Position numbers and translations under genes: made by a program. A stretch of 64,000 nt of DNA from Methanococcoides sp. (GTDB lineage Archaea; Halobacteriota; Methanosarcinia; Methanosarcinales; Methanosarcinaceae). Location: contig JAIORD010000005.1 in assembly GCA_021108275.1 (NCBI GenBank), positions 1-64,000 of the forward strand. Reading direction: 5' to 3'. Below are positions 1-64,000 of this stretch, in pieces. Under the pieces are notes generated by a model, which ran no database searches, was not told the origin of the DNA, and worked only from the letters and a program-made list of their open reading frames with translations. How positions within the stretch are numbered: position 1 is the first letter of the stretch; each line of letters opens with the position of its first letter.

Positions 1-38
1 TGCTTCCAGTCTACACCCGATTTCTTTTCCTCAGACAT
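1..38 (-). CDS. N-terminus of an unidentified gene after mtbB (partial)
   Basis: Only the first 12 codons lie in the window, reading MSEEKKSGVDWK from an ATG at 36-38 on the minus strand. A good ribosome binding site (GGAGTGAT) sits just upstream. The gene follows mtbB in the same direction about 100 bp downstream, so it is probably part of or coupled to the methylamine operon. In related methanogens a membrane permease (MttP/MtbP type) often sits here, but too little sequence is present to support that identification. Confidence 0.6.
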   Translation of the reverse strand, partial: MSEEKKSGVDWK

Positions 39-89
39 ATTACATCACTCCTTTTCTAATAAATAGTTCATGTCAGATCAAAAAACTGA

Positions 90-117
90 AAAGGGCCTGA
101 CAAATGCCAGGACCTTT
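90..117 (-). terminator. Imperfect hairpin between mtbB and the next gene
   Basis: AAAGG.CCTG is matched by CAGG.CCTTT with one mismatch and a loop of about 8 nt. It lies just after the mtbB stop. It may be an internal processing or attenuating hairpin rather than a full terminator, since no strong T-run follows on the minus strand. Confidence 0.35.
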
Positions 118-138
118 ATATCAGTATGTTAACAGGAC

Positions 139-1542
139 TTAACCTGTAATTTCCCTGAACTTGTCACAGCAGTTGATGTCGATGTCGAGGAGTTTCTCGA
201 TGTTCATCTTAGCTGCAATACCCTTTGCGCAACCTGGCACAGAGGTGATTACACCGATGTCGAGGTCTTCTCTGATCTCTCTCATGACGAACTCGTCAGA
301 AAGGTCAGCATTTGAGACACCGAGCTTCTTTGATACGAAGTCCTTTGCTTCTCCGAGCCTCATGTTCTTTGAGAACTGCATCCTTGCAACAAGGTCACCA
401 GCTGCTCTCATACCGGTCATACCGGAAGCCATGATGTGTGCGATTGGCATACCGAGTGGGTCGCCAACACCAATCTATATTCCATCTACGCCTGCGATTT
501 CGACCATTGCTTTGCTTGCCCTTGTTACTGCATCTATTGGAGGGGTCTCAAGCATTGGAATACCGCCGACACCCATACCCATATCTACGTGACATGGAAT
601 AGAGGATGCTTCGACAGCTGCCTTTGTGAATGTAACTGAACGACCAAGGTTCCATGCGGAGGTTCTACTGGTGTTTGTGTTACATACAGGACCGAAAATG
701 TTTGCTCCTGCCTTTGCGACAAGTGGTGCCTGCTGATGTGGCCACAGACCTGCAAGTCTTGTACCATCATACTCAAGGTCACCGTGCATACCGAGAACAA
801 GCTCTCCTGCCATACCTGCTTCAATATAGATGCCGGGGAATTCCTTCCTGAGTGCCTCGATAGCATTAAGTGATGCATACATGTCACCATCACCAGCTGC
901 ACCGATGGTATCGAAGTTGACACCGTCAGAGCCAACCTTCTGGAGCTTCTGCATGATCCAGACCATGTCACGAATTCCGTGGTCACCAGCGTGCTGGATA
1001 GAGTCCTGAGCTTCAGAGATCTTGAAAGCTTTCATGAGGTCGCCTGGATTCTCGAATGGACCATCAGGAGTGTAGTACAGACCCATGTTTGGCATTGCGC
1101 CATAGAGCATAGGAATGATCATGTTCTGCTGACAAACTTCCATTGTCTGGCATTCATGTGAGATCACAGGTTTGACAGGCTTGTAGCTGTAGTCGATGTG
1201 ACCAAGTTCCATTGTGTCTGCACCAAATGCACGCTCGTGGACCATTGAACCGACGAGTCTGCTTGCAGGAATACCCACACCACTGTTACCCTGGTCACCA
1301 TCAATACGGATGGAACCGATATCGTGCGTTACCGGAACTTCCAGTCCTGGCTCCACACCGACGATCCTGCCAGGTGAAGTGATGATGTCAAGCATATGAT
1401 CAATTTCATTTTCAGACATTGCGGGGATTTCACCAAGGTCTGCTGCATCTGCACTACCTGCTTCGATGTCAGCTCTGATGTCTTCCTTTGTCATGAAGAT
1501 CTTCTGACCGTCACCCATTCTTAAGAAATGTTCTGTTGTCAT
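139..1542 (-). CDS. mtbB: Dimethylamine:corrinoid methyltransferase MtbB with in-frame UAG (pyrrolysine)
   Basis: Transfers a methyl group from dimethylamine to the corrinoid protein MtbC, the first step of methanogenesis from dimethylamine in the cytoplasm. The frame is interrupted by one amber codon (CTA on plus at 475-477). The sequence continues in the same frame for 111 residues with the family's conserved C-terminal part (starting [18 protein letters not shown]). With the start at the ATG at 1540-1542, preceded by GAGGTG, the UAG is codon 356, the position I recall as pyrrolysine in Methanosarcina MtbB, and the protein has 467 residues as in the family. An upstream in-frame GTG at 1549-1551 falls within the ribosome binding site and is unlikely. 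The gene lies about 20 bp behind mtbC and shares its promoter. Reading 139-450 as a separate gene would be wrong. Confidence 0.97.
475..477 (-). other. UAG codon decoded as pyrrolysine in mtbB
   Basis: The codon is TAG on the minus strand inside GVDGI-UAG-IGVGD. This context is conserved around the active-site pyrrolysine of MtbB. Decoding needs PylS and tRNA-Pyl, which are not in this window. Confidence 0.95.
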
Positions 1543-1560
1543 ATTATACACCTCGATCGA

Positions 1561-2205
1561 TCAGAGAAGTAATTCTTTTGCTTTTGCTACAGCTTCACTT
1601 GCATTTTCTGCATAGCAGTCTGCGCCACATTTCTTTGCCCATGCATCAGTTGCTGGTGCGCCACCAACCATGACCTTTACCTTGTCCCTGAGTCCGTTCT
1701 CTTTGAGAAGCTCAATGACTTCTTTCTGGCCCTGAAGGGTTGTTGTCATAAGTGCGGAAAGGCCGACCATGTCAGCATCTGTTTCCTTGATCTTGTCAAT
1801 GAAGTTCTGTACAGGTACATCCCTTCCAATATCGTGGACTTCAAAGCCTGCTGCCTGAAGCATTGTTGATACGATTGCTTTACCAATGTCGTGAACATCG
1901 CCCTCGACGGTACCGTTTACAATAACACCGAGCTTAGAAGATGCGCCTTCGCTTCCACCAAGCTCGTCCTGAAGTAATTCAACACCAGCGGACATTGCGT
2001 CTGCTGCCATCATAACGTGAGGAAGGAAGAGTTTTCCTCTTTCGAAGAGTACACCAACTTCGTTCATACCTGCTGCGAGACCGTTGTCAATAAGTTCTAC
2101 TGCTGGAGCCTTACCTTTTGCTTTACCTACTGCAGCGATTACATCATCTTTCTTGCAACTTACTACCGCATCGGATAGTGTTTTAAATAATTCTTCGTTT
2201 GCCGT
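1561..2205 (-). CDS. mtbC: Dimethylamine corrinoid protein MtbC, apparently starting at ACG
   Basis: Carries the cobalamin that takes the methyl group from dimethylamine via MtbB and passes it to the coenzyme M methyltransferase. The protein has a helical cap domain (about residues 5-85) and a B12-binding domain (about 90-210). The latter has the DVHDIG motif, in which His105 is the expected lower axial cobalt ligand, and a GGAP segment. No ATG, GTG or TTG in frame fits: the long upstream extension (to 2349) has no protein character. The codon ACG at 2203-2205 lies exactly 7 nt after a perfect GGAGGT (2213-2218) and yields M-ANEELFK, a normal corrinoid-protein N-terminus with 214 residues in all. 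I therefore take ACG as the start. It is first in the operon with mtbB. B12-protein identity is clear; the assignment to dimethylamine follows from mtbB. Confidence 0.93.
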   Translation of the reverse strand, partial: TANEELFKTLSDAVVSCKKDDVIAAVGKAKGKAPAVELIDNGLAAGMNEVGVLFERGKLFLPHVMMAADAMSAGVELLQDELGGSEGASSKLGVIVNGTVEGDVHDIGKAIVSTMLQAAGFEVHDIGRDVPVQNFIDKIKETDADMVGLSALMTTTLQGQKEVIELLKENGLRDKVKVMVGGAPATDAWAKKCGADCYAENASEAVAKAKELLL

Positions 2206-2295
2206 GTTTACAACCTCCTTTACATCTATGTGGAAAAAACCACATTGATGGGGCAGCAGGACATTAATCCGCACTACCATAGAATGAAAAACCAG

Positions 2296-2309
2296 TATGA
2301 TATATAGCA
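2296..2309 (-). promoter_or_regulatory. TATA box of the mtbC-mtbB operon
   Basis: On the minus strand the sequence reads TGCTATATATCATA. Transcription would start near 2272-2276 and leave a leader of about 70 nt before mtbC. The 337-bp gap to the divergent regulator gene holds both promoters and presumably the regulator's binding sites. Confidence 0.6.
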
Positions 2310-2479
2310 TAATTTGAGTTGTAAGTCCTACTGACATCGGAAATTGCAAAAGGCATTAGAAATGACCAGTGGCATCAGATATTCTAAAAGCATGAGATTT
2401 TCCAAAGGCTTTGGTATATATGCTGACAAAATATGCTTATTCTTGGTACGATCTTGAAAAATGAAATTCCTTAAAGACC

Positions 2480-2490
2480 TATATATTATA
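2480..2490 (+). promoter_or_regulatory. TATA box of the Msr-type regulator gene
   Basis: TATATATTATA lies about 55 bp upstream of the ATG at 2543. The spacing fits a short leader of about 30 nt. Confidence 0.55.
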
Positions 2491-2542
2491 GACAACCGAA
2501 AGAGTCATTACTATTGATACAGGATTTTATAGAAGATAACAG

Positions 2543-3331
2543 ATGAAATCGTCGCTAAGTGATACAATATGGCTTTCTGAAAAAAGAAAGAACCTTTTAT
2601 TATTATTGGTTGAAGGTCCAAGGAACATCGACCAGATCAAGACATCACTTAATGTCACTTCAAAGGCCATGATGCCACAGATCAAGATACTCAAAGAACA
2701 GGACATGATAGTCCAGAACGAACTTGATGATTATGAGCTATCCGATGTCGGTCGCATTGTAGTAAAGAACATGTCCCCTCTATTAAAGACACTTGGCGTC
2801 ATTGAAGAGAACATGGAATACTGGGCAACCCGTGACCTTACATCCATCCCCGAATCCCTTTCCTACCGCATAGGGGAACTCGGGCAATGTATGTTGATAG
2901 AACCTGATCTTAATCACATGTTCGACCTGCCAATAGAATTTACAGAGAACATAATACGTTCAAAGAATGTGAAAATGTTCATATCCTACTTTCATCCACT
3001 TTATCCCAGATTGCTCATAGACCTCCTTTCAAAAGAGATCGATTTTACACTTATATTTACAGAGTCGGTATTCAATCGCATGAGAACAGACTGTTCAAAA
3101 GAATTAGAGCTTCTAACAGGATCAGGAAGTGCTGACCTGTACGTTTGTGACGATTCCATTAAACTTACCACGATAACGGTAACTGAAAGATTTACATACC
3201 TCTGTTTCTTCAACAAAGAAGGAATGTATGATCACAGAAAGATCATGAGTTTTGATGAAAGTGCCAGTAAATGGGGAGAAGAGCTTTTCACTCACTATCA
3301 GAACCTTTCAAGAAGGATCACGGAGCTCTAA
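2543..3331 (+). CDS. Msr-type methanogenesis regulator (winged helix plus DUF1724/FilR1 domain)
   Basis: The 262-residue protein has an ArsR-like winged-helix domain at about residues 10-75 (LLLLLVEGPRNIDQIKTSL, followed by a recognition helix). Residues about 130-255 form the DUF1724 middle domain of FilR1-like archaeal regulators. Members of this family in Methanosarcina (MsrA-F) sit next to methanol and methylsulfide methyltransferase genes and activate them. Here it is divergent from mtbC, so control of dimethylamine methyltransferase expression is the likely role; that target is inferred from position. The start ATG follows its own TATA box. The kinase gene begins 20 bp after its stop. 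Confidence 0.85.
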   Translation: MKSSLSDTIWLSEKRKNLLLLLVEGPRNIDQIKTSLNVTSKAMMPQIKILKEQDMIVQNELDDYELSDVGRIVVKNMSPLLKTLGVIEENMEYWATRDLTSIPESLSYRIGELGQCMLIEPDLNHMFDLPIEFTENIIRSKNVKMFISYFHPLYPRLLIDLLSKEIDFTLIFTESVFNRMRTDCSKELELLTGSGSADLYVCDDSIKLTTITVTERFTYLCFFNKEGMYDHRKIMSFDESASKWGEELFTHYQNLSRRITEL

Positions 3332-3350
3332 ACGCAAGGGAGTGAAACAA

Positions 3351-5858
3351 ATGGACTGGAAGAACACATCCCTTAAATCAAAGCTTATACTCTTCATCGT
3401 AGTCGGCGTTCTATTAGTATTAGTAACATCAACATCCGTAATTATTTCAACGGTCACATCCCAGGAAGAGACCCTCGCTTATGAGCAATCTATCGAAAAA
3501 GCAAGGGGATTCGCCAACTATTTTGACAGCGATATGCGTAAGGATCATGCAATAGGCCAGACCATTGCCAATTCCATGAACGCTTATGATTCTGCGAACA
3601 GAGATGAAGTGAATGATATACTAAAGGAAGTGGCATTACGCAACCCGAATCTTCTGGGAACATATGTATGCTATGAACCAAATGCCTTTGATGGCAATGA
3701 CCAACTTTTCATAAATGCAGAAGGTCATGATGAGACCGGACGCTTCATACCATACTGGAACAGGATCAATGGAGATCTGACAATTGATCCATTATTGAAC
3801 TATGAGGAATCAGATTATTACCAGTTACCAAAAATGACAAAGGTCGATCATATCATTGACCCCTATTTCTACGAAGGAGTGTTCATAGTAAGTTATGTTA
3901 CGCCTATTTTCAAAGATGATGAGTTTGTCGGCATAGGTGGGGTCGACGTATCCCTTACATACCTTGATGAAGTTGTCAGTGAAGTGAAGATATTCGACAC
4001 AGGATATGCATTCATGACTGGAAATACGGGCATCCTTATCTCGCAGCCTGAACAGAAGGACTGGATAGGCTACAGAACACTTTATGATTTCGATGTCCCT
4101 GAGATCACCGCCATGGCAGATGAGATCAAAGTAGGCAACTGTGGATTTATCGATACTATCGACCCTACAACAGGAAAGACCGTGGTAATGTTCTACGAAC
4201 CTATCAAAACAGGAAATTTCTCTTTTGTTCTCGTGGTACCAAAGGATGAAATGCTTGCTGGCGTTACTGAATTGCGTAACAACCTCATTGTGATATCCAC
4301 AATATCTATTATTTTCATGACAGGACTTGCAGCCATAATCGCCGGATTTGTCACAAGACCCATCAATGAGATAGTTGCTGATTTTAAGGACCTGTCAGAT
4401 GCCGCTGTGGTCGGAGAACTCCATGCCAGAGCTGATACCGACGTCGATATCGATTTCAAGAACATACCGTTAGGTTTGAATGAGATCCTTGATGCATTTA
4501 CACAACCTATGACAGAGACCATGAGGGTTACCAATGAACTGGCAAAGGGTGAGCTCCAGACACGTGTGGCAACTGACCTGAAAGGAGAGTTCAAACATAT
4601 TGGAGATACCCTCGATAGTTTCGCAACAAAGCTCAATGCCATTATCGATGAATCGAACGCTGTTCTGACAGCATTCCAGAATGAGGATTTCACCCGTAAG
4701 ATCAAACTAAAGGGAGAAGGAGATTTCAGGATACTTACAGACGGTATCGAGAAGACAAGACAGTCCCTTTACAATGCGACCACCGAGCGGAAGAAAGCGG
4801 AAGAAGAGCTTATACGATATTCAAAGGAGCTTGAACAGTCCAACCAGATGAAAGAAGAGATGGAGAGGGTTGTTGAGAATAGTCCTGTCATTGTTTTCAA
4901 GTGGAGAGCGGAGAAAGGATGGCCTATTGATTTCGTATCAAAGAACATATCACAGTTTGGATATTCACTTGAGGATTTCTCATCCGGGAAAGTAACTTAT
5001 GCAGATATCGTTTACCCTCAGGACCTCCCCAGAGTGGAGGAACAGCTACAAAGAAAATGCGACGAGGGAGCAAATGAGTTTACTATTGAATATCGGATAC
5101 TGACCAAATATGGCAAAATCGTCTGGGCTGATGAGAGGACCTTTATCCGCCGTGATGCAGAAGGAAATGTGGATTATCTGCAAGGCATCATTGTAAATAT
5201 CGATGAAAGGAAACGTGCAGAAGAGACGTTACTAAAGGTAGAGGAAATTCGTAAGAAAGAGATCCATCACCGCATCAAGAATAACCTGCAGGTGATATCA
5301 ACACTGTTGTACCTGGAATCAGATAAGTTCAAGGACAAAAAAGTAAGAGATGCTTTCAAGAACAGCCAGGACAGGGTCAGGACAATGGCACTGGTCCATG
5401 AGAAGTTATATCAGTCCGAGGATATGGAAAGTATCGATTTTGCAGATTATACAAAAAATCTTATTACATACCTTTCCCAGTCCTACGTAGTAGGTAACAG
5501 GAATATCGCCATCGATCTTGATGTCGCGGATGTTTTCCTTAACATGGATACTGCAGTTCCACTTGGAATTATTATCAATGAGCTTGTTTCAAACTCGCTT
5601 AAATATGCATTCGAGGATAAGGACGAGAACGAGAAAGGCATCATATCCGTGGATATTGAACATTTTGGAGATGATTTTATGCTAACGGTCAGCGATAATG
5701 GCAGTGGCATACCGGAAGATATCGACTTCAGGGATACCGAATCACTCGGATTACAACTTGTGACGAACCTTGTTGAGCAGATCGATGGGAACATTGAACT
5801 TAAAAAGGACAATGGAACAAAGTTCATAATTCAATTTACAGAAGAAAAATATAATTGA
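3351..5858 (+). CDS. Membrane sensor histidine kinase (dCache, PAS, HisKA_2, HATPase)
   Basis: The ATG at 3351 follows GGGAG and gives 835 residues; a longer frame from 3252 overlaps the regulator and is not used. Order of parts: membrane helix about 9-33, extracytoplasmic dCache sensor about 40-305, second helix about 312-335, HAMP-like linker and coiled coil to about 500, PAS about 505-620, HisKA_2 dimerisation domain with the phospho-acceptor in KEIHHRIKNN (His639/640), and a GHKL ATPase domain about 730-835 with the DNGSGIP box. It should sense an external ligand and pass phosphate to the response regulator immediately downstream. A link to methylamine sensing is suggested only by its place beside mtbCB. 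A close paralogue lies at 46469-48643 inside the accessory region. Confidence 0.9.
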   Translation: MDWKNTSLKSKLILFIVVGVLLVLVTSTSVIISTVTSQEETLAYEQSIEKARGFANYFDSDMRKDHAIGQTIANSMNAYDSANRDEVNDILKEVALRNPNLLGTYVCYEPNAFDGNDQLFINAEGHDETGRFIPYWNRINGDLTIDPLLNYEESDYYQLPKMTKVDHIIDPYFYEGVFIVSYVTPIFKDDEFVGIGGVDVSLTYLDEVVSEVKIFDTGYAFMTGNTGILISQPEQKDWIGYRTLYDFDVPEITAMADEIKVGNCGFIDTIDPTTGKTVVMFYEPIKTGNFSFVLVVPKDEMLAGVTELRNNLIVISTISIIFMTGLAAIIAGFVTRPINEIVADFKDLSDAAVVGELHARADTDVDIDFKNIPLGLNEILDAFTQPMTETMRVTNELAKGELQTRVATDLKGEFKHIGDTLDSFATKLNAIIDESNAVLTAFQNEDFTRKIKLKGEGDFRILTDGIEKTRQSLYNATTERKKAEEELIRYSKELEQSNQMKEEMERVVENSPVIVFKWRAEKGWPIDFVSKNISQFGYSLEDFSSGKVTYADIVYPQDLPRVEEQLQRKCDEGANEFTIEYRILTKYGKIVWADERTFIRRDAEGNVDYLQGIIVNIDERKRAEETLLKVEEIRKKEIHHRIKNNLQVISTLLYLESDKFKDKKVRDAFKNSQDRVRTMALVHEKLYQSEDMESIDFADYTKNLITYLSQSYVVGNRNIAIDLDVADVFLNMDTAVPLGIIINELVSNSLKYAFEDKDENEKGIISVDIEHFGDDFMLTVSDNGSGIPEDIDFRDTESLGLQLVTNLVEQIDGNIELKKDNGTKFIIQFTEEKYN

Positions 5859-5871
5859 AAGAGGGTAAATG

Positions 5872-6264
5872 ATGAGCCAGACCAAGATACTGATAGTGGA
5901 AGACGAGAAGATCGTCGCATTAGGTATTAAGAAGATGCTTAAGAACCTTGGATACCTTGTCCCCAGTATCGCGTCGTCGGGAGAAGAGGCGATCAGTAAG
6001 GCGGAGATCACATTTCCAGACCTTATATTGATGGACATTATGCTAAAAGGTGATATGGACGGAGTCGAAGCTGCAGACAAGATACGAAAAAGCTTCGATG
6101 TCCCAGTAGTTTTCCTTACTGCATATTCAAATGAGAAGATATTGGAAAGAGCTAAAAGAACAAAGCCTTACGGATATATTATCAAGCCTTTTGAAGAGAA
6201 CAGTCTTCATTCGACCATTGAGCTTGCACTTCGCAATTACAGAGAAGAGAAAGAGCTTGAATGA
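5872..6264 (+). CDS. Single-domain response regulator (CheY-like receiver)
   Basis: This 130-residue stand-alone receiver has the acidic pair in IVEDE, the phosphorylatable Asp55 in LILMDIM, the Thr in FLTAYS and the Lys in IIKPF. It has no output domain, so it must act through partners, as is common in archaeal two-component systems. It begins 13 bp after the kinase stop and is almost surely its phosphorylation partner. Two adjacent ATGs (5869, 5872) are possible; GAGGGT fits the second better. Confidence 0.9.
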   Translation: MSQTKILIVEDEKIVALGIKKMLKNLGYLVPSIASSGEEAISKAEITFPDLILMDIMLKGDMDGVEAADKIRKSFDVPVVFLTAYSNEKILERAKRTKPYGYIIKPFEENSLHSTIELALRNYREEKELE

Positions 6265-6328
6265 CCTTAAAGTGCCCATGGCAAAAGCTGTTCAGCCTGG
6301 TTATTTAAAAGTAAAAACTAAAAAAAAA

Positions 6329-6351
6329 GGCATCACATCAAAGGTGATGCC
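6329..6351. terminator. Bidirectional terminator hairpin
   Basis: GGCATCAC and GTGATGCC form a perfect 8-bp stem with a 7-nt loop between two convergent genes (response regulator and S27ae). An A-run precedes it on plus, which is a T-run for the minus-strand operon. Confidence 0.75.
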
Positions 6352-6362
6352 ATTTGTCAATA

Positions 6363-6512
6363 TTATTTCTTGAACTCAGTGTATCCGCATTTGCCACAGG
6401 TAAGTCTGTCCTTGTGGTCTGCAAGATAGACACCATCGCCGCAGCGTGGGCAGAACTGCCTTAGCCTTTCAATGGATTCGCCGTTTACTTTATAGTAGTC
6501 TTTGACAGCCAT
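6363..6512 (-). CDS. rps27ae: Small-subunit ribosomal protein S27ae (eS31)
   Basis: The 49-residue protein has two CxxC pairs (FCPRCG at 21-24 and LTCGKCG at 39-42) forming the zinc ribbon typical of archaeal S27ae. It begins [19 protein letters not shown], a family N-terminus. The start lies 2 bp after the S24e stop. This is the last gene of the aIF2-gamma operon, which ends at the hairpin at 6329-6351. The gene is easily missed because of its length. Confidence 0.93.
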
Positions 6513-6514
6513 GT

Positions 6515-6823
6515 TTACTCACCTGCTTCTTCTACAACTTCTGCCTCAGGAAGTTCGTTCCTTTTGAGGACATATTCTTTCTCTACAACCTTCATGCGAT
6601 CTGCATCTTCGTAGATCTTTGCATAGCCATTTGCTGCAGACATACCGTAGCTGTTCTCGAACTTCTGAAGGATGACAAGTTCAAGGGGTACGTTAAGCAT
6701 TGCAGCCAGTTTGCCCCTGACATCGATCCTTGAAGGTGTGGAACCCTCGAATGTTGCATCGAACATCAATTCACGCCTGTTGAGAAGCGCATTATTTTTG
6801 TCTTCAGTAATATTAATATCCAT
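6515..6823 (-). CDS. rps24e: Small-subunit ribosomal protein S24e
   Basis: Starts at [18 protein letters not shown] with a GGAGG site upstream, giving 102 residues. The N-terminal strand pattern, the KLAAMLNVP helix and the [17 protein letters not shown] segment are characteristic of archaeal S24e. The start overlaps the end of the dephospho-CoA kinase gene by 11 bp, which suggests translational coupling. The C-terminus is acidic. Confidence 0.93.
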
Positions 6824-7394
6824 ATAATTTCCTCCGCACGTTGTATAACTGTTCTTTATGATCCTGTTTTTCAAGGATCTTATCAAATAGATCCTTAAGT
6901 TCTGCTTTTATGGATTCTGTAACCCTTACAAGCATTACACCCTTATCCGGTTGACCATAAAGGACTACCGAATTCAAAGGTGCCATTAGTATCGCAGGCA
7001 AAGCTGCAAGATCTTCTTCGCCTTGTACGAAAATTCGAACATTTTTATCAGACAATATCGCATCGCTTATCACACCGATCAGATCCTCGGTTATTACCCC
7101 GGGGGGATTATCTACTGTTATCTCAGCGAATCCCTTATGTTTTGTTCCATAAACGACCTGTGATGAAGCTGGCGCCCTTTTTGTCCTATCATCCACGATC
7201 AGAATATCTGGAATGATGTTTGATTCGAGCAAGTGAAAAGTAGTAACATCGCCCACAGATATAAGTATTGTGGGATTATCGAGGTCATCTACAAGACTTC
7301 TGACAGCATCACCGCCAGTACCTGTATACAAGACCCCGAAAGGTTTCCTTAAAAGAGGCCGAAGGCTTTCTGGTAAGGAAATATGTAAACCCAA
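6813..7394 (-). CDS. GTP-dependent dephospho-CoA kinase (DUF359 family)
   Basis: The 193-residue protein belongs to the archaeal DUF359 family, shown to phosphorylate dephospho-CoA with GTP in the last step of CoA synthesis. Recognisable parts are [10 protein letters not shown] near the N-terminus, [14 protein letters not shown], the DDRTKR segment and a late [13 protein letters not shown] motif. The start is TTG just after the Spt4 stop. Its place between spt4 and rps24e is the usual archaeal arrangement. Confidence 0.88.
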
Positions 7395-7395
7395 C

Positions 7396-7581
7396 TTACC
7401 GCACCTTCAAAGCGTATTTATCGGCAACTTCAACGCCGATCATTTCTGCTATTATGGAACGTTGAGGATCAACGATAATGACAAGTCCGCTCCAGTCATC
7501 ACTCAAATTGCTTGAAGCGCAAACAGGACATGTCTGACCTGTAACGATCCTGTGACATTCACGGCATACCTGATCTACCAT
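7396..7581 (-). CDS. spt4: RNA polymerase subunit E'' / Spt4
   Basis: The 61-residue zinc-ribbon protein has CRECHRIV and CPVCASSNL pairs. It is the partner of Spt5 in transcription elongation. The segment SDDWSGLVIIVDPQRSIIA is typical. It sits directly after rpo7, as in most archaea. The next gene begins at once with TTG, so the two are translationally close. Confidence 0.93.
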   Translation of the reverse strand: MVDQVCRECHRIVTGQTCPVCASSNLSDDWSGLVIIVDPQRSIIAEMIGVEVADKYALKVR

Positions 7582-7597
7582 TTAGAAACACCTCGGT

Positions 7598-8176
7598 TTA
7601 TTCATCTTTATTTTTAGATTCATCGGACTTAGGCTTGCGTGCATCTTCAAGCCATTCGAACCTGCCCAGAGCATGCTGACGCATTGTCAGTCCGATCTTA
7701 CTGTCCCTTGGTTCTCTCTCATTGGTGCTCACAGCAACGATACGGGCACGCACTTTGTCACCTTCTGAAAGAGTACGGTTTCCGACCTTGCTAATAAGCC
7801 TACCATTCTTACCATCGTAGGACATGAAATCATCAGTGATCTGGCTAACGTGTAAAAGACCATCCATAGCACCAATGCTGACAAAAGCACCGAATTCTAC
7901 GGTCTCTACTACCAGACCTTCCATGACCTCCTGAAGTATTGGGACGAATACAATAGCATCAAAGATCACATCGTAATAGACAGCACCGTCCCCTACAAGG
8001 ATATGCCCTTCACCTATCTCTTCAATATCAGTGACAGCGACAATGGAGCCCAGTGCCTTATCGACCCTGCCCTCAAGCTTCTCCTTTAACGCATCCTTTA
8101 CGCTAACCCCTACATCTTCGCCCAACAGACGGGGAGCTACACGGATCGTGTCCTTAAGTTTCATCCTTTTATACAT
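7598..8176 (-). CDS. rpo7: RNA polymerase subunit Rpo7 (E')
   Basis: The 192-residue protein has the N-terminal stalk domain (MYKRMKLKDTIRVAP) and an S1 RNA-binding domain at about 80-165 (VVETVEFGAFVSIGAMDGLLH). It forms the RNA polymerase stalk with Rpo4. The start ATG has GGAG 8 nt upstream. It is followed at 16 bp by spt4. Confidence 0.95.
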   Translation of the reverse strand: MYKRMKLKDTIRVAPRLLGEDVGVSVKDALKEKLEGRVDKALGSIVAVTDIEEIGEGHILVGDGAVYYDVIFDAIVFVPILQEVMEGLVVETVEFGAFVSIGAMDGLLHVSQITDDFMSYDGKNGRLISKVGNRTLSEGDKVRARIVAVSTNEREPRDSKIGLTMRQHALGRFEWLEDARKPKSDESKNKDE

Positions 8177-8237
8177 ATCTCGATCTCCAATATGCCCTGC
8201 ATTAATTTAAACTGCTACTAAAATTATAATATGATGG

Positions 8238-8603
8238 TCACATTATATCCAAACGGTTCTTTTGACGCAAACGCACAACGATAACATTCGCATCATTAAG
8301 ACGCTTTACCAGACCAACATCATTGGTCAGCACTGCTGCATCCATATCAAGAGCAAGCTGGAGGATGATATCGTCCGCAATTCCTGCCCTTTCCACGAGA
8401 GTACATCTATCTGATAACGAAAGTCCAACCTTTGCTGCAGTTTTGTTCTCGCCCGTGTACTTCTTGACCAGTGCCTTGAGCTCATTGATGACCGCCTGGG
8501 GCACAACGAACTCATCGTACCCGAGGCGCTCCAGTTCACCAAAGATATCTACTTTGAACTGAACTGGTATCATAAAACCGTTCGTATCGATTATAACCTT
8601 CAA
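8238..8603 (-). CDS. PIN-domain protein of the aIF2-gamma operon
   Basis: The 121-residue PIN nuclease fold shows the first acidic residue in VIIDTNGFM, the ELKAL segment, the GIADDIIL acidic pair and [10 protein letters not shown]. It belongs to the group encoded between aIF2-gamma and rpo7 in many Euryarchaeota, related to Fcf1/Nob1-type RNA-processing proteins rather than to toxin VapC (no antitoxin gene adjoins it). The start is TTG in an ATTGA overlap with the aIF2-gamma stop. Role in rRNA or tRNA maturation is inferred. Confidence 0.8.
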
Positions 8604-9826
8604 TCTTTGATTACTCCAACACCAATAAGTCGCCAGCGTGAACCAATACGTCTGCTGATAGCTACCATGGAGCCGACCTCAGCACATACCGGGCGCTTTA
8701 ACTTTGCCTCTGCGACATCCTCACGTGCACTAGTAACGATACCCACAGTAGTTGCAGTACCGACATTGAGCATAAGAGGTTCACTGGTCTTGATCTTACC
8801 AATAGATTCCTCATCGGACACACCCACTACACGTTCAAGTAACTTCAGTTCAAGAGTGAACAAGTCACGTGTTGGCGGCAATGTACCAGGTACACCTGCA
8901 ACCTGTCCCGTAAGGGAATCACTCTTTGTGATACTTGGGTCCAGACCGGTACCCAATGCAAGCAATCCACCAGGAGTTGCCTCATCGACCTTTTCCTTCC
9001 CTGCAATTACAAGATTGATGCTGGTGAAGATAGGCTCCCACCTAACAGCGTTCTCGCTCTCGACCTTACGTCCTGGACGTATCTCAATATCATCACCTGC
9101 TTTTAGTGTACCTGCTGTGAGGGTTCCACCAATAACGCCACCTGAGATCTTATCAATAGGTGTTCCAGGTTTGTTGATATCGAAAGACCTTGCAATAAGC
9201 AAGTGTGCCGGCTTGTCAAGTTTCTGCACTGGAGTTGGGATCATTTCGTTCATCGCGCCGATGAGAACATCGATATTGATGTTCTGCTGTGCGGAGATAG
9301 GGACAACTGGTGCATTCTCTGCAACCGTTCCTTTAACGAATTCCTTGATCTGATGATAATGTTCAATGACCTTTTCCTTTGGAACAAGGTCGATCTTGTT
9401 CTGCACGATCACGATATTCTTGATACCGATGATGTTCAAAGCCATCAGATGTTCCTTTGTCTGTGGCTGAGGACATTCCTCATTCGCAGCAATGACAAGA
9501 ATAGCTCCATCCATGATAGCAGCTCCAGAGAGCATTGTTGCCATCAAGGTCTCGTGACCAGGAGAATCTACAAATGACACGGTACGGACCTCTTCCGTTT
9601 TAGTCCCACAGTGCTCACAGGTCTTAGCAACGCTAAAGCCCTGAGGCTCCGGGCAGGTAGGACACTTCCGGAAAGTAGTATCCGCATACCCTAATCTAAT
9701 AGATATACCACGCTTCATTTCTTCACTGTGCGTATCTGTCCATACACCGGACAGCGCGCTTACAAGCGTCGTTTTTCCATGATCGACATGACCTACCATA
9801 CCAATATTAACACAAGGCTGACTCAA
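8600..9826 (-). CDS. eif2g: Translation initiation factor aIF2 gamma
   Basis: The 408-residue GTPase brings initiator tRNA to the ribosome. G1 is [10 protein letters not shown]3 is DSPGHE, and G4 is NKID. A zinc knuckle is formed by CPTCPEPQG and CEHCG pairs, as in archaeal aIF2-gamma. The start is TTG at 9824-9826 after a GGGAGGG site. It is the first gene of the operon that runs through PIN, rpo7, spt4, dephospho-CoA kinase, rps24e and rps27ae. Confidence 0.96.
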
Positions 9827-9867
9827 TTTTTGATTTCCCTCCCGATCGGGCTAAAATAAAAGTGTGA

Positions 9868-9879
9868 TGTAATATAAGT
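9868..9879 (-). promoter_or_regulatory. TATA box of the aIF2-gamma operon
   Basis: The minus strand reads ACTTATATTACA about 45 bp upstream of the TTG start. Between it and the gene lies a small palindrome CCCGATCGGG at 9841-9850, which falls in the leader. Confidence 0.5.
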
Positions 9880-10041
9880 ATCTAGATTAAATGTAACTGC
9901 TTTAAAGTTTGTGATACCATGTCATTTCTAATATATAAGTGATTTCAACCATAATAATATCATACTATACTTATTAGTGATGTTATACCAGACAGAACGA
10001 TATCAAAGCATAACAAAAAAAGGAGAACTTAAAAAAATAAG

Positions 10042-10063
10042 GGCGATAAGATCACTCATCGCC
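10042..10063 (-). terminator. Terminator overlapping a stop codon
   Basis: GGCGAT and ATCGCC form a 6-bp stem around the TGA of the surface-protein gene. On the minus strand it is followed by TTATTTTTTT. Confidence 0.65.
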
Positions 10064-11188
10064 ATCTTTCTTTGAATACCTGCTTCGGTAGACAAAATAT
10101 CCTGCAACTACAAGCACTATGACCACACCTGCACCAATGATCACCGGCATATTGGAACCATCGGCCTTTGCAGATGCCGGAAGTACATCGGTCTTGATCT
10201 TTACGGTATCAGATATCTGGTCATGCCCATCGACATCCTCATACTTGACCTCACTGTTCAAAGCGTAAGCCTTTGGAACTGCAAGGTCATCCACCTTAAG
10301 ATTGAAAACTGCAACTGTGCTCTCACCGGATTCAAGTGTACCCAAAAATGCCTGATCATCAGTAGTACTGAACGGATCAGCTGCACTTACCCTCACAGTA
10401 GCATCCTTTGCAGGAAGGTCACCTACATTCTTGTAAGTAACATAGATCATGCTCTCGGAATCAGGATACAGTTCACCAGTTACGTTGGTCACTTCAAATC
10501 TTGCCTCATCCTCCACATATATGTCAAAGGTCGTGTTCTGTGTACCCACATCATACCAGAGTCCAACCTCCATATTTGTAATACCAAGGTCAGTTTCATT
10601 GTCACCATTTATCTGGACATTCTTCTGGTATCCATAATAAAGGTCCAGACGCATCGGGTAACTTCCAGACCCTGCATTGTTCGAGATATCGATATTGAAC
10701 TTCACAGGAGACTCGGTCTGCTGACCTGATACAAGGGTCCCAGCTTCCTGAGGACCGGACTTGACATCAACATCCGGATCAAGGGATGTCAGAACTGCCA
10801 CAATACCAATTGCAGTGGTGCGCTGTGCTTCGTATGACATTTCAGTGCTCTGCAACTTCTGTTCCAGCTTATCAAGGAATTTCTTGTCCTCTTCCGATTC
10901 GAATCCCGTAATAAGACCTTTGTTCATAAGGTCGAGGTTCAAAGTAACGGAATCTCCACGCTCAAATTCATTATCACCCACAAGGGTTGCAGTCACATCC
11001 GGGCCACCATACACAGTATAATAGTTGTCATCGAAATTGAAGAAATCAGGCAGGTCAGCATTAGCTGCAGTGAACTCACCATTCGATGGCAGTATAGACG
11101 CTGCATGTACCGGTGCCATAAAAAGCAGCAGTACAGCAAGTGAAGCCATAATTGGCAAAGCGTATCTGGAATCTGTCATTTTAAACAT
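10052..11188 (-). CDS. COG1361-type surface protein with C-terminal membrane anchor
   Basis: The 378-residue protein has a signal peptide (LPIMASLAVLLLFMAPVHA) and a long beta-rich exterior part with CARDB/NEW3-like repeats (for example YVTYKNVGDLPAKDATVRV). A single C-terminal helix (about residues 347-366) is followed by the basic tail RSRYSKKDGDE. It resembles archaeal S-layer-related proteins, often encoded beside RND exporters. The paralogue just upstream (11230-12342) shares the layout and segments such as GDxEFERG. Function unknown; attachment or partnership with the exporter is possible. Start could be codon 1 or the Met at codon 4. Confidence 0.75.
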   Translation of the reverse strand: MFKMTDSRYALPIMASLAVLLLFMAPVHAASILPSNGEFTAANADLPDFFNFDDNYYTVYGGPDVTATLVGDNEFERGDSVTLNLDLMNKGLITGFESEEDKKFLDKLEQKLQSTEMSYEAQRTTAIGIVAVLTSLDPDVDVKSGPQEAGTLVSGQQTESPVKFNIDISNNAGSGSYPMRLDLYYGYQKNVQINGDNETDLGITNMEVGLWYDVGTQNTTFDIYVEDEARFEVTNVTGELYPDSESMIYVTYKNVGDLPAKDATVRVSAADPFSTTDDQAFLGTLESGESTVAVFNLKVDDLAVPKAYALNSEVKYEDVDGHDQISDTVKIKTDVLPASAKADGSNMPVIIGAGVVIVLVVAGYFVYRSRYSKKDGDE

Positions 11189-11229
11189 AATTAGTCCTCT
11201 TCATAATATTAATTCGATAATTTTTCAGT

Positions 11230-12342
11230 TTAAGCATTATTTTTGTCATTCTTTCTGCGTATCGTATTGTATCCCATGTAAGCTACTAGCAGGAGAATTC
11301 CTGCAATTGCCATCGTGGTGATGCTTATACCTGCATCCCTTGACTTGAGCGGGACCTCAACAATAATGTTGTCCGAGAACTCAATTTCACCGTCCTCATC
11401 ACGATATTTGATCTCACTGTCAATTCCGTAATCCTTCTCCACCGCAGAGATATCTGCAGCAAGATCGAATGATGCGGTCTTGCTCTCTCCCGGTGCAATA
11501 GTGTCCAGGTTTACAACTGATCTGTCCGAGCTAAGCGGTTTCATAACAACTATCCTAGCAAAAGCATCAGTTGCTTCGACCTCACCCACATTTGTGTAGG
11601 TCACATTGATAGTACCGGACTGACCGGATGTAAGCTCACCCTCCACATCGGACACAACGAACTTTGCAGCTGGTTCGACGATCACCGGGATCTGAAGGGT
11701 CGTGTTCCTTATCTTGTAGAATGTTGTATGATCAAGGTCAGGCACACCAAGTCTGACAGTACTTCCATCAGTCATCTCAACCTCACTCTGGAACTCATAA
11801 CTGACAGGAAGTAAGAGCATATAAGTGCCAGCCGGTGCGTTATCGGAGATGGTAATGGTAAAGGATATCGGGCCATCAGGAAGCACACCAGGTGAAAGCT
11901 TATCAAGAGTCTGGATACTTGTGATCGGATCGACCTCTATATAATCTGTGGTCGAAACCATCTCAGTCTTTAAACCAAAAGCAGTGGTCCTCAATGACTC
12001 ATATTCGAGCTCTTTCAGGGACTTTGCATGATCTCCATTTTCCGTATCCACATAAGTCTCGGCCTTGAACCCATACAGTACACCTCTGTTCGAAAGGACA
12101 ACGCGTACCTTTGCAGTCTCGCCCCTCTCGAACTCAGTGTCCCCAATAACGGAAACATAGATATCAGGTTCACCGTAAGCATCATAATAATTGGTTGAGA
12201 ACTCATAGGTCGGCTGTACGAACTCTTTTGCTCCTGCTACAGGAGATGCAGTAACCACGAACAATGCCGCAGTCAGCAGGACAGCCACCATGACCGCTGA
12301 ATTCACATATCTGTTCTTTTGTTTATTTTTACAGTTCATCAA
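11230..12342 (-). CDS. COG1361-type surface protein, paralogue of the next gene
   Basis: The 370-residue protein has an N-terminal signal peptide (VAVLLTAALFVVTASPVAGA), beta-rich CARDB-like repeats, a C-terminal helix (TTMAIAGILLLVAYMGY) and a basic tail. The segment YDAYGEPDIYVSVIGDTEFE parallels YTVYGGPDVTATLVGDNEFE in the neighbour, so they arose by tandem duplication. It directly follows the RND exporter gene (4-bp overlap with its frameshifted 3' end), so the three form one operon with marR. Function not known beyond an extracytoplasmic, membrane-anchored role. Confidence 0.75.
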   Translation of the reverse strand: MMNCKNKQKNRYVNSAVMVAVLLTAALFVVTASPVAGAKEFVQPTYEFSTNYYDAYGEPDIYVSVIGDTEFERGETAKVRVVLSNRGVLYGFKAETYVDTENGDHAKSLKELEYESLRTTAFGLKTEMVSTTDYIEVDPITSIQTLDKLSPGVLPDGPISFTITISDNAPAGTYMLLLPVSYEFQSEVEMTDGSTVRLGVPDLDHTTFYKIRNTTLQIPVIVEPAAKFVVSDVEGELTSGQSGTINVTYTNVGEVEATDAFARIVVMKPLSSDRSVVNLDTIAPGESKTASFDLAADISAVEKDYGIDSEIKYRDEDGEIEFSDNIIVEVPLKSRDAGISITTMAIAGILLLVAYMGYNTIRRKNDKNNA

Positions 12343-14704
12343 AAGGCATCAGCCCCCGGGTCAGTGCTATATTTTGCAATTTCGATGTTTTCTAAATTAT
12401 CTTCGAATGCATCAGGCATTATTTTTTTTACTTTCCTCTTTTCGCGGAAATTGTCGAGCAATACCATCACAGGTGGGAAGATCACAAATGTTGCGAATAG
12501 GGCAAGCCCTACATCAATTACAGTGATCATACCGAAGCCACTGATCATACCGAAATCGGATGCTATCAGTGCACAAAAACCGAACAGTGTCGTAAGTCCG
12601 GAAGTGTTACTCCTGCTTCGGTCATTGCTTCTTCAGGAGTCATACCTTTCTCCTTTTCCTCGAAATACCTCTCCATCAGAAGTATAGCATATTCAGAACC
12701 CACCCCAAGGATGAGTGCCCCCAGTGTAGCTGTCATTGGATTGTATTCCATACCCAGCAGGTACATCAGTCCTCCAGACCAGCCAATGACCATGAACATT
12801 GTCACTACCGGTACAAGGGCCTTGAGAAGATCGCGGTAGATCAGAAGCAGGCCACCGAATACCATTCCCAGACCCAGGTATGTCATAAAGATGCGTCCTG
12901 AGGTCAGCGCATCGATAACTTCTATGAACACCGCATTGCTTCCGGTTATCGTAGCTGCCATTCCGGGAGGCGGGGACATCCACAGAATATCATCCCTCAC
13001 AATATCCGTGAGGACTTCAAATCCTTCCATCCCAATGCTTCCCATTACGTCACCAACATTCAGATTTAGCAGAAGCATATTCTCGCCGTACATGAAACGG
13101 TCTTTTTGCTGAGCAGGTATCTGTTCATACAAGGATCTGATCTCAGACTCACTTTCAGGGATCATACCGCCATTCATCGATTTAATGACACTGGCCATGC
13201 TTTCCGCCCCAATGATATTGTTCCGGCTATCTACTTCATGAGAGCTGAACTCATCAATCCATTTCAAGGTATCAGGATCAGCAACATTGTCAGTCTTGAT
13301 GATAATGTTCAGCTGGTCCTCACCTCCGGTAATATCAGAAAGATGTCCTAGGTCAATCAATGCCGGCAGGTCCTGTGGGACAAAGGTTTCCGTATCTGTC
13401 TGGATCCCTACCTGAGTATCGGCCACCAAGCCACCGGCACAAAGCAGAACAGCAATGGACAGGATCATGAAAGGATGTTTTATGGTGAAATGGGTAGTTC
13501 GGCCCAGGAACCTGTCCAGAATGTCCGGCTTGGGTTCTCCAGTACCGGGAGATGAGGTCTTTGATTTGTTTTTGCCGCGCAGGGACAAGTGTCCGAACTT
13601 CTCCTTGCGTATAGATTGCATGTTGTCAAGACCATATATCACAGTCACACCTACGAACAGGGAAGCAAGGAAACACATCGTAATACCTATGAGAAGCAGC
13701 TTTGCAAAGTCCTGTATCATAGGCACACTTGATGTCAGAAGAGAAAAGAATCCTAGTGCTGTGATTATAAGTGCGATCAGGACAGCAGGACCAGTGTGCT
13801 TGATAGTATTCACCACTGCCTCTGCCGGCGTCTCACCGCGTTCAAGCTCCTCCTCTATACGATTATGGAACTGGATGGCATAATCTATACCCAGACCGAT
13901 CAGTACAGGGAATGCTGCCATTGAGACCATGGTCATTGGTATCCCCAGATATCCCATAGCACCAAATGTGTATATGATACCCAGCAGAACAATAGCAAGA
14001 GGCATTAACCTCCACCTGACATGACCGAACACGAGATACAGGACAACGATCATCAGGATAACTGAAAGCCCAAGCAATACACTCATACTTGACATCATTG
14101 CGTTGTTCATGGAGATCATGAAAGCTGGTTCCCCGGTTACTATAACATTATAATCAGGAGGAAATTCTGCTAGGCTAACAGAAGTCTCAATCTCCCTCAA
14201 GATCTCCTGTTTCTGTTCATCGGTTGACGAACCTGCAATCTCGACATAAACAAGTGTGTGAGTACTGTCAGGCATCAGTTGTTCAGGAACATGATTGTCG
14301 ATCAGAGACTGTAGTTCTACTTTGTCTTCAGGCAGTGATGCATCACCGGTAAGACCGAAATTAGCATCTTTGACAACTGTTGCGACACTTTGAACATCCA
14401 CTACACCGGGCAACGACGAAGACATACGATCAAGCCGGTCCATCGCCTGCAACAAAGCGGGATCATTTACCTGCCCATCCTCTATAATTATAACAATGGC
14501 TTCCGTACCGAAGATGTTCATATAGAGGTGATCAAAATCCTGATACAACTGGGAAGTTTTCTCAACAAATGTATCAGTTCCGGATTCCATAGTAATGTTC
14601 TGTGCACCCTGGACAGAGACAAGGACGAGCAATAAGGCTACTAATAGTATAGGAATGGTGTTGCTCTCAATAAAGACACCCAGTTTTTCGAATAAGTTCT
14701 TTAT
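12339..14704 (-). pseudogene. RND-superfamily (HAE3) exporter, frameshifted
   Basis: The product is an MMPL/HAE3-type exporter with two repeats of membrane and exterior loop domains. Typical segments are FPVLIGLGIDYAIQFHNR in the first half and LGALILGVGSEYAILLMERY in the second. The main frame runs off at 12566 in unrelated residues. The true C-terminus (TSGLTTLFGFCALIASDFG, then a final helix) is in another frame, so one base seems lost near 12605-12608. No ATG, GTG or TTG fits the start: a GGAGGT site is followed at 7 nt by ATA (14702-14704), which would give a normal N-terminus (M)KNLFEKLGVFIESN; the in-frame TTG at 14758 lies inside marR. Loss of start and frame both point to a decaying gene, though a sequence error or unusual decoding is possible. 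Confidence 0.75.
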
Positions 14705-14717
14705 GATGACTACCTCC

Positions 14718-15221
14718 TCAATTATTATCCGAACGTTTTTCCCGAGCCATCTTCTCAAGGATCAAAAGAGCATGTGAGTGCATATGTTTATGGAATTTGA
14801 TAAGGACCTTCTGTGCATTTAGTGCTTCATCAATATCCTCATCGCTTAGATCGGACATACATTCTGATGCGACACTGCACATTTTATTGACCATATATTC
14901 AGATCGTTTTAGTCCATTTTCAGTAAGACCCAATAATGTTTTTCTGCGATCACACGGATCGTCCTTTCGATAAACAAGTCCCTCTGATTCAAGAGAATCG
15001 ATCAGGCTTGTAGCACTACTTTTCTTGATCTCCAGATATTTTGCAAGATTGGAAGGCATGACCTCGCCTTCACGCTTTATAAAATGAATAGCCTTATTTG
15101 CGGTTTTGTTCAAACAAATATCATCTTTTTCAACGAAATAGCCGATAAGGTTGCTTTCCATTTTTCTTTTCAGATAGTCAATTTCAAGATGCAACTCTAC
15201 CATTTGTTTTGTTTTATCCAC
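14718..15221 (-). CDS. MarR-family regulator
   Basis: The 167-residue winged-helix protein has the recognition region EIKKSSATSLIDSLESEGLV and a wing with DPCDRRKTLLGLTENG, the standard MarR signature. The start is GTG at 15219-15221, 5 nt after GGAGGT. It precedes the RND exporter in the same operon, so it probably represses the exporter and surface proteins and responds to a lipophilic compound, as MarR proteins beside exporters usually do. Inverted repeats lie in its promoter region (15266-15304 and 15348-15371). Confidence 0.88.
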   Translation of the reverse strand: MDKTKQMVELHLEIDYLKRKMESNLIGYFVEKDDICLNKTANKAIHFIKREGEVMPSNLAKYLEIKKSSATSLIDSLESEGLVYRKDDPCDRRKTLLGLTENGLKRSEYMVNKMCSVASECMSDLSDEDIDEALNAQKVLIKFHKHMHSHALLILEKMAREKRSDNN

Positions 15222-15265
15222 AATGCACCTCCGTAATTTTTAAGATTATAACTTGGCCACCTATG

Positions 15266-15304
15266 ATTCGATAATAGTATAATTTGATAATCGAATGGTT
15301 CGAT
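15266..15304. promoter_or_regulatory. Overlapping palindromes, candidate MarR operator
   Basis: ATTCGAT (15266-15272) is inverted as ATCGAAT (15290-15296). The latter also forms ATCGAA-TGG-TTCGAT (15290-15304), a perfect 6-bp inverted repeat with 3-nt spacer. The site lies 45-85 bp upstream of marR, where it could block the promoter. Confidence 0.55.
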
Positions 15305-15347
15305 TTTCTAATATTCGCATCAATATATAAAGCTTTCGTTTTGAATG

Positions 15348-15371
15348 GCTCGTATGAATATTAATACGAGC
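15348..15371. promoter_or_regulatory. 8-bp inverted repeat upstream of marR
   Basis: GCTCGTAT and ATACGAGC are separated by 8 nt. The half-site differs from the ATCGAA palindromes nearby, so it may serve another regulator or a transcript end. Confidence 0.4.
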
Positions 15372-15726
15372 ATATGTCTATAAATCGCCTTGTGTAAAAG
15401 AGAGGATTCCTAAGAAAAAAATTAGTTGAACACAAGATTAAAACCGTGATCTTACGAGAGTTTAATGGAATATGGAACAGAAAAATGAATGCTATGAATG
15501 AGTTGGAGGAGGAGTGGAATTGGACACACCTCCTCGTTTGGAGTCAGCCCCTACACAGAATTTATTGTATAAAAAGATTTTGTCAATGATTATTAAAGAT
15601 GGATCTAAGAAAATATTTAAATATTGATTTATTTAGAAGAAGGAGCATTTTGGAAGTGGACAGGTACTATATATCTACCATGACCACAGAACATTATTTA
15701 TTAAATTAAACTGGGGAGTAGATCTA
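15372..15726. other. Intergenic region before mscS
   Basis: No convincing gene is present. GAGGAGG (15506-15512) and CCTCCTC (15529-15535) could form a 7-bp hairpin with a 16-nt loop. A TATA-like stretch (AAATATTTAAATAT) near 15610-15625 may serve a leader or mscS. Confidence 0.4.
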
Positions 15727-16527
15727 TTGTTATCTCAAAATATACCATACATGGAATTGACCTATTTTAACCTTCTATCAGCATTGATAGTACTCGTATT
15801 AGGCATCATTGTTGCAAAGGTCCTCATAGGGATATTCAAGAACGGATTGAAGAAAACGAATCTACCGGAACTTATCGTGGAATTCCTGTCAAAATTTATC
15901 CTCGCACTTCTCTATGTCGCAGTCATCCTTGCGACCGTATCAATGCTTGGATCAGATACTAGCTCACTCATTGTCGGACTTTCAGCAGTTATCGGCCTAG
16001 TCCTTGGCTTTGGAATGCAGGACACGTTGACAAATATTGCAGCGGGTGTCTGGATTGCCACTCTTCGACCTTTCGATAAAGGCGAGTACTTGGAGGTAAG
16101 CGGATATTCTGGAAGCGTACATGAGGTAGGGATCATGGCGACCGAACTGCTCACGCCTGACAACAAGCTGATCACAATACCAAATAAACTGGTATGGGGA
16201 AGTCCCATTGTCAATGCAACAAGAATGCCTACCAGAAGAGTTGATGTTGACGTGGGGGTCAGCTACGATACCAAACTCGAAGATGCATTAAAAGTTGCCA
16301 TGGAACTTATCAAAGAAAATCCAATGGTGCTTGCAGACCCTGCACCGGCTGTCGTGACAACTGCACTCGCAGATTCTTCAGTGAACCTGCAACTTCGCGC
16401 ATGGACAAATACTGAAGATTACTGGGGAGTAAAAGGTGCATTGACGAACGGTATTCTGAAAGCATATAAAGAAGAAGGCATCGAGATTCCATTCCCACAA
16501 CTCGACATACATATGGAAAAGGAATGA
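15727..16527 (+). CDS. mscS: MscS-family mechanosensitive channel
   Basis: The 266-residue protein has three N-terminal helices (about 12-34, 55-75, 80-105), the pore helix region with GLVLGFGMQDTLTNIAAGVW, and the beta domain with RPFDKGEYLEV and ITIPNKLVW. It releases solutes under hypo-osmotic stress. The start is TTG after GGGGAG; an in-frame ATG at 15751 lacks a ribosome binding site. It precedes the CDGSH gene by 26 bp and may share its transcript. Confidence 0.9.
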   Translation: MLSQNIPYMELTYFNLLSALIVLVLGIIVAKVLIGIFKNGLKKTNLPELIVEFLSKFILALLYVAVILATVSMLGSDTSSLIVGLSAVIGLVLGFGMQDTLTNIAAGVWIATLRPFDKGEYLEVSGYSGSVHEVGIMATELLTPDNKLITIPNKLVWGSPIVNATRMPTRRVDVDVGVSYDTKLEDALKVAMELIKENPMVLADPAPAVVTTALADSSVNLQLRAWTNTEDYWGVKGALTNGILKAYKEEGIEIPFPQLDIHMEKE

Positions 16528-16553
16528 TCATTTTAATTTAGGGGGTTTAATAA

Positions 16554-17189
16554 ATGACAGACAACAAAACATCCATCCAGCCATCAACTAACGGACCATA
16601 TATTGCAAAGGAACTGAACGACCTGAAGAACTCAAAGGGAGAAACTTTCGAACCGCAGCCCATGGTAGCCCTATGTCGCTGTGGTCATTCCTCGAACAAA
16701 CCGTTCTGTGACGGAACACATTTAAAAGTGGGATTCAAAGGCGAAAAGGTCGAAGGTAGGCAGCCTGATAAAGTCGATAACTATGTTGGAAAAGAGATCA
16801 CGATCCATGACAATAGGGGAGTATGTTCCCATCGTGGATACTGCACAGACAATCTGCCAACCGTTTTCAGAATGAAAGAAGAACCATGGATCGATCCTGC
16901 TGGTGCAAGTGTTGAAGACATGATCAGGGTCGTAGAGATGTGTCCATCCGGTGCCCTTAGTTACACAAAGGACGGAGTCCTGCACAAAGATGTTGACAGA
17001 GAACCAGGCATCACCGTCACAAAGGACGGACCTTACGATGCTGTCGGTAGTATCGAGTTCGATGATCCTGAAGGAAACACCCCTGAATCAAAAGAACATT
17101 TCACCCTTTGCAGATGTGGTGCTTCGAAGAACAAGCCGTTCTGTAGCGGAGAACATTGGCACATTGAATTCAAAGACGAGAAGAACTAA
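16554..17189 (+). CDS. Double CDGSH iron-sulfur protein with divergent ferredoxin-like domain
   Basis: The 211-residue protein has two CDGSH-type 2Fe-2S sites: CRCGHSSNKPFCDGTH (Cys41, 43, 52, His56) and CRCGASKNKPFCSGEH (Cys186, 188, 197, His201). Between them is a divergent 4Fe-4S mono-cluster domain (CSHRGYC ... CPSGALSY). This arrangement is known in bacteria and archaea; its electron-transfer partner is unknown. The next gene, starting 24 bp on, encodes a rubredoxin-TPP enzyme, so the two may form one redox pair. Confidence 0.87.
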   Translation: MTDNKTSIQPSTNGPYIAKELNDLKNSKGETFEPQPMVALCRCGHSSNKPFCDGTHLKVGFKGEKVEGRQPDKVDNYVGKEITIHDNRGVCSHRGYCTDNLPTVFRMKEEPWIDPAGASVEDMIRVVEMCPSGALSYTKDGVLHKDVDREPGITVTKDGPYDAVGSIEFDDPEGNTPESKEHFTLCRCGASKNKPFCSGEHWHIEFKDEKN

Positions 17190-17213
17190 AATAACTTTCT
17201 GTGAGGATATAAC

Positions 17214-18992
17214 ATGGGAAAATATAGATGTTCCGTCTGTAACTGGGTCTATGATGAAGAAGTGGAAGGGCAGGATTTCGATTCCCTGCCCGACGACTTC
17301 ACATGTCCTGTCTGTGGCGCTCCAAAGTCGGCATTTGCTTCAGAGGCAGGGGCTAAAGGTAAGGAAGATATAAAGACCACTGTTGCAGAGAAGATAATTG
17401 AGCAACTTGAGGTCTTTGGCGTAAAGTATGTTTACGGAATACCAGGAGATTCCAACTTACCGCTGATAGAAGCCATTCGAAAGAGTGAAAAGATAAGGTT
17501 CATCCTTACAAGACATGAGGAGACAGCTGCTTTTATGGCATCTGCTCACGGAAAGATGACCGGAGAGCTCGGAGTATGCATGTCCATAGCAGGTCCGGGT
17601 TGCACTAACCTGATAACCGGATTGATGGACGCTGCCACTGACAGAAGTCCCGTACTTGCATTTGCGGGACAGATCCCTGAAGTGTACCTTGGAAGTGAGG
17701 CGTTCCAGGAAATAGACCAGATCGAACTGTTCAAACCATTCACGGAATTCGCAGAGACCATTGCAAGGGAGAATCAGGCTCTTAAGCTTGTCACAATGGC
17801 GACTAAATATGCTTTCAAGAAACCCGGCGTATCAGTATTGAGTACACCAACAGACATACTTGCAGAAAAACTTGATGAGAAGGTATATTCCATCGAAAAA
17901 AGAGTATTTTCCAACAAAGTGGCTCCAAAGGATGATGATGTTCAGAAAGCTGCAGACTTCATCAATAGTTGTCAGAAGGTCACTCTTTTTGCAGGTTGGG
18001 GTTCCAGACACAGTGGAAAGCTGATAAAAGAGCTCTCTGCAAGACTGAACGCACCTGTTGCAACCACATCAAGAGCAAAAGGTGTTGTACACGAAAATGA
18101 TAGATTTAGCCTTGGAGTACTGGGGTCCATCGGTTCGAAACACGCTGCAAAGGCAATAAAGAACTGCGATCTGATAGTTATAATGGGTTCCGGTTTCAGG
18201 CAGGCGAACCTTGTACCTTCGGGAATAAAGATAGTCCAGATAGATATCGATCCGACAAAGCTCGGCAAGACCTTTGACGTTGATGCGGGGATCGTCGGTG
18301 ATGCGGAACTAGTTCTCCAAAAACTTCTGCCACTTATTGAACAGAAGGAAGAGAATACAGAATTCCTTGAATATATCGACAGAATGAAACAGGACCACCG
18401 CGAAGAACTTGAAACTGAAGCAAACGACCTTTCCATTCCGATAAATTCGGGTTATGTGATACAGGCCATAAAACGTCATGCAGACAAAGATGCGATCATC
18501 TGTGTTGATGTTGGGGACCATACATACTGGTTCTACAAGAAGTTCATGTGTGAAGGACAGAGGACATTCATGTCCGCAAATATTGCAAGTATGGGATTTG
18601 CACTCCCAGCGGCATTGTCAGCGAAACTTGATTATCCGGATAAGCAGGTCATCTGTGTGACAGGCGATGGTGGCTTTGCAATGTTAATGGGAGATTTCAC
18701 TACCGCTGTAAGAGAAGACCTTGGAATAAATGTCATAGTCTTTAACGATGGTAAGCTCAAGAACATAAAGAAAGAACAGCTACGAGATAATTATCCTGAA
18801 TACGGTGTGAGTTTCCCGAATCCAGACTTTGCACAATTTGCCAACTCTGCAGGAGGCGAAGGTTACAGGATCGAAGACCCGAATGATCTCGATGCTGTAC
18901 TTAAAAAAGCATTCTCATCTGAAAAGGCATCGCTTATTGAAGTTATCGTTGACCCGGATAAGATGGCTGCAAGCACAAAAAGGGTAGATTAA
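17214..18992 (+). CDS. Rubredoxin fused to a thiamine diphosphate enzyme (pyruvate oxidase/acetolactate synthase family)
   Basis: The 592-residue protein starts with a rubredoxin (Cys6, Cys9, Cys31, Cys34). After a short linker follows the three-domain TPP fold from about residue 55: the catalytic Glu in RHEETAAFMA, the middle domain, and the cofactor motif GDGGFAMLMGDF with a later N. It is closest in type to pyruvate oxidase, pyruvate decarboxylase or acetolactate synthase; the substrate cannot be told. The fused rubredoxin suggests electrons leave the enzyme through it, perhaps to the CDGSH protein upstream. Start ATG lies 24 bp after that gene. Confidence 0.88.
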   Translation: MGKYRCSVCNWVYDEEVEGQDFDSLPDDFTCPVCGAPKSAFASEAGAKGKEDIKTTVAEKIIEQLEVFGVKYVYGIPGDSNLPLIEAIRKSEKIRFILTRHEETAAFMASAHGKMTGELGVCMSIAGPGCTNLITGLMDAATDRSPVLAFAGQIPEVYLGSEAFQEIDQIELFKPFTEFAETIARENQALKLVTMATKYAFKKPGVSVLSTPTDILAEKLDEKVYSIEKRVFSNKVAPKDDDVQKAADFINSCQKVTLFAGWGSRHSGKLIKELSARLNAPVATTSRAKGVVHENDRFSLGVLGSIGSKHAAKAIKNCDLIVIMGSGFRQANLVPSGIKIVQIDIDPTKLGKTFDVDAGIVGDAELVLQKLLPLIEQKEENTEFLEYIDRMKQDHREELETEANDLSIPINSGYVIQAIKRHADKDAIICVDVGDHTYWFYKKFMCEGQRTFMSANIASMGFALPAALSAKLDYPDKQVICVTGDGGFAMLMGDFTTAVREDLGINVIVFNDGKLKNIKKEQLRDNYPEYGVSFPNPDFAQFANSAGGEGYRIEDPNDLDAVLKKAFSSEKASLIEVIVDPDKMAASTKRVD

Positions 18993-19273
18993 GGAACTAC
19001 CTCAACCCCTTTCCAAAAAGCAAAATGACCCGTTATCTCTTTTGCTGCCTCCTTCGGTTCAAGATAGGACCAGGCAGCGTCCTTATTTTCGTCCCCATTG
19101 ACAACGACATCAAAATAATATGCCAGACCCTTCCAGGGACATGTTGAGCGGGTATCCGACTCTCTTAGATATTCTTTGTTCACCGACTCAGGTGGGAAAT
19201 AAAGATTCCCTTCGATCTCTTTTACCGAATCACTTTCCGCAAGTACAACTCCATTCCATTTTGCTATTGCCAT
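18989..19273 (-). CDS. DUF427 protein
   Basis: The 94-residue protein is of the DUF427 family (ESDTRSTCPWKGLAYYFDV and WSYLEPKEAAKEI are characteristic). The ATG at 19271-19273 lies 5 nt after GGAGTGG; an upstream in-frame GTG is part of that site. Its end overlaps the end of the convergent TPP gene by 4 bp. The family has no assigned reaction. Confidence 0.85.
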   Translation of the reverse strand: MAIAKWNGVVLAESDSVKEIEGNLYFPPESVNKEYLRESDTRSTCPWKGLAYYFDVVVNGDENKDAAWSYLEPKEAAKEITGHFAFWKGVEVVP

Positions 19274-19365
19274 AATAACCACTCCTTAAAAACAGTTGAA
19301 GAACATCGCTTGTGTGGTTTTCGGTAAACAGCACTTAATGAAATTAAAAATATCTTGTATGGGAA

Positions 19366-19953
19366 TCAACAATCATCAAAGATAGAGATACCCATTTCCT
19401 GAAGAATTGTACCAAGCCTGAAAAGAGGAAGACCAACGACATTGAAGAAATCCCCATTGATACTTTCAACAAGCACAGCCCCTTTCCCCTGTATTGCAAA
19501 AGCCCCCGCTTTGTCAAGCGGTTCTCCTGAATTCACATAGGATCCGATCTCATCAGATGACATTTTTTTCATATTCACATCTGTACTCACGTATTCACTG
19601 ACACATTTGCCAGAATCTATATCGAGAACCGTCATTCCGGAGATAGCCTGAACAGACTTCCCACTTATACTTTCAAGCATTTCTTTTGCCTTTTCCAGAG
19701 TATGTGGTTTCCCCAGAACGGCTCCTTCACAGAAAACAACAGTGTCTGCGGAGATGGTGATGCCCGAATCGAACCTTAAGGCAACATCCTTTGCTTTCTC
19801 CAAAGAGTGAAAGACCACCAGTTCTTCAACAGTCATGTCTTGGCGATGAGTTTCCTCGTACGAGCTAACGCACACCTCAAAATTATTCCCGATCAACTGA
19901 GAAAGCAGTTCTTTCCTGCGAGGAGAGGCGGAAGCAAGTACGACCTTTCTCAC
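19366..19953 (-). CDS. maf: Maf-like nucleoside triphosphate pyrophosphatase
   Basis: The 195-residue protein has the [10 protein letters not shown] motif at the N-terminus, ISADTVV and the [14 protein letters not shown]-type loop. Maf proteins hydrolyse non-canonical or modified NTPs. The start is GTG (19951-19953) right after the stop of the U32 gene, with AAAGG upstream; longer in-frame extensions lie inside the U32 gene and are not used. It is translationally coupled to U32. Confidence 0.9.
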
Positions 19954-19954
19954 A

Positions 19955-22435
19955 TCACACACCTTTGAAATAGTGACCGGAAGTGAAATCAGAACCCCGT
20001 TTGGAATAGATGACCGCATCCTTACCATCCATGACCCGGCGATATGCAGATGTAATTTCCTGAACATCCTTTTTACCATAAAGGGAAAGGTCCAGACGTA
20101 TCACATCAATCCCACATTCTTCGAACTTGTCCACATGGTCCAGCATCTCAATGACCATTGAATCATAGATAAGCGTCCTTTCCCCGACACGCTTGACAGG
20201 ATATTCATCACTCTTCGAATCGACAAGAAGGACCTCACTGCCTTCAATGGTGATCCCATTATCGAGCAGAGGCTTTAGCAGATCATGTTCGGTTATGAGC
20301 ATAAGTTCCCGTCCATGTGCAACCGCTTCGAGTTGGTGAGACTTACCGCGGCAGGAGATATCATCTGCCACATCTTTCATCTCATCCATATTGAGTTCAC
20401 TGGAAAGGGTCACACGGAATGCCCCTGCCCTGTAGAACTCATCCGAAGTATAGGAATTGAATGTGTTGAACTCCTTCTGCACAACAAAAGGAATGCTCAT
20501 CTTTCTTGCCAACTCGACCTGTCCCAGAGTATAACAAGCTATACGCAGACCTTCCTCTTTTACGGTCTCGAACATTGGAACAAGTGCATTCAGTTCAGCC
20601 TCATGCGATATACGGGGAGCCAGCACAACGATCTCCACCGTTTCCTTGACATCCCTGAACATTTCAGCATACTCCTCTGAAAGCAATTCCGAGAACTTAC
20701 TAATCGGCAGATAAACAATATCAGCACCACACTCCACAGCGTCAAAAAGAGCACCGCTGTTCTTTACTTCCACACTTAGGAGAGGGACATAAGTTTCAGA
20801 TCCAGCAGCATCCGTACTATCACAGAAGTGTGTCATATCGGACAACTTCGGATGCTTTTCCTCCCTTCGGTAAGATGCCAGTATCTTTTCAAGCAGCATA
20901 TCCGCAGCCTGCCTTCTGGCATTTGTGAGCACTCCCATAGGAATGAAGATCTCGCCATTTATGTTCACATCGACGTCCTTTGCCTCAAATGAGGTATCAC
21001 CGAGCTTTTCCATGACCTCAACGATCTTTTCCTTTGACATCGGTGCCTTCTGGGCCTTTTGTACTACGAACTCATCGACGAATTCTGCACTAAATAAAGC
21101 AGATGAGATCCTGACCTTCAACACCTCATCCAAACCTGCATCCACTTCAATGGAAACCGGCAACCCCTGTTTTCGTGTTCGCTGCAAACGTTCCAGAAGT
21201 CTTTGATCTGTAGTCAGATAGACCTCATTGCCAACGGAAACAGCCTTACCGGTCTTCGAGCTTATCTCAAGAGTAACAGTGTCCCCTTTATTTGCTTCCT
21301 TGATCTCCTCGCCATCTGCATCAAAAAGCTTGTTCACAGCTGACCCCAGAACACCGGCCTTTGTATGTATGCCCACACCATCTTTCAGACGAATATTCTC
21401 ATCCAATGTCAGAGTAATACTTGTATTGTACTTGAAATCCTTCACATTGGTGATCTTGCCCAAAAAGACACCATAACTTGAACTGTATTTCGAATGTGCA
21501 ACATTCCTGTCACCAAGAACAAAACCCTTGGTAAATCCTCTATAGAACAACTGTGCAAGGTCTTTCTCGAATCCCTTGACATCATCCTCGTCAAGTTCCT
21601 CGGAACCACAGAAAGCTTCCACAACCTGCTTATAAGCCTGAGAACTTTCAGTCACATATTCCGGTCTTTTCATCCTGCCTTCTATCTTCAGGCTTTTCAC
21701 ACCGGTTTTGACAATATCACCGATCTCAGAAAGAGTGCAAAGCTCCGCACAACTGATAGGGAATCTACCTGTTATCTTCTCATTGATAGTTCGACCGTTC
21801 ACAACAAAAACATAAGGTCGTCTGCAAGGCTGTGCACAAGCACCACGATTGGCACTGCGGTCATTAATGAAACTGCTGAAAAGACATTTACCGGAATAAG
21901 AGTAGCACAACGCACCGTGTACGAATATCTCGATCTCAACATCGGAATTCTTAACGATATCCTCGATCTCCCGGACCTCAAGTTCCCTCGAGACAATAAC
22001 ACGGACAGCACCAGCATTTGCTATAAAGTCCACACCTTCGATGGTGTGAACGGTCATCTGTGTGCTCGCATGCAATGCAAGATCAGGATAGTTCCGATGA
22101 AGGATGCTCAAAAGCCCGAGGTCCTGAAGGATGATTGCATCGATACCAAGCAAATATGCTTTATCCACAACATCAAGGGCATGCTGGAGCTCATTCTGTT
22201 TCACAGGTATGTTCAATGCAAGGAAAGCCTTGATACCATGAGAGTGAAGCAGGTCGATGGTTTCCTCAAGATCATCTACGGAAAAGTTCTTCGCGCCTTT
22301 TCTTGCATTAAGATCCGTAACACCAAAATAGACAGCATCGGCACCGCCTTTAATTGCGCCCACCAATGCATCGACATCGCCCGCAGGAGCCAGTATTTCC
22401 GGAGGAGTATTACAGACCGTATTATCATTTTTCAA
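19955..22435 (-). CDS. U32 peptidase-family protein (RlhA-like)
   Basis: The 826-residue protein begins with the U32 fold ([20 protein letters not shown], then ADAVYFG). It has the signature [19 protein letters not shown], and a second Cys cluster [12 protein letters not shown] that binds iron-sulfur in this family. The C-terminal half contains a DUF3656-like region and a second U32-like segment. Bacterial RlhA with this layout hydroxylates C2501 of 23S rRNA, so an RNA hydroxylase role is plausible. The start seems to be TTG at 22433-22435 with only a weak ribosome binding site. A hairpin (22461-22489) separates it from the preceding repeat-protein gene. Confidence 0.85.
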
Positions 22436-22460
22436 AATATCAACTCATCAATTTTAAGGG

Positions 22461-22489
22461 AGGTATCTTACTTTCCGTAAGAAATACCT
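22461..22489 (-). terminator. Long hairpin between the repeat-protein gene and the U32 gene
   Basis: AGGTAT and CTTAC pair with GTAAG and ATACCT around a 5-nt loop (GGAAA on minus), with a 2-nt bulge, giving 11 bp. It has no T-run. It may end or process the long upstream transcript. Confidence 0.5.
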
Positions 22490-22512
22490 ATCCCTATAAA
22501 AGAACTTCCTGT

Positions 22513-25500
22513 TCAGATCTCGCTTCTTAATTCCCGTGCTGCCTCATGCATACGGATAGAATCTTCGCCCCTTCCCATCTCACCAAGCAATGAACCAAGA
22601 TTATCAAGGGTTATGGAAGCGTGTTTCTTGTAACGAACATTCTCCGGGTCAGCATTAAGCAATTCAACATATGCCTCAAGTGCTGATTCATAGATGCTCT
22701 TTGCATCTTCATGGCGACCCATATCCGCGAACAGTTTTGCAAGATTGTTCAATGTAAGAGCAGCGCCGTACTGATATGCTGAATCCTCTTTATCCCTGTC
22801 AAAAAGATCGACATATGTTTTAAGGGAAGCCTCGAACATTGCTTTGGCTTCTGCAAACTCACCATCCTGTGCAAACATCGTACCAAGGTTGTTCCTGATA
22901 GAAGCTATCCCGAACTCCTGCAGCATTGGCGATTCACCTTTCTCGATAAGCATGTTCCTGATGCTTAATGACATATCATAACTTGAACGTGCATCAACAT
23001 TCCTACCAGCATTCATCAAAAAACTGCCCATGCGGTCATAGAGATCAGCCACCTTCGTATGATGCGAAAGATCAGAGGGATCAATAAGAGAAAGCTTCTC
23101 GTACATAGAGATAAGGACATTGAGGTCAGATTCCTTTTTACTGACATCACAGTCAATTTCAAGAAGACTTTCCATATCCGACAATACATTACGGAACATA
23201 GAAATGAAAGTGACGTTTTCAGGCTCCTCTTGCATCAATTTCATCAGGATATTAAGAGTGGAACCATACCTTGAACGGACATCATCGATACGACCAGCAT
23301 TCATCAAAAGACCGATTATTAGCTCATTGAGTTCCACGATCTTAATATGATACGAAAGATCGGAAGGAACCAGAGTGAAAAGCTTCTCGTACATAGAGAT
23401 GAGGAAATTGAGGTCAGATTCCTTTTTACTGGCATCAAATTCCGTTTCGAGAAGAGATTCCATATCAGTAAGTATCGTATGAACCATGGAAAGGAAAGTG
23501 ACATTATCAGGTTCTTTCTGTAACAGATCCATAAGAACATCAAGGATGGAATCGGACCTTGAACGCGCATCATCAAGACGACCAGTATTTATCAAAAGGA
23601 TGATCATACGGTCATTGAATTCAGCGATCTTTGCATGATATGAGAGATTGGAAGGATCAAGAACGGAAAGCTTCTCGTACATAGAGATGAGGAAATTGAG
23701 GTCAGATTCCTTTTTACCGGCATCAAATTCCGTTTCGAGAAGAGATTCCATATCAGCCAATATCGTATGGACCATGGAAAGGAAAGTGACATTATCAGGC
23801 TCCTTATGTAACAGATCCATAAGAACATCAAGGATGGAATCGGACCTTGAAAGCGCATCATCGAGACGACCAGCATTTATCAAAAGGATGATCATACGGT
23901 CATTGAGTTCAGCGATCTTTGCATGATACGAGAGATCGGAAGGATCAAGAACGGAAAGCTTCTCGTACATAGAGATGAGGAAATTGAGGTCAGATTCCTT
24001 TTTACCGGCATCAAATTCCGTTTCGAGAAGAGATTCCATATCAGCCAATATCGTATGGACCATGGAAAGGAAAGTGACATTATCAGGCTCCTTATGTAAC
24101 AGATCCATAAGAACATCAAGGATGGAATCGGACCTTGAAAGCGCATCATCGAGACGACCAGCATTTATCAAAAGAATGATCATGAGGTCATTGAGTTCGG
24201 TGAGCTTTGCCGGATAGGAGAGATCGGAAGGATCAAGAGCGGAAAGCTTCTCATACATAGAGATGAGTAAATTGAGGTCAGATTCCTTTTTACTTGCATC
24301 AAATTCCGTTTCGAGAAGAGATTCCATATCAGCCAATATCGTATGGACCATGGAAAGGAAAGTGACATTATCAGGCTCCTTATGTAACAGATCCATAAGA
24401 ACATCAAGGATGGAATCGGACCTTGAAAGCGCATCATCGAGACGACCAGCATTTATCAAAAGGATGATCATACGGTCATTGAGTTCAGCGATCTTTGCAT
24501 GATACGAGAGATCGGAAGGATCAAGAACGGAAAGCTTCTCGTACATAGAGATGAGGAAATTGAGGTCAGATTCCTTTTTACTGACATCACTTTCAGTTTC
24601 AAGAAGAGATTCCATATCAGTAAGTATCGTACGGACCATGGAAAGGAAAGTGACATTATCAGGCTCCTTATGTAACAGATCCATAAGAACATCAAGGATG
24701 GAATCGGACCTTGAAAGCGCATCATCGAGACGACCAGCATTTATCAAAAGAATGATCATGAGGTCATTGAGTTCGGTGAGCTTTGCCGGATAGGAGAGAT
24801 CGGAAGGATCAAGAGCGGAAAGCTTCTCATACATAGAGATGAGGACATTGAGTTCATCTTCCTTTTCAGTGTCAGAACTATAAGTCTCAAGAAGATATTC
24901 CATGTCACTAAGTATCGTACGTATCATGGAAAGGAAAGTGACATTATCAGATTCCTTTTGTAACAGGTCCATAAGAACGTCAAGGGTAGAATCATATTTT
25001 GAACGGGCATCGGCAAGGCGGCCAGCATTTATCAAAAGAATTATCATGCCCTCATTGAGTTCGGCGAGCTTTGCCGGATAGGAGAGATCTGAAGGATCAA
25101 GAGCGGAAAGCTTCTCATACATAGAGATGAGGACATTGAAAACATATTCTTTTTCACTATCATCATCGTTCATTTTGATGAGGGATTCCATATCAGTAAC
25201 TACAGTACGGACCACAGAAAGGAAAGTGACATTCCCAGGATCCTCATTGATAAGGTCCATCATATCGTTAAATGTGGACTCATATTTAGAACGAGCAGCA
25301 CTGAGACGACCGGAGTTCATCAGAACCTTTCCCATGCGGTGATCGAGTTGTGCGATCTTCACATGATGAGATGTATCGGATGGGTATAGCTGGGAAAGTT
25401 TCTCGTACATAGAGATAAGGACATTGATGTCAAATTCCTTTTCGCTGTCAGCACAATCAATCGTAAGAAGATGTTCCATATCGGCAAGTAAAGTACGGAA

Positions 25501-27648
25501 TATAGAATGGAAAGTGACATTATCAGGACCCTCCTGAATGAGATCCATAAGAACAGTGAGTGCGGAATCATACTTTGTACGGGCAGCATCGAGGCGCCCG
25601 GCGTTCATCAAAAGGTTGCCTACCCGCTCATTGAGTTCGGCGATCTTCACATTATGAGAAGGGTCGGAAGGATCAAGAATGGAAAGGTTCTCATATATAG
25701 AGATGAGAACATTGAGTTCAGATACTTTTTCACTTTCATCAGTGCTCATTTCAAAAAGAGATTCCATATCGTTCACTATTGTACGGAATATGGAAAGGAA
25801 ATTGGCATTATCAGGTTCTTCCTTGATCAATTTCGTCAGAACATTAAGTGTGGAACCATACCTTGAACGAGCATCATCAAGACGACCAGCATTCATCAAA
25901 AAACGACCCATGCGCTCATTGAGTACAGCGATCTTTACATGATGAGAGAAATCGGAAGGATCGATATTGGAAAGCATCTCGTACATAGATATAAGGAAAT
26001 CGAGCTCAGATTCCTGTTTGCTGGCATCAAATTCCGTTTCAAGAAGAGATTCCATATCATTAAGGATCGTACGAACCATGGAACGGAAATTGACATTATC
26101 AGGCTCCTTTTGCACCAGATCCATAAGAACATCAAGGATGGAATCGGACCTTGAACGAGCTTCAGCAAGAAGACCAGCATTTATCAAATGACGTATCATG
26201 CAGTTATCGAGATTGGAGATCTTTGTAACATAAGATACGTCAGAAGGATAAATATCGGAAAGATTCTCGTACATATAGATGAGGGTATTGAGATTAGATT
26301 TATGTTCGTTGACATCAAGATCAGTGTCAAGAAGAGATTCCATATCATCCAGCATATCACGGATCATGGAAAGTAAATTGACATTTTTAGGATCCTTCTG
26401 TATCAGATCCATTAGGTCATCAAGAGTGAGAGCAGCCTTTGCACGAACATCATCAAGGCGACCAGCACCTATCAGAAGGTGCACCATGCGGTCATTGAGT
26501 TCGGAGATCTTTGTAGCATATGAGAGATCAGAAGTATCAAGAATGGAAAGCTTCTCGTACATAGAGATGAGGAAATTGAGATCGACTTCTATTTCGTCGA
26601 CATCATTATCATTTTCAAGAAGAGATTCCATATCAGTAAGTATCGTACGGACCATTGGAAGGAAATTTGCGTTATCAGGCTCATCCATTATAAGGTCCAT
26701 AAGAACAGTAAGTGTGAACTCATACCTTGAACGGGCATCGGCAAGCATTCCCCTATCCGCATTGTCGTGGGGAAGATTTACCAGTCCGAGAATGGAATCA
26801 GTGATCCTTTCTATGAATCGTGGTTCATCCTTTGCGAGACTTTGAAGCATATCCACAAGTTCACGAAGCTTCTTGCTGGAAGCATCGTATTCACGCATAT
26901 CAAGAAGTAAATTGACCTGTTTTTCCAGTATATCTACTAGGTGGTCACGGAACAAATTGTCAGATGTATCGTTCTTTAGCAGTCCGGAATATCCGCCATA
27001 AGCACTTTCAAAATTCGCCCTTGCATCCTCCAGAAGTCCCATGTCATAGAGAAGATTGGCAAGATTGGTCTGAATGGTCAGAGCTTTAACACCATTGGAA
27101 TTGTTCAGAGGATCGAGTACAATGAGCTTAGTTGATAATTTAAGGGCTTTTTCGAAACTTTCTTTTGCATCTTTTTGCTGACCTATTTCAGCAAGGATGG
27201 TAGCAGCATCATTGAGCGCAGAAGAAGCAGATGAACAATTAACAACATTATTCGGCTCTTTTGAAAGCAGTTTATCATATGCTTTCACTGTTTCTTCAAA
27301 GAAGGGTCCTGCATGCCCTATGTCACCTTTATTGACAAGAAGAGTGGCGACCTTGTTCATAACCAGGGCTTTGTGCTCCACAAAGGAAGGATCCGATTTT
27401 GCAAGATCATCCAGTAGCTCAGATGCCTCTATGTACCTCTCAAGAGCTGCATCCAATTCCCCGTTGGATTCCATTATTTCTGCAACAGATTGAAGGGTAT
27501 TTATTAGCAGATCAATAGAGTCTGCATCCTTTGCTTGCTTTTCAGCAACAAGCAGTACCTCAAGAGCGTCTTTCTGCTGTCCGGCATCTAAAAGGGACAT
27601 CCCTTTTTTGAAATTACGAAGTGCCATATCTTTTGATCTTTGTGACAT
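22513..27648 (-). CDS. Giant tandem-repeat (TPR-like) protein
   Basis: The 1711-residue protein has no signal peptide or membrane helix. Residues about 1-300 and the last 160 are ordinary tetratricopeptide repeats (for example NNLGTMFAQDGEFAEAKAMFE). In between are 13 units of exactly 96 residues, each with a segment like LNFLISMYEKLSVLDPSDLSY followed by a NAGRLDDA helix. Units 8-11 are almost identical in DNA, which shows recent duplication. Likely a cytoplasmic scaffold built of helical pairs; partners unknown. It lies alone between larB (divergent) and the U32 gene. Confidence 0.85.
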   Translation of the reverse strand: MSQRSKDMALRNFKKGMSLLDAGQQKDALEVLLVAEKQAKDADSIDLLINTLQSVAEIMESNGELDAALERYIEASELLDDLAKSDPSFVEHKALVMNKVATLLVNKGDIGHAGPFFEETVKAYDKLLSKEPNNVVNCSSASSALNDAATILAEIGQQKDAKESFEKALKLSTKLIVLDPLNNSNGVKALTIQTNLANLLYDMGLLEDARANFESAYGGYSGLLKNDTSDNLFRDHLVDILEKQVNLLLDMREYDASSKKLRELVDMLQSLAKDEPRFIERITDSILGLVNLPHDNADRGMLADARSRYEFTLTVLMDLIMDEPDNANFLPMVRTILTDMESLLENDNDVDEIEVDLNFLISMYEKLSILDTSDLSYATKISELNDRMVHLLIGAGRLDDVRAKAALTLDDLMDLIQKDPKNVNLLSMIRDMLDDMESLLDTDLDVNEHKSNLNTLIYMYENLSDIYPSDVSYVTKISNLDNCMIRHLINAGLLAEARSRSDSILDVLMDLVQKEPDNVNFRSMVRTILNDMESLLETEFDASKQESELDFLISMYEMLSNIDPSDFSHHVKIAVLNERMGRFLMNAGRLDDARSRYGSTLNVLTKLIKEEPDNANFLSIFRTIVNDMESLFEMSTDESEKVSELNVLISIYENLSILDPSDPSHNVKIAELNERVGNLLMNAGRLDAARTKYDSALTVLMDLIQEGPDNVTFHSIFRTLLADMEHLLTIDCADSEKEFDINVLISMYEKLSQLYPSDTSHHVKIAQLDHRMGKVLMNSGRLSAARSKYESTFNDMMDLINEDPGNVTFLSVVRTVVTDMESLIKMNDDDSEKEYVFNVLISMYEKLSALDPSDLSYPAKLAELNEGMIILLINAGRLADARSKYDSTLDVLMDLLQKESDNVTFLSMIRTILSDMEYLLETYSSDTEKEDELNVLISMYEKLSALDPSDLSYPAKLTELNDLMIILLINAGRLDDALSRSDSILDVLMDLLHKEPDNVTFLSMVRTILTDMESLLETESDVSKKESDLNFLISMYEKLSVLDPSDLSYHAKIAELNDRMIILLINAGRLDDALSRSDSILDVLMDLLHKEPDNVTFLSMVHTILADMESLLETEFDASKKESDLNLLISMYEKLSALDPSDLSYPAKLTELNDLMIILLINAGRLDDALSRSDSILDVLMDLLHKEPDNVTFLSMVHTILADMESLLETEFDAGKKESDLNFLISMYEKLSVLDPSDLSYHAKIAELNDRMIILLINAGRLDDALSRSDSILDVLMDLLHKEPDNVTFLSMVHTILADMESLLETEFDAGKKESDLNFLISMYEKLSVLDPSNLSYHAKIAEFNDRMIILLINTGRLDDARSRSDSILDVLMDLLQKEPDNVTFLSMVHTILTDMESLLETEFDASKKESDLNFLISMYEKLFTLVPSDLSYHIKIVELNELIIGLLMNAGRIDDVRSRYGSTLNILMKLMQEEPENVTFISMFRNVLSDMESLLEIDCDVSKKESDLNVLISMYEKLSLIDPSDLSHHTKVADLYDRMGSFLMNAGRNVDARSSYDMSLSIRNMLIEKGESPMLQEFGIASIRNNLGTMFAQDGEFAEAKAMFEASLKTYVDLFDRDKEDSAYQYGAALTLNNLAKLFADMGRHEDAKSIYESALEAYVELLNADPENVRYKKHASITLDNLGSLLGEMGRGEDSIRMHEAARELRSEI
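22990..26730 (-). repeat. Thirteen tandem 288-bp coding repeats
   Basis: The landmark CTTCTC-GTACATAGAGAT (plus strand) recurs at 23096, 23383, 23671, 23959, 24247, 24535, 24823, 25111, 25399, 25687, 25975, 26263 and 26551, a strict 288-bp period. The central copies (about 23.6-24.8 kb) are nearly identical, the outer ones diverged. Confidence 0.92.
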
Positions 27649-27780
27649 GATCTATAAACCTGTGATTAGTACCTGATTTTCACGCTATCAGACTACATTT
27701 AAAGCAAGCTATCGTTATTAGTCTTTGCCTAAAAGGGACTTTTATTTATATAGCCCAGCCCATTGTTAAAAGGATCGAGC

Positions 27781-28560
27781 ATGGAATTGAAGAATATATT
27801 GCGACAGGTGAAAGAAGGCAGTACAGACCTTGTGAACGCAGAAAGCCAGATACGTTCCATGGGATACGTTCCAGTCTCCGATATCGCAAAACTGGACACG
27901 TTCCGCAAATACCGTACAGGGTACATGGAAGCGATCCTTGCAGAAGGAAAAGAAGCAGAAGACATAGTAGAGATAGTGAAAGCACACAACAAAGCTGCCG
28001 GAAGAACACTTGTTACACGCATTAATGAAGAACATGCATCTGCAATAAGGAATGCATTCAAACCGGATAATATTGAATGGGACATGCATTCAAGAACAGC
28101 GGTAGTGCATGACGGCACCCCTGTACCAAGGACAGGAGGCACTGTGGCCATCATTACAGCCGGTACTGCTGATATCGATGTTGCAGAGGAAGCACGTATG
28201 ACTGCCTCAGAGATGGGGTGTAGTACAATTCCGATATACGATGTGGGCGTGGCAGGGTTCCAAAGGCTGATATCTGAAATGAGTGTATTTGAAGAGAACA
28301 GACCTGACGCGATAGTTGTGGCAGCCGGAAGAGAGGGAACGCTACCAACGGTAGTATCCAGCCTTATAGATGTACCTGTGATAGGGCTGCCCGTATCGGT
28401 AGGATACGGTGCCGGTGCCAAAGGAGAAGCTGCACTCCTTTCGATGTTGCAGTCATGCTCCATATTATCAGTGGTCAACATCGATGCTGGATTCGTTGCA
28501 GGTGCTTTTGCCGCAAGGATAGCAAATAGTGTTGCAGAAGCGAGAAAGAAAGAGTTCTGA
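27781..28560 (+). CDS. larB: LarB, nickel-pincer cofactor biosynthesis carboxylase
   Basis: The 259-residue protein has a PurE-like C-terminal domain (VAIITAGTADIDVAEEA, VAAGREGTLPTVV, PVIGLPVSVGYG). LarB carboxylates and hydrolyses nicotinate adenine dinucleotide to begin synthesis of the nickel-pincer nucleotide. The ATG at 27781 follows AAAGGAT. larC begins 11 bp after it. LarE and a LarA-family racemase are not in the window, so the client enzyme is unknown. Confidence 0.88.
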   Translation: MELKNILRQVKEGSTDLVNAESQIRSMGYVPVSDIAKLDTFRKYRTGYMEAILAEGKEAEDIVEIVKAHNKAAGRTLVTRINEEHASAIRNAFKPDNIEWDMHSRTAVVHDGTPVPRTGGTVAIITAGTADIDVAEEARMTASEMGCSTIPIYDVGVAGFQRLISEMSVFEENRPDAIVVAAGREGTLPTVVSSLIDVPVIGLPVSVGYGAGAKGEAALLSMLQSCSILSVVNIDAGFVAGAFAARIANSVAEARKKEF

Positions 28561-28571
28561 GGCAGGATACC

Positions 28572-29762
28572 ATGAGAACACTTGTATTTGAACCATTTTC
28601 AGGTGCCTCCGGAGATATGATACTTGCAGGACTTATCGACCTCGGGGCAGACAGGAAAGAGATAACAGAAGTTATCGAAGCCTCTGTGAATGTATCCGTA
28701 GCTGTTGAAGATGTCACTAAATGCGGCATACGTTCCACAGATGTTCATATCCATACAAAGGACAGTGCAAGGATACGGTCATTCGAGGAACTTATAGACA
28801 TAATAAAGGATGCGAAACTTCCCGAAGAAGTGGAAAAAAGTGCCATTGCAGTCTTCAGGATCATTGGAGAAGCAGAGGCAAAGGTTCACGGAATACCTCT
28901 TGAACAACTACATTTCCACGAGGTAGGTCAGGATGATGCACTTGCAGATGTCATAGGTTCTTGCTATGCCATTCACAAGATGAAGGTAGAGAATATATTG
29001 TGCACCCCTATCAATGTCGGAGGAGGAAGTGTTAGAAGTGCACATGGCACATTGCCTGTGCCAGCTCCTGCGACCACCGAGATACTCAGCGGAAGTGGTC
29101 TGGAGATACATAGCATAGGCGATAGGGAACTGCTCACCCCAACGGGAGCTGCTTTACTTACTTATTTTGCAGACCCCAGCGACCAGCTCCCCCCTGGAAA
29201 GATAATGACCACCGGATATGGTGCAGGGGATGCGGAGACTGCAATGCCCAACGTTCTTCGCATAATGCTCATGGAGACTACAGGCATCCTTTCACGTGAC
29301 CACATGGAAGTCCTTGAGACGAATGTGGATGATGTTACCGGAGAAGTGCTTGGTAATCTTTTTGAAGCACTCATGGAAACCGGTGCCAAAGATGTCGCCA
29401 TAACACCTGCCACCATGAAAAAAGGACGCACTGGCCACATCATACATGTCATCGCACATCCTGAGGACAGCGAAAGGATTGCAAGGGAGCTGATAAGACA
29501 GACCGGGACCCTTGGAGTTCGTATCCTCCCAACAAAGCATCGTTTTATTGCAGAACGCAAGATGGAGAATGTGAATATAACGATAGGGAAGCAGACCTTT
29601 CAGGTAGCTGTCAAGATAGCACATGACACTTCTGATGAAGTTCTCCATATTTCAGCCGAATTCGAGGATTGTAGGAGAACAAGTCAGGAATGCGGGCTTC
29701 CATTGAAGGAAGTTATAAGGCGCGCTGAAGAGAAGGCCTGGAACAAGATTCTGAATAAATAA
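28572..29762 (+). CDS. larC: LarC, nickel insertion enzyme of the pincer cofactor
   Basis: The 396-residue protein starts with PFSGASGDMILAGLIDLGAD, the LarC signature. It contains the His-rich HFHEVGQDDALADV segment and the C-terminal domain with LETNVDDVTGE. LarC uses CTP to put nickel into the pincer nucleotide. It is a single continuous frame, whereas in some lactobacilli it needs a programmed frameshift. It forms an operon with larB. Confidence 0.9.
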   Translation: MRTLVFEPFSGASGDMILAGLIDLGADRKEITEVIEASVNVSVAVEDVTKCGIRSTDVHIHTKDSARIRSFEELIDIIKDAKLPEEVEKSAIAVFRIIGEAEAKVHGIPLEQLHFHEVGQDDALADVIGSCYAIHKMKVENILCTPINVGGGSVRSAHGTLPVPAPATTEILSGSGLEIHSIGDRELLTPTGAALLTYFADPSDQLPPGKIMTTGYGAGDAETAMPNVLRIMLMETTGILSRDHMEVLETNVDDVTGEVLGNLFEALMETGAKDVAITPATMKKGRTGHIIHVIAHPEDSERIARELIRQTGTLGVRILPTKHRFIAERKMENVNITIGKQTFQVAVKIAHDTSDEVLHISAEFEDCRRTSQECGLPLKEVIRRAEEKAWNKILNK

Positions 29763-29795
29763 AATTTCGCAATCTTATTTGAGAAAGGATGTATA

Positions 29796-29897
29796 ATGAG
29801 CAATTGTAAAAATGAAGCCACAAAGTTGCATTTATTAAGAAAAGGCATTTCAAAACAAACCTGCTTGTTATTAAAGAAAAGGCAATTAGTAGCCTGA
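29796..29897 (+). CDS. Possible 33-residue basic small protein after larC
   Basis: An ATG with GGAT 8 nt upstream opens a 33-codon frame (MSNCKNEATKLHLLRKG...) ending in TGA, 33 bp after larC. It has two Cys and many Lys. Only the ribosome binding site and position support it. It could be chance. Confidence 0.2.
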   Translation: MSNCKNEATKLHLLRKGISKQTCLLLKKRQLVA

Positions 29898-30363
29898 AAT
29901 ACATATCATCTTTTTCAATATTAGTACTCAGAAAAGGATACTTACATCAAAATTAATCTTTTTCTACTTTTTTTAGCTAATTTTAGATAATAACGTCAGT
30001 AGAGATTGTTTTTGAGAGACAAAATAAAAGATCCTCAATTATTAGAAAATACGTTTTATTGGAATCCCTGTAGACATGAAAGAGCAATACATCCAGCAGA
30101 TGTTGATTTTTTTCAAATAATAAAGTTATTAAAGCACATATTGTAAATTGTAGAAAACTATATATAGTTAAAGTTTTGCACAAGCAAATTTGTTTATAAA
30201 AAAATTGCAAATAAACATCAAATTTAGCATATTCACAGGAATGATATATAAATAAAATAGTAAAATATAAATAGTAGAAGATTAGTCTTTGACTGCCGAT
30301 TGAATAACAGGCGATCGGCAAAAAGGAGTCTAAAAACGATTTATTTAAAAAGGAGAAACATCT
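29898..30363. other. AT-rich region with promoter and leader hairpin of the small gene at 30364
   Basis: The stretch up to 30240 shows no coding signal. TATA-like sequences are at 30244-30254 and 30262-30272. In the leader, TGCCGAT (30294-30300) pairs perfectly with ATCGGCA (30314-30320) around a 13-nt loop, followed by AAAAAGGAG. Confidence 0.5.
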
Positions 30364-30501
30364 ATGTCTGAAAAAATAGAAGTGCGAGTAGTCAATACTT
30401 CACCAATGGCACATGTATTGCATGGATTCAAATTGAGCGACGTAAAACCTGAAAACAAAATGCATGCGATCCCAGATATTCATGCATCCATTGCAGAATG
30501 A
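30364..30501 (+). CDS. Small protein of 45 residues, function unknown
   Basis: The frame begins MSEKIEVRVVNTSPMAHVLH and ends in IHASIAE, preceded by a strong AAAAAGGAGA site 7 nt before the ATG. It has its own TATA boxes, a leader hairpin, and a nested hairpin that begins at its stop codon, so it looks like a complete mini transcription unit. Five His residues and no Cys. I do not recognise a family. The same transcript could also act as an RNA. Confidence 0.55.
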   Translation: MSEKIEVRVVNTSPMAHVLHGFKLSDVKPENKMHAIPDIHASIAE

Positions 30502-30555
30502 TAGTTGTTCTTTTGTCAGGCCTCGATATTCATTATAAATATCGTGCCAACTATC
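30500..30555. terminator. Nested stem-loops between convergent genes
   Basis: GATAGTTG (30500-30507) pairs with CAACTATC (30548-30555). Inside it CGATAT (30524-30529) pairs with ATATCG (30539-30544). Both stems are perfect. A further small TGGCC/GGCCA repeat follows near 30570. Confidence 0.65.
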
Positions 30556-30614
30556 TTTCCTTTAATAATTGGCCATTTGGCCAGAACTAAAATTAAAAGG
30601 TTGTTCGTGGGGGA

Positions 30615-30827
30615 TTATTTCCTCACGACATCTTTTGCTTGTTTTAAATGTCCGGTACACTCATCCATTTTCGTGGCTGCTGTACGGATATGACCTGCAA
30701 CTTCCTTAAACCCTGCAGCTTCCAGCTTGGAGATCCAATCGTTAAAGCTCTTGCTATGACTTTCACTATGTTCGATCCAGTGTTCAAGAAGATGTTCCAG
30801 TTTACCTTCATCAAGTTCTTCTACCAT
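30615..30827 (-). CDS. Small helical protein with HWIEHSESH motif
   Basis: The 70-residue, His- and Glu-rich helical protein (KLEHLLEHWIEHSESHSKSF, then two amphipathic helices) has a GGTGGT site before its ATG. Similar small proteins occur in methanogens and other archaea, without known function. The clustered His/Glu residues suggest metal binding. Its closeness to larBC makes nickel a guess only. It lies 22 bp after the homoaconitase gene and may share its transcript. Confidence 0.65.
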   Translation of the reverse strand: MVEELDEGKLEHLLEHWIEHSESHSKSFNDWISKLEAAGFKEVAGHIRTAATKMDECTGHLKQAKDVVRK

Positions 30828-30849
30828 TATACTACCACCACTTTCAAAT

Positions 30850-32091
30850 TCACACAGTTCTTGGGTCGGTTATCTCACCTGTGATCGCTGATGCCGCTGC
30901 TGTAGCAGGAGATGCAAGATAGATGAAGCCTCCTTTGCCCATCCTGCCCTTGAAATTACGGTTCGCTGTCGAGATACAGACCTCACCTTCACCGATAACA
31001 CCCATGTGACCACCAAGACATGGACCACATCCAGGAGAACCCAGTGTGACACCAGCATCGAGAAGTGTTTCTGCAGCACCATTGCGGACAGCCTCAAGCA
31101 TTATTGAGCGAGATGCAGGAATGATGATGGTCCTTACAGCAACCTGCTCACCTTTGAGAAGCTCAGCCGCCACTTCGAGGTCTTCCAGTCGTCCATTGGT
31201 ACAGGTTCCGATGAACACCTGATCCACCTTTTTACCCTCGATCTCCGATACATCACACACATTGTCCACCTGATGCGGAAGCGCCACCTGCGGTTCGAGA
31301 TTTGCACAGTCAATATCATATTCGGCACAGTATTCAGCATCCTCATCTGCATAGACTGGCTCATACCCTTCCACAGCCCTGCCTTCAAGAAAATCGAAGG
31401 TCTTTTGGTCAGGCGGTACGATGCCTGCTTTAGCACCCATCTCAATAGCCATATTTGATAAGGTCATCCTGCCGGATATCGACATGTCAGTTATTGTATC
31501 GCCATAGAATTCAGCAGCCTTGTAAGTAGCACCGGATGCGCCAACCGTACCGATCACTTTGAGTGTTACATCCTTGGCAAGAATGTTCTTCTTCAGTTCT
31601 CCAGAGGCAGTCACTTTAATAGTCTCGGGCACCCTGAACCAGAGTTCACCGGATGCGAATATCTCGGACATGTCAGTTGCACCGACACCCGTACCAAAAG
31701 CACCGAAAGCACCGTAGGTACATGAATGGGAATCAGCCCCGACAACTAGCTTTCCAGGCATTGCAAAACCGTTCTCAGGAAGGACCTGGTGACAGATACC
31801 CTCACCCACATCAAAGAAGTTCGGTATACCCTGCACCCCGATCCATTCCCTTATATCATGATGTAAAGCCGCAGTCGTTTCCGTGTTTGCAGGTGTTAGA
31901 TGGTCAAAAGGAATAACAATGCGCTTTGGGTCCCAAACATTTTCAAGGCCCATGTTCTTGAATGAACGTACCGCAAGCACACTTGTGCCATCGTGAGCCA
32001 TTGCATAGTCAACTTTTGCCATGACGAACTCATTAGCCTTTACATCCTTTCCACTTGCTTTGCTGAATATTTTTTCACTGATGGTACTCAA
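30850..32091 (-). CDS. hacA: Homoaconitase / isopropylmalate dehydratase large subunit
   Basis: The 413-residue aconitase-family protein has the three cluster ligands in [12 protein letters not shown] and [12 protein letters not shown], plus the [13 protein letters not shown] active-site segment. In methanogens such proteins act in leucine synthesis (LeuC) or in the 2-oxosuberate pathway to coenzyme B (HacA); sequence alone does not separate them here. The start is TTG at 32089-32091, 7 nt after GGAG, giving [14 protein letters not shown], a typical N-terminus. The frame's upstream extension to 32181 is noncoding. The small subunit is not adjacent. Confidence 0.88.
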
Positions 32092-32241
32092 AAGATTAAC
32101 TCCTTGTGTCGCTTGCTTAGTGTATAATACAATGAACAGGTAAATATTTGTATCCGTCCCCTGATCAAAATAGATTTGCAACTAAGACTGTTGCAACAAT
32201 AAAAAAGATTAGACTAATGACCTGAAAGAAAGAAAAGGAGA

Positions 32242-32622
32242 TCAAGAAATGCTTTTGAGCTTTTCGATATTCTCCAATAGCATTTTGTTTTCAGACAATA
32301 CTTTTTTCTCAATTGTCTCAATGATCTCATTCATTGGAACAATGAGCGAATATACTTTTATTGGCCTGCCTTTGCCCTGTTTCTTCTTTAGTTCTTCGAC
32401 ATCTACCCAATTGTTCTCTTTAAGGTAGTTCATAGCGATGCTGACTTCCGGCTGCCTCAGACGGGACATCATCTCAACCTCGCGAGAAGTGATCTGCTCA
32501 GTACTGAGTAAACAGGCAAGCGCTTTTGCAACCGGTTTTGATACATTAAGCTTCTGAAGAAGTATTACCATTTCGTGCTCTTTGTCATCCATATACGAAT
32601 CTCCATCATTCATGCCTACCAT
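32242..32622 (-). CDS. Winged-helix transcription regulator
   Basis: The 126-residue protein has an ArsR/TrmB-like DNA-binding domain (about 25-95: EQITSREVEMMSRLRQPEVS as recognition region, wing with KKKQGKGRPIKVYSL). A C-terminal coiled coil (about 100-125) is probably for dimerisation. No ligand domain. It lies upstream of hacA in the same direction with a 150-bp gap; target unknown. Confidence 0.75.
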   Translation of the reverse strand: MVGMNDGDSYMDDKEHEMVILLQKLNVSKPVAKALACLLSTEQITSREVEMMSRLRQPEVSIAMNYLKENNWVDVEELKKKQGKGRPIKVYSLIVPMNEIIETIEKKVLSENKMLLENIEKLKSIS

Positions 32623-32940
32623 TATATCACCAATTTTATAAAGAGCATATTATCTTTGTAGTTTATAAGATTTATGGTATCATTTTTATAATAGTTAGAA
32701 TATTACATCTAAATAGACTTTGCCAAGGGCATAAATAAAATAAAATCTTGCTAAAAAAACGCACACATGCGCCTATAAAATATTCATACGACCAAGATAC
32801 AAGTTGTGATATTCGCTGCCTGAAATCACAGCATTCATCTCAGAATATTATAATAGTAATATATCAGAAAAGATAACAAAGATAGAAAGCAAAAGCTTTT
32901 AATCGAAAAATATTAAGAAAAACGAGTAAGAGAACAAGAA
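32623..32940. other. AT-rich intergenic region
   Basis: No gene, repeat or strong hairpin is apparent. It contains the promoter of the winged-helix gene near its left end. Confidence 0.4.
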
Positions 32941-33017
32941 TGGTGGGCCCGATGAGATTCGAACTCATGGCCTCACGGTTATCAGCCGTGCGCTCCACCT
33001 AGCTAAGCTACGGGCCC
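32941..33017 (-). tRNA. tRNA-Ile (GAT anticodon)
   Basis: The minus strand starts GGGCCCG and ends CGGGCCC-A-CCA, with the CCA encoded. The anticodon stem is CACGG/CCGTG around CTGATAA, giving GAT. D-arm and the T-loop (GTTCGAATC) are complete. The body is 32944-33017. Confidence 0.96.
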
Positions 33018-33201
33018 AATGCGTCTCTTGCACGATGTTGTTCATCGTACGAGCTACACAATACTCATTCTACTACATTAAGATTTCCCTTTAGGCTCGC
33101 CTCTCCTCGAAAAAATACATGGAGATGCAGAATAGAGCTACAATTGAAAGCGATAAGTTTATTATACATCATTGTAACTATGTCACTAATTATTCAATTG
33201 T

Positions 33202-33273
33202 GGGCCGGTAGATCAGGGGAAGATCGCTACCTTGGCATGGTAGAGGCCTCGGGTTCAATTCCCGACCGGTCCA
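33202..33273 (+). tRNA. tRNA-Ala (GGC anticodon)
   Basis: The acceptor stem GGGCCGG/CCGGTCC carries the G3:U70 pair that marks tRNA-Ala. The anticodon stem CTACC/GGTAG encloses TTGGCAT, giving GGC. The discriminator is A and CCA is not encoded. Its 3' end matches the putative attachment site at 56814. Confidence 0.96.
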
Positions 33274-33274
33274 C
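33261..33274 (+). repeat. Left attachment-like repeat in the tRNA-Ala 3' end
   Basis: CCCGACCGGTCCAC recurs at 56814-56827 with one mismatch. It is the T-arm/acceptor end of tRNA-Ala, a common target of archaeal integrases. Confidence 0.6.
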
Positions 33275-33439
33275 TTAAAAATTTTAGATAGACCTAAACC
33301 GATACCGGTATTTCCTATAATTCGGCATCTGTTTATCTTCTTTTTTGTACTAAACTTCAGTAGTTAATGTATGGTCTTGTCAGTAATAAAGCAGGATTGC
33401 GTCTGCTGGCAGCACACAGTCTGTCCATACAAGAGTAAC

Positions 33440-33709
33440 TCACATAATGATAGAGAACATATTTGAAGTGCTATCGACTTGCTTATAGATTGTGGGTTCT
33501 CCAATAACTCTACAGGCAGGGCAATCTCCTTCAAAGTACCGGGGATGCTTTTTCATTCTTGACCAGGCGATTTTAGAAGCACATTCATCGTTCCGGTCGA
33601 ATGCCCCCTCGTATGTAGAATTGAAGATTTCACGCCACTCGGTCTGTTGGTTTTCGTCGAGCGCGTTACGTACAACTTCGGGTAATCGGGAATTGGCGCT
33701 GTAAGTCAT
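33440..33709 (-). CDS. ChaB-like protein
   Basis: The 89-residue protein has the ChaB fold signature: SRLPEVVRNALDENQQTEWR, EIFNSTYEGAF and ASKIAWSRMKKH. It ends with a CPAC pair and a short tail. ChaB-like proteins are common in archaeal and insect viruses and in some bacterial cation-transport loci; function uncertain. It is the first gene inside the element after tRNA-Ala. Confidence 0.7.
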   Translation of the reverse strand: MTYSANSRLPEVVRNALDENQQTEWREIFNSTYEGAFDRNDECASKIAWSRMKKHPRYFEGDCPACRVIGEPTIYKQVDSTSNMFSIIM

Positions 33710-33797
33710 TAAAAAGTAAAACCGTGGTGGATTTGATTATAAAGGTTACTAAAGGAAGCAGTGAAAAGATATATACTCAAACAATCATCTAACATTT

Positions 33798-34148
33798 ATG
33801 TATAAAGTGTTCAAAGTATTTGCGTCAGATGCATTCCTATCATTTGTGATATTCATGGGACTAAAGGCCGTCCTGACAATCGCAGCACATCGAAACAAGT
33901 ACTTGATGCCGGACACATTTTCAGGCGATACGTCTCAAGATGTAGTGATATTACAAAATGGAATTGTGGATGGAATGGAACTCGCGATAAATGCCGCAAA
34001 TCCAATATCATTTATTTCAATAAACGTTATGCCAGCTGGAATTGGATGGGATAGGAGTGCATTCTTGATAGCATTGTTCTCACTGGTTGTTGCAGTTGGA
34101 TTCTACAAAATCCGAAAAATGAACGAATGTCCCGATTACGGATATTGA
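33798..34148 (+). CDS. Small membrane protein, unknown
   Basis: The 116-residue protein has two likely helices (about 10-30 and 85-105). A TATA box (GATATATAC, about 33766) lies only 25-30 bp before the ATG, so the mRNA is probably leaderless. It forms a pair with the next gene. I do not recognise a family; small membrane proteins of this kind are usual in archaeal viruses and plasmids. Confidence 0.6.
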   Translation: MYKVFKVFASDAFLSFVIFMGLKAVLTIAAHRNKYLMPDTFSGDTSQDVVILQNGIVDGMELAINAANPISFISINVMPAGIGWDRSAFLIALFSLVVAVGFYKIRKMNECPDYGY

Positions 34149-34196
34149 TATAAATACATTGGAAAAACTAAATACTAGTCTTACGACGTGACACAT

Positions 34197-34562
34197 ATGA
34201 TTGAAATTATTAATAATGAATTGGCATTAATGCTAACAGGTTCGACTATGGCAGTGTTCGGAGGAACATTGTATAAAGCATATGACAGCGGTGTTATCTT
34301 CGGAGGACATTTCCGAAATAAATACGAAACCCTCGTTGCATTCTTAGTCAGTATGGCTCTGATGGGGTGGGTTACGACGTTCGTAGAAGAGATATGGACA
34401 GAAGCCACAGCACAACTCCATTTTAGTACATTTGATATGTTGGGCGCAGTTTTAATTGCAGGAATGATAGCAGTAAACCATGAAGTAAAACGTTGGACAT
34501 ATACAGATCCAAAATCAGTAACGGTGTATGGAATAGGACTCATGTTGATATTCATCCTATAA
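34197..34562 (+). CDS. Small membrane protein, unknown
   Basis: The protein has about 121 residues from the ATG at 34197 (a GTG at 34188 is also in frame). It has four hydrophobic stretches, including MLTGSTMAVFGGTLY, LVAFLVSMALMGWVTTF and MLGAVLIAGMIAV. TATAAATAC at 34149-34157 gives a very short leader. Follows the previous membrane gene by 48 bp. Family not recognised. Confidence 0.6.
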   Translation: MIEIINNELALMLTGSTMAVFGGTLYKAYDSGVIFGGHFRNKYETLVAFLVSMALMGWVTTFVEEIWTEATAQLHFSTFDMLGAVLIAGMIAVNHEVKRWTYTDPKSVTVYGIGLMLIFIL

Positions 34563-34602
34563 TTCGCAACATCAGTCAACTGATATACCACCGGGATGGA
34601 TA

Positions 34603-34779
34603 TCATCTGAAATGTCCCTTAAGAATCTCATCAGCACGAGCCTCAACTTCATCAAAAACAGGTATGATAAATGGCTGAGGTTTCGTACCATGCTTGAAGA
34701 TCTTCCACAGGATTGCTTCAGCTACACTCTCAACCTCGCCTACTTTGATACCGAGACCTGCCTTCTTACATTTCACTTA
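34603..34779 (-). pseudogene. Coding fragment, possibly a phage tail component
   Basis: The minus strand has an open stretch of about 58 codons without a start, ending KGHFR-TGA. The segment HGTKPQPFIIPVFDEVEARA recalls the C-terminus of HK97 gp10-like tail proteins. It sits just after the hsdR stop. It looks like debris of a viral structural gene; the family guess is weak. Confidence 0.35.
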
Positions 34780-34781
34780 TT

Positions 34782-37700
34782 TCAAGTCGCTTCTGCATAA
34801 AATGGAGACGGAACCGTAGGATAAACCCGATACACGTGCCTGAAAACATCTTCACTCTTTTCTGTTACATCGTCTTCTGTGTAACTATCCACAGGCAATC
34901 CTGTATTATCACTCCATAAGAAGTCGTTAATGGTGATGTGAACGGCATCACGTGTTGCTTCCTTATCGCGCCAGTGATCAATTTTAAGCTTTTCAGTTTT
35001 TAGCGTCCTGAGTAACTCAACAGCAACTTGTTTAATCTTTTTAATCTCGTCTGGTTTTAGCCCTGGTTTTTTCAGCAGATCAAATAAGGCAAGTGTTTCC
35101 TCATCAAGACCTTGTCGTAACGCCCGATTTTCTTCCTTATCCAATACTTCACAAAATTTCAGGAGTAAATCAAAAGTATTTTCGATGGTTGCCCGTTCTT
35201 TTTCCCGATTATATTCAGACACTATTTTCTCATAATGAAGCTGAAAATCTGTGCGCAATGGATTCTGTTCCATAAGCCTTTGGAGTCGCATTTCAATAAC
35301 ATTTTTCAGGTTTTGAACAGTAGTGTTTTTAGTCGAGCTACGTTCGAACTCCCGCTTGAGCCGGTCGAAATCGATTTTACTTATGTCGTAGGGTTTTGAT
35401 TTCCCAGTGCCTGAATCAATCCTTGTATCGATTGCTTCATCAACAACCTTGTGAAGCTGCTGAATTATGCCTGTGATATCTGCCTGTTCACGATCTTTTT
35501 GAAGACTCTTGTAAATAATATTGATTGCACCATACTCCGCACGATAATCATTTACCTCTTTTATGCTGAAGCATGCTTTAAATTTCTTGAATACCGCACG
35601 ACACATTATCTCAAAATGTTTGCGTGACTCATCATTTTCATTGGCCGCTTCCTTTGCCGCCATAATAGCAGCGTTGCGCTCAAACCCAGTATTATCAATA
35701 ATGTCATCGAGTGATGCGTTTTTCTCTGTCAAAAATGTACGAACAAGATCAATCGAGTACTTCAGCTCACCTAGCAATTCTTCTTGGGGTCTGGTTGGGT
35801 CAACCCCTTTACCACCATCTTCTTCCCCATCTGTTCCCTTTGCGAAAGTGGATAGGGCCTTGCGCAGATTCTTGAGTATTCCACAATAATCTACAATAAG
35901 GCCGTTGTTCTTACCTTCATTCACGCGGTTGGCACGAGCGATAGCCTGCATGAGCGTATGGGCCTTCAGTGGCTTGTCAAGGTAGAGTGTGGACAGGCTG
36001 GGTACATCAAACCCGGTCAGCCACATTGCACATACTATAGCAATCCGGAATGGGTGTTCTTGCACTTTGAAGGCCTCATCCAGATCCATGCGTTGCATGT
36101 TCCGGAATTGCGGCTTACCACGCATAAACTCGGGGAGTTCCATACCGTCCTTGATAAGTTTTCGATGCGGTTTGATGTCCAGGTCCCATTTGCGGAACTT
36201 TTCCACTTCCCCTTGTTCCTCGCTGACAACAACCGCCATGCGTGTTGCGCGCATCCACTCAATCCGGCGCTTACAGTAGATATCTTCTTGTTCGTTAGTG
36301 ATTGCAGTTAGCTTACCTTCCAGTTCATTGATGTGCTGGTTCCAGTACTTATCAATGAGATTGTACATCCGCACACAGGTGATCTTGTCGATACATACCA
36401 CCATAGCTTTCCCGCTTTCCCATCCCTTCGAGTAGTGGGTGACGAAATCACGAGCGACCTGATCCAGACGTTTGTTTGCCGTTATTATATGGTAATTACG
36501 TTTCATCTCCTGTTCAAGACGCTGCTCTACATCAACCCCCTCAATCTCCAGCTCTTCAAGTTTTGCTGCGATCTGCTCGTTCAGATCACCCACAGATACA
36601 CCCAGTTTTTCGCCTCTACTGTCGTAGTACAATGGTACTGTAGCTTTGTCTTCCACAGCCCGCTGGAAGTCATAAGTTGATACATAGTCACCGAAAATTC
36701 TGCGTGTAATCTCATCGTCCTTGAATAGAGGCGTGCCTGTGAACCCTAGGAAACTTGCATTTGGCAGTGCATTGCGCATGTTGAGGGCAAGTGTACCGTA
36801 TTGAGTACGATGTGCTTCATCAGTGATCACGATGATATCGTCACGTTGAGTATAGCCCTCATCGGGATCCACTTCTTTGTTGAACTTCTGGATGAGTGAG
36901 AAAATGTACGATTTGTGCTGAGCAAGAAGCTGGCTAAGATGCACTCCGCTGGCAGCTCGACAAGTATCCCGTTCATTGTCCACCAAGCCACAACCAGCAA
37001 ATGTCTTGTAAATCTGTGTATCAAGGTCAGCGCGGTCAGTGAGGATAAGGAATGTGAAATTTCCACCCAGTTTCCGATGTATCTTACGTGTGAAAAAGCC
37101 CATGGAGTAAGATTTTCCGGCTCCCTGTGTGTGCCAGAACACACCAAGTTTACCATCAAGCTCTTTGCGCTGTTTAACGGCTTCAATGGCTTGATTCACA
37201 CCGAGATACTGGTGATTGCGGGCAAGAACCTTGCGTGGTTCACCTGAAGAATCGTCAAAGAATATGAAGTTCTCAAGCAGATCCATGAAGTTGTTCTTTT
37301 CACAGACCCCTTTAAGCAATGTTTCCATATCCACTGCTCCTGGGTCATCTTCAGCTAACCTTTTCCACTCGTGGAAGTGCTCAAACCGGCTTGATATCGT
37401 CCCCAATTTTGCATCCACACCATTAGCCAGTACAACAAAGGCATTGTGGTAAAACAGGTGAGGGACCGTATCCTTATAATCAGCGAAGTTCTGTTCATAA
37501 GCCGCTCTGATATCTTTGTTGACATTCTTGAGTTCCATGAACAGCAGTGGAAGCCCATTAACGAACCCAACAATGTCCACCCGGCGACGATAGAGATCGC
37601 CCTTCAACCACAGTTCACGTACACACAGGAAGTGATTTTTTTCTGGTTGTTCAAAGTCGAATATCCTGAGGCGATGTTTAACACGTTCACCTTTTTTATT

Positions 37701-38027
37701 TTTGAACGTAACCTTCACACCATCTCTGATTAGAGAGTACTTTTCACGGTTCGTAGCAGGAAGTGTTTGCGTAGCGCTAACTGCTACGATCTGACGAACT
37801 GCATTGTCATAGGCTTCGTCGGGAAGGCCATCATTTAGTTCGACAAGTTTCTCACGGAGATAGCGAGTGAGTACCACTTCACTATCCGACGTTCTGCCAA
37901 GAGTACCCGTAGGACCGAAGGTTTCTGTGTTGTAAGCATACACTGAATCCCATTTTAGTTGTTTTTCCAAGTACTCTTCTGTGGTCTGCTGAACGAGGGT
38001 GTCTTCGGTGTATGCTGGATTTGTCAT
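34782..38027 (-). CDS. hsdR: Type I restriction enzyme, R subunit (HsdR)
   Basis: The 1081-residue protein has an N-terminal HSDR_N nuclease region (with ELKNVNKDIRAAYEQNFADY), then a superfamily 2 helicase motor with HTQGAGKSYSM (Walker A), TDEAHRTQYG (DEAH) and later RIAIVCAMWLTGFDVPSL. The C-terminal domain is complete. Its ATG overlaps the stop of the AlbA_2 frame (TAATG), so it is coupled to the gene split by UAG. Without a functional HsdM (see 41496-44255) it should be unable to form an active restriction complex. The frame is intact. Confidence 0.93.
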   Translation of the reverse strand: MTNPAYTEDTLVQQTTEEYLEKQLKWDSVYAYNTETFGPTGTLGRTSDSEVVLTRYLREKLVELNDGLPDEAYDNAVRQIVAVSATQTLPATNREKYSLIRDGVKVTFKNKKGERVKHRLRIFDFEQPEKNHFLCVRELWLKGDLYRRRVDIVGFVNGLPLLFMELKNVNKDIRAAYEQNFADYKDTVPHLFYHNAFVVLANGVDAKLGTISSRFEHFHEWKRLAEDDPGAVDMETLLKGVCEKNNFMDLLENFIFFDDSSGEPRKVLARNHQYLGVNQAIEAVKQRKELDGKLGVFWHTQGAGKSYSMGFFTRKIHRKLGGNFTFLILTDRADLDTQIYKTFAGCGLVDNERDTCRAASGVHLSQLLAQHKSYIFSLIQKFNKEVDPDEGYTQRDDIIVITDEAHRTQYGTLALNMRNALPNASFLGFTGTPLFKDDEITRRIFGDYVSTYDFQRAVEDKATVPLYYDSRGEKLGVSVGDLNEQIAAKLEELEIEGVDVEQRLEQEMKRNYHIITANKRLDQVARDFVTHYSKGWESGKAMVVCIDKITCVRMYNLIDKYWNQHINELEGKLTAITNEQEDIYCKRRIEWMRATRMAVVVSEEQGEVEKFRKWDLDIKPHRKLIKDGMELPEFMRGKPQFRNMQRMDLDEAFKVQEHPFRIAIVCAMWLTGFDVPSLSTLYLDKPLKAHTLMQAIARANRVNEGKNNGLIVDYCGILKNLRKALSTFAKGTDGEEDGGKGVDPTRPQEELLGELKYSIDLVRTFLTEKNASLDDIIDNTGFERNAAIMAAKEAANENDESRKHFEIMCRAVFKKFKACFSIKEVNDYRAEYGAINIIYKSLQKDREQADITGIIQQLHKVVDEAIDTRIDSGTGKSKPYDISKIDFDRLKREFERSSTKNTTVQNLKNVIEMRLQRLMEQNPLRTDFQLHYEKIVSEYNREKERATIENTFDLLLKFCEVLDKEENRALRQGLDEETLALFDLLKKPGLKPDEIKKIKQVAVELLRTLKTEKLKIDHWRDKEATRDAVHITINDFLWSDNTGLPVDSYTEDDVTEKSEDVFRHVYRVYPTVPSPFYAEAT

Positions 38028-40279
38028 TAAGAAAACCTCTGCTTAATGTAGTCCTGTGTCTGACTTGCACTAAGTTCAGTCGTGGAAGGACCTGTACGAA
38101 TATAGAACCGCTCAATACCCTCATCTTTAATGAACACTGGCGCAGGTGACTTGCTGCATTTTATGATCATCGCACGGCTATTTTCTAAATCCTCGAAATG
38201 CACATGCATTCCAGTCATAGCATGTGGCCCTATCCTGCTTTTGACAATATTGACTAAATGAAGACTCATTTTGTCTTCATTTGAAAAACCGTCAACTCCA
38301 ACTCCTATTGGCGTACCTTCATCAGTTACGCCAACAATTAATGTTCCACCATTGGTGTTCAGGAAACCTGCTAACGTCTTGAGGACGGCATGCTACATGC
38401 GCGGGTCTTTCTGTTCCGTGTGCAGATTTGTTCTAAGTGTAGATTTAAACTCAACTTCCTCAGATTCACCATTCACAACAATCTGGCTCAGGTCAAATTC
38501 TTTAGTTTCTGTCTCTTCATTTGATTCAGCAATCAGAGTCTGATAACCTTCTGCAATAACCTGTGCTATTAGTTCCCTTCTCTTCTCCAAGAATTCACGG
38601 TAATCTAAATGTTCCCAGTTCTCAGGCAACGCATGCCAGTGATACATTCGGGATAGTTCATTCGTGCCAAATCGCTTTTTTAACGTGGGGAAGTATTCTG
38701 CTGGAGGTTGATCCGAAATCTGAGCATTGTCTCCCCATTCCACAAGTGCATAGTTAGCAATCTGATTAGTATCACGTGGGGCGTTTATACCAAGGGTACT
38801 GAGATATCCTTTGGGGAATAAGTGATGACGTTCCACAGCCGAACGATTCGCCTGCAGAGCAGGATCGAGCAGTTCTGACACTCGTACTTTGGAGAATAGT
38901 GCACGTGCATCCAGAAGAACTAATGCAGCATTGTATGCAAAGAGGGAGGGGCTGCGGGATGAAGACGTTGCAAGATCGTTAGGTAATGACACCTTCCAAA
39001 AATCATTTGTCAACGTTATATCACAAATATTATTCAGAATATTAACAAATTCCTGACCATCTTCAATATCACGGAATCGTGCTAAATCAAATTCCATGGC
39101 AGATTCAGGTGATCCGGTATAGCGACCTGTCACACTTGACATGAAAAACCAGCGTGCAATGACTCGTCGTAAATCAAATTCATCAATGTTGTACTCAGTT
39201 CTTCCTATCAAATAAAGCATGTATGAAAACAGGAGATTATTTTTTGAACTAATCGTCTTGCCACTTCTGAAACCAGCCTGACGAATACAATTCATGAAAT
39301 CATGCCAATATTGCAGATTCAGGACCTTTGCTTGAGCTTCTTTAAGACGGGAAAACTGCTCAATACGTATTTCATCACTAAACTTCTCGGTCTCCAGGTC
39401 TTTCCCCCGCAGGATGGAATAAACGTAACGCAATCTTGCACGTTTGAAGGCTACACCTACACTCACTCTTAGTAGCTGAGAAGGATCAGGATCTATGAAA
39501 CGATTAAATGGTGATGGACCATACTTCGAAGGTTTTCTTGATTCACGACAAAATTGTTCCAATGCTGCGCGCCCCTCATCCCAAAAGACAGACATTAAAG
39601 TCAGGATGAAGTCTGCCTGATCGAGTCGTGTTCCCATGCTGTTGATGCGGACAAAAACCTCTGAAACGTCCTCTTCTGAAATGTCTGCTGCTAACTCAAG
39701 CGCTGTGAACGGAAAGCTTAGAAGCCCATGTAATTTAGTAATAGCCTTACGTACCTTTTTAATGTCCTCACTTGAAATATCACGCGATTCTTTCAAACCA
39801 GTTAGGTAATTGTCAACAACTTCAAACAAATCAGTATCTTCATTCCATAAAATTGAAATATCTGAGATATAAGAAGCATCACGCTGTATAGCTGCATCAG
39901 TCACCTCAAACTTTCCCTCTAGTGGGTTGAAGGCAATACGGACATGTTCGCTCTCATAGTTTTCACGAACAACTGGTATGCCTTTCACTACTGTATACAG
40001 GGAGGTCAGACGCTGCTGACCATCCACGATGACCAGTCGTGGTGGCTTCTGCTTATCGTCCGTTCCAATAGTGCGTGAATCGGCTGCAAGACCATTCTGC
40101 CAGAACAACAGATATCCAACTGGGTAACCCCTATACATGGAGTCGAACAGATTTCTGACCTTAGCATTCTTCCAGACAAACGGACGCTGGATCTCCGGAA
40201 GACCAATCTCACCGAGTGCGATGAAATTGACAAGAGATCCTAAGTCGTAATCCACTTTTGTAAATACTGTTTCACTCAT
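38027..40279 (-). CDS. DUF262-AlbA_2 protein interrupted by an in-frame UAG
   Basis: Codons 1-628 encode a DUF262 protein with the IQRPFVWKNAKVR start region, the VDGQQRLTSLY motif (ParB-like nuclease fold) and a C-terminal HNH-like part (ERHHLFPKGYL). An AlbA_2/Schlafen-type domain then begins at VEFKSTLRTNL, is cut by TAG (codon 629, plus 38393-38395), and continues in frame: HAVLKTLAGFLNTNGGTLIV, through VEF-type motifs to the end at 38027. The full product would have 750 residues. The TAG stands where Glu is usual (GAG to TAG, one change). The final TAA overlaps the hsdR ATG and the start overlaps the hsdS stop (ATGA), so operon structure fits the full-length reading. DUF262 proteins accompany many type I restriction loci as extra defence genes. 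Confidence 0.82.
38393..38395 (-). other. In-frame UAG inside the AlbA_2 domain
   Basis: The context is QKDPRM-UAG-HAVLKTLAGF. In an organism with pyrrolysine decoding it could be read through. No start with a good ribosome binding site follows that would restart the AlbA_2 part. Confidence 0.75.
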
Positions 40280-41499
40280 ACAGAGATATCCCCCTTCATT
40301 AGTTTAGGAAGCAACAAGTCACGAGCTTCAATCAGTTTGATATTTTGTAGCTGGAGATTTTTTTTGAGCTCAAAAATTGGTGAGACTTCTTCAATAAAAA
40401 CTCTCAGTAATTCAGGAGCTGGAGCAATTATTGGAGTCTTCTTTAACGTCTGCTGGCTGATATTAGTCTGTGCTGCCCCTTGTGCTAAACCGATTAACCA
40501 TTTTCTAATATTCTCAAAATGGAGTTGTGCGTAATATTCATGTGCTGAAGGGTGTTTCGGGAAAAGGGCAACGCAGGCTTGATTTGTTGCAGCCTTCTCT
40601 GTAATGATTGCAGTTCTACCAATATTCGTGCCCCCATATATTGAAATCAATAATGTTCCTTCAGGAAATAACTTCGCAGAAGAGTTTCTTATGGCATCTT
40701 CAGTAATTTGTTCATCTGTTCTAAAAATGAAATTATCGTTTAATTCTTGGGTCTTTACCCAGTTTATATCTCCTTGAAAATATTCCTGTTTCTTGCGACT
40801 TGGTGTTCCACCGGATGTTGAATCATAATAATCTGCAAGTAGTCCTTTCTCCCAACCCTCCGGCACACCGTCGGTAATGGTAACATGCTCGTGACCAGGG
40901 AAGCGAAGGTTGACGAACCACTCTTTGTACAGCAGCTGCGCCGCCTGATCCAATAACTCAATACGCCTTCGGTTGTTTTCGATCAGGTCGTCATAGGCAG
41001 AGAGGATTGAAGCAATGGATTGCTGTTCCTTAACACTCGGTAACTTAAAGCGGAAAGCTCGTATTTGGTTCCCTGAAATATGAGGTACATTTGTACCACC
41101 CATTATGTTCTTTGCATAAGCACAGAATTGAGTCGATGCAATGATATAACGTAAGTATTCGGAACAAAGTCCGTTCGCTCCTCTAAGACAGGCAACCCGT
41201 TGTACCAAAAGTGCTTCCGGGTCGTGCTCGTTGATTACAGCATACTTCAGTCCGGCTGTTACCCATGGGCGGTCCATAGCTAATACAACATCACCAGGTT
41301 GAAGTTTGAATTTATCGTATCCATCAGCATCCCCACGTGGCCAATATTTTGACTTTTCCCAGAGAATCATGCCTTGACCAAGATTGTCCCCTTTCACAAG
41401 TGGAACATCGGAGGGATCATTGGTGAAATAACGACTCTTGAATGCAGGGCCAGAAATAAGTTCTATATGTGAACCGAGAGTTGTTTCTGACCAACTCAT
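40276..41499 (-). CDS. hsdS: Type I restriction specificity subunit (HsdS)
   Basis: The 407-residue protein has two target-recognition domains joined by a conserved helix. The first ends with KLPSVKEQQSIASILSAYDD and the central LLDQAAQLLYKEWFVNLRFP; the second ends near LLPKLMKGDISV. It recognises a bipartite DNA site. The start overlaps the hsdM-like end by 4 bp and the end overlaps the DUF262 start, typical of one operon. Confidence 0.92.
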   Translation of the reverse strand: MSWSETTLGSHIELISGPAFKSRYFTNDPSDVPLVKGDNLGQGMILWEKSKYWPRGDADGYDKFKLQPGDVVLAMDRPWVTAGLKYAVINEHDPEALLVQRVACLRGANGLCSEYLRYIIASTQFCAYAKNIMGGTNVPHISGNQIRAFRFKLPSVKEQQSIASILSAYDDLIENNRRRIELLDQAAQLLYKEWFVNLRFPGHEHVTITDGVPEGWEKGLLADYYDSTSGGTPSRKKQEYFQGDINWVKTQELNDNFIFRTDEQITEDAIRNSSAKLFPEGTLLISIYGGTNIGRTAIITEKAATNQACVALFPKHPSAHEYYAQLHFENIRKWLIGLAQGAAQTNISQQTLKKTPIIAPAPELLRVFIEEVSPIFELKKNLQLQNIKLIEARDLLLPKLMKGDISV

Positions 41500-44255
41500 A
41501 TTCCCAAGTCCTCAAAGTTCTTTTTGATGGTCGCAGCCAGTCTTGCCGCCTCAGCATTGAGATCTTCCAACTCCACATGGATGTCGCGGATAGATTCCTC
41601 AAAGTCAAAATCCTCACCCTCTTCCTCTGGAGCCACACCGACGTAGCGGCTAGGGGTCAGACTCCAATCGTTGGCTTCGAGTTCGGCACGATCTACCAGT
41701 TTAACCAGTCCCTCTACATCGCCTAACTTAGCTTCAGGGAAGCGCTTGGTGAGCCAGTGAGCCTGTTTCCAGAAGTATCGTACCTGCTTTAATTGCTCGA
41801 CTACCTGTGCTCTCGCCTCGTCAGCTGCTTTGCGGAAGCGTGTGATATCTCGTCCCCGCCACATATCGCTCTCATGGGCACCACATTCAGTTTCACAAAT
41901 ATTGATTAGATGGTATGCGAGTTTGTATAGCAGATCTGCCTCCTTCACCAGATCACGGCTTGCCTCGACTAGTGGTGTAAGGCGCTCAACAGCTTTTCTG
42001 AGCTCACCGATGGAAGTTTCCTGCTTTTTCCAGGAAGCTTGTTCTTTTTCGATGGATTTCTTGAAAGCTTCAACATCTTCATTAAAGAAAGGCAGCTTTT
42101 CATCCAGATCATTCATAATCTCTGTATGGGCAGCCTCTTGGTTGAGCGTGTCGAGGAAAGGCTGCAGAGCATCCCGTAACTCATTAAGTGAATAACTAAA
42201 AGTTGGTAAAGGTTTTACCTCATTCCCTGTTAGCATTTTGAAGATATTGTGTTCATAAAGAACAGATGATGCAAGATCCGGGAACACATTGGCAAGTTTG
42301 CCATAGAGCTCTGCTAAAGAGTAAGGGTCCTTCTCAAGCATGTGGAGTGATTCGCAGCTTGTATTGTGGTCTCCCAGGAACTCGCCGAGCATAGATAGCA
42401 TCACGGACTTACCGTTTGCACCTTTGCCTAACAACATAACTGACTTCTCGATTCGGGCGTCCGGAATCAGACAGTACCCAATAAATTCGTATATCACCTG
42501 TATATCTTCAGGCTTCAGTACATCCTTCATGAACTGCTCGATCTTAGGACACTTCGCGTCAGGATCATACTTCACTGGAATCTGCACGATCGAGATGTTG
42601 TCAGGATTGTGTTCCTCAAGCTCACCCGTCTCCAGATTGTAGATGCCATTCAGTAGATTGATACTCCCGGTGTCATGATTGATTCTTGATCTCGGGAGGA
42701 GTGTTTCTAGCTGAATATAATTGATTATCTCAGCAATATGGTTCCTCTTTGATTCATCTCCAAGGGCGTTCTGTACGTTCTTGGCAATTATATCCTCGCC
42801 ATGTGGCACATAGACTCCGTTGCGGTAGCAGAAGATCTTCTTCGTGTCCTCGAATGTGATAAAGTGATCCAAGTCCATCAGATGTTCGGCAAGACCCTTG
42901 ACCTTCAGCTTCCCGCGTTCCGTGAAGAATGAGCCGTTGTCTATATTCGGAGTGTCCTCCTTCAGTTTGATTGATTTGAGGATGCTACTGATCTCAGGCT
43001 TCGATAGCCCGAAATATTCAGCCACTTCATTTTCAATAAACGGCTTCTTCAGAATGGAATCCATCGACTTAAGGTCATTCGATATGAAACGGATTAATAC
43101 CCGGACCTTCTCGACGGTCTTCGATGGAACGGTCTGTGCACGGAGCTTTGTCTCCCATACGTTATCTGATTCCAACTGCTCGAAGTCTTCCTTCGTGTGG
43201 ACCTTAAGGTAGTCAGCAAGATCAATCTTGTCCACTCCATCAGGCCGTGGGAGCTCCACGACACGGACCTGCACACCCCGGGATTCCAGGTACTCGGCTG
43301 TCGCAATTGCACCATTCTTCCCTGCCTCATTCTCTTCGTTGTCATTACAAATTCTGACTTCCGACTTGTTCTTGACCAGCTGGTAAGCATATTCTTTCTG
43401 GGATTCCTTGATGCGAACCGTCACTGGTGAAATACAGGCAAGTCCCTCTTGTAGAGCCTTGATGCAGTCTGTCACACCTTCGGTAATAATGACAGAATCA
43501 GCTCGTCGAATCGAGTTCTCGCCATAGAAGTATGAATTGTCAATACACTTACTGATGTAAGGCCTTTCTTCGGAGTGTACCAACTGCTTGAAGTACTTCC
43601 TCTGTGACTTTGGATCCGGATCCCTGCCGATGAAATAGACGACGTTGTCGCCCTTCCAATAGGGGAATATTATCCGTCCTTTGAAGATGTCCACCAGTTT
43701 GTTTTCATTCACGTAGACGAGGCCAGCTCTCTGTATGGTATCAATGTCGAACAGCTCACGCATCTCACGCTGCATGGAGTCGTCTTTCGGAGCCCAGCCA
43801 ATCATCAGCCCGTCAATCATCTCATCAGAGATACCCCATTTTTCATGAATGTAGTACCTATGTTCATCAGTCAGGTTCGAGTGATAGAAACCGGCAACTA
43901 CTTTCATGAAAGGGTTGAGCTCTGCTTTCTCGTTTGCCTGAACAGGATCATGAGTAGGCAATTGTACACCGGCCTTCTCGGCTGCAATTTCAATGATCTT
44001 CGGAAAATCGTCGTCTAAGTCCAGCCCCTCAGCATAAGCAATCCAATTGAACACATCCCCTCCATCCTCGGTGGCTGTGTTGTTGTAGATTTGCTTTTTC
44101 GGATCCACAATCAGAGATGATCCGGACTTTGATGTAGCAGAAGTTGCACCTCGGTACGCATTTCCTACCTGCTTCAGTTTGATGGTTTCACTGATGATCT
44201 GTACGAGATCTAACTTTGATTTGATTTCGTCAACTAATGCACGATCTTCGGTCAT
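41496..44255 (-). CDS. In-frame chimera: viral-type primase/D5 helicase fused to the HsdM C-terminus
   Basis: Of 919 residues, about 1-680 are a plasmid/virus replication protein: a DnaG-like CHC2 region (its Cys replaced, for example NNTATEDGGDVF), a Toprim domain (SVIITEGVTDCIKAL ... DNEENE), a D5_N region, and the start of an SF3-type helicase with Walker A LGKGANGKSVML up to FKMLTGNEV. From about residue 685 the protein is the C-terminal part of a type I methyltransferase HsdM (SLNELRDALQPFLDTLNQEA, ending NDWSLTPSRYVGVAP and an EDFDFEE tail). The join is near 42205-42215. The helicase C-terminus and the whole HsdM catalytic domain (GxGxF and NPPY motifs) are absent. A deletion between two genes in the same direction explains this. 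Whether the fusion is functional is unknown. Confidence 0.87.
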   Translation of the reverse strand: MTEDRALVDEIKSKLDLVQIISETIKLKQVGNAYRGATSATSKSGSSLIVDPKKQIYNNTATEDGGDVFNWIAYAEGLDLDDDFPKIIEIAAEKAGVQLPTHDPVQANEKAELNPFMKVVAGFYHSNLTDEHRYYIHEKWGISDEMIDGLMIGWAPKDDSMQREMRELFDIDTIQRAGLVYVNENKLVDIFKGRIIFPYWKGDNVVYFIGRDPDPKSQRKYFKQLVHSEERPYISKCIDNSYFYGENSIRRADSVIITEGVTDCIKALQEGLACISPVTVRIKESQKEYAYQLVKNKSEVRICNDNEENEAGKNGAIATAEYLESRGVQVRVVELPRPDGVDKIDLADYLKVHTKEDFEQLESDNVWETKLRAQTVPSKTVEKVRVLIRFISNDLKSMDSILKKPFIENEVAEYFGLSKPEISSILKSIKLKEDTPNIDNGSFFTERGKLKVKGLAEHLMDLDHFITFEDTKKIFCYRNGVYVPHGEDIIAKNVQNALGDESKRNHIAEIINYIQLETLLPRSRINHDTGSINLLNGIYNLETGELEEHNPDNISIVQIPVKYDPDAKCPKIEQFMKDVLKPEDIQVIYEFIGYCLIPDARIEKSVMLLGKGANGKSVMLSMLGEFLGDHNTSCESLHMLEKDPYSLAELYGKLANVFPDLASSVLYEHNIFKMLTGNEVKPLPTFSYSLNELRDALQPFLDTLNQEAAHTEIMNDLDEKLPFFNEDVEAFKKSIEKEQASWKKQETSIGELRKAVERLTPLVEASRDLVKEADLLYKLAYHLINICETECGAHESDMWRGRDITRFRKAADEARAQVVEQLKQVRYFWKQAHWLTKRFPEAKLGDVEGLVKLVDRAELEANDWSLTPSRYVGVAPEEEGEDFDFEESIRDIHVELEDLNAEAARLAATIKKNFEDLGI

Positions 44256-44413
44256 CCAATCACCTCATAAATAGCAGCATCAAGCATAATAAGCACCTGC
44301 TTTTTTCCCGTTGTCAGTGGCAGTGAATCATATTTAGCCAGTATCTCTTTTTCATCACTATCAAGATGATCCCACAGAAAACGAGATAGTCGTACGAGCT
44401 CAGCTTTACTCAT
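44252..44413 (-). CDS. Small protein (53 residues) before the primase gene
   Basis: The frame MSKAELVRLSRFLWDHLDSD ... AAIYEVIG ends in TGA that overlaps the primase ATG (ATGA). Its own start overlaps the stop of the preceding small gene in the same way. Three genes in such tight coupling are probably real. Function unknown; position suggests a replication accessory protein of the element. Confidence 0.65.
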   Translation of the reverse strand: MSKAELVRLSRFLWDHLDSDEKEILAKYDSLPLTTGKKQVLIMLDAAIYEVIG

Positions 44414-44565
44414 TGATAGTCCCCCATGATCTCACTGGCCACATCTACAAGCATCTTGAGTGTGGGATTGGTCTTCTCAATGATCTGATAGAGTTCAGGA
44501 TCACTAGTTACAGATGCAAATTCTTGAATGAGTGGATGGTGTTGAAGAATTTCAGTATCGGTCAT
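44410..44565 (-). CDS. Small protein (51 residues) of the replication cluster
   Basis: The frame MTDTEILQHHPLIQEFASVT ... ASEIMGDYQ starts 4-6 nt after GGAAGGTGG and overlaps the next small gene by an ATGA junction. Mostly helical, acidic. Family not recognised. Confidence 0.6.
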   Translation of the reverse strand: MTDTEILQHHPLIQEFASVTSDPELYQIIEKTNPTLKMLVDVASEIMGDYQ

Positions 44566-44648
44566 TGGCCACCTTCCTTCCAGGAGCAATTGTCAATATG
44601 TGGATCATTTGGCAATTATCACAAAAATTTAAATCAGAATAAAACATG

Positions 44649-44864
44649 TTAGACATCTGCATCTCTCCATTTATTGCATAAGTGGCTGTTGGATGCTGCT
44701 GGACTGTAGCTGGTCTCATGTTCCTGGAAGTTCATGCCAGCTGCGGCCTCAATTTTATCATTCATCATTTGGTTCAAATATATTGAGCGTGGGATCAATC
44801 CCCGCATCTCATCAAATTTTGTAAGGATGTTTGAATCTACTGTTATTGTTATATTTGTTTTCAT
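44649..44864 (-). CDS. Ribbon-helix-helix regulator (CopG-like)
   Basis: The 71-residue protein starts MKTNITITVDSNILTKFDEM, followed by RSIYLNQMMNDKIEAAAG, the strand-helix-helix pattern of CopG/MetJ-type repressors. GGAGGT lies 3-4 nt before the ATG. Longer in-frame extensions are not credible. It heads the primase cluster, so it may control element copy number or gene expression. Confidence 0.75.
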   Translation of the reverse strand: MKTNITITVDSNILTKFDEMRGLIPRSIYLNQMMNDKIEAAAGMNFQEHETSYSPAASNSHLCNKWRDADV

Positions 44865-45192
44865 AATACCTCCTATTGCTATCGTTAGCATCGAACTGTA
44901 CATTTCTGTACGGTATTCATCTACCATAAAAGAATGGGGGGCAATTTTAGGAGATATGCAAAAAAAATTGAATTGGGGATATACCGTAATTAGCATAGTG
45001 TAAATTGTAAATGAGTTAAATAATTGAAACCAAAATACTGAAAAAAATAATCTACATTTCTGATAGTAAGAATTTGGGATTCGAACAGGAGATGTTATCA
45101 TTGAATATCTCTTTTGGCAGTTTAATGTTAGAGATCATAGTATAAAAGTGAACGCAAATTAAATAAATTAAAGGAAATATTGATGACGATAG
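44865..45192. other. Promoter region of the replication cluster, otherwise empty
   Basis: AT-rich, with no coding signal. It separates the ribbon-helix-helix gene from the 275-bp repeat. Confidence 0.35.
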
Positions 45193-45468
45193 AATAACGA
45201 TACATGATGTGAATGAAGTGTAATAAAAGTCACAAAGTCTATTTTCAAAAATCGGGAAAGCAAGGGGAAAGGGAGTAACAACAATAATACATACACCCCC
45301 CCGGTATTTTGATGCGAGTTATCAGCTGTTATTGACACTTCAATTTATACTCCACAACTGATCAGCCCTGAATACCTTGCAGCATCCGTTGGAGAAAAGG
45401 TGCTACTATCACACTCAACGCATACCTGCGTTTAGTGGCAGCTCCAACGAGAAACAGTTTTGTGATGT
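45193..45468 (+). repeat. 275-bp direct repeat, copy A
   Basis: Starts AATAACGATACATGATG and ends at CAGTTTTGTGATG. It matches 54584-54858 with mostly single-base differences. A conserved hairpin AACGCA-(4 nt)-TGCGTT (45416-45431) is kept although its loop differs, and the outer CACT/AGTG pairs extend it. Other conserved parts are AAGGGGAAAGGGAGTAACAA and a run of Cs. No open frame is shared, so it is noncoding: a site or RNA. It ends 8 bp before the putative group II intron start. Confidence 0.85.
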
Positions 45469-45476
45469 ACGGAATC

Positions 45477-45905
45477 GTGTGATATGAACAAGGTGAACGA
45501 TACAACGCCGAATGTCTTGGCTCTGATCCATTGATTCTGTCTTGAGCGTGAAACATCTTGACCTCGAGCTGAGTATGCTGGGACGTGTAATAGGGGATGA
45601 TGATGTATATTATTTTGATCGAGAGGGGGATCTCACCTGCGAACGGACAGCTAGTAATTGTTTCATCGCGATGTTAGTGGTCTGAATAGCTCAAGTGTTC
45701 TACTTGACGTCATCGGTGGGCCTTTGGGAATATGTTGAGTGATTGGTATCCTGCGGGCTATCGGCCCATTATTTCAAGATAGAATCTCACAGCTAGGGCA
45801 TGTGCTGAGATGTCGGTTTGTCTAGGGGGCAGGATTTTAAGAGGGTCTAAATCCTGCATGTGCTAGATGGAAAGGCCGTCTCCCATGGGGAGCAAGTGGT
45901 CGAAT
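45477..45905 (+). mobile_element. GC-rich structured stretch, possible 5' part of a group II intron
   Basis: From GTGTG at 45477 the base composition becomes richer in G and C than its surroundings and many hairpins occur, for example GCAGGATTT/AAATCCTGC (stem 9, about 45829-45857) and CTCCC/GGGAG near 45880. GTGTG agrees with the GUGYG 5' consensus of group II introns, and segments such as TTCTGTCTTGAGCGTGAAAC and TTGACCTCGAGCTGAGTATG look like domain I. No reverse transcriptase or domain V is found, so if real it is truncated. It could instead be an unrelated structured RNA. Confidence 0.35.
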
Positions 45906-46468
45906 AGTAGTTAAAAATATCAATTCAATATGACATATATCAAATCTCAAAGCTATGGAATCAAGGAAAGGGCTCGATTAATCGGGATGATAAATTTTGG
46001 CAGAAAATGTCTTCACTTCATTTGGTACAATTGTTACAATTAGAAATTAATGCATGAGTAACTCAATAGAGACAATGCCTTCCCGTTTATATATTCATTA
46101 CAGGATATAGGCAATACCAAAAAACAATACACTTTGTGTTCTTGGCATTCAGCAAATCTTAGAAATATTTGATATTTCAGAGGTTCGAATCTTATCACTC
46201 GCATAATAATTCGGGGATATAGGTAACTCAGAAAAATGCAACCTTTAGAATTTTAAGAATATGATGACAATTTTTCAAAATTGCTATGTTTTTATTGAAC
46301 TAATACTTGTACATTTTGTTGAATCTGTTTGTAGTTAGTGTGAAACTCTGATGCTTAATTTAAAAGAATGGAACTATTTACATAAAAAAAGATAAAGAAA
46401 ATGATAAGATAAGAAAGCAGGACATTTCCTCGACAACTAAAATATTTGCCCCTTTCATCCTTTGACCT
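45906..46468. other. AT-rich region without genes
   Basis: No gene seen. A short T-arm-like string (GGTTCGAATC, about 46182) does not fold into a tRNA. Confidence 0.35.
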
Positions 46469-48643
46469 TCATATCCTGCCATTTTCATTGAATATTATTG
46501 TAAAAGCTGTTCCGGAAGTACAATCCATAGTAATGGTCCCCCCAATCTGATTGACCAACGTGTTCAACAGCTGTAAACCCAATGAAGTGCTTTTCTTATA
46601 ATCAATTTCCTCAGGGAATCCTATACCATTATCACTCACGATTAGCATAAATTTATTTTCATTCCCATGATGTAGGTCAATGCAAATCTGACCCGACCTT
46701 TCCTGAAAAGCGTGTTTCAAAGAATTGGTCACCAGTTCGTTTATGATAATCCCAAGAGGGATAGCCGTATCCATATTCAAAAAGATATCCTCTACGTTAA
46801 GCTCCAGTTCAATGTCCTTATCAACGGAATATGAACTAATAAGTTCAGCTGACAGCTTCTGGACATAATCAGCAAAATTGATGCTTTCCATGTCCGTTGA
46901 CTGGTAAAGTTCCTCATGGATCAATGACATCGATATAACACGGCTCTTGCTCTCCATAAAAGCCTGAACCACGGACGTATCCTCAAACTCCATGGAATAA
47001 AGGTCGAGCAAACTGCAGATTATCTGGAGGTTGTTCTTTATACGATGATGGATCTCCTTTTTGCGCATCATCTCAATCTCCATCAAAGCTTTTTCTGCGT
47101 TCTTGCGTTCTGTGAGATCTCTAGCAGTGGAGAGCACGGCTGGGTTGCCAGCATACTCAATAATACGGTTGCTTAGTTCTATAGGGACAAGGGAACCGTC
47201 CTTACAGACAATTAGGCTTTCAAATATAGCACGTTCCCCCTCCTGCAATTGCTTGATATTATCAGGTACCTTTAATGCATATTCAGAAGAATTCAGATCC
47301 ATTACTGTCATACTCAGCATTTCATCTCGGCTGTAACCCGTGAATTCACAAGCAACATTATTTACTTCCAATATAGTACTTTCTAAATCGTATATTATAG
47401 TTGGATCATTAGAATTATTAAAAAATGATTTGAATTTAGATTCCGATTTTTGCAAAGCAACCATTGCTTTTTCATTGCTCTTTGTAAGCTTGCTCATATT
47501 ATCCAGTATTTGATTGAGGCCCAGAGGAATCTTCTTAAAATCAACCTGTACATTGGTATCAGCCCTTGTATCAAAATTTCCATTTAATGCATTACCGGAT
47601 ATCAATTTAAAATCATTTAGCATTTTTTTGATGGTGTGGTCTGTCGAGCGTGCAACCATATAAGCAACCCCACCCACGAGAATAATTGAAAATAGCGACA
47701 TAAATATCAGCCTATTCCTCAAAATCGTTACCCCCGCAAGCATTTCATCTTTTGGAATACAGAGTACAAAACTATAGGTCCCTTCATTAATAGGCTCATA
47801 GAACATTACAACTTCTCTGCCGGTTTCAGGGTCCATTGCTTCGATGTATCCCCTCTTCCCATCTCTGATGTCGGTTGCCATCTCCAAAATCTCTGGAACA
47901 CCAAAGTCATTTAATGTCTTTATCCCAATCCATTCCTTATGCTCCGGATGGGACAACAGTATTCCGCTATTACTTGTAATAAACGCATAACCGGTCTCAA
48001 AAACAGCAACACTAGATACTATCTCATCAAAATAGTTGAGCGACACATCAACCCCGCCAATTCCAACGAACTCACCATTCCTGATAATAGGAGAATCATA
48101 GCTCACCATCAGTATTCCCTGATAAAGATAAGGTTCTGTGACCACGTTTTGTTTGAGTTTCTTTGGACCTTGGTAATATTCTGATGTTTCATAATCTACA
48201 AGAGGTTCAACACTGATCGGGCCGTTTATCGTGTTCCAGTATGGTACAAACCTTCCGGTCTCATCATGGCCTTCCGTTCCTATGAATTCAGCATCTCTCC
48301 CATCAAAAGCATTGGGTTCATAGCCAACATAAACTCCAACCAGTTGAGGATTCTCCAAAAGTAAGCCCTTTAGTATATAGTTCACCTCATCCCTATCAGC
48401 TGACTCATAATTGCTCATTGTTGTTGAAATCGTTTTAACAATGCCCTGGTTTGTTCTTGTATTGCCATCGAAATAATTTGCATAGTTCTTGGTAATTTCT
48501 ATGGACTGCTGATATGCCATTTCCTCCTGCTGAGATGTTACTGTAGAAATACTAACTATTGCAAATACAGATAGCACTAAAAAAGCACCTAAGATGCCAT
48601 AAAAAAGGATTTTAGTTTTTAGAGAGATATTATTTGATTCCAT
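46469..48643 (-). CDS. Membrane sensor histidine kinase, paralogue of the kinase at 3351
   Basis: The 724-residue protein has: first helix about 10-32, dCache sensor about 40-310 (PNAFDGRDAEFIGTEGHDE matches the kinase at 3351 closely), second helix about 318-340, HAMP-like linker, PAS about 395-510, HisKA_2 with KEIHHRIKNN, and a GHKL ATPase domain with DNGIGFPE. No response regulator adjoins it. Its PAS domain is also near-identical in type to the third PAS of the kinase at 50946, so sensory parts have been exchanged between kinases in this genome. It lies in the accessory region, on the opposite side of the first 275-bp repeat. Confidence 0.88.
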   Translation of the reverse strand: MESNNISLKTKILFYGILGAFLVLSVFAIVSISTVTSQQEEMAYQQSIEITKNYANYFDGNTRTNQGIVKTISTTMSNYESADRDEVNYILKGLLLENPQLVGVYVGYEPNAFDGRDAEFIGTEGHDETGRFVPYWNTINGPISVEPLVDYETSEYYQGPKKLKQNVVTEPYLYQGILMVSYDSPIIRNGEFVGIGGVDVSLNYFDEIVSSVAVFETGYAFITSNSGILLSHPEHKEWIGIKTLNDFGVPEILEMATDIRDGKRGYIEAMDPETGREVVMFYEPINEGTYSFVLCIPKDEMLAGVTILRNRLIFMSLFSIILVGGVAYMVARSTDHTIKKMLNDFKLISGNALNGNFDTRADTNVQVDFKKIPLGLNQILDNMSKLTKSNEKAMVALQKSESKFKSFFNNSNDPTIIYDLESTILEVNNVACEFTGYSRDEMLSMTVMDLNSSEYALKVPDNIKQLQEGERAIFESLIVCKDGSLVPIELSNRIIEYAGNPAVLSTARDLTERKNAEKALMEIEMMRKKEIHHRIKNNLQIICSLLDLYSMEFEDTSVVQAFMESKSRVISMSLIHEELYQSTDMESINFADYVQKLSAELISSYSVDKDIELELNVEDIFLNMDTAIPLGIIINELVTNSLKHAFQERSGQICIDLHHGNENKFMLIVSDNGIGFPEEIDYKKSTSLGLQLLNTLVNQIGGTITMDCTSGTAFTIIFNENGRI

Positions 48644-48826
48644 TTCAAAAACTCGTTAATATTTCCTATTTTCCACTCTCTCACGAATTCATTCTACATC
48701 CAATTTTTTATATACAATTTGCATTTGTTTACAATGCAATATATTCTTTGTGGGACTTGTGATTCGAAACAATGGTACTTCAAAAGTTAACACCGTTAGC
48801 AATAACCCATTGAGTATAAACAGGCT

Positions 48827-48962
48827 TCATAAACTCACCCTCTCCAACCTCTCCCTCACATGAGCATTGAGAGTGAACGGCTTATAATTCTTGGCATTTT
48901 GCTTCATGTAATACGGAAGGCAACAGACAGCATTTGTATTTCGTGGAAGCTTGAATTTCAAA
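48827..48962 (-). pseudogene. Decayed C-terminal coding fragment, copy 1
   Basis: The minus strand reads ...LPYYMKQNAKNYKPFTLNAH, then VRERLERVSL and TGA, without a start. The core KPFTLNAHV recurs in two other places (50131, 53031). Parent gene not recognised. Confidence 0.6.
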
Positions 48963-49039
48963 ATAAAAAAAAGAATGGCTAAGCATGCCATTATACTGTT
49001 TATTTCAGTTTCTTGAGAAGACCTGCAAGACCTGCTTCA

Positions 49040-49243
49040 TCATTGGAAAATATGGTATGTTAGATTCATGCCAAAAATAAGGCCACCCACCGTCCCCATA
49101 GGTGCATATATTGGATTAATATTTAATGCTATTTTTGTTCCTACCATCATTATCAACAAAAGAATAACTAATATGTAAATATTTGTTTGATTCTTACTTA
49201 CTAGCTCAACAATTCTTGAATTAATTGTTTGATTAAACCCCAT
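49040..49243 (-). CDS. Small membrane protein (67 residues)
   Basis: Starts MGFNQTINSRIVELVSKNQ after AAAAGGTGAGG. It has two hydrophobic helices (about 21-38 and 46-63). Family not recognised. Stand-alone, divergent from the next small membrane gene. Confidence 0.5.
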   Translation of the reverse strand: MGFNQTINSRIVELVSKNQTNIYILVILLLIMMVGTKIALNINPIYAPMGTVGGLIFGMNLTYHIFQ

Positions 49244-49417
49244 GTTTTTGAACCCCTCACCTTTTAATTAGGATTATGACATATAAAATTGTCTCAAATG
49301 ACCATTATGCACAAAGAAGTAGGGAAAATTATAAATGATACATAATTAATTGTATACAAAAAAACTATGAAAATTTATTCTAAATGTGGATACTGTCATG
49401 AATGTTAGAGAGAATAA

Positions 49418-49651
49418 ATGAAACACGAAACAAAGGTAAAAACGATTATCATTTCATTAGTTGCAATTTCTTTGTTACTAATATACAATTTAAGTTCTAT
49501 TTTAGGAAGAAGTATAAGTTCAACGACAACGGTTCCATTGCTTTTAAGCACAACTGCATTTATAACAATCGGGATAATCTATCTGTTGGAGACCAAGAGG
49601 GCTAAAACGGAAAACACCGACAATGAAAGCAAACGTGTTGATGATCTTTGA
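49418..49651 (+). CDS. Small membrane protein (77 residues)
   Basis: Starts MKHETKVKTIIISLVAISLL, with two helices (about 8-28 and 41-58) and a polar C-terminal tail. Only a weak AGAGAG site precedes the ATG. Family not recognised. Confidence 0.45.
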   Translation: MKHETKVKTIIISLVAISLLLIYNLSSILGRSISSTTTVPLLLSTTAFITIGIIYLLETKRAKTENTDNESKRVDDL

Positions 49652-49803
49652 GCGGTGCTAATGCGGAAGAGGAAGTTCTTGCCGTATGCCGTGTTGCAAT
49701 AACTATTACAGAAACATCAATATTACATCATCTTTAAATATAATAATACACGAATACAAGTTGTAGTAATCTAAATATTTAGTTCCTTGGGGGTATGGGG
49801 ACG

Positions 49804-50049
49804 ATGCGTGAAAAATTAGAAATAATAGTAGACATACTGAAAGTTTTAAAAGGATCAGAAGTGACGAAAACAAGCATAGTTTATAAAGCAAATTTAAATT
49901 TTAAAAGAGCAAATCATTATCTCGATATGATGATGCAAATGGGATTAATAGAAAAATCAACTAACAAATACAATATTACAGAAACTGGTAATGAGTACTT
50001 CAAAGTGATGAATGAAGTTAATTCAATTATTATCGATCAAAAACCTTGA
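49804..50049 (+). CDS. Winged-helix protein (HTH_45-like)
   Basis: The 81-residue protein from the second of two close ATGs begins MREKLEIIVDILKVL. Its pattern SEVTKTSIVYKANLNFKRAN, then YLDMMMQMGLIEKSTNKYNI matches the small archaeal winged-helix group related to Sso10a. Likely a DNA-binding regulator of the element. The ATG at 49795 directly abuts GGGGGT and is less likely. Confidence 0.7.
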   Translation: MREKLEIIVDILKVLKGSEVTKTSIVYKANLNFKRANHYLDMMMQMGLIEKSTNKYNITETGNEYFKVMNEVNSIIIDQKP

Positions 50050-50130
50050 TTATAGTCAATACTGTTTGAAACCAATTCTGATAGATTGAATTGCTCATAC
50101 TACTTTTTCATTTTAATTTATTATTATATC

Positions 50131-50275
50131 CTAACTAACAACCGATTCTACATTACCCCAATTCTCCAACCATTCTCTCACATGAGCATTGAGAGTAAAC
50201 TGCTTATCACTCTCTGCAGTACCAACTTTCTTACTTCTTCCAGGCTTCTGGTGGAGTAGACAATACCGAATCTTC
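50131..50275 (-). pseudogene. Decayed C-terminal coding fragment, copy 2
   Basis: The frame reads ...GRSKKVGTAESDKQFTLNAH, then VREWLENWG and on to TAG. It shares the FTLNAHV core with copies 1 and 3. It has lost the YYMKQNA part. No start. Confidence 0.55.
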
Positions 50276-50343
50276 TACCTATCCTATGATAATGAGCATT
50301 ATGACATTTGAAAAACGTTGGAAGAGTTTATATGTTATTAACT

Positions 50344-50357
50344 TATTATTATATATT
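50344..50357 (+). promoter_or_regulatory. TATA box of the candidate small RNA
   Basis: TATTATATATTAA is placed about 25 bp before the expected RNA start (about 50375-50380). Confidence 0.45.
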
Positions 50358-50374
50358 AAGAGCCATGTGTCATT

Positions 50375-50487
50375 CACGACTCCGGTGGTACGGTCTGAAA
50401 ACACGAACGCTGTGGTGGTGGTGGTTCTACTCCATAACTAATTGGGAGAGGGGATGTCCATTCCTCCTTCATCCCCTCTGTTTTTGA
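50375..50487 (+). ncRNA. Candidate small RNA (about 110 nt)
   Basis: A TATA box upstream and a strong terminator at its end enclose a GC-rich stretch in AT-rich surroundings, containing four tandem TGG triplets (about 50411-50425). A frame from ATG at 50365 could read these as four Trp, but that ATG lies before the expected RNA start and has no ribosome binding site. No known RNA family recognised. Confidence 0.45.
50447..50485 (+). terminator. Strong intrinsic-type terminator
   Basis: AGAGGGGATG (50447-50456) pairs perfectly with CATCCCCTCT (50470-50479). A TTTTT run follows after one G. Confidence 0.75.
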
Positions 50488-50945
50488 TAACTTTAATTTC
50501 CAGTATTAGGATTTGTAGAAATCCCTTACAGTGCTTAAAGCCCATTGCTGAGATATCATCCAACGCATGAAGATTGGGTTAGACGTGTACTGTCCCGATA
50601 GGCAGCATTTTTATTTTGTTAGAGCTTGAGCTATTTTAAAGTTCGATTTTTAGATCCCGCATAGTAAGCCACCTATGCTGATATTCCTATTTTTTCCACA
50701 AGGAATTACACGGAGAGATCGTTGTAACGATATTTGAAGCGATTACATGGTAAAAATAAACGATGATTTTTGGAGAACAAAATCAAAATATTGTTCCAAT
50801 AAGGATAAACAATGTTTTCTTAGAAATGAACTTTCAAAACTGATGCAACATATTGTATATACACATCATGAAAAAACATGCCAATTCGCTTATATATTTT
50901 TAATAGATATTATTAATTTCGGCATATATCAAGGGGGTATAGTAA
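50488..50945. other. Upstream region of the PAS kinase gene
   Basis: It contains the kinase promoter (TTATATATTTTTAATAG at about 50889) and otherwise nothing convincing. A frame from 50747 spans this promoter and is not supported. Confidence 0.4.
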
Positions 50946-52883
50946 ATGGTCGAAGACGATTTGAATCGGTTGGTAAAACAAGAGACAAAAATACCTACAC
51001 TTGAAAAAACAGGTATTTTAAGCGACGAATACTATCATGTGCTGTTCGACTCATCTTCAGACGTCCTTATGTTGATGGACGAAAGGGGATTCATTGATTG
51101 TAATAAAGCGGCTCTGAAGATGTTTGGTTTCTCAAGAAAAGAAGAAATTATTGGATTTCATTTATCCGAAATATCACCTCCAAAGCAGCCAAACGGGGAA
51201 GATTCACGGAGTGCTGCACAGGATAGAATCGCAGAAGCCTTCAAGAATGAGTCTACCAAGTTTGAATGGGTTCACTGCAGAAAAAATGGAGAGGAATTCC
51301 CTGCTGAAGTGTGGTTAACACGCTTTTTGTTAAAAGATAAACAGATTCTGCAGGTTACTGTACGGGACATCACCGAGCGCAAGCAAATGGAAGAAACTCT
51401 ACGAAAGAGTGAAGCTAGTTTGTCCAATGCACAGCGTATTTCCCATCTTGGCAATTGGGATTGGGACCTCGTCAAAAATAAGTTAAAATTGTCAGACGAG
51501 ATCTATAATATCCTTGGGCTGGCACCTCTGGGATTTAAGACTACTTATGAGGCGTTTCTAAATTCCGTCCACCCTGATGATAGAATGTTTGTTCAGGACG
51601 CTATAAATAAGGCAGTGTATGAAAATAAACTGTATAGTATTGACTACCGCATTCTTTTGCCAGATGGCTCAGAACGTATTGTTCATGAGCAAGGCGAGGT
51701 TACTTTTAACAAAGCTGGTCAGGCGATTTGGATGTGTGGGACAATACAGGATATCACCGAGCGGAAACTGATAGAAACTGCTTTACAAAAATCTGAACAG
51801 AAGTTCAGAACATTTTTTAATCATTCTAATGATCCAACTTTAATATACGATTTGGACGGTGCCATCTTGGAAGTGAACGACATTGTTTGCGAATTCACAG
51901 GATATAGCCGAGATGAACTGCTGACTATATCGATAATGGATTTGGATTCTTCAGAATATGCACCAAATGTAACTGATAATATTAAGCAATTACAAAAGGG
52001 AATACGTTCTATATTTGAAAGTGTAGCTATTTGTAAAGACGGCACTCCTATCCCTATAGAACTAAGCAATCGCATTATTGAGTATGATGGAAAACCAGCT
52101 GTCTTATCCACTTCTAGAGATCTCACAGAGCGGAAGCAAGCAGAGGATGCAATGTTCCATGCAAAGCTTGTGGCGGAAACTGCTAATCGTACTAAGACCG
52201 AATTCCTCGCAAACATGAGTCATGAACTACGCACGCCTCTTAATTCCATCATCGGCTTCTCACAGTTGCTAAATAGCAATCCTTTCGGTAACCTGAATGA
52301 AAAAGAGATCAAGTATTCTGGAAATATTGCGGATAGTGGGAAACACTTACTGGACCTAATCAATGATATTCTTGATATCTCGAAAATCGAAAGTGGGGAG
52401 GTAGAACTTGAATGTGAAAAGTTTAGTTTACCTTCATTCATTCGTGATGTGGAAAATACAATTAAACATATGGCATATAAAAAGAACATTGAAATTTGTA
52501 ATCAGTTTCGTTCTGAAAATATCGAAATTTATGCCGACAGATTAAGGATGAAACAAATCTTGTATAATCTATTAAGTAATTCCTTGAAGTTTACACCTGA
52601 GCATGGGCTTATATAGATCAGTGCTGCAAATTATGATAATTTGCTGGAGATCTCTGTATCGGATAACGGTATTGGTATTCCCAAAAATAAGCATGAGGAA
52701 ATATTTGAGACCTTCAAACAGGTGGATTCATCAACTGCCAGAAAGTATGAGGGTACCGGTCTTGGTCTTGCACTTGTCAAGAAGTTTGTTGAAATGCATG
52801 GCGGGGAAATCTGGGTTGAAAGTGAAGTTGGAAAAGGAAGTACGTTCTCATTTACAATTCCTATAGAATGCAAAGTACAATAA
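50946..52883 (+). CDS. Cytoplasmic PAS histidine kinase interrupted by an in-frame UAG
   Basis: The ATG has GGGGGT 7 nt upstream. There are three PAS domains (about 25-150, 160-280, 285-400), then HisKA with [12 protein letters not shown] (His426), then a HATPase domain. TAG at 52614-52616 (codon 557) falls between the N-box region ([20 protein letters not shown]) and the G1 box. The same frame continues for 88 residues with [20 protein letters not shown], the F-box ETFKQVDSS and the G2 box [12 protein letters not shown], ending in TAA at 52883. Full length is 645 residues. Termination at the UAG would leave the ATP-binding domain without its G boxes, hence inactive. Readthrough, perhaps as pyrrolysine, or a nonsense mutation are the options. 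Confidence 0.85.
52614..52616 (+). other. In-frame UAG inside the kinase ATPase domain
   Basis: The context is [22 protein letters not shown]. The codon stands in a strand where variable residues are usual, so insertion of pyrrolysine or another residue could be tolerated. Confidence 0.75.
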
Positions 52884-53030
52884 AATACTTTTCAGGAGTA
52901 TTAGTGATATTATTATCGGTTATATAGCACCTGAATATTAATATAAGTAATATTACTAAACTCCTCTGTTGCTATCGATATTGCCTTTCATAATGCAAAA
53001 CCTGTTACTGCTATTGAGTTTACATGTAAG
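52884..53030. other. Short spacer after the kinase
   Basis: AT-rich; no feature seen. Confidence 0.3.
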
Positions 53031-53159
53031 TTATCCATTTACACTAAGCCCGTTGTCCCAAGTCTTCAACCTTTCCTTAACATGAGCATTGAGAGTGAAC
53101 GGCTTATCTCTCCTGGCATTCTGTTTCATATAATGCAAAGTACCCTTGGAGAATTCCAT
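53031..53159 (-). pseudogene. Decayed C-terminal coding fragment, copy 3
   Basis: Opens with ATG and reads MEFSKGTLHYMKQNARRDKP, FTLNAHVKERLKTWD and a short tail to TAA (42 residues). It is the best kept of the three copies. A weak AAAGAAG precedes the ATG, so it might be a tiny gene, but the other copies lack starts. Confidence 0.5.
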
Positions 53160-53306
53160 CTTCTTTCATTCGACATACCCATTTTGTAATCTCATACTAT
53201 ATGATTTTTTTGATTTTAAATTTGTAAAAACATAATGTGTCTGTACTTCATTATTCACTAACACTAAATATTTTAATTCCATACTCTACCTAAAAAAGGA
53301 AAAACT

Positions 53307-54263
53307 ATGAAACTCAAACTATTCGCAATTCTTATTCTAATCTCACTAACCTTTGGTTGTATCTCCGAAGAGACAGAACAAACAATCCAGACGATAGCAG
53401 AAGAGATCGAGCAGATCGAAGTCCAAGCTCCAGAAGACATTCAACCGGAAGTATTGGAAGACGAACAAGTAAACACAACTCCATTGTCACATGAAACTCT
53501 GAGGATCGGAGCCTTCAATATTCAGGTATTCGGAGTCTCGAAAGCTGACAAACCTGAAGTCATGGCAGTACTGGCCGACATCACCAGGACCTATGATATA
53601 ATGGCCATACAGGAGATAAGGGATAAGTCACAGACAGCTCTTCCTGAACTGGTGGATCTTGTGAATTCCGATGGATCAAACTATGAATTTGTTGTAAGCG
53701 AGAGGCTGGGAAGGACCTCAAGCAAAGAACAATACGCCTACGTCTACAATCGCGACACGATAATGATCACAAGTGAAGCATTGACATATCCAGAGCCAGA
53801 GGGTACAGATCCATTCCACAGGCAACCTTACATAGCATCGTTCAAGGCAGTCAATGGTGATTATGATGCTGTCCTCATAGTGATCCACACAGACCCTGAT
53901 GAGGCCACCGAAGAAATAAATGCCCTAGACGAAGCCTTGGAACATGCACAGAATGTCTATCCTGATGAGCAGGATTTCATTATCCTGGGAGATTTCAATG
54001 CTGACGGTTCATACTTTGATGAAGATTCAAGCTCAGACCTTGAAGACTACTTCTGGGCCATTGATGACACACATGACACCACAACGAAGTCAACGGACTA
54101 TACTTATGACAGAATGGTCCTGACAGACACATCTGACCTCTATGGCCAGGCAAATGTTTTCAGGTATGATCTGGAGTATCAACTGACAGAAGAGGAAACT
54201 GTGGCAGTATCTGATCATTATCCAGTATATGCTGAGTTCAATGTAAGTGGAGATGTGGACTGA
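53307..54263 (+). CDS. Lipoprotein of the endonuclease/exonuclease/phosphatase family (DNase I-like)
   Basis: The 318-residue protein has a lipoprotein signal with lipobox LTFGC (Cys18), an acidic linker to about 62, then the EEP fold: IGAFNIQVFG, IMAIQEIRD (metal-binding Glu), VIHTDPD, ILGDFNADGSYF and a final SDHYPVYAEF. All catalytic motifs are present. It is likely an outer-surface nuclease that degrades external DNA. The ATG follows AAAAAGGAAAAACT. The gene ends where an integrase remnant begins. Confidence 0.85.
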   Translation: MKLKLFAILILISLTFGCISEETEQTIQTIAEEIEQIEVQAPEDIQPEVLEDEQVNTTPLSHETLRIGAFNIQVFGVSKADKPEVMAVLADITRTYDIMAIQEIRDKSQTALPELVDLVNSDGSNYEFVVSERLGRTSSKEQYAYVYNRDTIMITSEALTYPEPEGTDPFHRQPYIASFKAVNGDYDAVLIVIHTDPDEATEEINALDEALEHAQNVYPDEQDFIILGDFNADGSYFDEDSSSDLEDYFWAIDDTHDTTTKSTDYTYDRMVLTDTSDLYGQANVFRYDLEYQLTEEETVAVSDHYPVYAEFNVSGDVD

Positions 54264-54588
54264 ACAGCATCCTGATAGAAACAATCCTAGTGCTCCATTG
54301 TGGTGGAACTTTGATACAAATAAAATCAATACTGCCACAATGATGAGTTACCAAGCTATAACCAAACCGCTAAAAGAGATCGCTATAAAAGCAGATGCTA
54401 ATAAAAGGATCAATGCAAATTTGTTTAGATATATTCGTGCTACCTATATGGCCAATCATTCAACAGAAGCACAAATGAATGTTTATTTTGGTAAGCCTAC
54501 GGGGGGAAAATTATCATCCCCCATGGAATCCAAAATGGAAGTGATGATTAAAGCATATGTGGATTGGAAATTGGAGATGCTGAAATAA
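54256..54588 (+). pseudogene. Remnant of a tyrosine integrase
   Basis: The frame TEQHPDRNNPSAPLWWNF ... MSYQAITKPLKEIAIKAD ... NLFRYIRATYMANHSTEAQM matches the catalytic-domain layout of the integrase at 55574-56770 (HPLREDSEAPLWV, PHTFRHLAI). The N-terminal half is missing, the HxxR motif is altered (LFRYIRA), and no active-site Tyr follows. It directly precedes copy B of the 275-bp repeat. Confidence 0.75.
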
Positions 54589-54858
54589 CGATACATGATG
54601 TTAATACGATGTAATAAAAATTATAAAGTGAGTTTTCAAAAATCAGAAAAACAAGGGGAAAGGGAGTAACAACAATAATACATACACCCCCCTAGTATTT
54701 TGATGCGAGTTATCAGCTGTTATTTACACTTCAATTTGTACTCCACAACTGATCAGCCCTGAATACCTTGCAGCGTTCGTGTGGGAATTGGTGCTACTAT
54801 CACACTCAACGCAGACCTGCGTTTAGTGGCAGTTCCAATGAAGAGCAGTTTTGTAATG
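54584..54858 (+). repeat. 275-bp direct repeat, copy B
   Basis: Matches 45193-45468. It overlaps the last bases of the integrase remnant and ends with GCAGTTTTGTAATG. The hairpin AACGCA-GACC-TGCGTT is kept. The sequence after it differs fully from that after copy A. Confidence 0.85.
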
Positions 54859-55573
54859 TGCATTTCGTTCTGGTTTATTTCATCTTTCTATCTAGTAATT
54901 GACTAACGATGACAGTTAAAATAAATAAAGGTGTTTATTTTGTTCTGAATAAAGACAAACAACGTGGATTCGATGGTTTTTTTGTTTGAATTTTGCTTAT
55001 AAACAGAACAAGATATTTCCATTTAATGATATTAGTGCATTAACTCTGAAATCAATGGCTTATATTATAGACCATGTAAATGGTAAGTATATCAAACCAT
55101 AGATTCCATGATTGTAAGTTAGAATTATGAAATCCATTTCAATATTTGTTGAAATAACTATGAGCCATTTCCACTGGAAATATTTTAAAAACAGCAACAT
55201 AAGACATATTATACTACAGGGGCTGATAATCCAGTTTTGAAATGATTCAACACTAATTTCGATAAAACGCATAGAGAAGAACGTTTATAATATTTATTAT
55301 AAACTGACTGTAAAATAATCAAGCTTTTAAAGTAGTATATAATTGTTTCTATAAATTAAAAATAGTTTAAGGCATAAAAACAGAAATATCTAGTATCTAT
55401 ACATTGATTTCATCAAATCCATCAATAAATTCATAATGTATCCGAATTTTTGATGTTGTGTTATTTTCGTGGCAAGTACCAAATGCTAAATCAATAACGA
55501 GATAGGAAGGGAGAAGGTAATTCCTTTTTTATGTTCGCTATTAATCTATCATAATCAAAGGGACCTAAGCTCC
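54859..55573. other. AT-rich region without genes
   Basis: No gene supported. Small open frames here have no ribosome binding site or protein character. It lies between the repeat and the end of the integrase gene. Confidence 0.4.
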
Positions 55574-56770
55574 TCACGAAAACTGTTTGATTACTTCCCT
55601 TCCACGCTCACTTTTCAATAATAACTGAAGCATTTCAGGAATGTTCTCCTCATGCTTCTGGATCTGATCAAGAGATTCACGGTCCAGGACAAGCGAACAC
55701 TGGCTGCAGAACTTATCTGAAGGTCTTAGTACATTGTTACAGCGTGGACAGGCCTTGAGTGTCACATGCCTTTTATCTTCGGTCTTGAGGCCATATTTCT
55801 CAAAGATCCTTTCATTGATCTCATTGTCAGTGAAGTTAGCGTAGATCTTGAACATCTGTGTGGATCCACGAGACCAGCCAGCTCTGTGTTTGATCTCCTG
55901 TTCATTGAGACCGTCAAGGATCCAGTTAGTGATAGCAAGATGTCTGAAAGTATGGGGATTTACCGGTTTCTTTATACCAGCACGTTCACCTATCTTTGCA
56001 ATCGTGCTCCTTACGCTCTTATAGCTCAATGGTTCCATGTTCTGGTTGAGTGTGACCCATAGAGGAGCTTCAGAATCCTCCCTGAGTGGATGTACAGACA
56101 GCCACTGATTGAGATATCCTGTTGACCAGGTAAGTGGGATACCTTTGGCTGCAGTTGTCTTCTTACTCAGTGATGTCTGTGAGATGTACAGAATAGCACC
56201 ATACTGATTGAATTCAGCGTGTTTGATACGACAAGAGGCCAGAGCTCCCACGCGCATACCGGAGTCAGCCAGAACGGCAATTAAGGCTTTATCACGTGGA
56301 TGCTTACATGCTCCCATAAGCTTATCAAACTCTTCCTGAGTGAGCAGATCAGATGGCTGAACAGGAGTATCGATCGTCTTAAGTTTGATGTTCTGCACCC
56401 ATTTAGGAGCTTCACCTTCACAGGACCAACCAAAGAACTTCTTAACTAGCTTCTTATAGTTCCTCAGGCTACTTTGAGACATCTCACGCTCGTCCTCAAG
56501 GTACAACAACAGCCTGTGGAAGATGGCCTGATCTACCTGGTCAATCGTTCCTTTAAAGCCTATATCTTGGAGCCTTTGGACCATTCGAGTACCATAATTA
56601 GCATACCAGATCACCGTATTCTTTGCCAGCCCTTCAAGCCTACAGGCAGTTACAAAATTCTCAAGTATGTCCTTGTTACCCTGGCTGATATCTGCACCTC
56701 GGAGTCGCTCCATTGCACGTATTAAGCCAGTGTGAGTACTATGAACATCATCTACATCGCGAGTCATCAC
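55574..56770 (-). CDS. Tyrosine recombinase / integrase with C-terminal zinc ribbon
   Basis: The 398-residue protein has a SAM-like N-terminal core-binding domain (about 35-125) and a catalytic domain (about 145-330). It shows the first Arg in LADSGMRVGALA, the HxxR motif in NPHTFRHLAI, the HRAGWSRGS segment and the Tyr in FKIYANF. A zinc ribbon follows (CPRCNNVLRPSDKFCSQC). All key residues are present, so it may be active. Its start lies 44 bp from the attachment-like repeat at 56814, as expected for an element integrase. Confidence 0.9.
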   Translation of the reverse strand: MMTRDVDDVHSTHTGLIRAMERLRGADISQGNKDILENFVTACRLEGLAKNTVIWYANYGTRMVQRLQDIGFKGTIDQVDQAIFHRLLLYLEDEREMSQSSLRNYKKLVKKFFGWSCEGEAPKWVQNIKLKTIDTPVQPSDLLTQEEFDKLMGACKHPRDKALIAVLADSGMRVGALASCRIKHAEFNQYGAILYISQTSLSKKTTAAKGIPLTWSTGYLNQWLSVHPLREDSEAPLWVTLNQNMEPLSYKSVRSTIAKIGERAGIKKPVNPHTFRHLAITNWILDGLNEQEIKHRAGWSRGSTQMFKIYANFTDNEINERIFEKYGLKTEDKRHVTLKACPRCNNVLRPSDKFCSQCSLVLDRESLDQIQKHEENIPEMLQLLLKSERGREVIKQFS

Positions 56771-56813
56771 TTCATAAATTGGTGTATAGGTCTATATACT
56801 TTTGGAGCATAGA

Positions 56814-56827
56814 CCCGAACGGTCCAC
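56814..56827 (+). repeat. Right attachment-like repeat
   Basis: CCCGAACGGTCCAC equals the tRNA-Ala 3' end (33261-33274) except for one base, in direct orientation. It lies between the integrase gene and the host-like FrhB gene. Confidence 0.6.
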
Positions 56828-56858
56828 CAACTTCAATTTTTAAAGAACAAACACGCAA

Positions 56859-58028
56859 TCAGCTCTTTTGTCTGCGGTTCAACGTGTACATCTGTACCTT
56901 TTTCATCTTTGCAAGGTTGACCATTCGATCCATTTCAGCTTTTTCCAGAGGACGGGCTTCCAGATATCCACTATCGACCGCCTCATTAAATATCTCATAC
57001 CCGATCGACGTCCTTGCGAGCACTGTGGTCCAGCCGACCGGAGTTCCCACGCCACCAAATGAAATGTCAGTGTTCTCAGCAGCCATATCGGTACAGAACT
57101 TACACGAACTACAACGGTATTGGTCCAATTCTGAAAGATCGTAGCTTTTCATACCTTCAGAAGTACCAAACTCAAAGAGCCCTTTTCGGATCTTCATTGA
57201 ATGGATATCAGTAAGTTCCAGCCCTTTTGACTCAACGAATTCTTTAATTCCATCGTGCTCAAAACTGTCCATACAGAACAGACCGAACTTAAGCACCCTT
57301 GCCCTTAAGAAAAGATGAAGAAAACCATACGAACTTGTCTGCATCTTGTGTACCGCGTCTATATTACAACTTGGACCAACAAATCCAATGCTACCCATCT
57401 CCTGCTTTATGGCGCTCATCAAAGGCTCCAATGTCATGCTATGAGTATAGATGCTCCCCGCAGACTCAAGCACTTCAGCAGAGGTCCTGACTATCACAGG
57501 CTCAGCCTTCCAGGGCTCATCCTCGGACCTTTTCGTAACAATGGCACAATCAAGCAATCCTTCATCAAGTGCGTATGCGAGCATTGAGGTTACAACGCCG
57601 CCGTCCTGCCCCTTCACTCCGGGAATCGCGGACCTTGCAGCGTAGCCATACCTTATCTTTCCAATAAGGTCCTCTTCCTTGGTGATGGTCCGAGGACATT
57701 GATTATAGCAAACCCCGCAGGCAGTACATTTGCCCACCAGTTTTGGCTTGTTGTCCACAAAAGTAACATATTCACAGGAAGCAACGCATGCACCACATAA
57801 AGTGCAGATCCCAGTTTTGATTATCTCCTTGTTCAGCCTGCCAAAGGATATCTTCTCCTGGTCTCCGATAGTGCGCTTGAGGCGTATAACGCTTTTTTCA
57901 AGCCTGTCGAACTTACTCTTACATCGGTCAGAGCAAAAGCGATAGCTTTTTCCGCCATATTCAGTGACATAGTCACTATCTTTAGATACCTGAGCCTTAC
58001 AGATGGGATCTATGAGCATTGTTATCAT
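56859..58028 (-). CDS. FrhB-type F420/flavin oxidoreductase with N-terminal YHS/TRASH domain
   Basis: The 389-residue protein begins with a metal-binding YHS/TRASH domain (LIDPICKAQVSK ... YRFCSDRCKSKF, about 4-42). Two 4Fe-4S clusters follow (CTLCGACVASC and CTACGVCYNQCP), then the F420-hydrogenase beta-subunit N- and C-terminal domains (SIGFVGPSCNIDAVHKM, FCMDSFEH, CSSCKFCTDMAAENTDIS). FrhB-like proteins move electrons between F420 and FAD or ferredoxin. The fused metal-sensing domain is unusual. No partner subunit adjoins. Start could also be the Met at codon 4. Confidence 0.85.
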   Translation of the reverse strand: MITMLIDPICKAQVSKDSDYVTEYGGKSYRFCSDRCKSKFDRLEKSVIRLKRTIGDQEKISFGRLNKEIIKTGICTLCGACVASCEYVTFVDNKPKLVGKCTACGVCYNQCPRTITKEEDLIGKIRYGYAARSAIPGVKGQDGGVVTSMLAYALDEGLLDCAIVTKRSEDEPWKAEPVIVRTSAEVLESAGSIYTHSMTLEPLMSAIKQEMGSIGFVGPSCNIDAVHKMQTSSYGFLHLFLRARVLKFGLFCMDSFEHDGIKEFVESKGLELTDIHSMKIRKGLFEFGTSEGMKSYDLSELDQYRCSSCKFCTDMAAENTDISFGGVGTPVGWTTVLARTSIGYEIFNEAVDSGYLEARPLEKAEMDRMVNLAKMKKVQMYTLNRRQKS

Positions 58029-58179
58029 TCCAAAAGAATGTGAATGATAGCACTAATAAATCATTCGTATTAAAGCTAACTTTCATGAATGTTAATTTTA
58101 ATTGTTTATAATGATGGAAAATATTGCACTATAAAACAAATTAAATGTAAAAAACAGAGAGAAAGAAAAAAAGAAAAAA

Positions 58180-58199
58180 GAACACCCGAATGGGTGCTC
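58180..58199 (-). terminator. Terminator after the first CobN-like gene
   Basis: GAGCACCC and GGGTGTTC (minus strand, one G-U pair) form an 8-bp stem with a 4-nt loop. A long T-rich stretch follows. Confidence 0.75.
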
Positions 58200-58204
58200 A
58201 TCGC

Positions 58205-61200
58205 TTAAAATCCTCTTCTTCTGAATCCAATATATATTGTACCAACAACAGCAAGTACAAATACGATTCCGAATACGTCAGTTCCTGAAAAAGAAGAACT
58301 GGTAGATTCATCTTTCCTGACATTTTCCATGGTCATCTCATAACCTTCTACATAATCGGAGCTAGATTCTGCAGAATCGGCAATTGGATCATCCAATGAT
58401 TCACCATAACCACCATTGGAAGTAGTATCTGTCTGGTTTGATGCAGAACCTGTAGTTGAAGAATTTACAACCTGCACACTGCCAACACCGCCACTACTGG
58501 AAGAAGATTTAGAGGAAGACTTTGGAGAAGAAATTTCTAATTTCGCCTGATTTGCCTCTTCTATTTTTTTAATAAATTCAGACATTGTTTCTTCACTAAC
58601 GACTCCTGGCACAGACATTAGACCTTCAACGACATAGCTATTAAGCATTGGATTTCCACATGTATGATGGCAACAGGAAACACCATTCTCAACTACTGAT
58701 TCGACATACTCCTTCATCAGGTCCTGGAATATCTCATCTGAGGGATCCCAATAATCCTTGCGTGCGGTCTCGAGCATCCTTCCAGTCATTGACTGATAAG
58801 CATCAGGATTGTTTTCTTGGAACCACTCTTGCATTTCAGGATCATTTATGTACTTATCATAGACCATCTCCCAATCACTATCATCAACAAGTTCAGGATT
58901 TGTGACTTCCCATCCCCAGAGATTCTCCACGAACTCTGAGAACATCTTACCACCTGCATAGCCTGAAGCCTGCATTCCTTCGATCCATTCCTGATTGTAA
59001 TATCTTGAGCGGAGGTTCTTGTCAAGGTATTCCTTCATTGTGACCATTCCACTTTCATCTGAATTTCTTGTGTCCGAGACATACATCTCAGGAGTATCTC
59101 CAGAAATATGTCTTGTTGCAAGATTCAATCCTCCGAAATACTGGAAGAAATCGTCATTATCCAGTGTATCGTACAGATTAGATGAATCAGAATGGATAGA
59201 AGCATCCACGTTCCTCAGGTTCTCAGCCAAAATGTCTGAACCCTGGTAACCCCAGATGTCAGTACCATAGACGTAGCCCATTTTACTCAGGTAGAGTTCA
59301 GCTATTGCTGCCTCATCTTCCCAGGTTCCACTTGCACCTATGGCATTACCAACTCCAATCTCATAAGTCCCATCGCGAACAGCGAAGCAACGCATGGTAG
59401 AAAGTTCAGATGCGGTTTCTTCATCATAGCCAGCATCTAACAATGCCTGTTTTACAGCTTGAGTACTCTGGTTGACGTAATTTGTATAGTTACCTGCAGG
59501 TGCAGTATTTGCCATCCTTACCGCCTCATCGATCATCTTGATCTTGTCAGGGAAAGCATCACGCATACCTGCAGTAGTGTATACAATGTCGATACGTGGT
59601 CTGCCTGGCATTGATGGATCATAATTCGGCAACAATTCCGACTCGTTCATAAGTGTAAGGCCTGTTACCTGTTTGGAAGTTGGATCCCATATCGGTTTCA
59701 CTCCAAGCAGATAGAGAACTTCTGCCTCAAGTGTGCCATGATCTCTTATGAACTCAACACCAAATCTTGAGAAAGAAACCTTTTCAGGATATTCACTGTG
59801 TTTTTCATAGTAATCCACAAGCATGTCCTGAGCAAGTCTTGAACCTAGGTCCCACGTTACTTCTGAAGGGTACAATCGGGAATCCACACCATAGAAGTTA
59901 CGTCCTGTCGGAATTGAATCAGGATTTTGGATAGGATCCCTGCCAGGCCCAGCTGTAATAAAACCAGCTTCAAGTGCAGACATTACCCGACCCAGTTCAT
60001 CAGCGGAAGCGATCAAGTTATCCCTATAAACAAGTCCCCTTTCAAGATCAGAGGTTATCGAAGAATCGTTAGAACCGTAAATAAAGTCCTGAGCTGTAAC
60101 TGAGTCAGTACCATTGGTTACAACATCCCATACCATCTGATCAATATTAGTGTCATTCAGAGGAATACCCATCGGATATTCAGTTTCATTGTAATAGAAT
60201 GCACTTGAGACATTATTCTGGAAAGAACTTCCCAGCATAGCCCTGACCATTGCTGATAATTGGTCACCATCTGGACCTGATTCGTTTGCAGGAGGCACTT
60301 CCCCAAGTACATGGAATCCATAAGGTATGTTCTCTTCCGATATCTCTTCCAGATACTCATGGAGTACATTCTTTACAAATGTCTGGAACTGAGTATCGTT
60401 GTTGCGGTACAGTTCCAATGTGTTCTCATCCACATTCAGATCTTCGTGTAAGTTGAGTTCTACCATTTGATCAATAATGGTCATCCTGTAACCATCCCTT
60501 ACTTCGTCAGACATCCCTGGATCGTAATAGGTCTGGATATCACTCGAAATATCTGCCATCTCAGCGTGGAGACCACCGCGCTCAAGGGTCGGTGTAAGAT
60601 GGTCGATGATCAGTGCATTTCCCCTGTATTCTGCAGTTAATCCTTCACCCACATTGGCTACAATGTATGGGTAAATATTAGGTATGTCCTGTAGTAGCAA
60701 AGGTGCCCAATCGGATGTTCTGTTCATACCATAGGCAAGTCCGGGAAGCCACTCATGAGTTCCATGGGTACCCAGATGAATCACTGCATCGGCATCCCAG
60801 TCATCGTTTAGCCAAAGGTAGAAAGCTATGTACTGATGTGGTGGAGGTACCAATGTACTGTGATACAACACGTTGTCGTTTTGTGTCATTCCACGTGCAG
60901 GTTGAGGCATCAACCAAACATTTCCACACTGTACAGTAGGAATCACGATGTATCTGCCGGATTCATTTTCCCATATCATGAACATCTCATCTTCAGTGAA
61001 ATCTTCAGACCAGGGTTCCCCCCACTCATTAATTACCTGAGTACGTAGATTTTCAGGAAGTTCCTCATTGAACCACTCGTGATAGGTTTCAATAGGTATA
61101 AGTTGAGCACCCCATTCAGTTCGATTCTCAACCATCTCATCGAGAACACCCGGTGCCCAGGAACCAACATTTATGCCTTGTGATTTTACCCTATCGAGCA

Positions 61201-62527
61201 GCTCAGTAGTGTTTTCTGGAATATATGTAAGATTGTACTGACTTCCATTCATTTCATCGAGTAAATTCACAATACTTGCCATACTGTCCAGGTAGCTGGC
61301 TCCAATACTATCCTTACCAGGAGGATAGTTATAGTAGATCACAGCAACTTTTTTGTCCTCATTGGATTTTCTTTTGAGCTCGGCCCACTCGATAGAACGG
61401 TTCGCCATCCAGTCGATCTGAGCATCATTTGGTACGTATTCATAGACATAATACCCGACCTCTTTCTTATCACCAAGCACTATATATTCGAATATGCCGT
61501 CGATGTTTGGAAGAACGGTCTTACGTGTTGCTTCCTGATTGGAGATTCCCCTGTTTGCATCAGCAGGATCACCATAAGAAGGATCAGCAACCATTCCTTT
61601 TAATACAGGAACATCGAGATTTCTCAATGCTGCATCTCCATATCCCTTATACATATTGACATCGAGTCCGAAGCTCTTAAGAGAGATCATACATTGGACC
61701 AAAGGAGTACCAGTTTCATTACAATAAAAACCGGAAATATTATAGAAAGTATCAAATCCAGCAATGACATTGCAATCCTTGCTTTCCAAATCACGAATCA
61801 GAGCATCTACGATCTCCGTATTTCCATCCTTATAGTCGGACTTATGGAACCATATCCCTATAGTTGGCTTTGCAGGATCATATGTGAAATGCTCACCATT
61901 GGAATCGTTTTGATACCATTCAAAATATTCTGCAGGAGTATCGAACCAATATGCATCTGAATCCGGATGGTAGATGCCCTGAGGAAGCATTATCGGTTCA
62001 GTATAATCCCAACTGCTTGTCAGAGTTGTTTTGCCACCATAGTTCTTAGCCAGATACACAAGGAAATTTTCAGCATTCTCTTTCAGGAAATCTTCCTGCA
62101 GACCCATGTTGAAGAAATATTGTTCATCAAAACTTCCATAGGGTTCACCACCAGAGAAATCGTAGTCATATGTAGAGTTCAATATTGAAGGATCGATATA
62201 ACTTGCAATGTTAATAAGCACAGTTCCATTTGATTTTGCATATTCCATTTCATCAGAGAACTGATCGTACTTAGATTGCCACAGCATATAGGTAAAGATG
62301 ACATCCTGGTTACTGAGATCTATTTCAGAAAGATTCTGCATTGTTGAATGATATGTAACATTTATGCTTGCATTGTAAGGATTTGCTCCCTTCGCATAAT
62401 CTATTACTGCTCCATCGCTATAAGTGATCAAAGTAATGTTGACCTGTTCATCTGCCGATACCACTGGCGAAAGAGCCAGTAAAATCAAAACACTTAAAAG
62501 TAATAACTGATGTTTTATGTTTTGCAT
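58205..62527 (-). CDS. CobN-like chelatase subunit, exported and membrane-anchored
   Basis: The 1440-residue protein has a signal peptide (KHQLLLLSVLILLALSPVVSA). A full CobN/magnesium chelatase H fold follows, with HLGTHGTHEWLPG and AVIHLG, FDVFVGT-type regions and a late CCHHTCGNP motif. A Ser-rich linker and a C-terminal helix with RRRGF complete it. CobN normally works in the cytoplasm with CobS/CobT or ChlI/ChlD to put cobalt or magnesium into a tetrapyrrole; here the body would be outside the membrane. Binding of corrinoids or cobalt at the surface is plausible. The ATG at 62525-62527 has GGTGG upstream; the frame's GTG at 62563 is discarded. A paralogue follows upstream at 63132. Confidence 0.88.
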   Translation of the reverse strand: MQNIKHQLLLLSVLILLALSPVVSADEQVNITLITYSDGAVIDYAKGANPYNASINVTYHSTMQNLSEIDLSNQDVIFTYMLWQSKYDQFSDEMEYAKSNGTVLINIASYIDPSILNSTYDYDFSGGEPYGSFDEQYFFNMGLQEDFLKENAENFLVYLAKNYGGKTTLTSSWDYTEPIMLPQGIYHPDSDAYWFDTPAEYFEWYQNDSNGEHFTYDPAKPTIGIWFHKSDYKDGNTEIVDALIRDLESKDCNVIAGFDTFYNISGFYCNETGTPLVQCMISLKSFGLDVNMYKGYGDAALRNLDVPVLKGMVADPSYGDPADANRGISNQEATRKTVLPNIDGIFEYIVLGDKKEVGYYVYEYVPNDAQIDWMANRSIEWAELKRKSNEDKKVAVIYYNYPPGKDSIGASYLDSMASIVNLLDEMNGSQYNLTYIPENTTELLDRVKSQGINVGSWAPGVLDEMVENRTEWGAQLIPIETYHEWFNEELPENLRTQVINEWGEPWSEDFTEDEMFMIWENESGRYIVIPTVQCGNVWLMPQPARGMTQNDNVLYHSTLVPPPHQYIAFYLWLNDDWDADAVIHLGTHGTHEWLPGLAYGMNRTSDWAPLLLQDIPNIYPYIVANVGEGLTAEYRGNALIIDHLTPTLERGGLHAEMADISSDIQTYYDPGMSDEVRDGYRMTIIDQMVELNLHEDLNVDENTLELYRNNDTQFQTFVKNVLHEYLEEISEENIPYGFHVLGEVPPANESGPDGDQLSAMVRAMLGSSFQNNVSSAFYYNETEYPMGIPLNDTNIDQMVWDVVTNGTDSVTAQDFIYGSNDSSITSDLERGLVYRDNLIASADELGRVMSALEAGFITAGPGRDPIQNPDSIPTGRNFYGVDSRLYPSEVTWDLGSRLAQDMLVDYYEKHSEYPEKVSFSRFGVEFIRDHGTLEAEVLYLLGVKPIWDPTSKQVTGLTLMNESELLPNYDPSMPGRPRIDIVYTTAGMRDAFPDKIKMIDEAVRMANTAPAGNYTNYVNQSTQAVKQALLDAGYDEETASELSTMRCFAVRDGTYEIGVGNAIGASGTWEDEAAIAELYLSKMGYVYGTDIWGYQGSDILAENLRNVDASIHSDSSNLYDTLDNDDFFQYFGGLNLATRHISGDTPEMYVSDTRNSDESGMVTMKEYLDKNLRSRYYNQEWIEGMQASGYAGGKMFSEFVENLWGWEVTNPELVDDSDWEMVYDKYINDPEMQEWFQENNPDAYQSMTGRMLETARKDYWDPSDEIFQDLMKEYVESVVENGVSCCHHTCGNPMLNSYVVEGLMSVPGVVSEETMSEFIKKIEEANQAKLEISSPKSSSKSSSSSGGVGSVQVVNSSTTGSASNQTDTTSNGGYGESLDDPIADSAESSSDYVEGYEMTMENVRKDESTSSSFSGTDVFGIVFVLAVVGTIYIGFRRRGF

Positions 62528-63093
62528 ATTATCCACCCGATAATGTGTAAGACGTCCCGGCACTTTGCTTGGCGGCTGTTCCGGGATGACTCAAACTTTC
62601 ATGATCCACTCATTTTCATTCAATTTTCTAATTTGTCATTTCCATAAACTCTTGAAAGAATAAAATGAGCGTCCTAATTGTATTTATTTACTGCCACATT
62701 TCTTGATCCTTGTAGTAGTTACGTAATATATTGTATTACAAATAGAACAATTCGTAACATGAAACTTTAGTGTCTAGGATAATATTGCATAAATACATTT
62801 GTAATTAGATAATATATGTAATCTAAAGTACTAACTGTGTGCATAGTGGAAAAGGAGGCAGCGACAGAAGCATAACTAGGAGCTAAATTTGTTTTTGCTT
62901 TAAAAGCATAACTCTTTTTTCAGGAACAATGGCACTACTCTGAGCATAGCTTATACACATTAAAAATTGTTAATCTAACCATCGGCTATAAGCAAGAACG
63001 TCAAAAGCCCAAGATTCCCTTTATACTGTTTATGGTATGCATATAACACCAAGTATTGAGAATCGATAACCAAAAAACAAAAAAAGAAAAGGA
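62528..63093. other. Promoter/leader region of the first CobN-like gene
   Basis: About 570 bp with no gene. It holds AT-rich promoter-like stretches, and a plus-strand purine-rich motif (AAAGGAGGCAGCGACAGAAG, about 62848). I see no cobalamin riboswitch. Confidence 0.4.
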
Positions 63094-63117
63094 CACTTCG
63101 ACAACATTATCGAAGTG
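63094..63117 (-). terminator. Terminator after the second CobN-like gene
   Basis: CACTTCG and CGAAGTG form a 7-bp stem around 10 nt. The minus strand continues TCCTTTTCTTTTTTTG. Confidence 0.75.
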
Positions 63118-63131
63118 CTACTAAATTGATT

Positions 63132-64000
63132 TTAGATCCCTCGTCTCCTGAAACCGACAAATATGACAGAAACGGCCAGTATGACCAACACACTGCCTAA
63201 AATATCAGCACCGGAGAAGGATGTAGACGACGAGGCTGAATCGCTTGTTGTGGATTCTTTTGTCATTTCATACCCTTCAACGTAGTTGTCTGGTGTGTTT
63301 TGCTGAGAAGACTCTGTTGCCTGCTCGGTGGTAGTTCCATACCCCCCACTAGCACTGCTTGTGCTAGTGGTATTGACGATCGAAGCAGATCCAGTTGATC
63401 CACTACTGCTGCTGCGGGTACTGGAAGCTGATGATGAAGTTTCCCTTTGTGTGGCTTCCTGCATCAGTTTGTTGTACTCGTCTATGGTCTCCTGTGAAAC
63501 AACACCTGGTATGGACATCACGCCCTGTATATAACTATCGAGCAACGGATTACCACAGGTATGATGACAGCATGTTACACCGTTCTCGACCACGGATTCT
63601 GCGTACTCCTTTACTAGGTTCTGGAGGACCTCATCCGATGCATCCCAGTAGTCTTTCCTTGCGGTTTCAAGCATGCGAGCAGTCATGGATTGATATTGAT
63701 ATGGGTTATCATTGAAGAATTCATCCATGCCAAGATCGTACTTGTCGTTGACGTAGATATCATAGATATCATTCCAGTCAGAATCCTTTACCAATCCAGG
63801 GGTCGTCGCATCCCAGCCCCACATATGCTCGGTGAACTTCATGAACTCCCTAGCGCCAGCGTAATCGTATTCCATCATACCCTCTATCCATTTAGGATTG
63901 AAATATCTTGCACGCAATTCCGTCCTGAATGCCTCGTTCAGGGTAATGATCTGGGGATTGTCCACACTTTTCAGATCTGCAATATACATCTCCGGATTAT
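63132..64000 (-). CDS. Second CobN-like membrane-anchored chelatase (partial)
   Basis: Only the C-terminal 289 or so residues lie in the window. They align with the first CobN-like protein (PEMYIADLKS/PEMYVSDTRN, CCHHTCGNPLLDSY, MTARMLETARKDYWD). They then pass through a Ser/Thr-rich linker to YVEGYEMTKES and a final helix with GFRRRGI. The shared C-terminal pattern shows tandem duplication. The start lies beyond the right edge. Confidence 0.85.
   Translation of the reverse strand, partial: NPEMYIADLKSVDNPQIITLNEAFRTELRARYFNPKWIEGMMEYDYAGAREFMKFTEHMWGWDATTPGLVKDSDWNDIYDIYVNDKYDLGMDEFFNDNPYQYQSMTARMLETARKDYWDASDEVLQNLVKEYAESVVENGVTCCHHTCGNPLLDSYIQGVMSIPGVVSQETIDEYNKLMQEATQRETSSSASSTRSSSSGSTGSASIVNTTSTSSASGGYGTTTEQATESSQQNTPDNYVEGYEMTKESTTSDSASSSTSFSGADILGSVLVILAVSVIFVGFRRRGI

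Follow-up and report, generated by a model that had tools for sequence, protein, structure and literature searches.

HmuS of Bacteroidota is established as an anaerobic de-chelatase of heme (PMC12583661) and is a Gram-negative protein with a periplasmic body (PMC13227078, PMC6460266). The recombinant protein, lacking its helices and partners, completes just 1 to 2 turnovers (PMC12583661). Archaea also encode HmuS/CobN homologues, whose role was considered unclear in the 2025 HmuS paper since complete hmu operons are lacking there (PMC12583661). BtuS proteins of Methanosarcina barkeri are known only through proteomics, and their authors, too, describe the operon as missing, with T-U-V unmentioned in the passages considered here (PMC10846266). 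Here we describe two CobN-like proteins, together with adjoining T, U and V genes, from a Methanococcoides genome. The window is the whole stretch of DNA analyzed, the first 64,000 nucleotides of contig C1, and all coordinates on this contig share its numbering.

Export and membrane anchoring of the CobN-like pair

The first protein is encoded at 58205..62563 on the minus strand, with 1452 aa counted from a GTG codon, and matches PF02514 with an E value of 1.4e-298; the match spans profile positions 9 to 1088 of 1090, a full-length domain. An ATG at 62527 (MQNIKHQLLLL...) is the likelier start. The window holds the C-terminal end of the second protein (63132..64000, minus strand; PF02514, E value of 1.1e-41), whose gene reaches beyond the window as far as contig position 67763 and whose whole product has 1543 aa, 42% identical to the first. 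The two CobN paralogues with shared tails described in the initial annotation are thus both present. Each consists of a signal peptide, a CobN/Mg-chelatase domain, a Ser-rich linker, a YVEGYEM segment, one transmembrane helix and a basic end.

The predicted Sec-type signal peptide of the first protein, MQNIKHQLLLLSVLILLALSPVVSA, lies at 62453..62527 (minus strand), and its 12-residue h-region has a hydropathy of 3.34, compared to at most 2.1 in cytoplasmic CobN/BchH. The signal peptide of the second protein, beyond the window edge, is nearly identical. Nearly all archaeal members have a strong N-terminal h-region, and cytoplasmic CobN/BchH have no comparable one. N-glycosylation sequons are about 2-fold more frequent in the pair than in shuffled sequences (28 versus 12.7 and 39 versus 18.4), and five cytoplasmic CobN proteins contain 0 to 5. 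The h-regions and the sequon excess both bear out the export that had been proposed, and it is well supported that the pair is exported and held outside the cell by a single C-terminal helix.

The pair scores below every cut-off of the NCBIfam CobN equivalog models, and the closest solved structure to the first protein is the HmuS heme de-chelatase (9d26, E value of 9.5e-128). In a quick, midpoint-rooted tree with long branches, of which only the split between anchored and cytoplasmic proteins is used, the anchored proteins (archaeal, Trichlorobacter, Runella, Cupriavidus and HmuS) separate from cytoplasmic CobN and BchH with an SH-aLRT of 98. Judged by sequence, the pair belongs to the CobN/Mg-chelatase superfamily as an exported, anchored third kind, the BtuS/HmuS kind, and should not be filed as HmuS, as a cytoplasmic cobaltochelatase or as a sortase target.

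The last of these labels concerns the tail. YVEGYEM is found at 58334..58354 in the first protein and 63264..63284 in the second, and in the first the C-terminal helix followed by GFRRRGF, identified by hydropathy, occupies 58229..58276 (all minus strand). Among 37 archaeal CobN-like proteins with the tail, every one has G-x-x-M ahead of the helix, against 6.2 expected from shuffled linkers; within YVEGYEM, G and M are conserved at 100%, V at 97%, E at 94% and Y at about 90%. Conservation is also good in the helix and at S and D within FSG-D, but both FSG as a whole (also FSS, FST, ISG and VSS) and the very end (GFMRKK, GYKRRS and GFWRRR besides GFRRRG) are less constant than GYEM. Bacteroidota HmuS proteins carry an equivalent segment, KGMVMKKEE, about 21 residues ahead of a helix ending in RKRR; of 76 such proteins, 55 contain G-x-x-M, where shuffled linkers would give 6.8, and the archaeal profile of the tail can be aligned in register with the Bacteroidota one (hhalign, 84.7%, 6.7e-6). 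Matching segments are QVEGFEMKE in Trichlorobacter and VKGYKMQEE in Runella.

The tail had been interpreted as a surface-sorting or anchoring signal. A new archaeosortase signal made of YVEGYEM, FSG-D--G, the helix and GFRRRG would agree with the three-part design of motif, helix and Arg cluster, with its strong conservation in archaea, and with the two exosortase-family genes of the genome. However, a search of the genome itself and its relatives (about 40 genomes) placed confident tail matches on CobN-like proteins alone, and the tail is absent from their other surface proteins, an outcome that the initial annotation had named as speaking against its reading; the short tail-bearing open frames examined are CobN fragments, and one further match (G045:C40) has no convincing open reading frame. 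The PGF-CTERM model does not match the pair at E values up to 1, although archaeosortase genes are present and the model does match another protein of the same genome. No exosortase family is among the first 25 neighbor families listed, FSG and the Arg cluster vary, and the core motif recurs in Gram-negative relatives. Since HmuS relatives carrying the motif are periplasmic, the segment is better read as a family-wide juxtamembrane motif than as an archaeal sorting tag. The tail thus retains its anchoring role, as a plain single-helix anchor, and we discard the sorting role; processing by a sortase appears extremely unlikely.

The T-U-V genes and their conservation

Upstream of the CobN pair, outside the window and on the same strand (minus), lie V, a DUF2149 protein (C1 67906-68265), U, a MotA/ExbB protein (PF01618; C1 68262-68891), and T, a DUF2162 protein (C1 68888-69562). 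U overlaps both V and T, and T-U-V-CobN-CobN form a tandem array on one strand. Of 25 Methanosarcinaceae loci with V, 23 have CobN directly beside T-U-V, commonly as 2 or 3 tandem copies, and two loci of another family of the order (L077 and L220) show the order CobN-T-U-V, which is the order of hmuS-T-U-V. DUF2149 occurs in 111 of 160 genomes of the class, and Methanosarcina acetivorans has matches to the T family as well as to the V family. The arrangement of U, V and CobN as an operon is well supported. The inner-membrane part of the hmu operon (CobN, U, V and a different T) is present and conserved across Methanosarcinaceae.

U matches ExbB/TolQ structures (ExbB 5sv0, E value of 2e-14). 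V consists of one helix with a near-invariant Asp (NLFDxAMVF) and a small outer domain with strands; it has no match to ExbD by sequence, and its predicted model is of low confidence (pLDDT 60). For comparison with hmu, 80 HmuS loci of Bacteroidota were fetched. Archaeal U finds its Bacteroidota counterpart at about 1e-35. For V the value is about 1e-30, with DUF2149 as the family on both sides, and distinct V proteins were recovered at 66 of the 80 loci. The T proteins of the two groups are unrelated by profile comparison (hhalign probability of 4%), which gives no support to archaeal T as an HmuT homologue. In Runella, the T position is filled by a protein with weak DsbD/NicO similarity. Across the loci compared, S (the CobN/HmuS protein), U and V appear from their sequences to be constant and T varies. 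On a Trichlorobacter plasmid, a TonB receptor is followed by DUF2162, U, V and CobN and then by a separate set of ExbB, ExbD and TonB; the whole lies amid cobalamin genes, with an ECF metal permease nearby.

PCPxC is invariant in 15 DUF2162 proteins, and T might pass electrons through these conserved Cys residues to the C-terminal Cys pair of CobN. This is only a lead, and Bacteroidota T proteins without these Cys residues and HmuS proteins without the C-terminal Cys pair speak against such a route.

Other neighbors were recorded as well. A tally of 89 neighbor proteins revealed no dominant metal or tetrapyrrole family among the first 25 families listed. Downstream of CobN, a gene for a protein with YHS, 4Fe-4S and FrhB/FdhB (F420-type flavoprotein) parts (56859..58028, minus strand) adjoins CobN in 8 of 9 loci of the same genus and not in other genera; its family includes the chlorophyll-ring reductase HCAR, the match being weak. 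A PAS histidine kinase at window positions 50946-52883 looks split: a 556-aa open reading frame stops inside the ATPase domain, and the remainder continues in another frame from 52641. Six loci from other lineages of the order (L069, L071, L072, L078, L079 and L080) encode a U that is longer (mostly about 400 aa) together with a divergent V, next to large open reading frames of unknown type and with no CobN directly alongside; the U/V pair there may serve another partner.

Active-site residues, paralogues and the choice of metal

The catalytic-His motif reads HLGTHG and HFGTHG in the pair, and in the alignment His600 of the first protein (60764..60766, minus strand) is equivalent to the catalytic His-538 of HmuS. 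His-538 and Glu-577 (HmuS numbering) are kept in every aligned protein. The motif LSLDHxxEFMGG, with His-1209 and Glu-1212 of HmuS, is replaced in the pair by DNDDFFQYFGG and DNDDFYQYLGG, giving an Asp/Gln signature (Asp1138 of the first protein, 59150..59152, minus strand, at the position of His-1209) that is shared with most cytoplasmic CobN proteins and with Trichlorobacter. The heme ligands Met-79 and His-254 (HGR, head/neck interface) are present in all eleven Bacteroidota HmuS proteins aligned and absent from every aligned archaeal protein, the distant alignment of the head region being uncertain. None of the archaeal proteins examined has Gln-299, Gln-1198 or Trp-1202. The C-terminal SCCHHTCGN of the first protein (58652..58678, minus strand, by alignment) represents an SC...C-x-N element common to membrane-anchored relatives and absent from cytoplasmic CobN and BchH. 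The pair is therefore not HmuS proper, because Met-79/His-254 and His-1209 are lacking, though His-538 is kept; it may yet function in an HmuS-like manner. With the heme ligands absent and a CobN-like Asp in place, cobalt or nickel is slightly favored over heme iron for the pair, though with low confidence.

Gene linkage bears on the same question. CbiMQO (CbiM-CbiQ-ABC) directly adjoins CobN-T-U-V in L077 and T-U-V in L076, the only two such cases among the archaeal loci examined apart from a CbiM gene near a decayed copy on contig C4. No CbiM linkage was found among the rows listed for Methanosarcinaceae, whose listed neighbors point to no metal. The cobalt or corrinoid role suggested by the initial annotation stays plausible because some relatives have CbiMQO or cobalamin genes next to the module.

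The genome contains five copies of the tail: the window pair and three others. The paralogue on C6 (C6:15823-22023; L017:5824-12024) is intact, with 2066 aa, and exported, and it carries PKD and SdrD/SpaA-like repeats, some of them placed between the two CobN halves. T-U-V do not lie beside it, meaning that S can exist without an adjacent motor. The C14 paralogue (C14:49583-56953; L016:5584-12954), with PKD and beta-sandwich repeats, is interrupted by an in-frame stop. Reading this stop as pyrrolysine TAG was rejected, as the codon is TGA at a Trp position, indicative of a decayed copy or a sequencing error. Directly upstream, T is joined to V and U is missing, and the C14 locus is a decayed third copy of the module. 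Both the C6 and C14 proteins retain His-1209/Glu-1212 (FDHxYEFFGG), the C6 protein having the HmuS-type DHxYEFxGG motif. On C4 (C4:141960-143307; L018:7961-9308), a 163-aa open reading frame is a bare remnant holding the CobN tail only. It faces copies of U and V head-to-head and belongs to a metal cluster that also includes ZnuA-like, MntR-like, FeoB, PGF-CTERM protein and CbiM genes.

Every CobN-like protein detected in the genome is exported, and no cytoplasmic CobN was found. A pair of ChlI-like AAA+ and VWA (ChlD-like) genes at C9:58282-61043 (L184:8283-11044) has no H subunit of its own. The window pair could be imagined as a cytoplasmic cobaltochelatase or other metal insertase that works with these proteins, the more so as it has the CobN-like Asp at the His-1209 position; yet signal peptides and C-terminal anchors occur across the family, the sequon excess points outward, the pair clusters with anchored relatives in the tree, and the CobN genes are not linked to ChlI/D. 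We consider this very unlikely.

Salvage of heme iron is a closer contender, in which archaeal HmuS/BtuS enzymes would take iron from heme and the iron would enter via FeoB. HmuS is the closest solved relative, U and V are common to hmu, His-538 is retained, and the decayed C4 copy adjoins FeoB, the MntR-like regulator and ZnuA. In M. barkeri, BtuS proteins increase with Fe(II)/Cys as well as with FeS2, the latter also raising FeoB, but the authors found no sign of iron limitation (PMC10846266). The pair also lacks Met-79, His-254, Gln-299, Gln-1198, Trp-1202 and His-1209, and on balance iron salvage seems unlikely for it. The exchange of His-1209 and Glu-1212 for Asp and Gln would also fit a receptor without enzymatic activity, whose CobN fold captures an intact corrinoid or tetrapyrrole on the surface and passes it to T, driven by U/V. 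However, the equivalents of His-538 and Glu-577 are invariant, as if the central site were used, and T is small and varies between lineages, making such a receptor improbable.

A proposed proton-driven motor and comparison with known systems

Our main reading, to which we assign a probability of about 0.45, is that the pair serves extracytoplasmic metallo-tetrapyrrole salvage within a T-U-V-S module, with U/V as a proton-driven motor on CobN and cobalt or nickel favored over heme iron. The motor role, de-chelation, the identity of the metal and the role of T are inferred. The signal peptide would export the large chelatase-fold body, and the C-terminal helix would tether it to the outer side of the membrane, with the G-x-x-M segment just above the membrane as the likely partner contact point. 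The ExbB/TolQ-like U and V would act on CobN itself, replacing the ATP-driven AAA+ proteins (ChlI/D, CobS/T) of cytoplasmic relatives, as ATP is not available outside the cell. The CobN body would bind a metallo-tetrapyrrole and remove its metal via the HxGTHG histidine, after which T or a separate carrier would bring the metal into the cell.

Two points chiefly underlie the proposal that U/V act on CobN. Such archaea lack an outer membrane and hence any outer-membrane receptor to energize, and the separate ExbB-ExbD-TonB set beside the Trichlorobacter module indicates that U/V need not serve a TonB receptor there either. The few turnovers of recombinant HmuS without its helices and partners also fit this reading (PMC12583661). 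Several observations weigh against salvage by such a motor: T is unrelated to its Bacteroidota counterpart, V is not recognizable as ExbD by sequence and has been modeled poorly, T-U-V are not adjacent to the intact C6 paralogue, CbiMQO linkage is confined to a few of the loci examined, and the genome encodes cytoplasmic ChlI/ChlD proteins that lack an H subunit of their own. A broader generalization, in which HmuU/HmuV-type proteins are the dedicated proton motor of an exported chelatase instead of a receptor energizer, and class I chelatases come in two motor forms (ATP/AAA+ in the cytoplasm, ExbB/ExbD-like outside), is possible, with the odds somewhat against it.

The absence of an outer membrane makes separable two roles that are confounded in Bacteroidota, energizing a TonB-type receptor and acting on the de-chelatase. 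If the broader generalization is true, archaea would show the proton-driven chelatase motor in its simplest form, with no outer membrane. Methylotrophic methanogens, with their high demand for Co and Ni, might also have in the module a route for drawing metals from environmental tetrapyrroles. Deletion tests are practical in M. acetivorans, which is genetically tractable and scores for T and V.

Among known systems, cytoplasmic CobN (PDB 7c6o) and ChlH/BchH share with the pair the chelatase fold, the HxGxHG motif and the CobN-like Asp/Gln signature; they differ in having no signal peptide, anchor or SC...C element and in their ATP-driven CobS/T or ChlI/D partners. The BtuS proteins of M. barkeri (MSBRM_0518 and MSBRM_1640), a related methanogen, are reported as CobN-like candidates for metalloporphyrin salvage (PMC10846266). 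The module on Trichlorobacter (Geobacter) lovleyi pSZ77/pGLOV01 has the same T(DUF2162)-U-V-CobN order, Asp at the His-1209 position, an SC...C-x-N-like element and a VEGFEMKE tail, but it lies between TonB receptors, with its own ExbB-ExbD-TonB, inside cobalamin genes and in a bacterium with an outer membrane. Compared to Bacteroidota HmuS-T-U-V (HmuS PDB 9d26; Bacteroides fragilis BtuS1/BtuS2), the archaeal locus has no HmuY/HmuR, its T is an unrelated DUF2162 protein, its order is mostly T-U-V-S with CobN duplicated in tandem, and the window pair departs from HmuS at the heme-ligand and other positions listed above. What the two have in common is an exported chelatase fold with a hydrophobic segment at the N terminus and a C-terminal helix, adjacent homologous U and V, the His-538 equivalent, the SC...C-x-N element and G-x-x-M.
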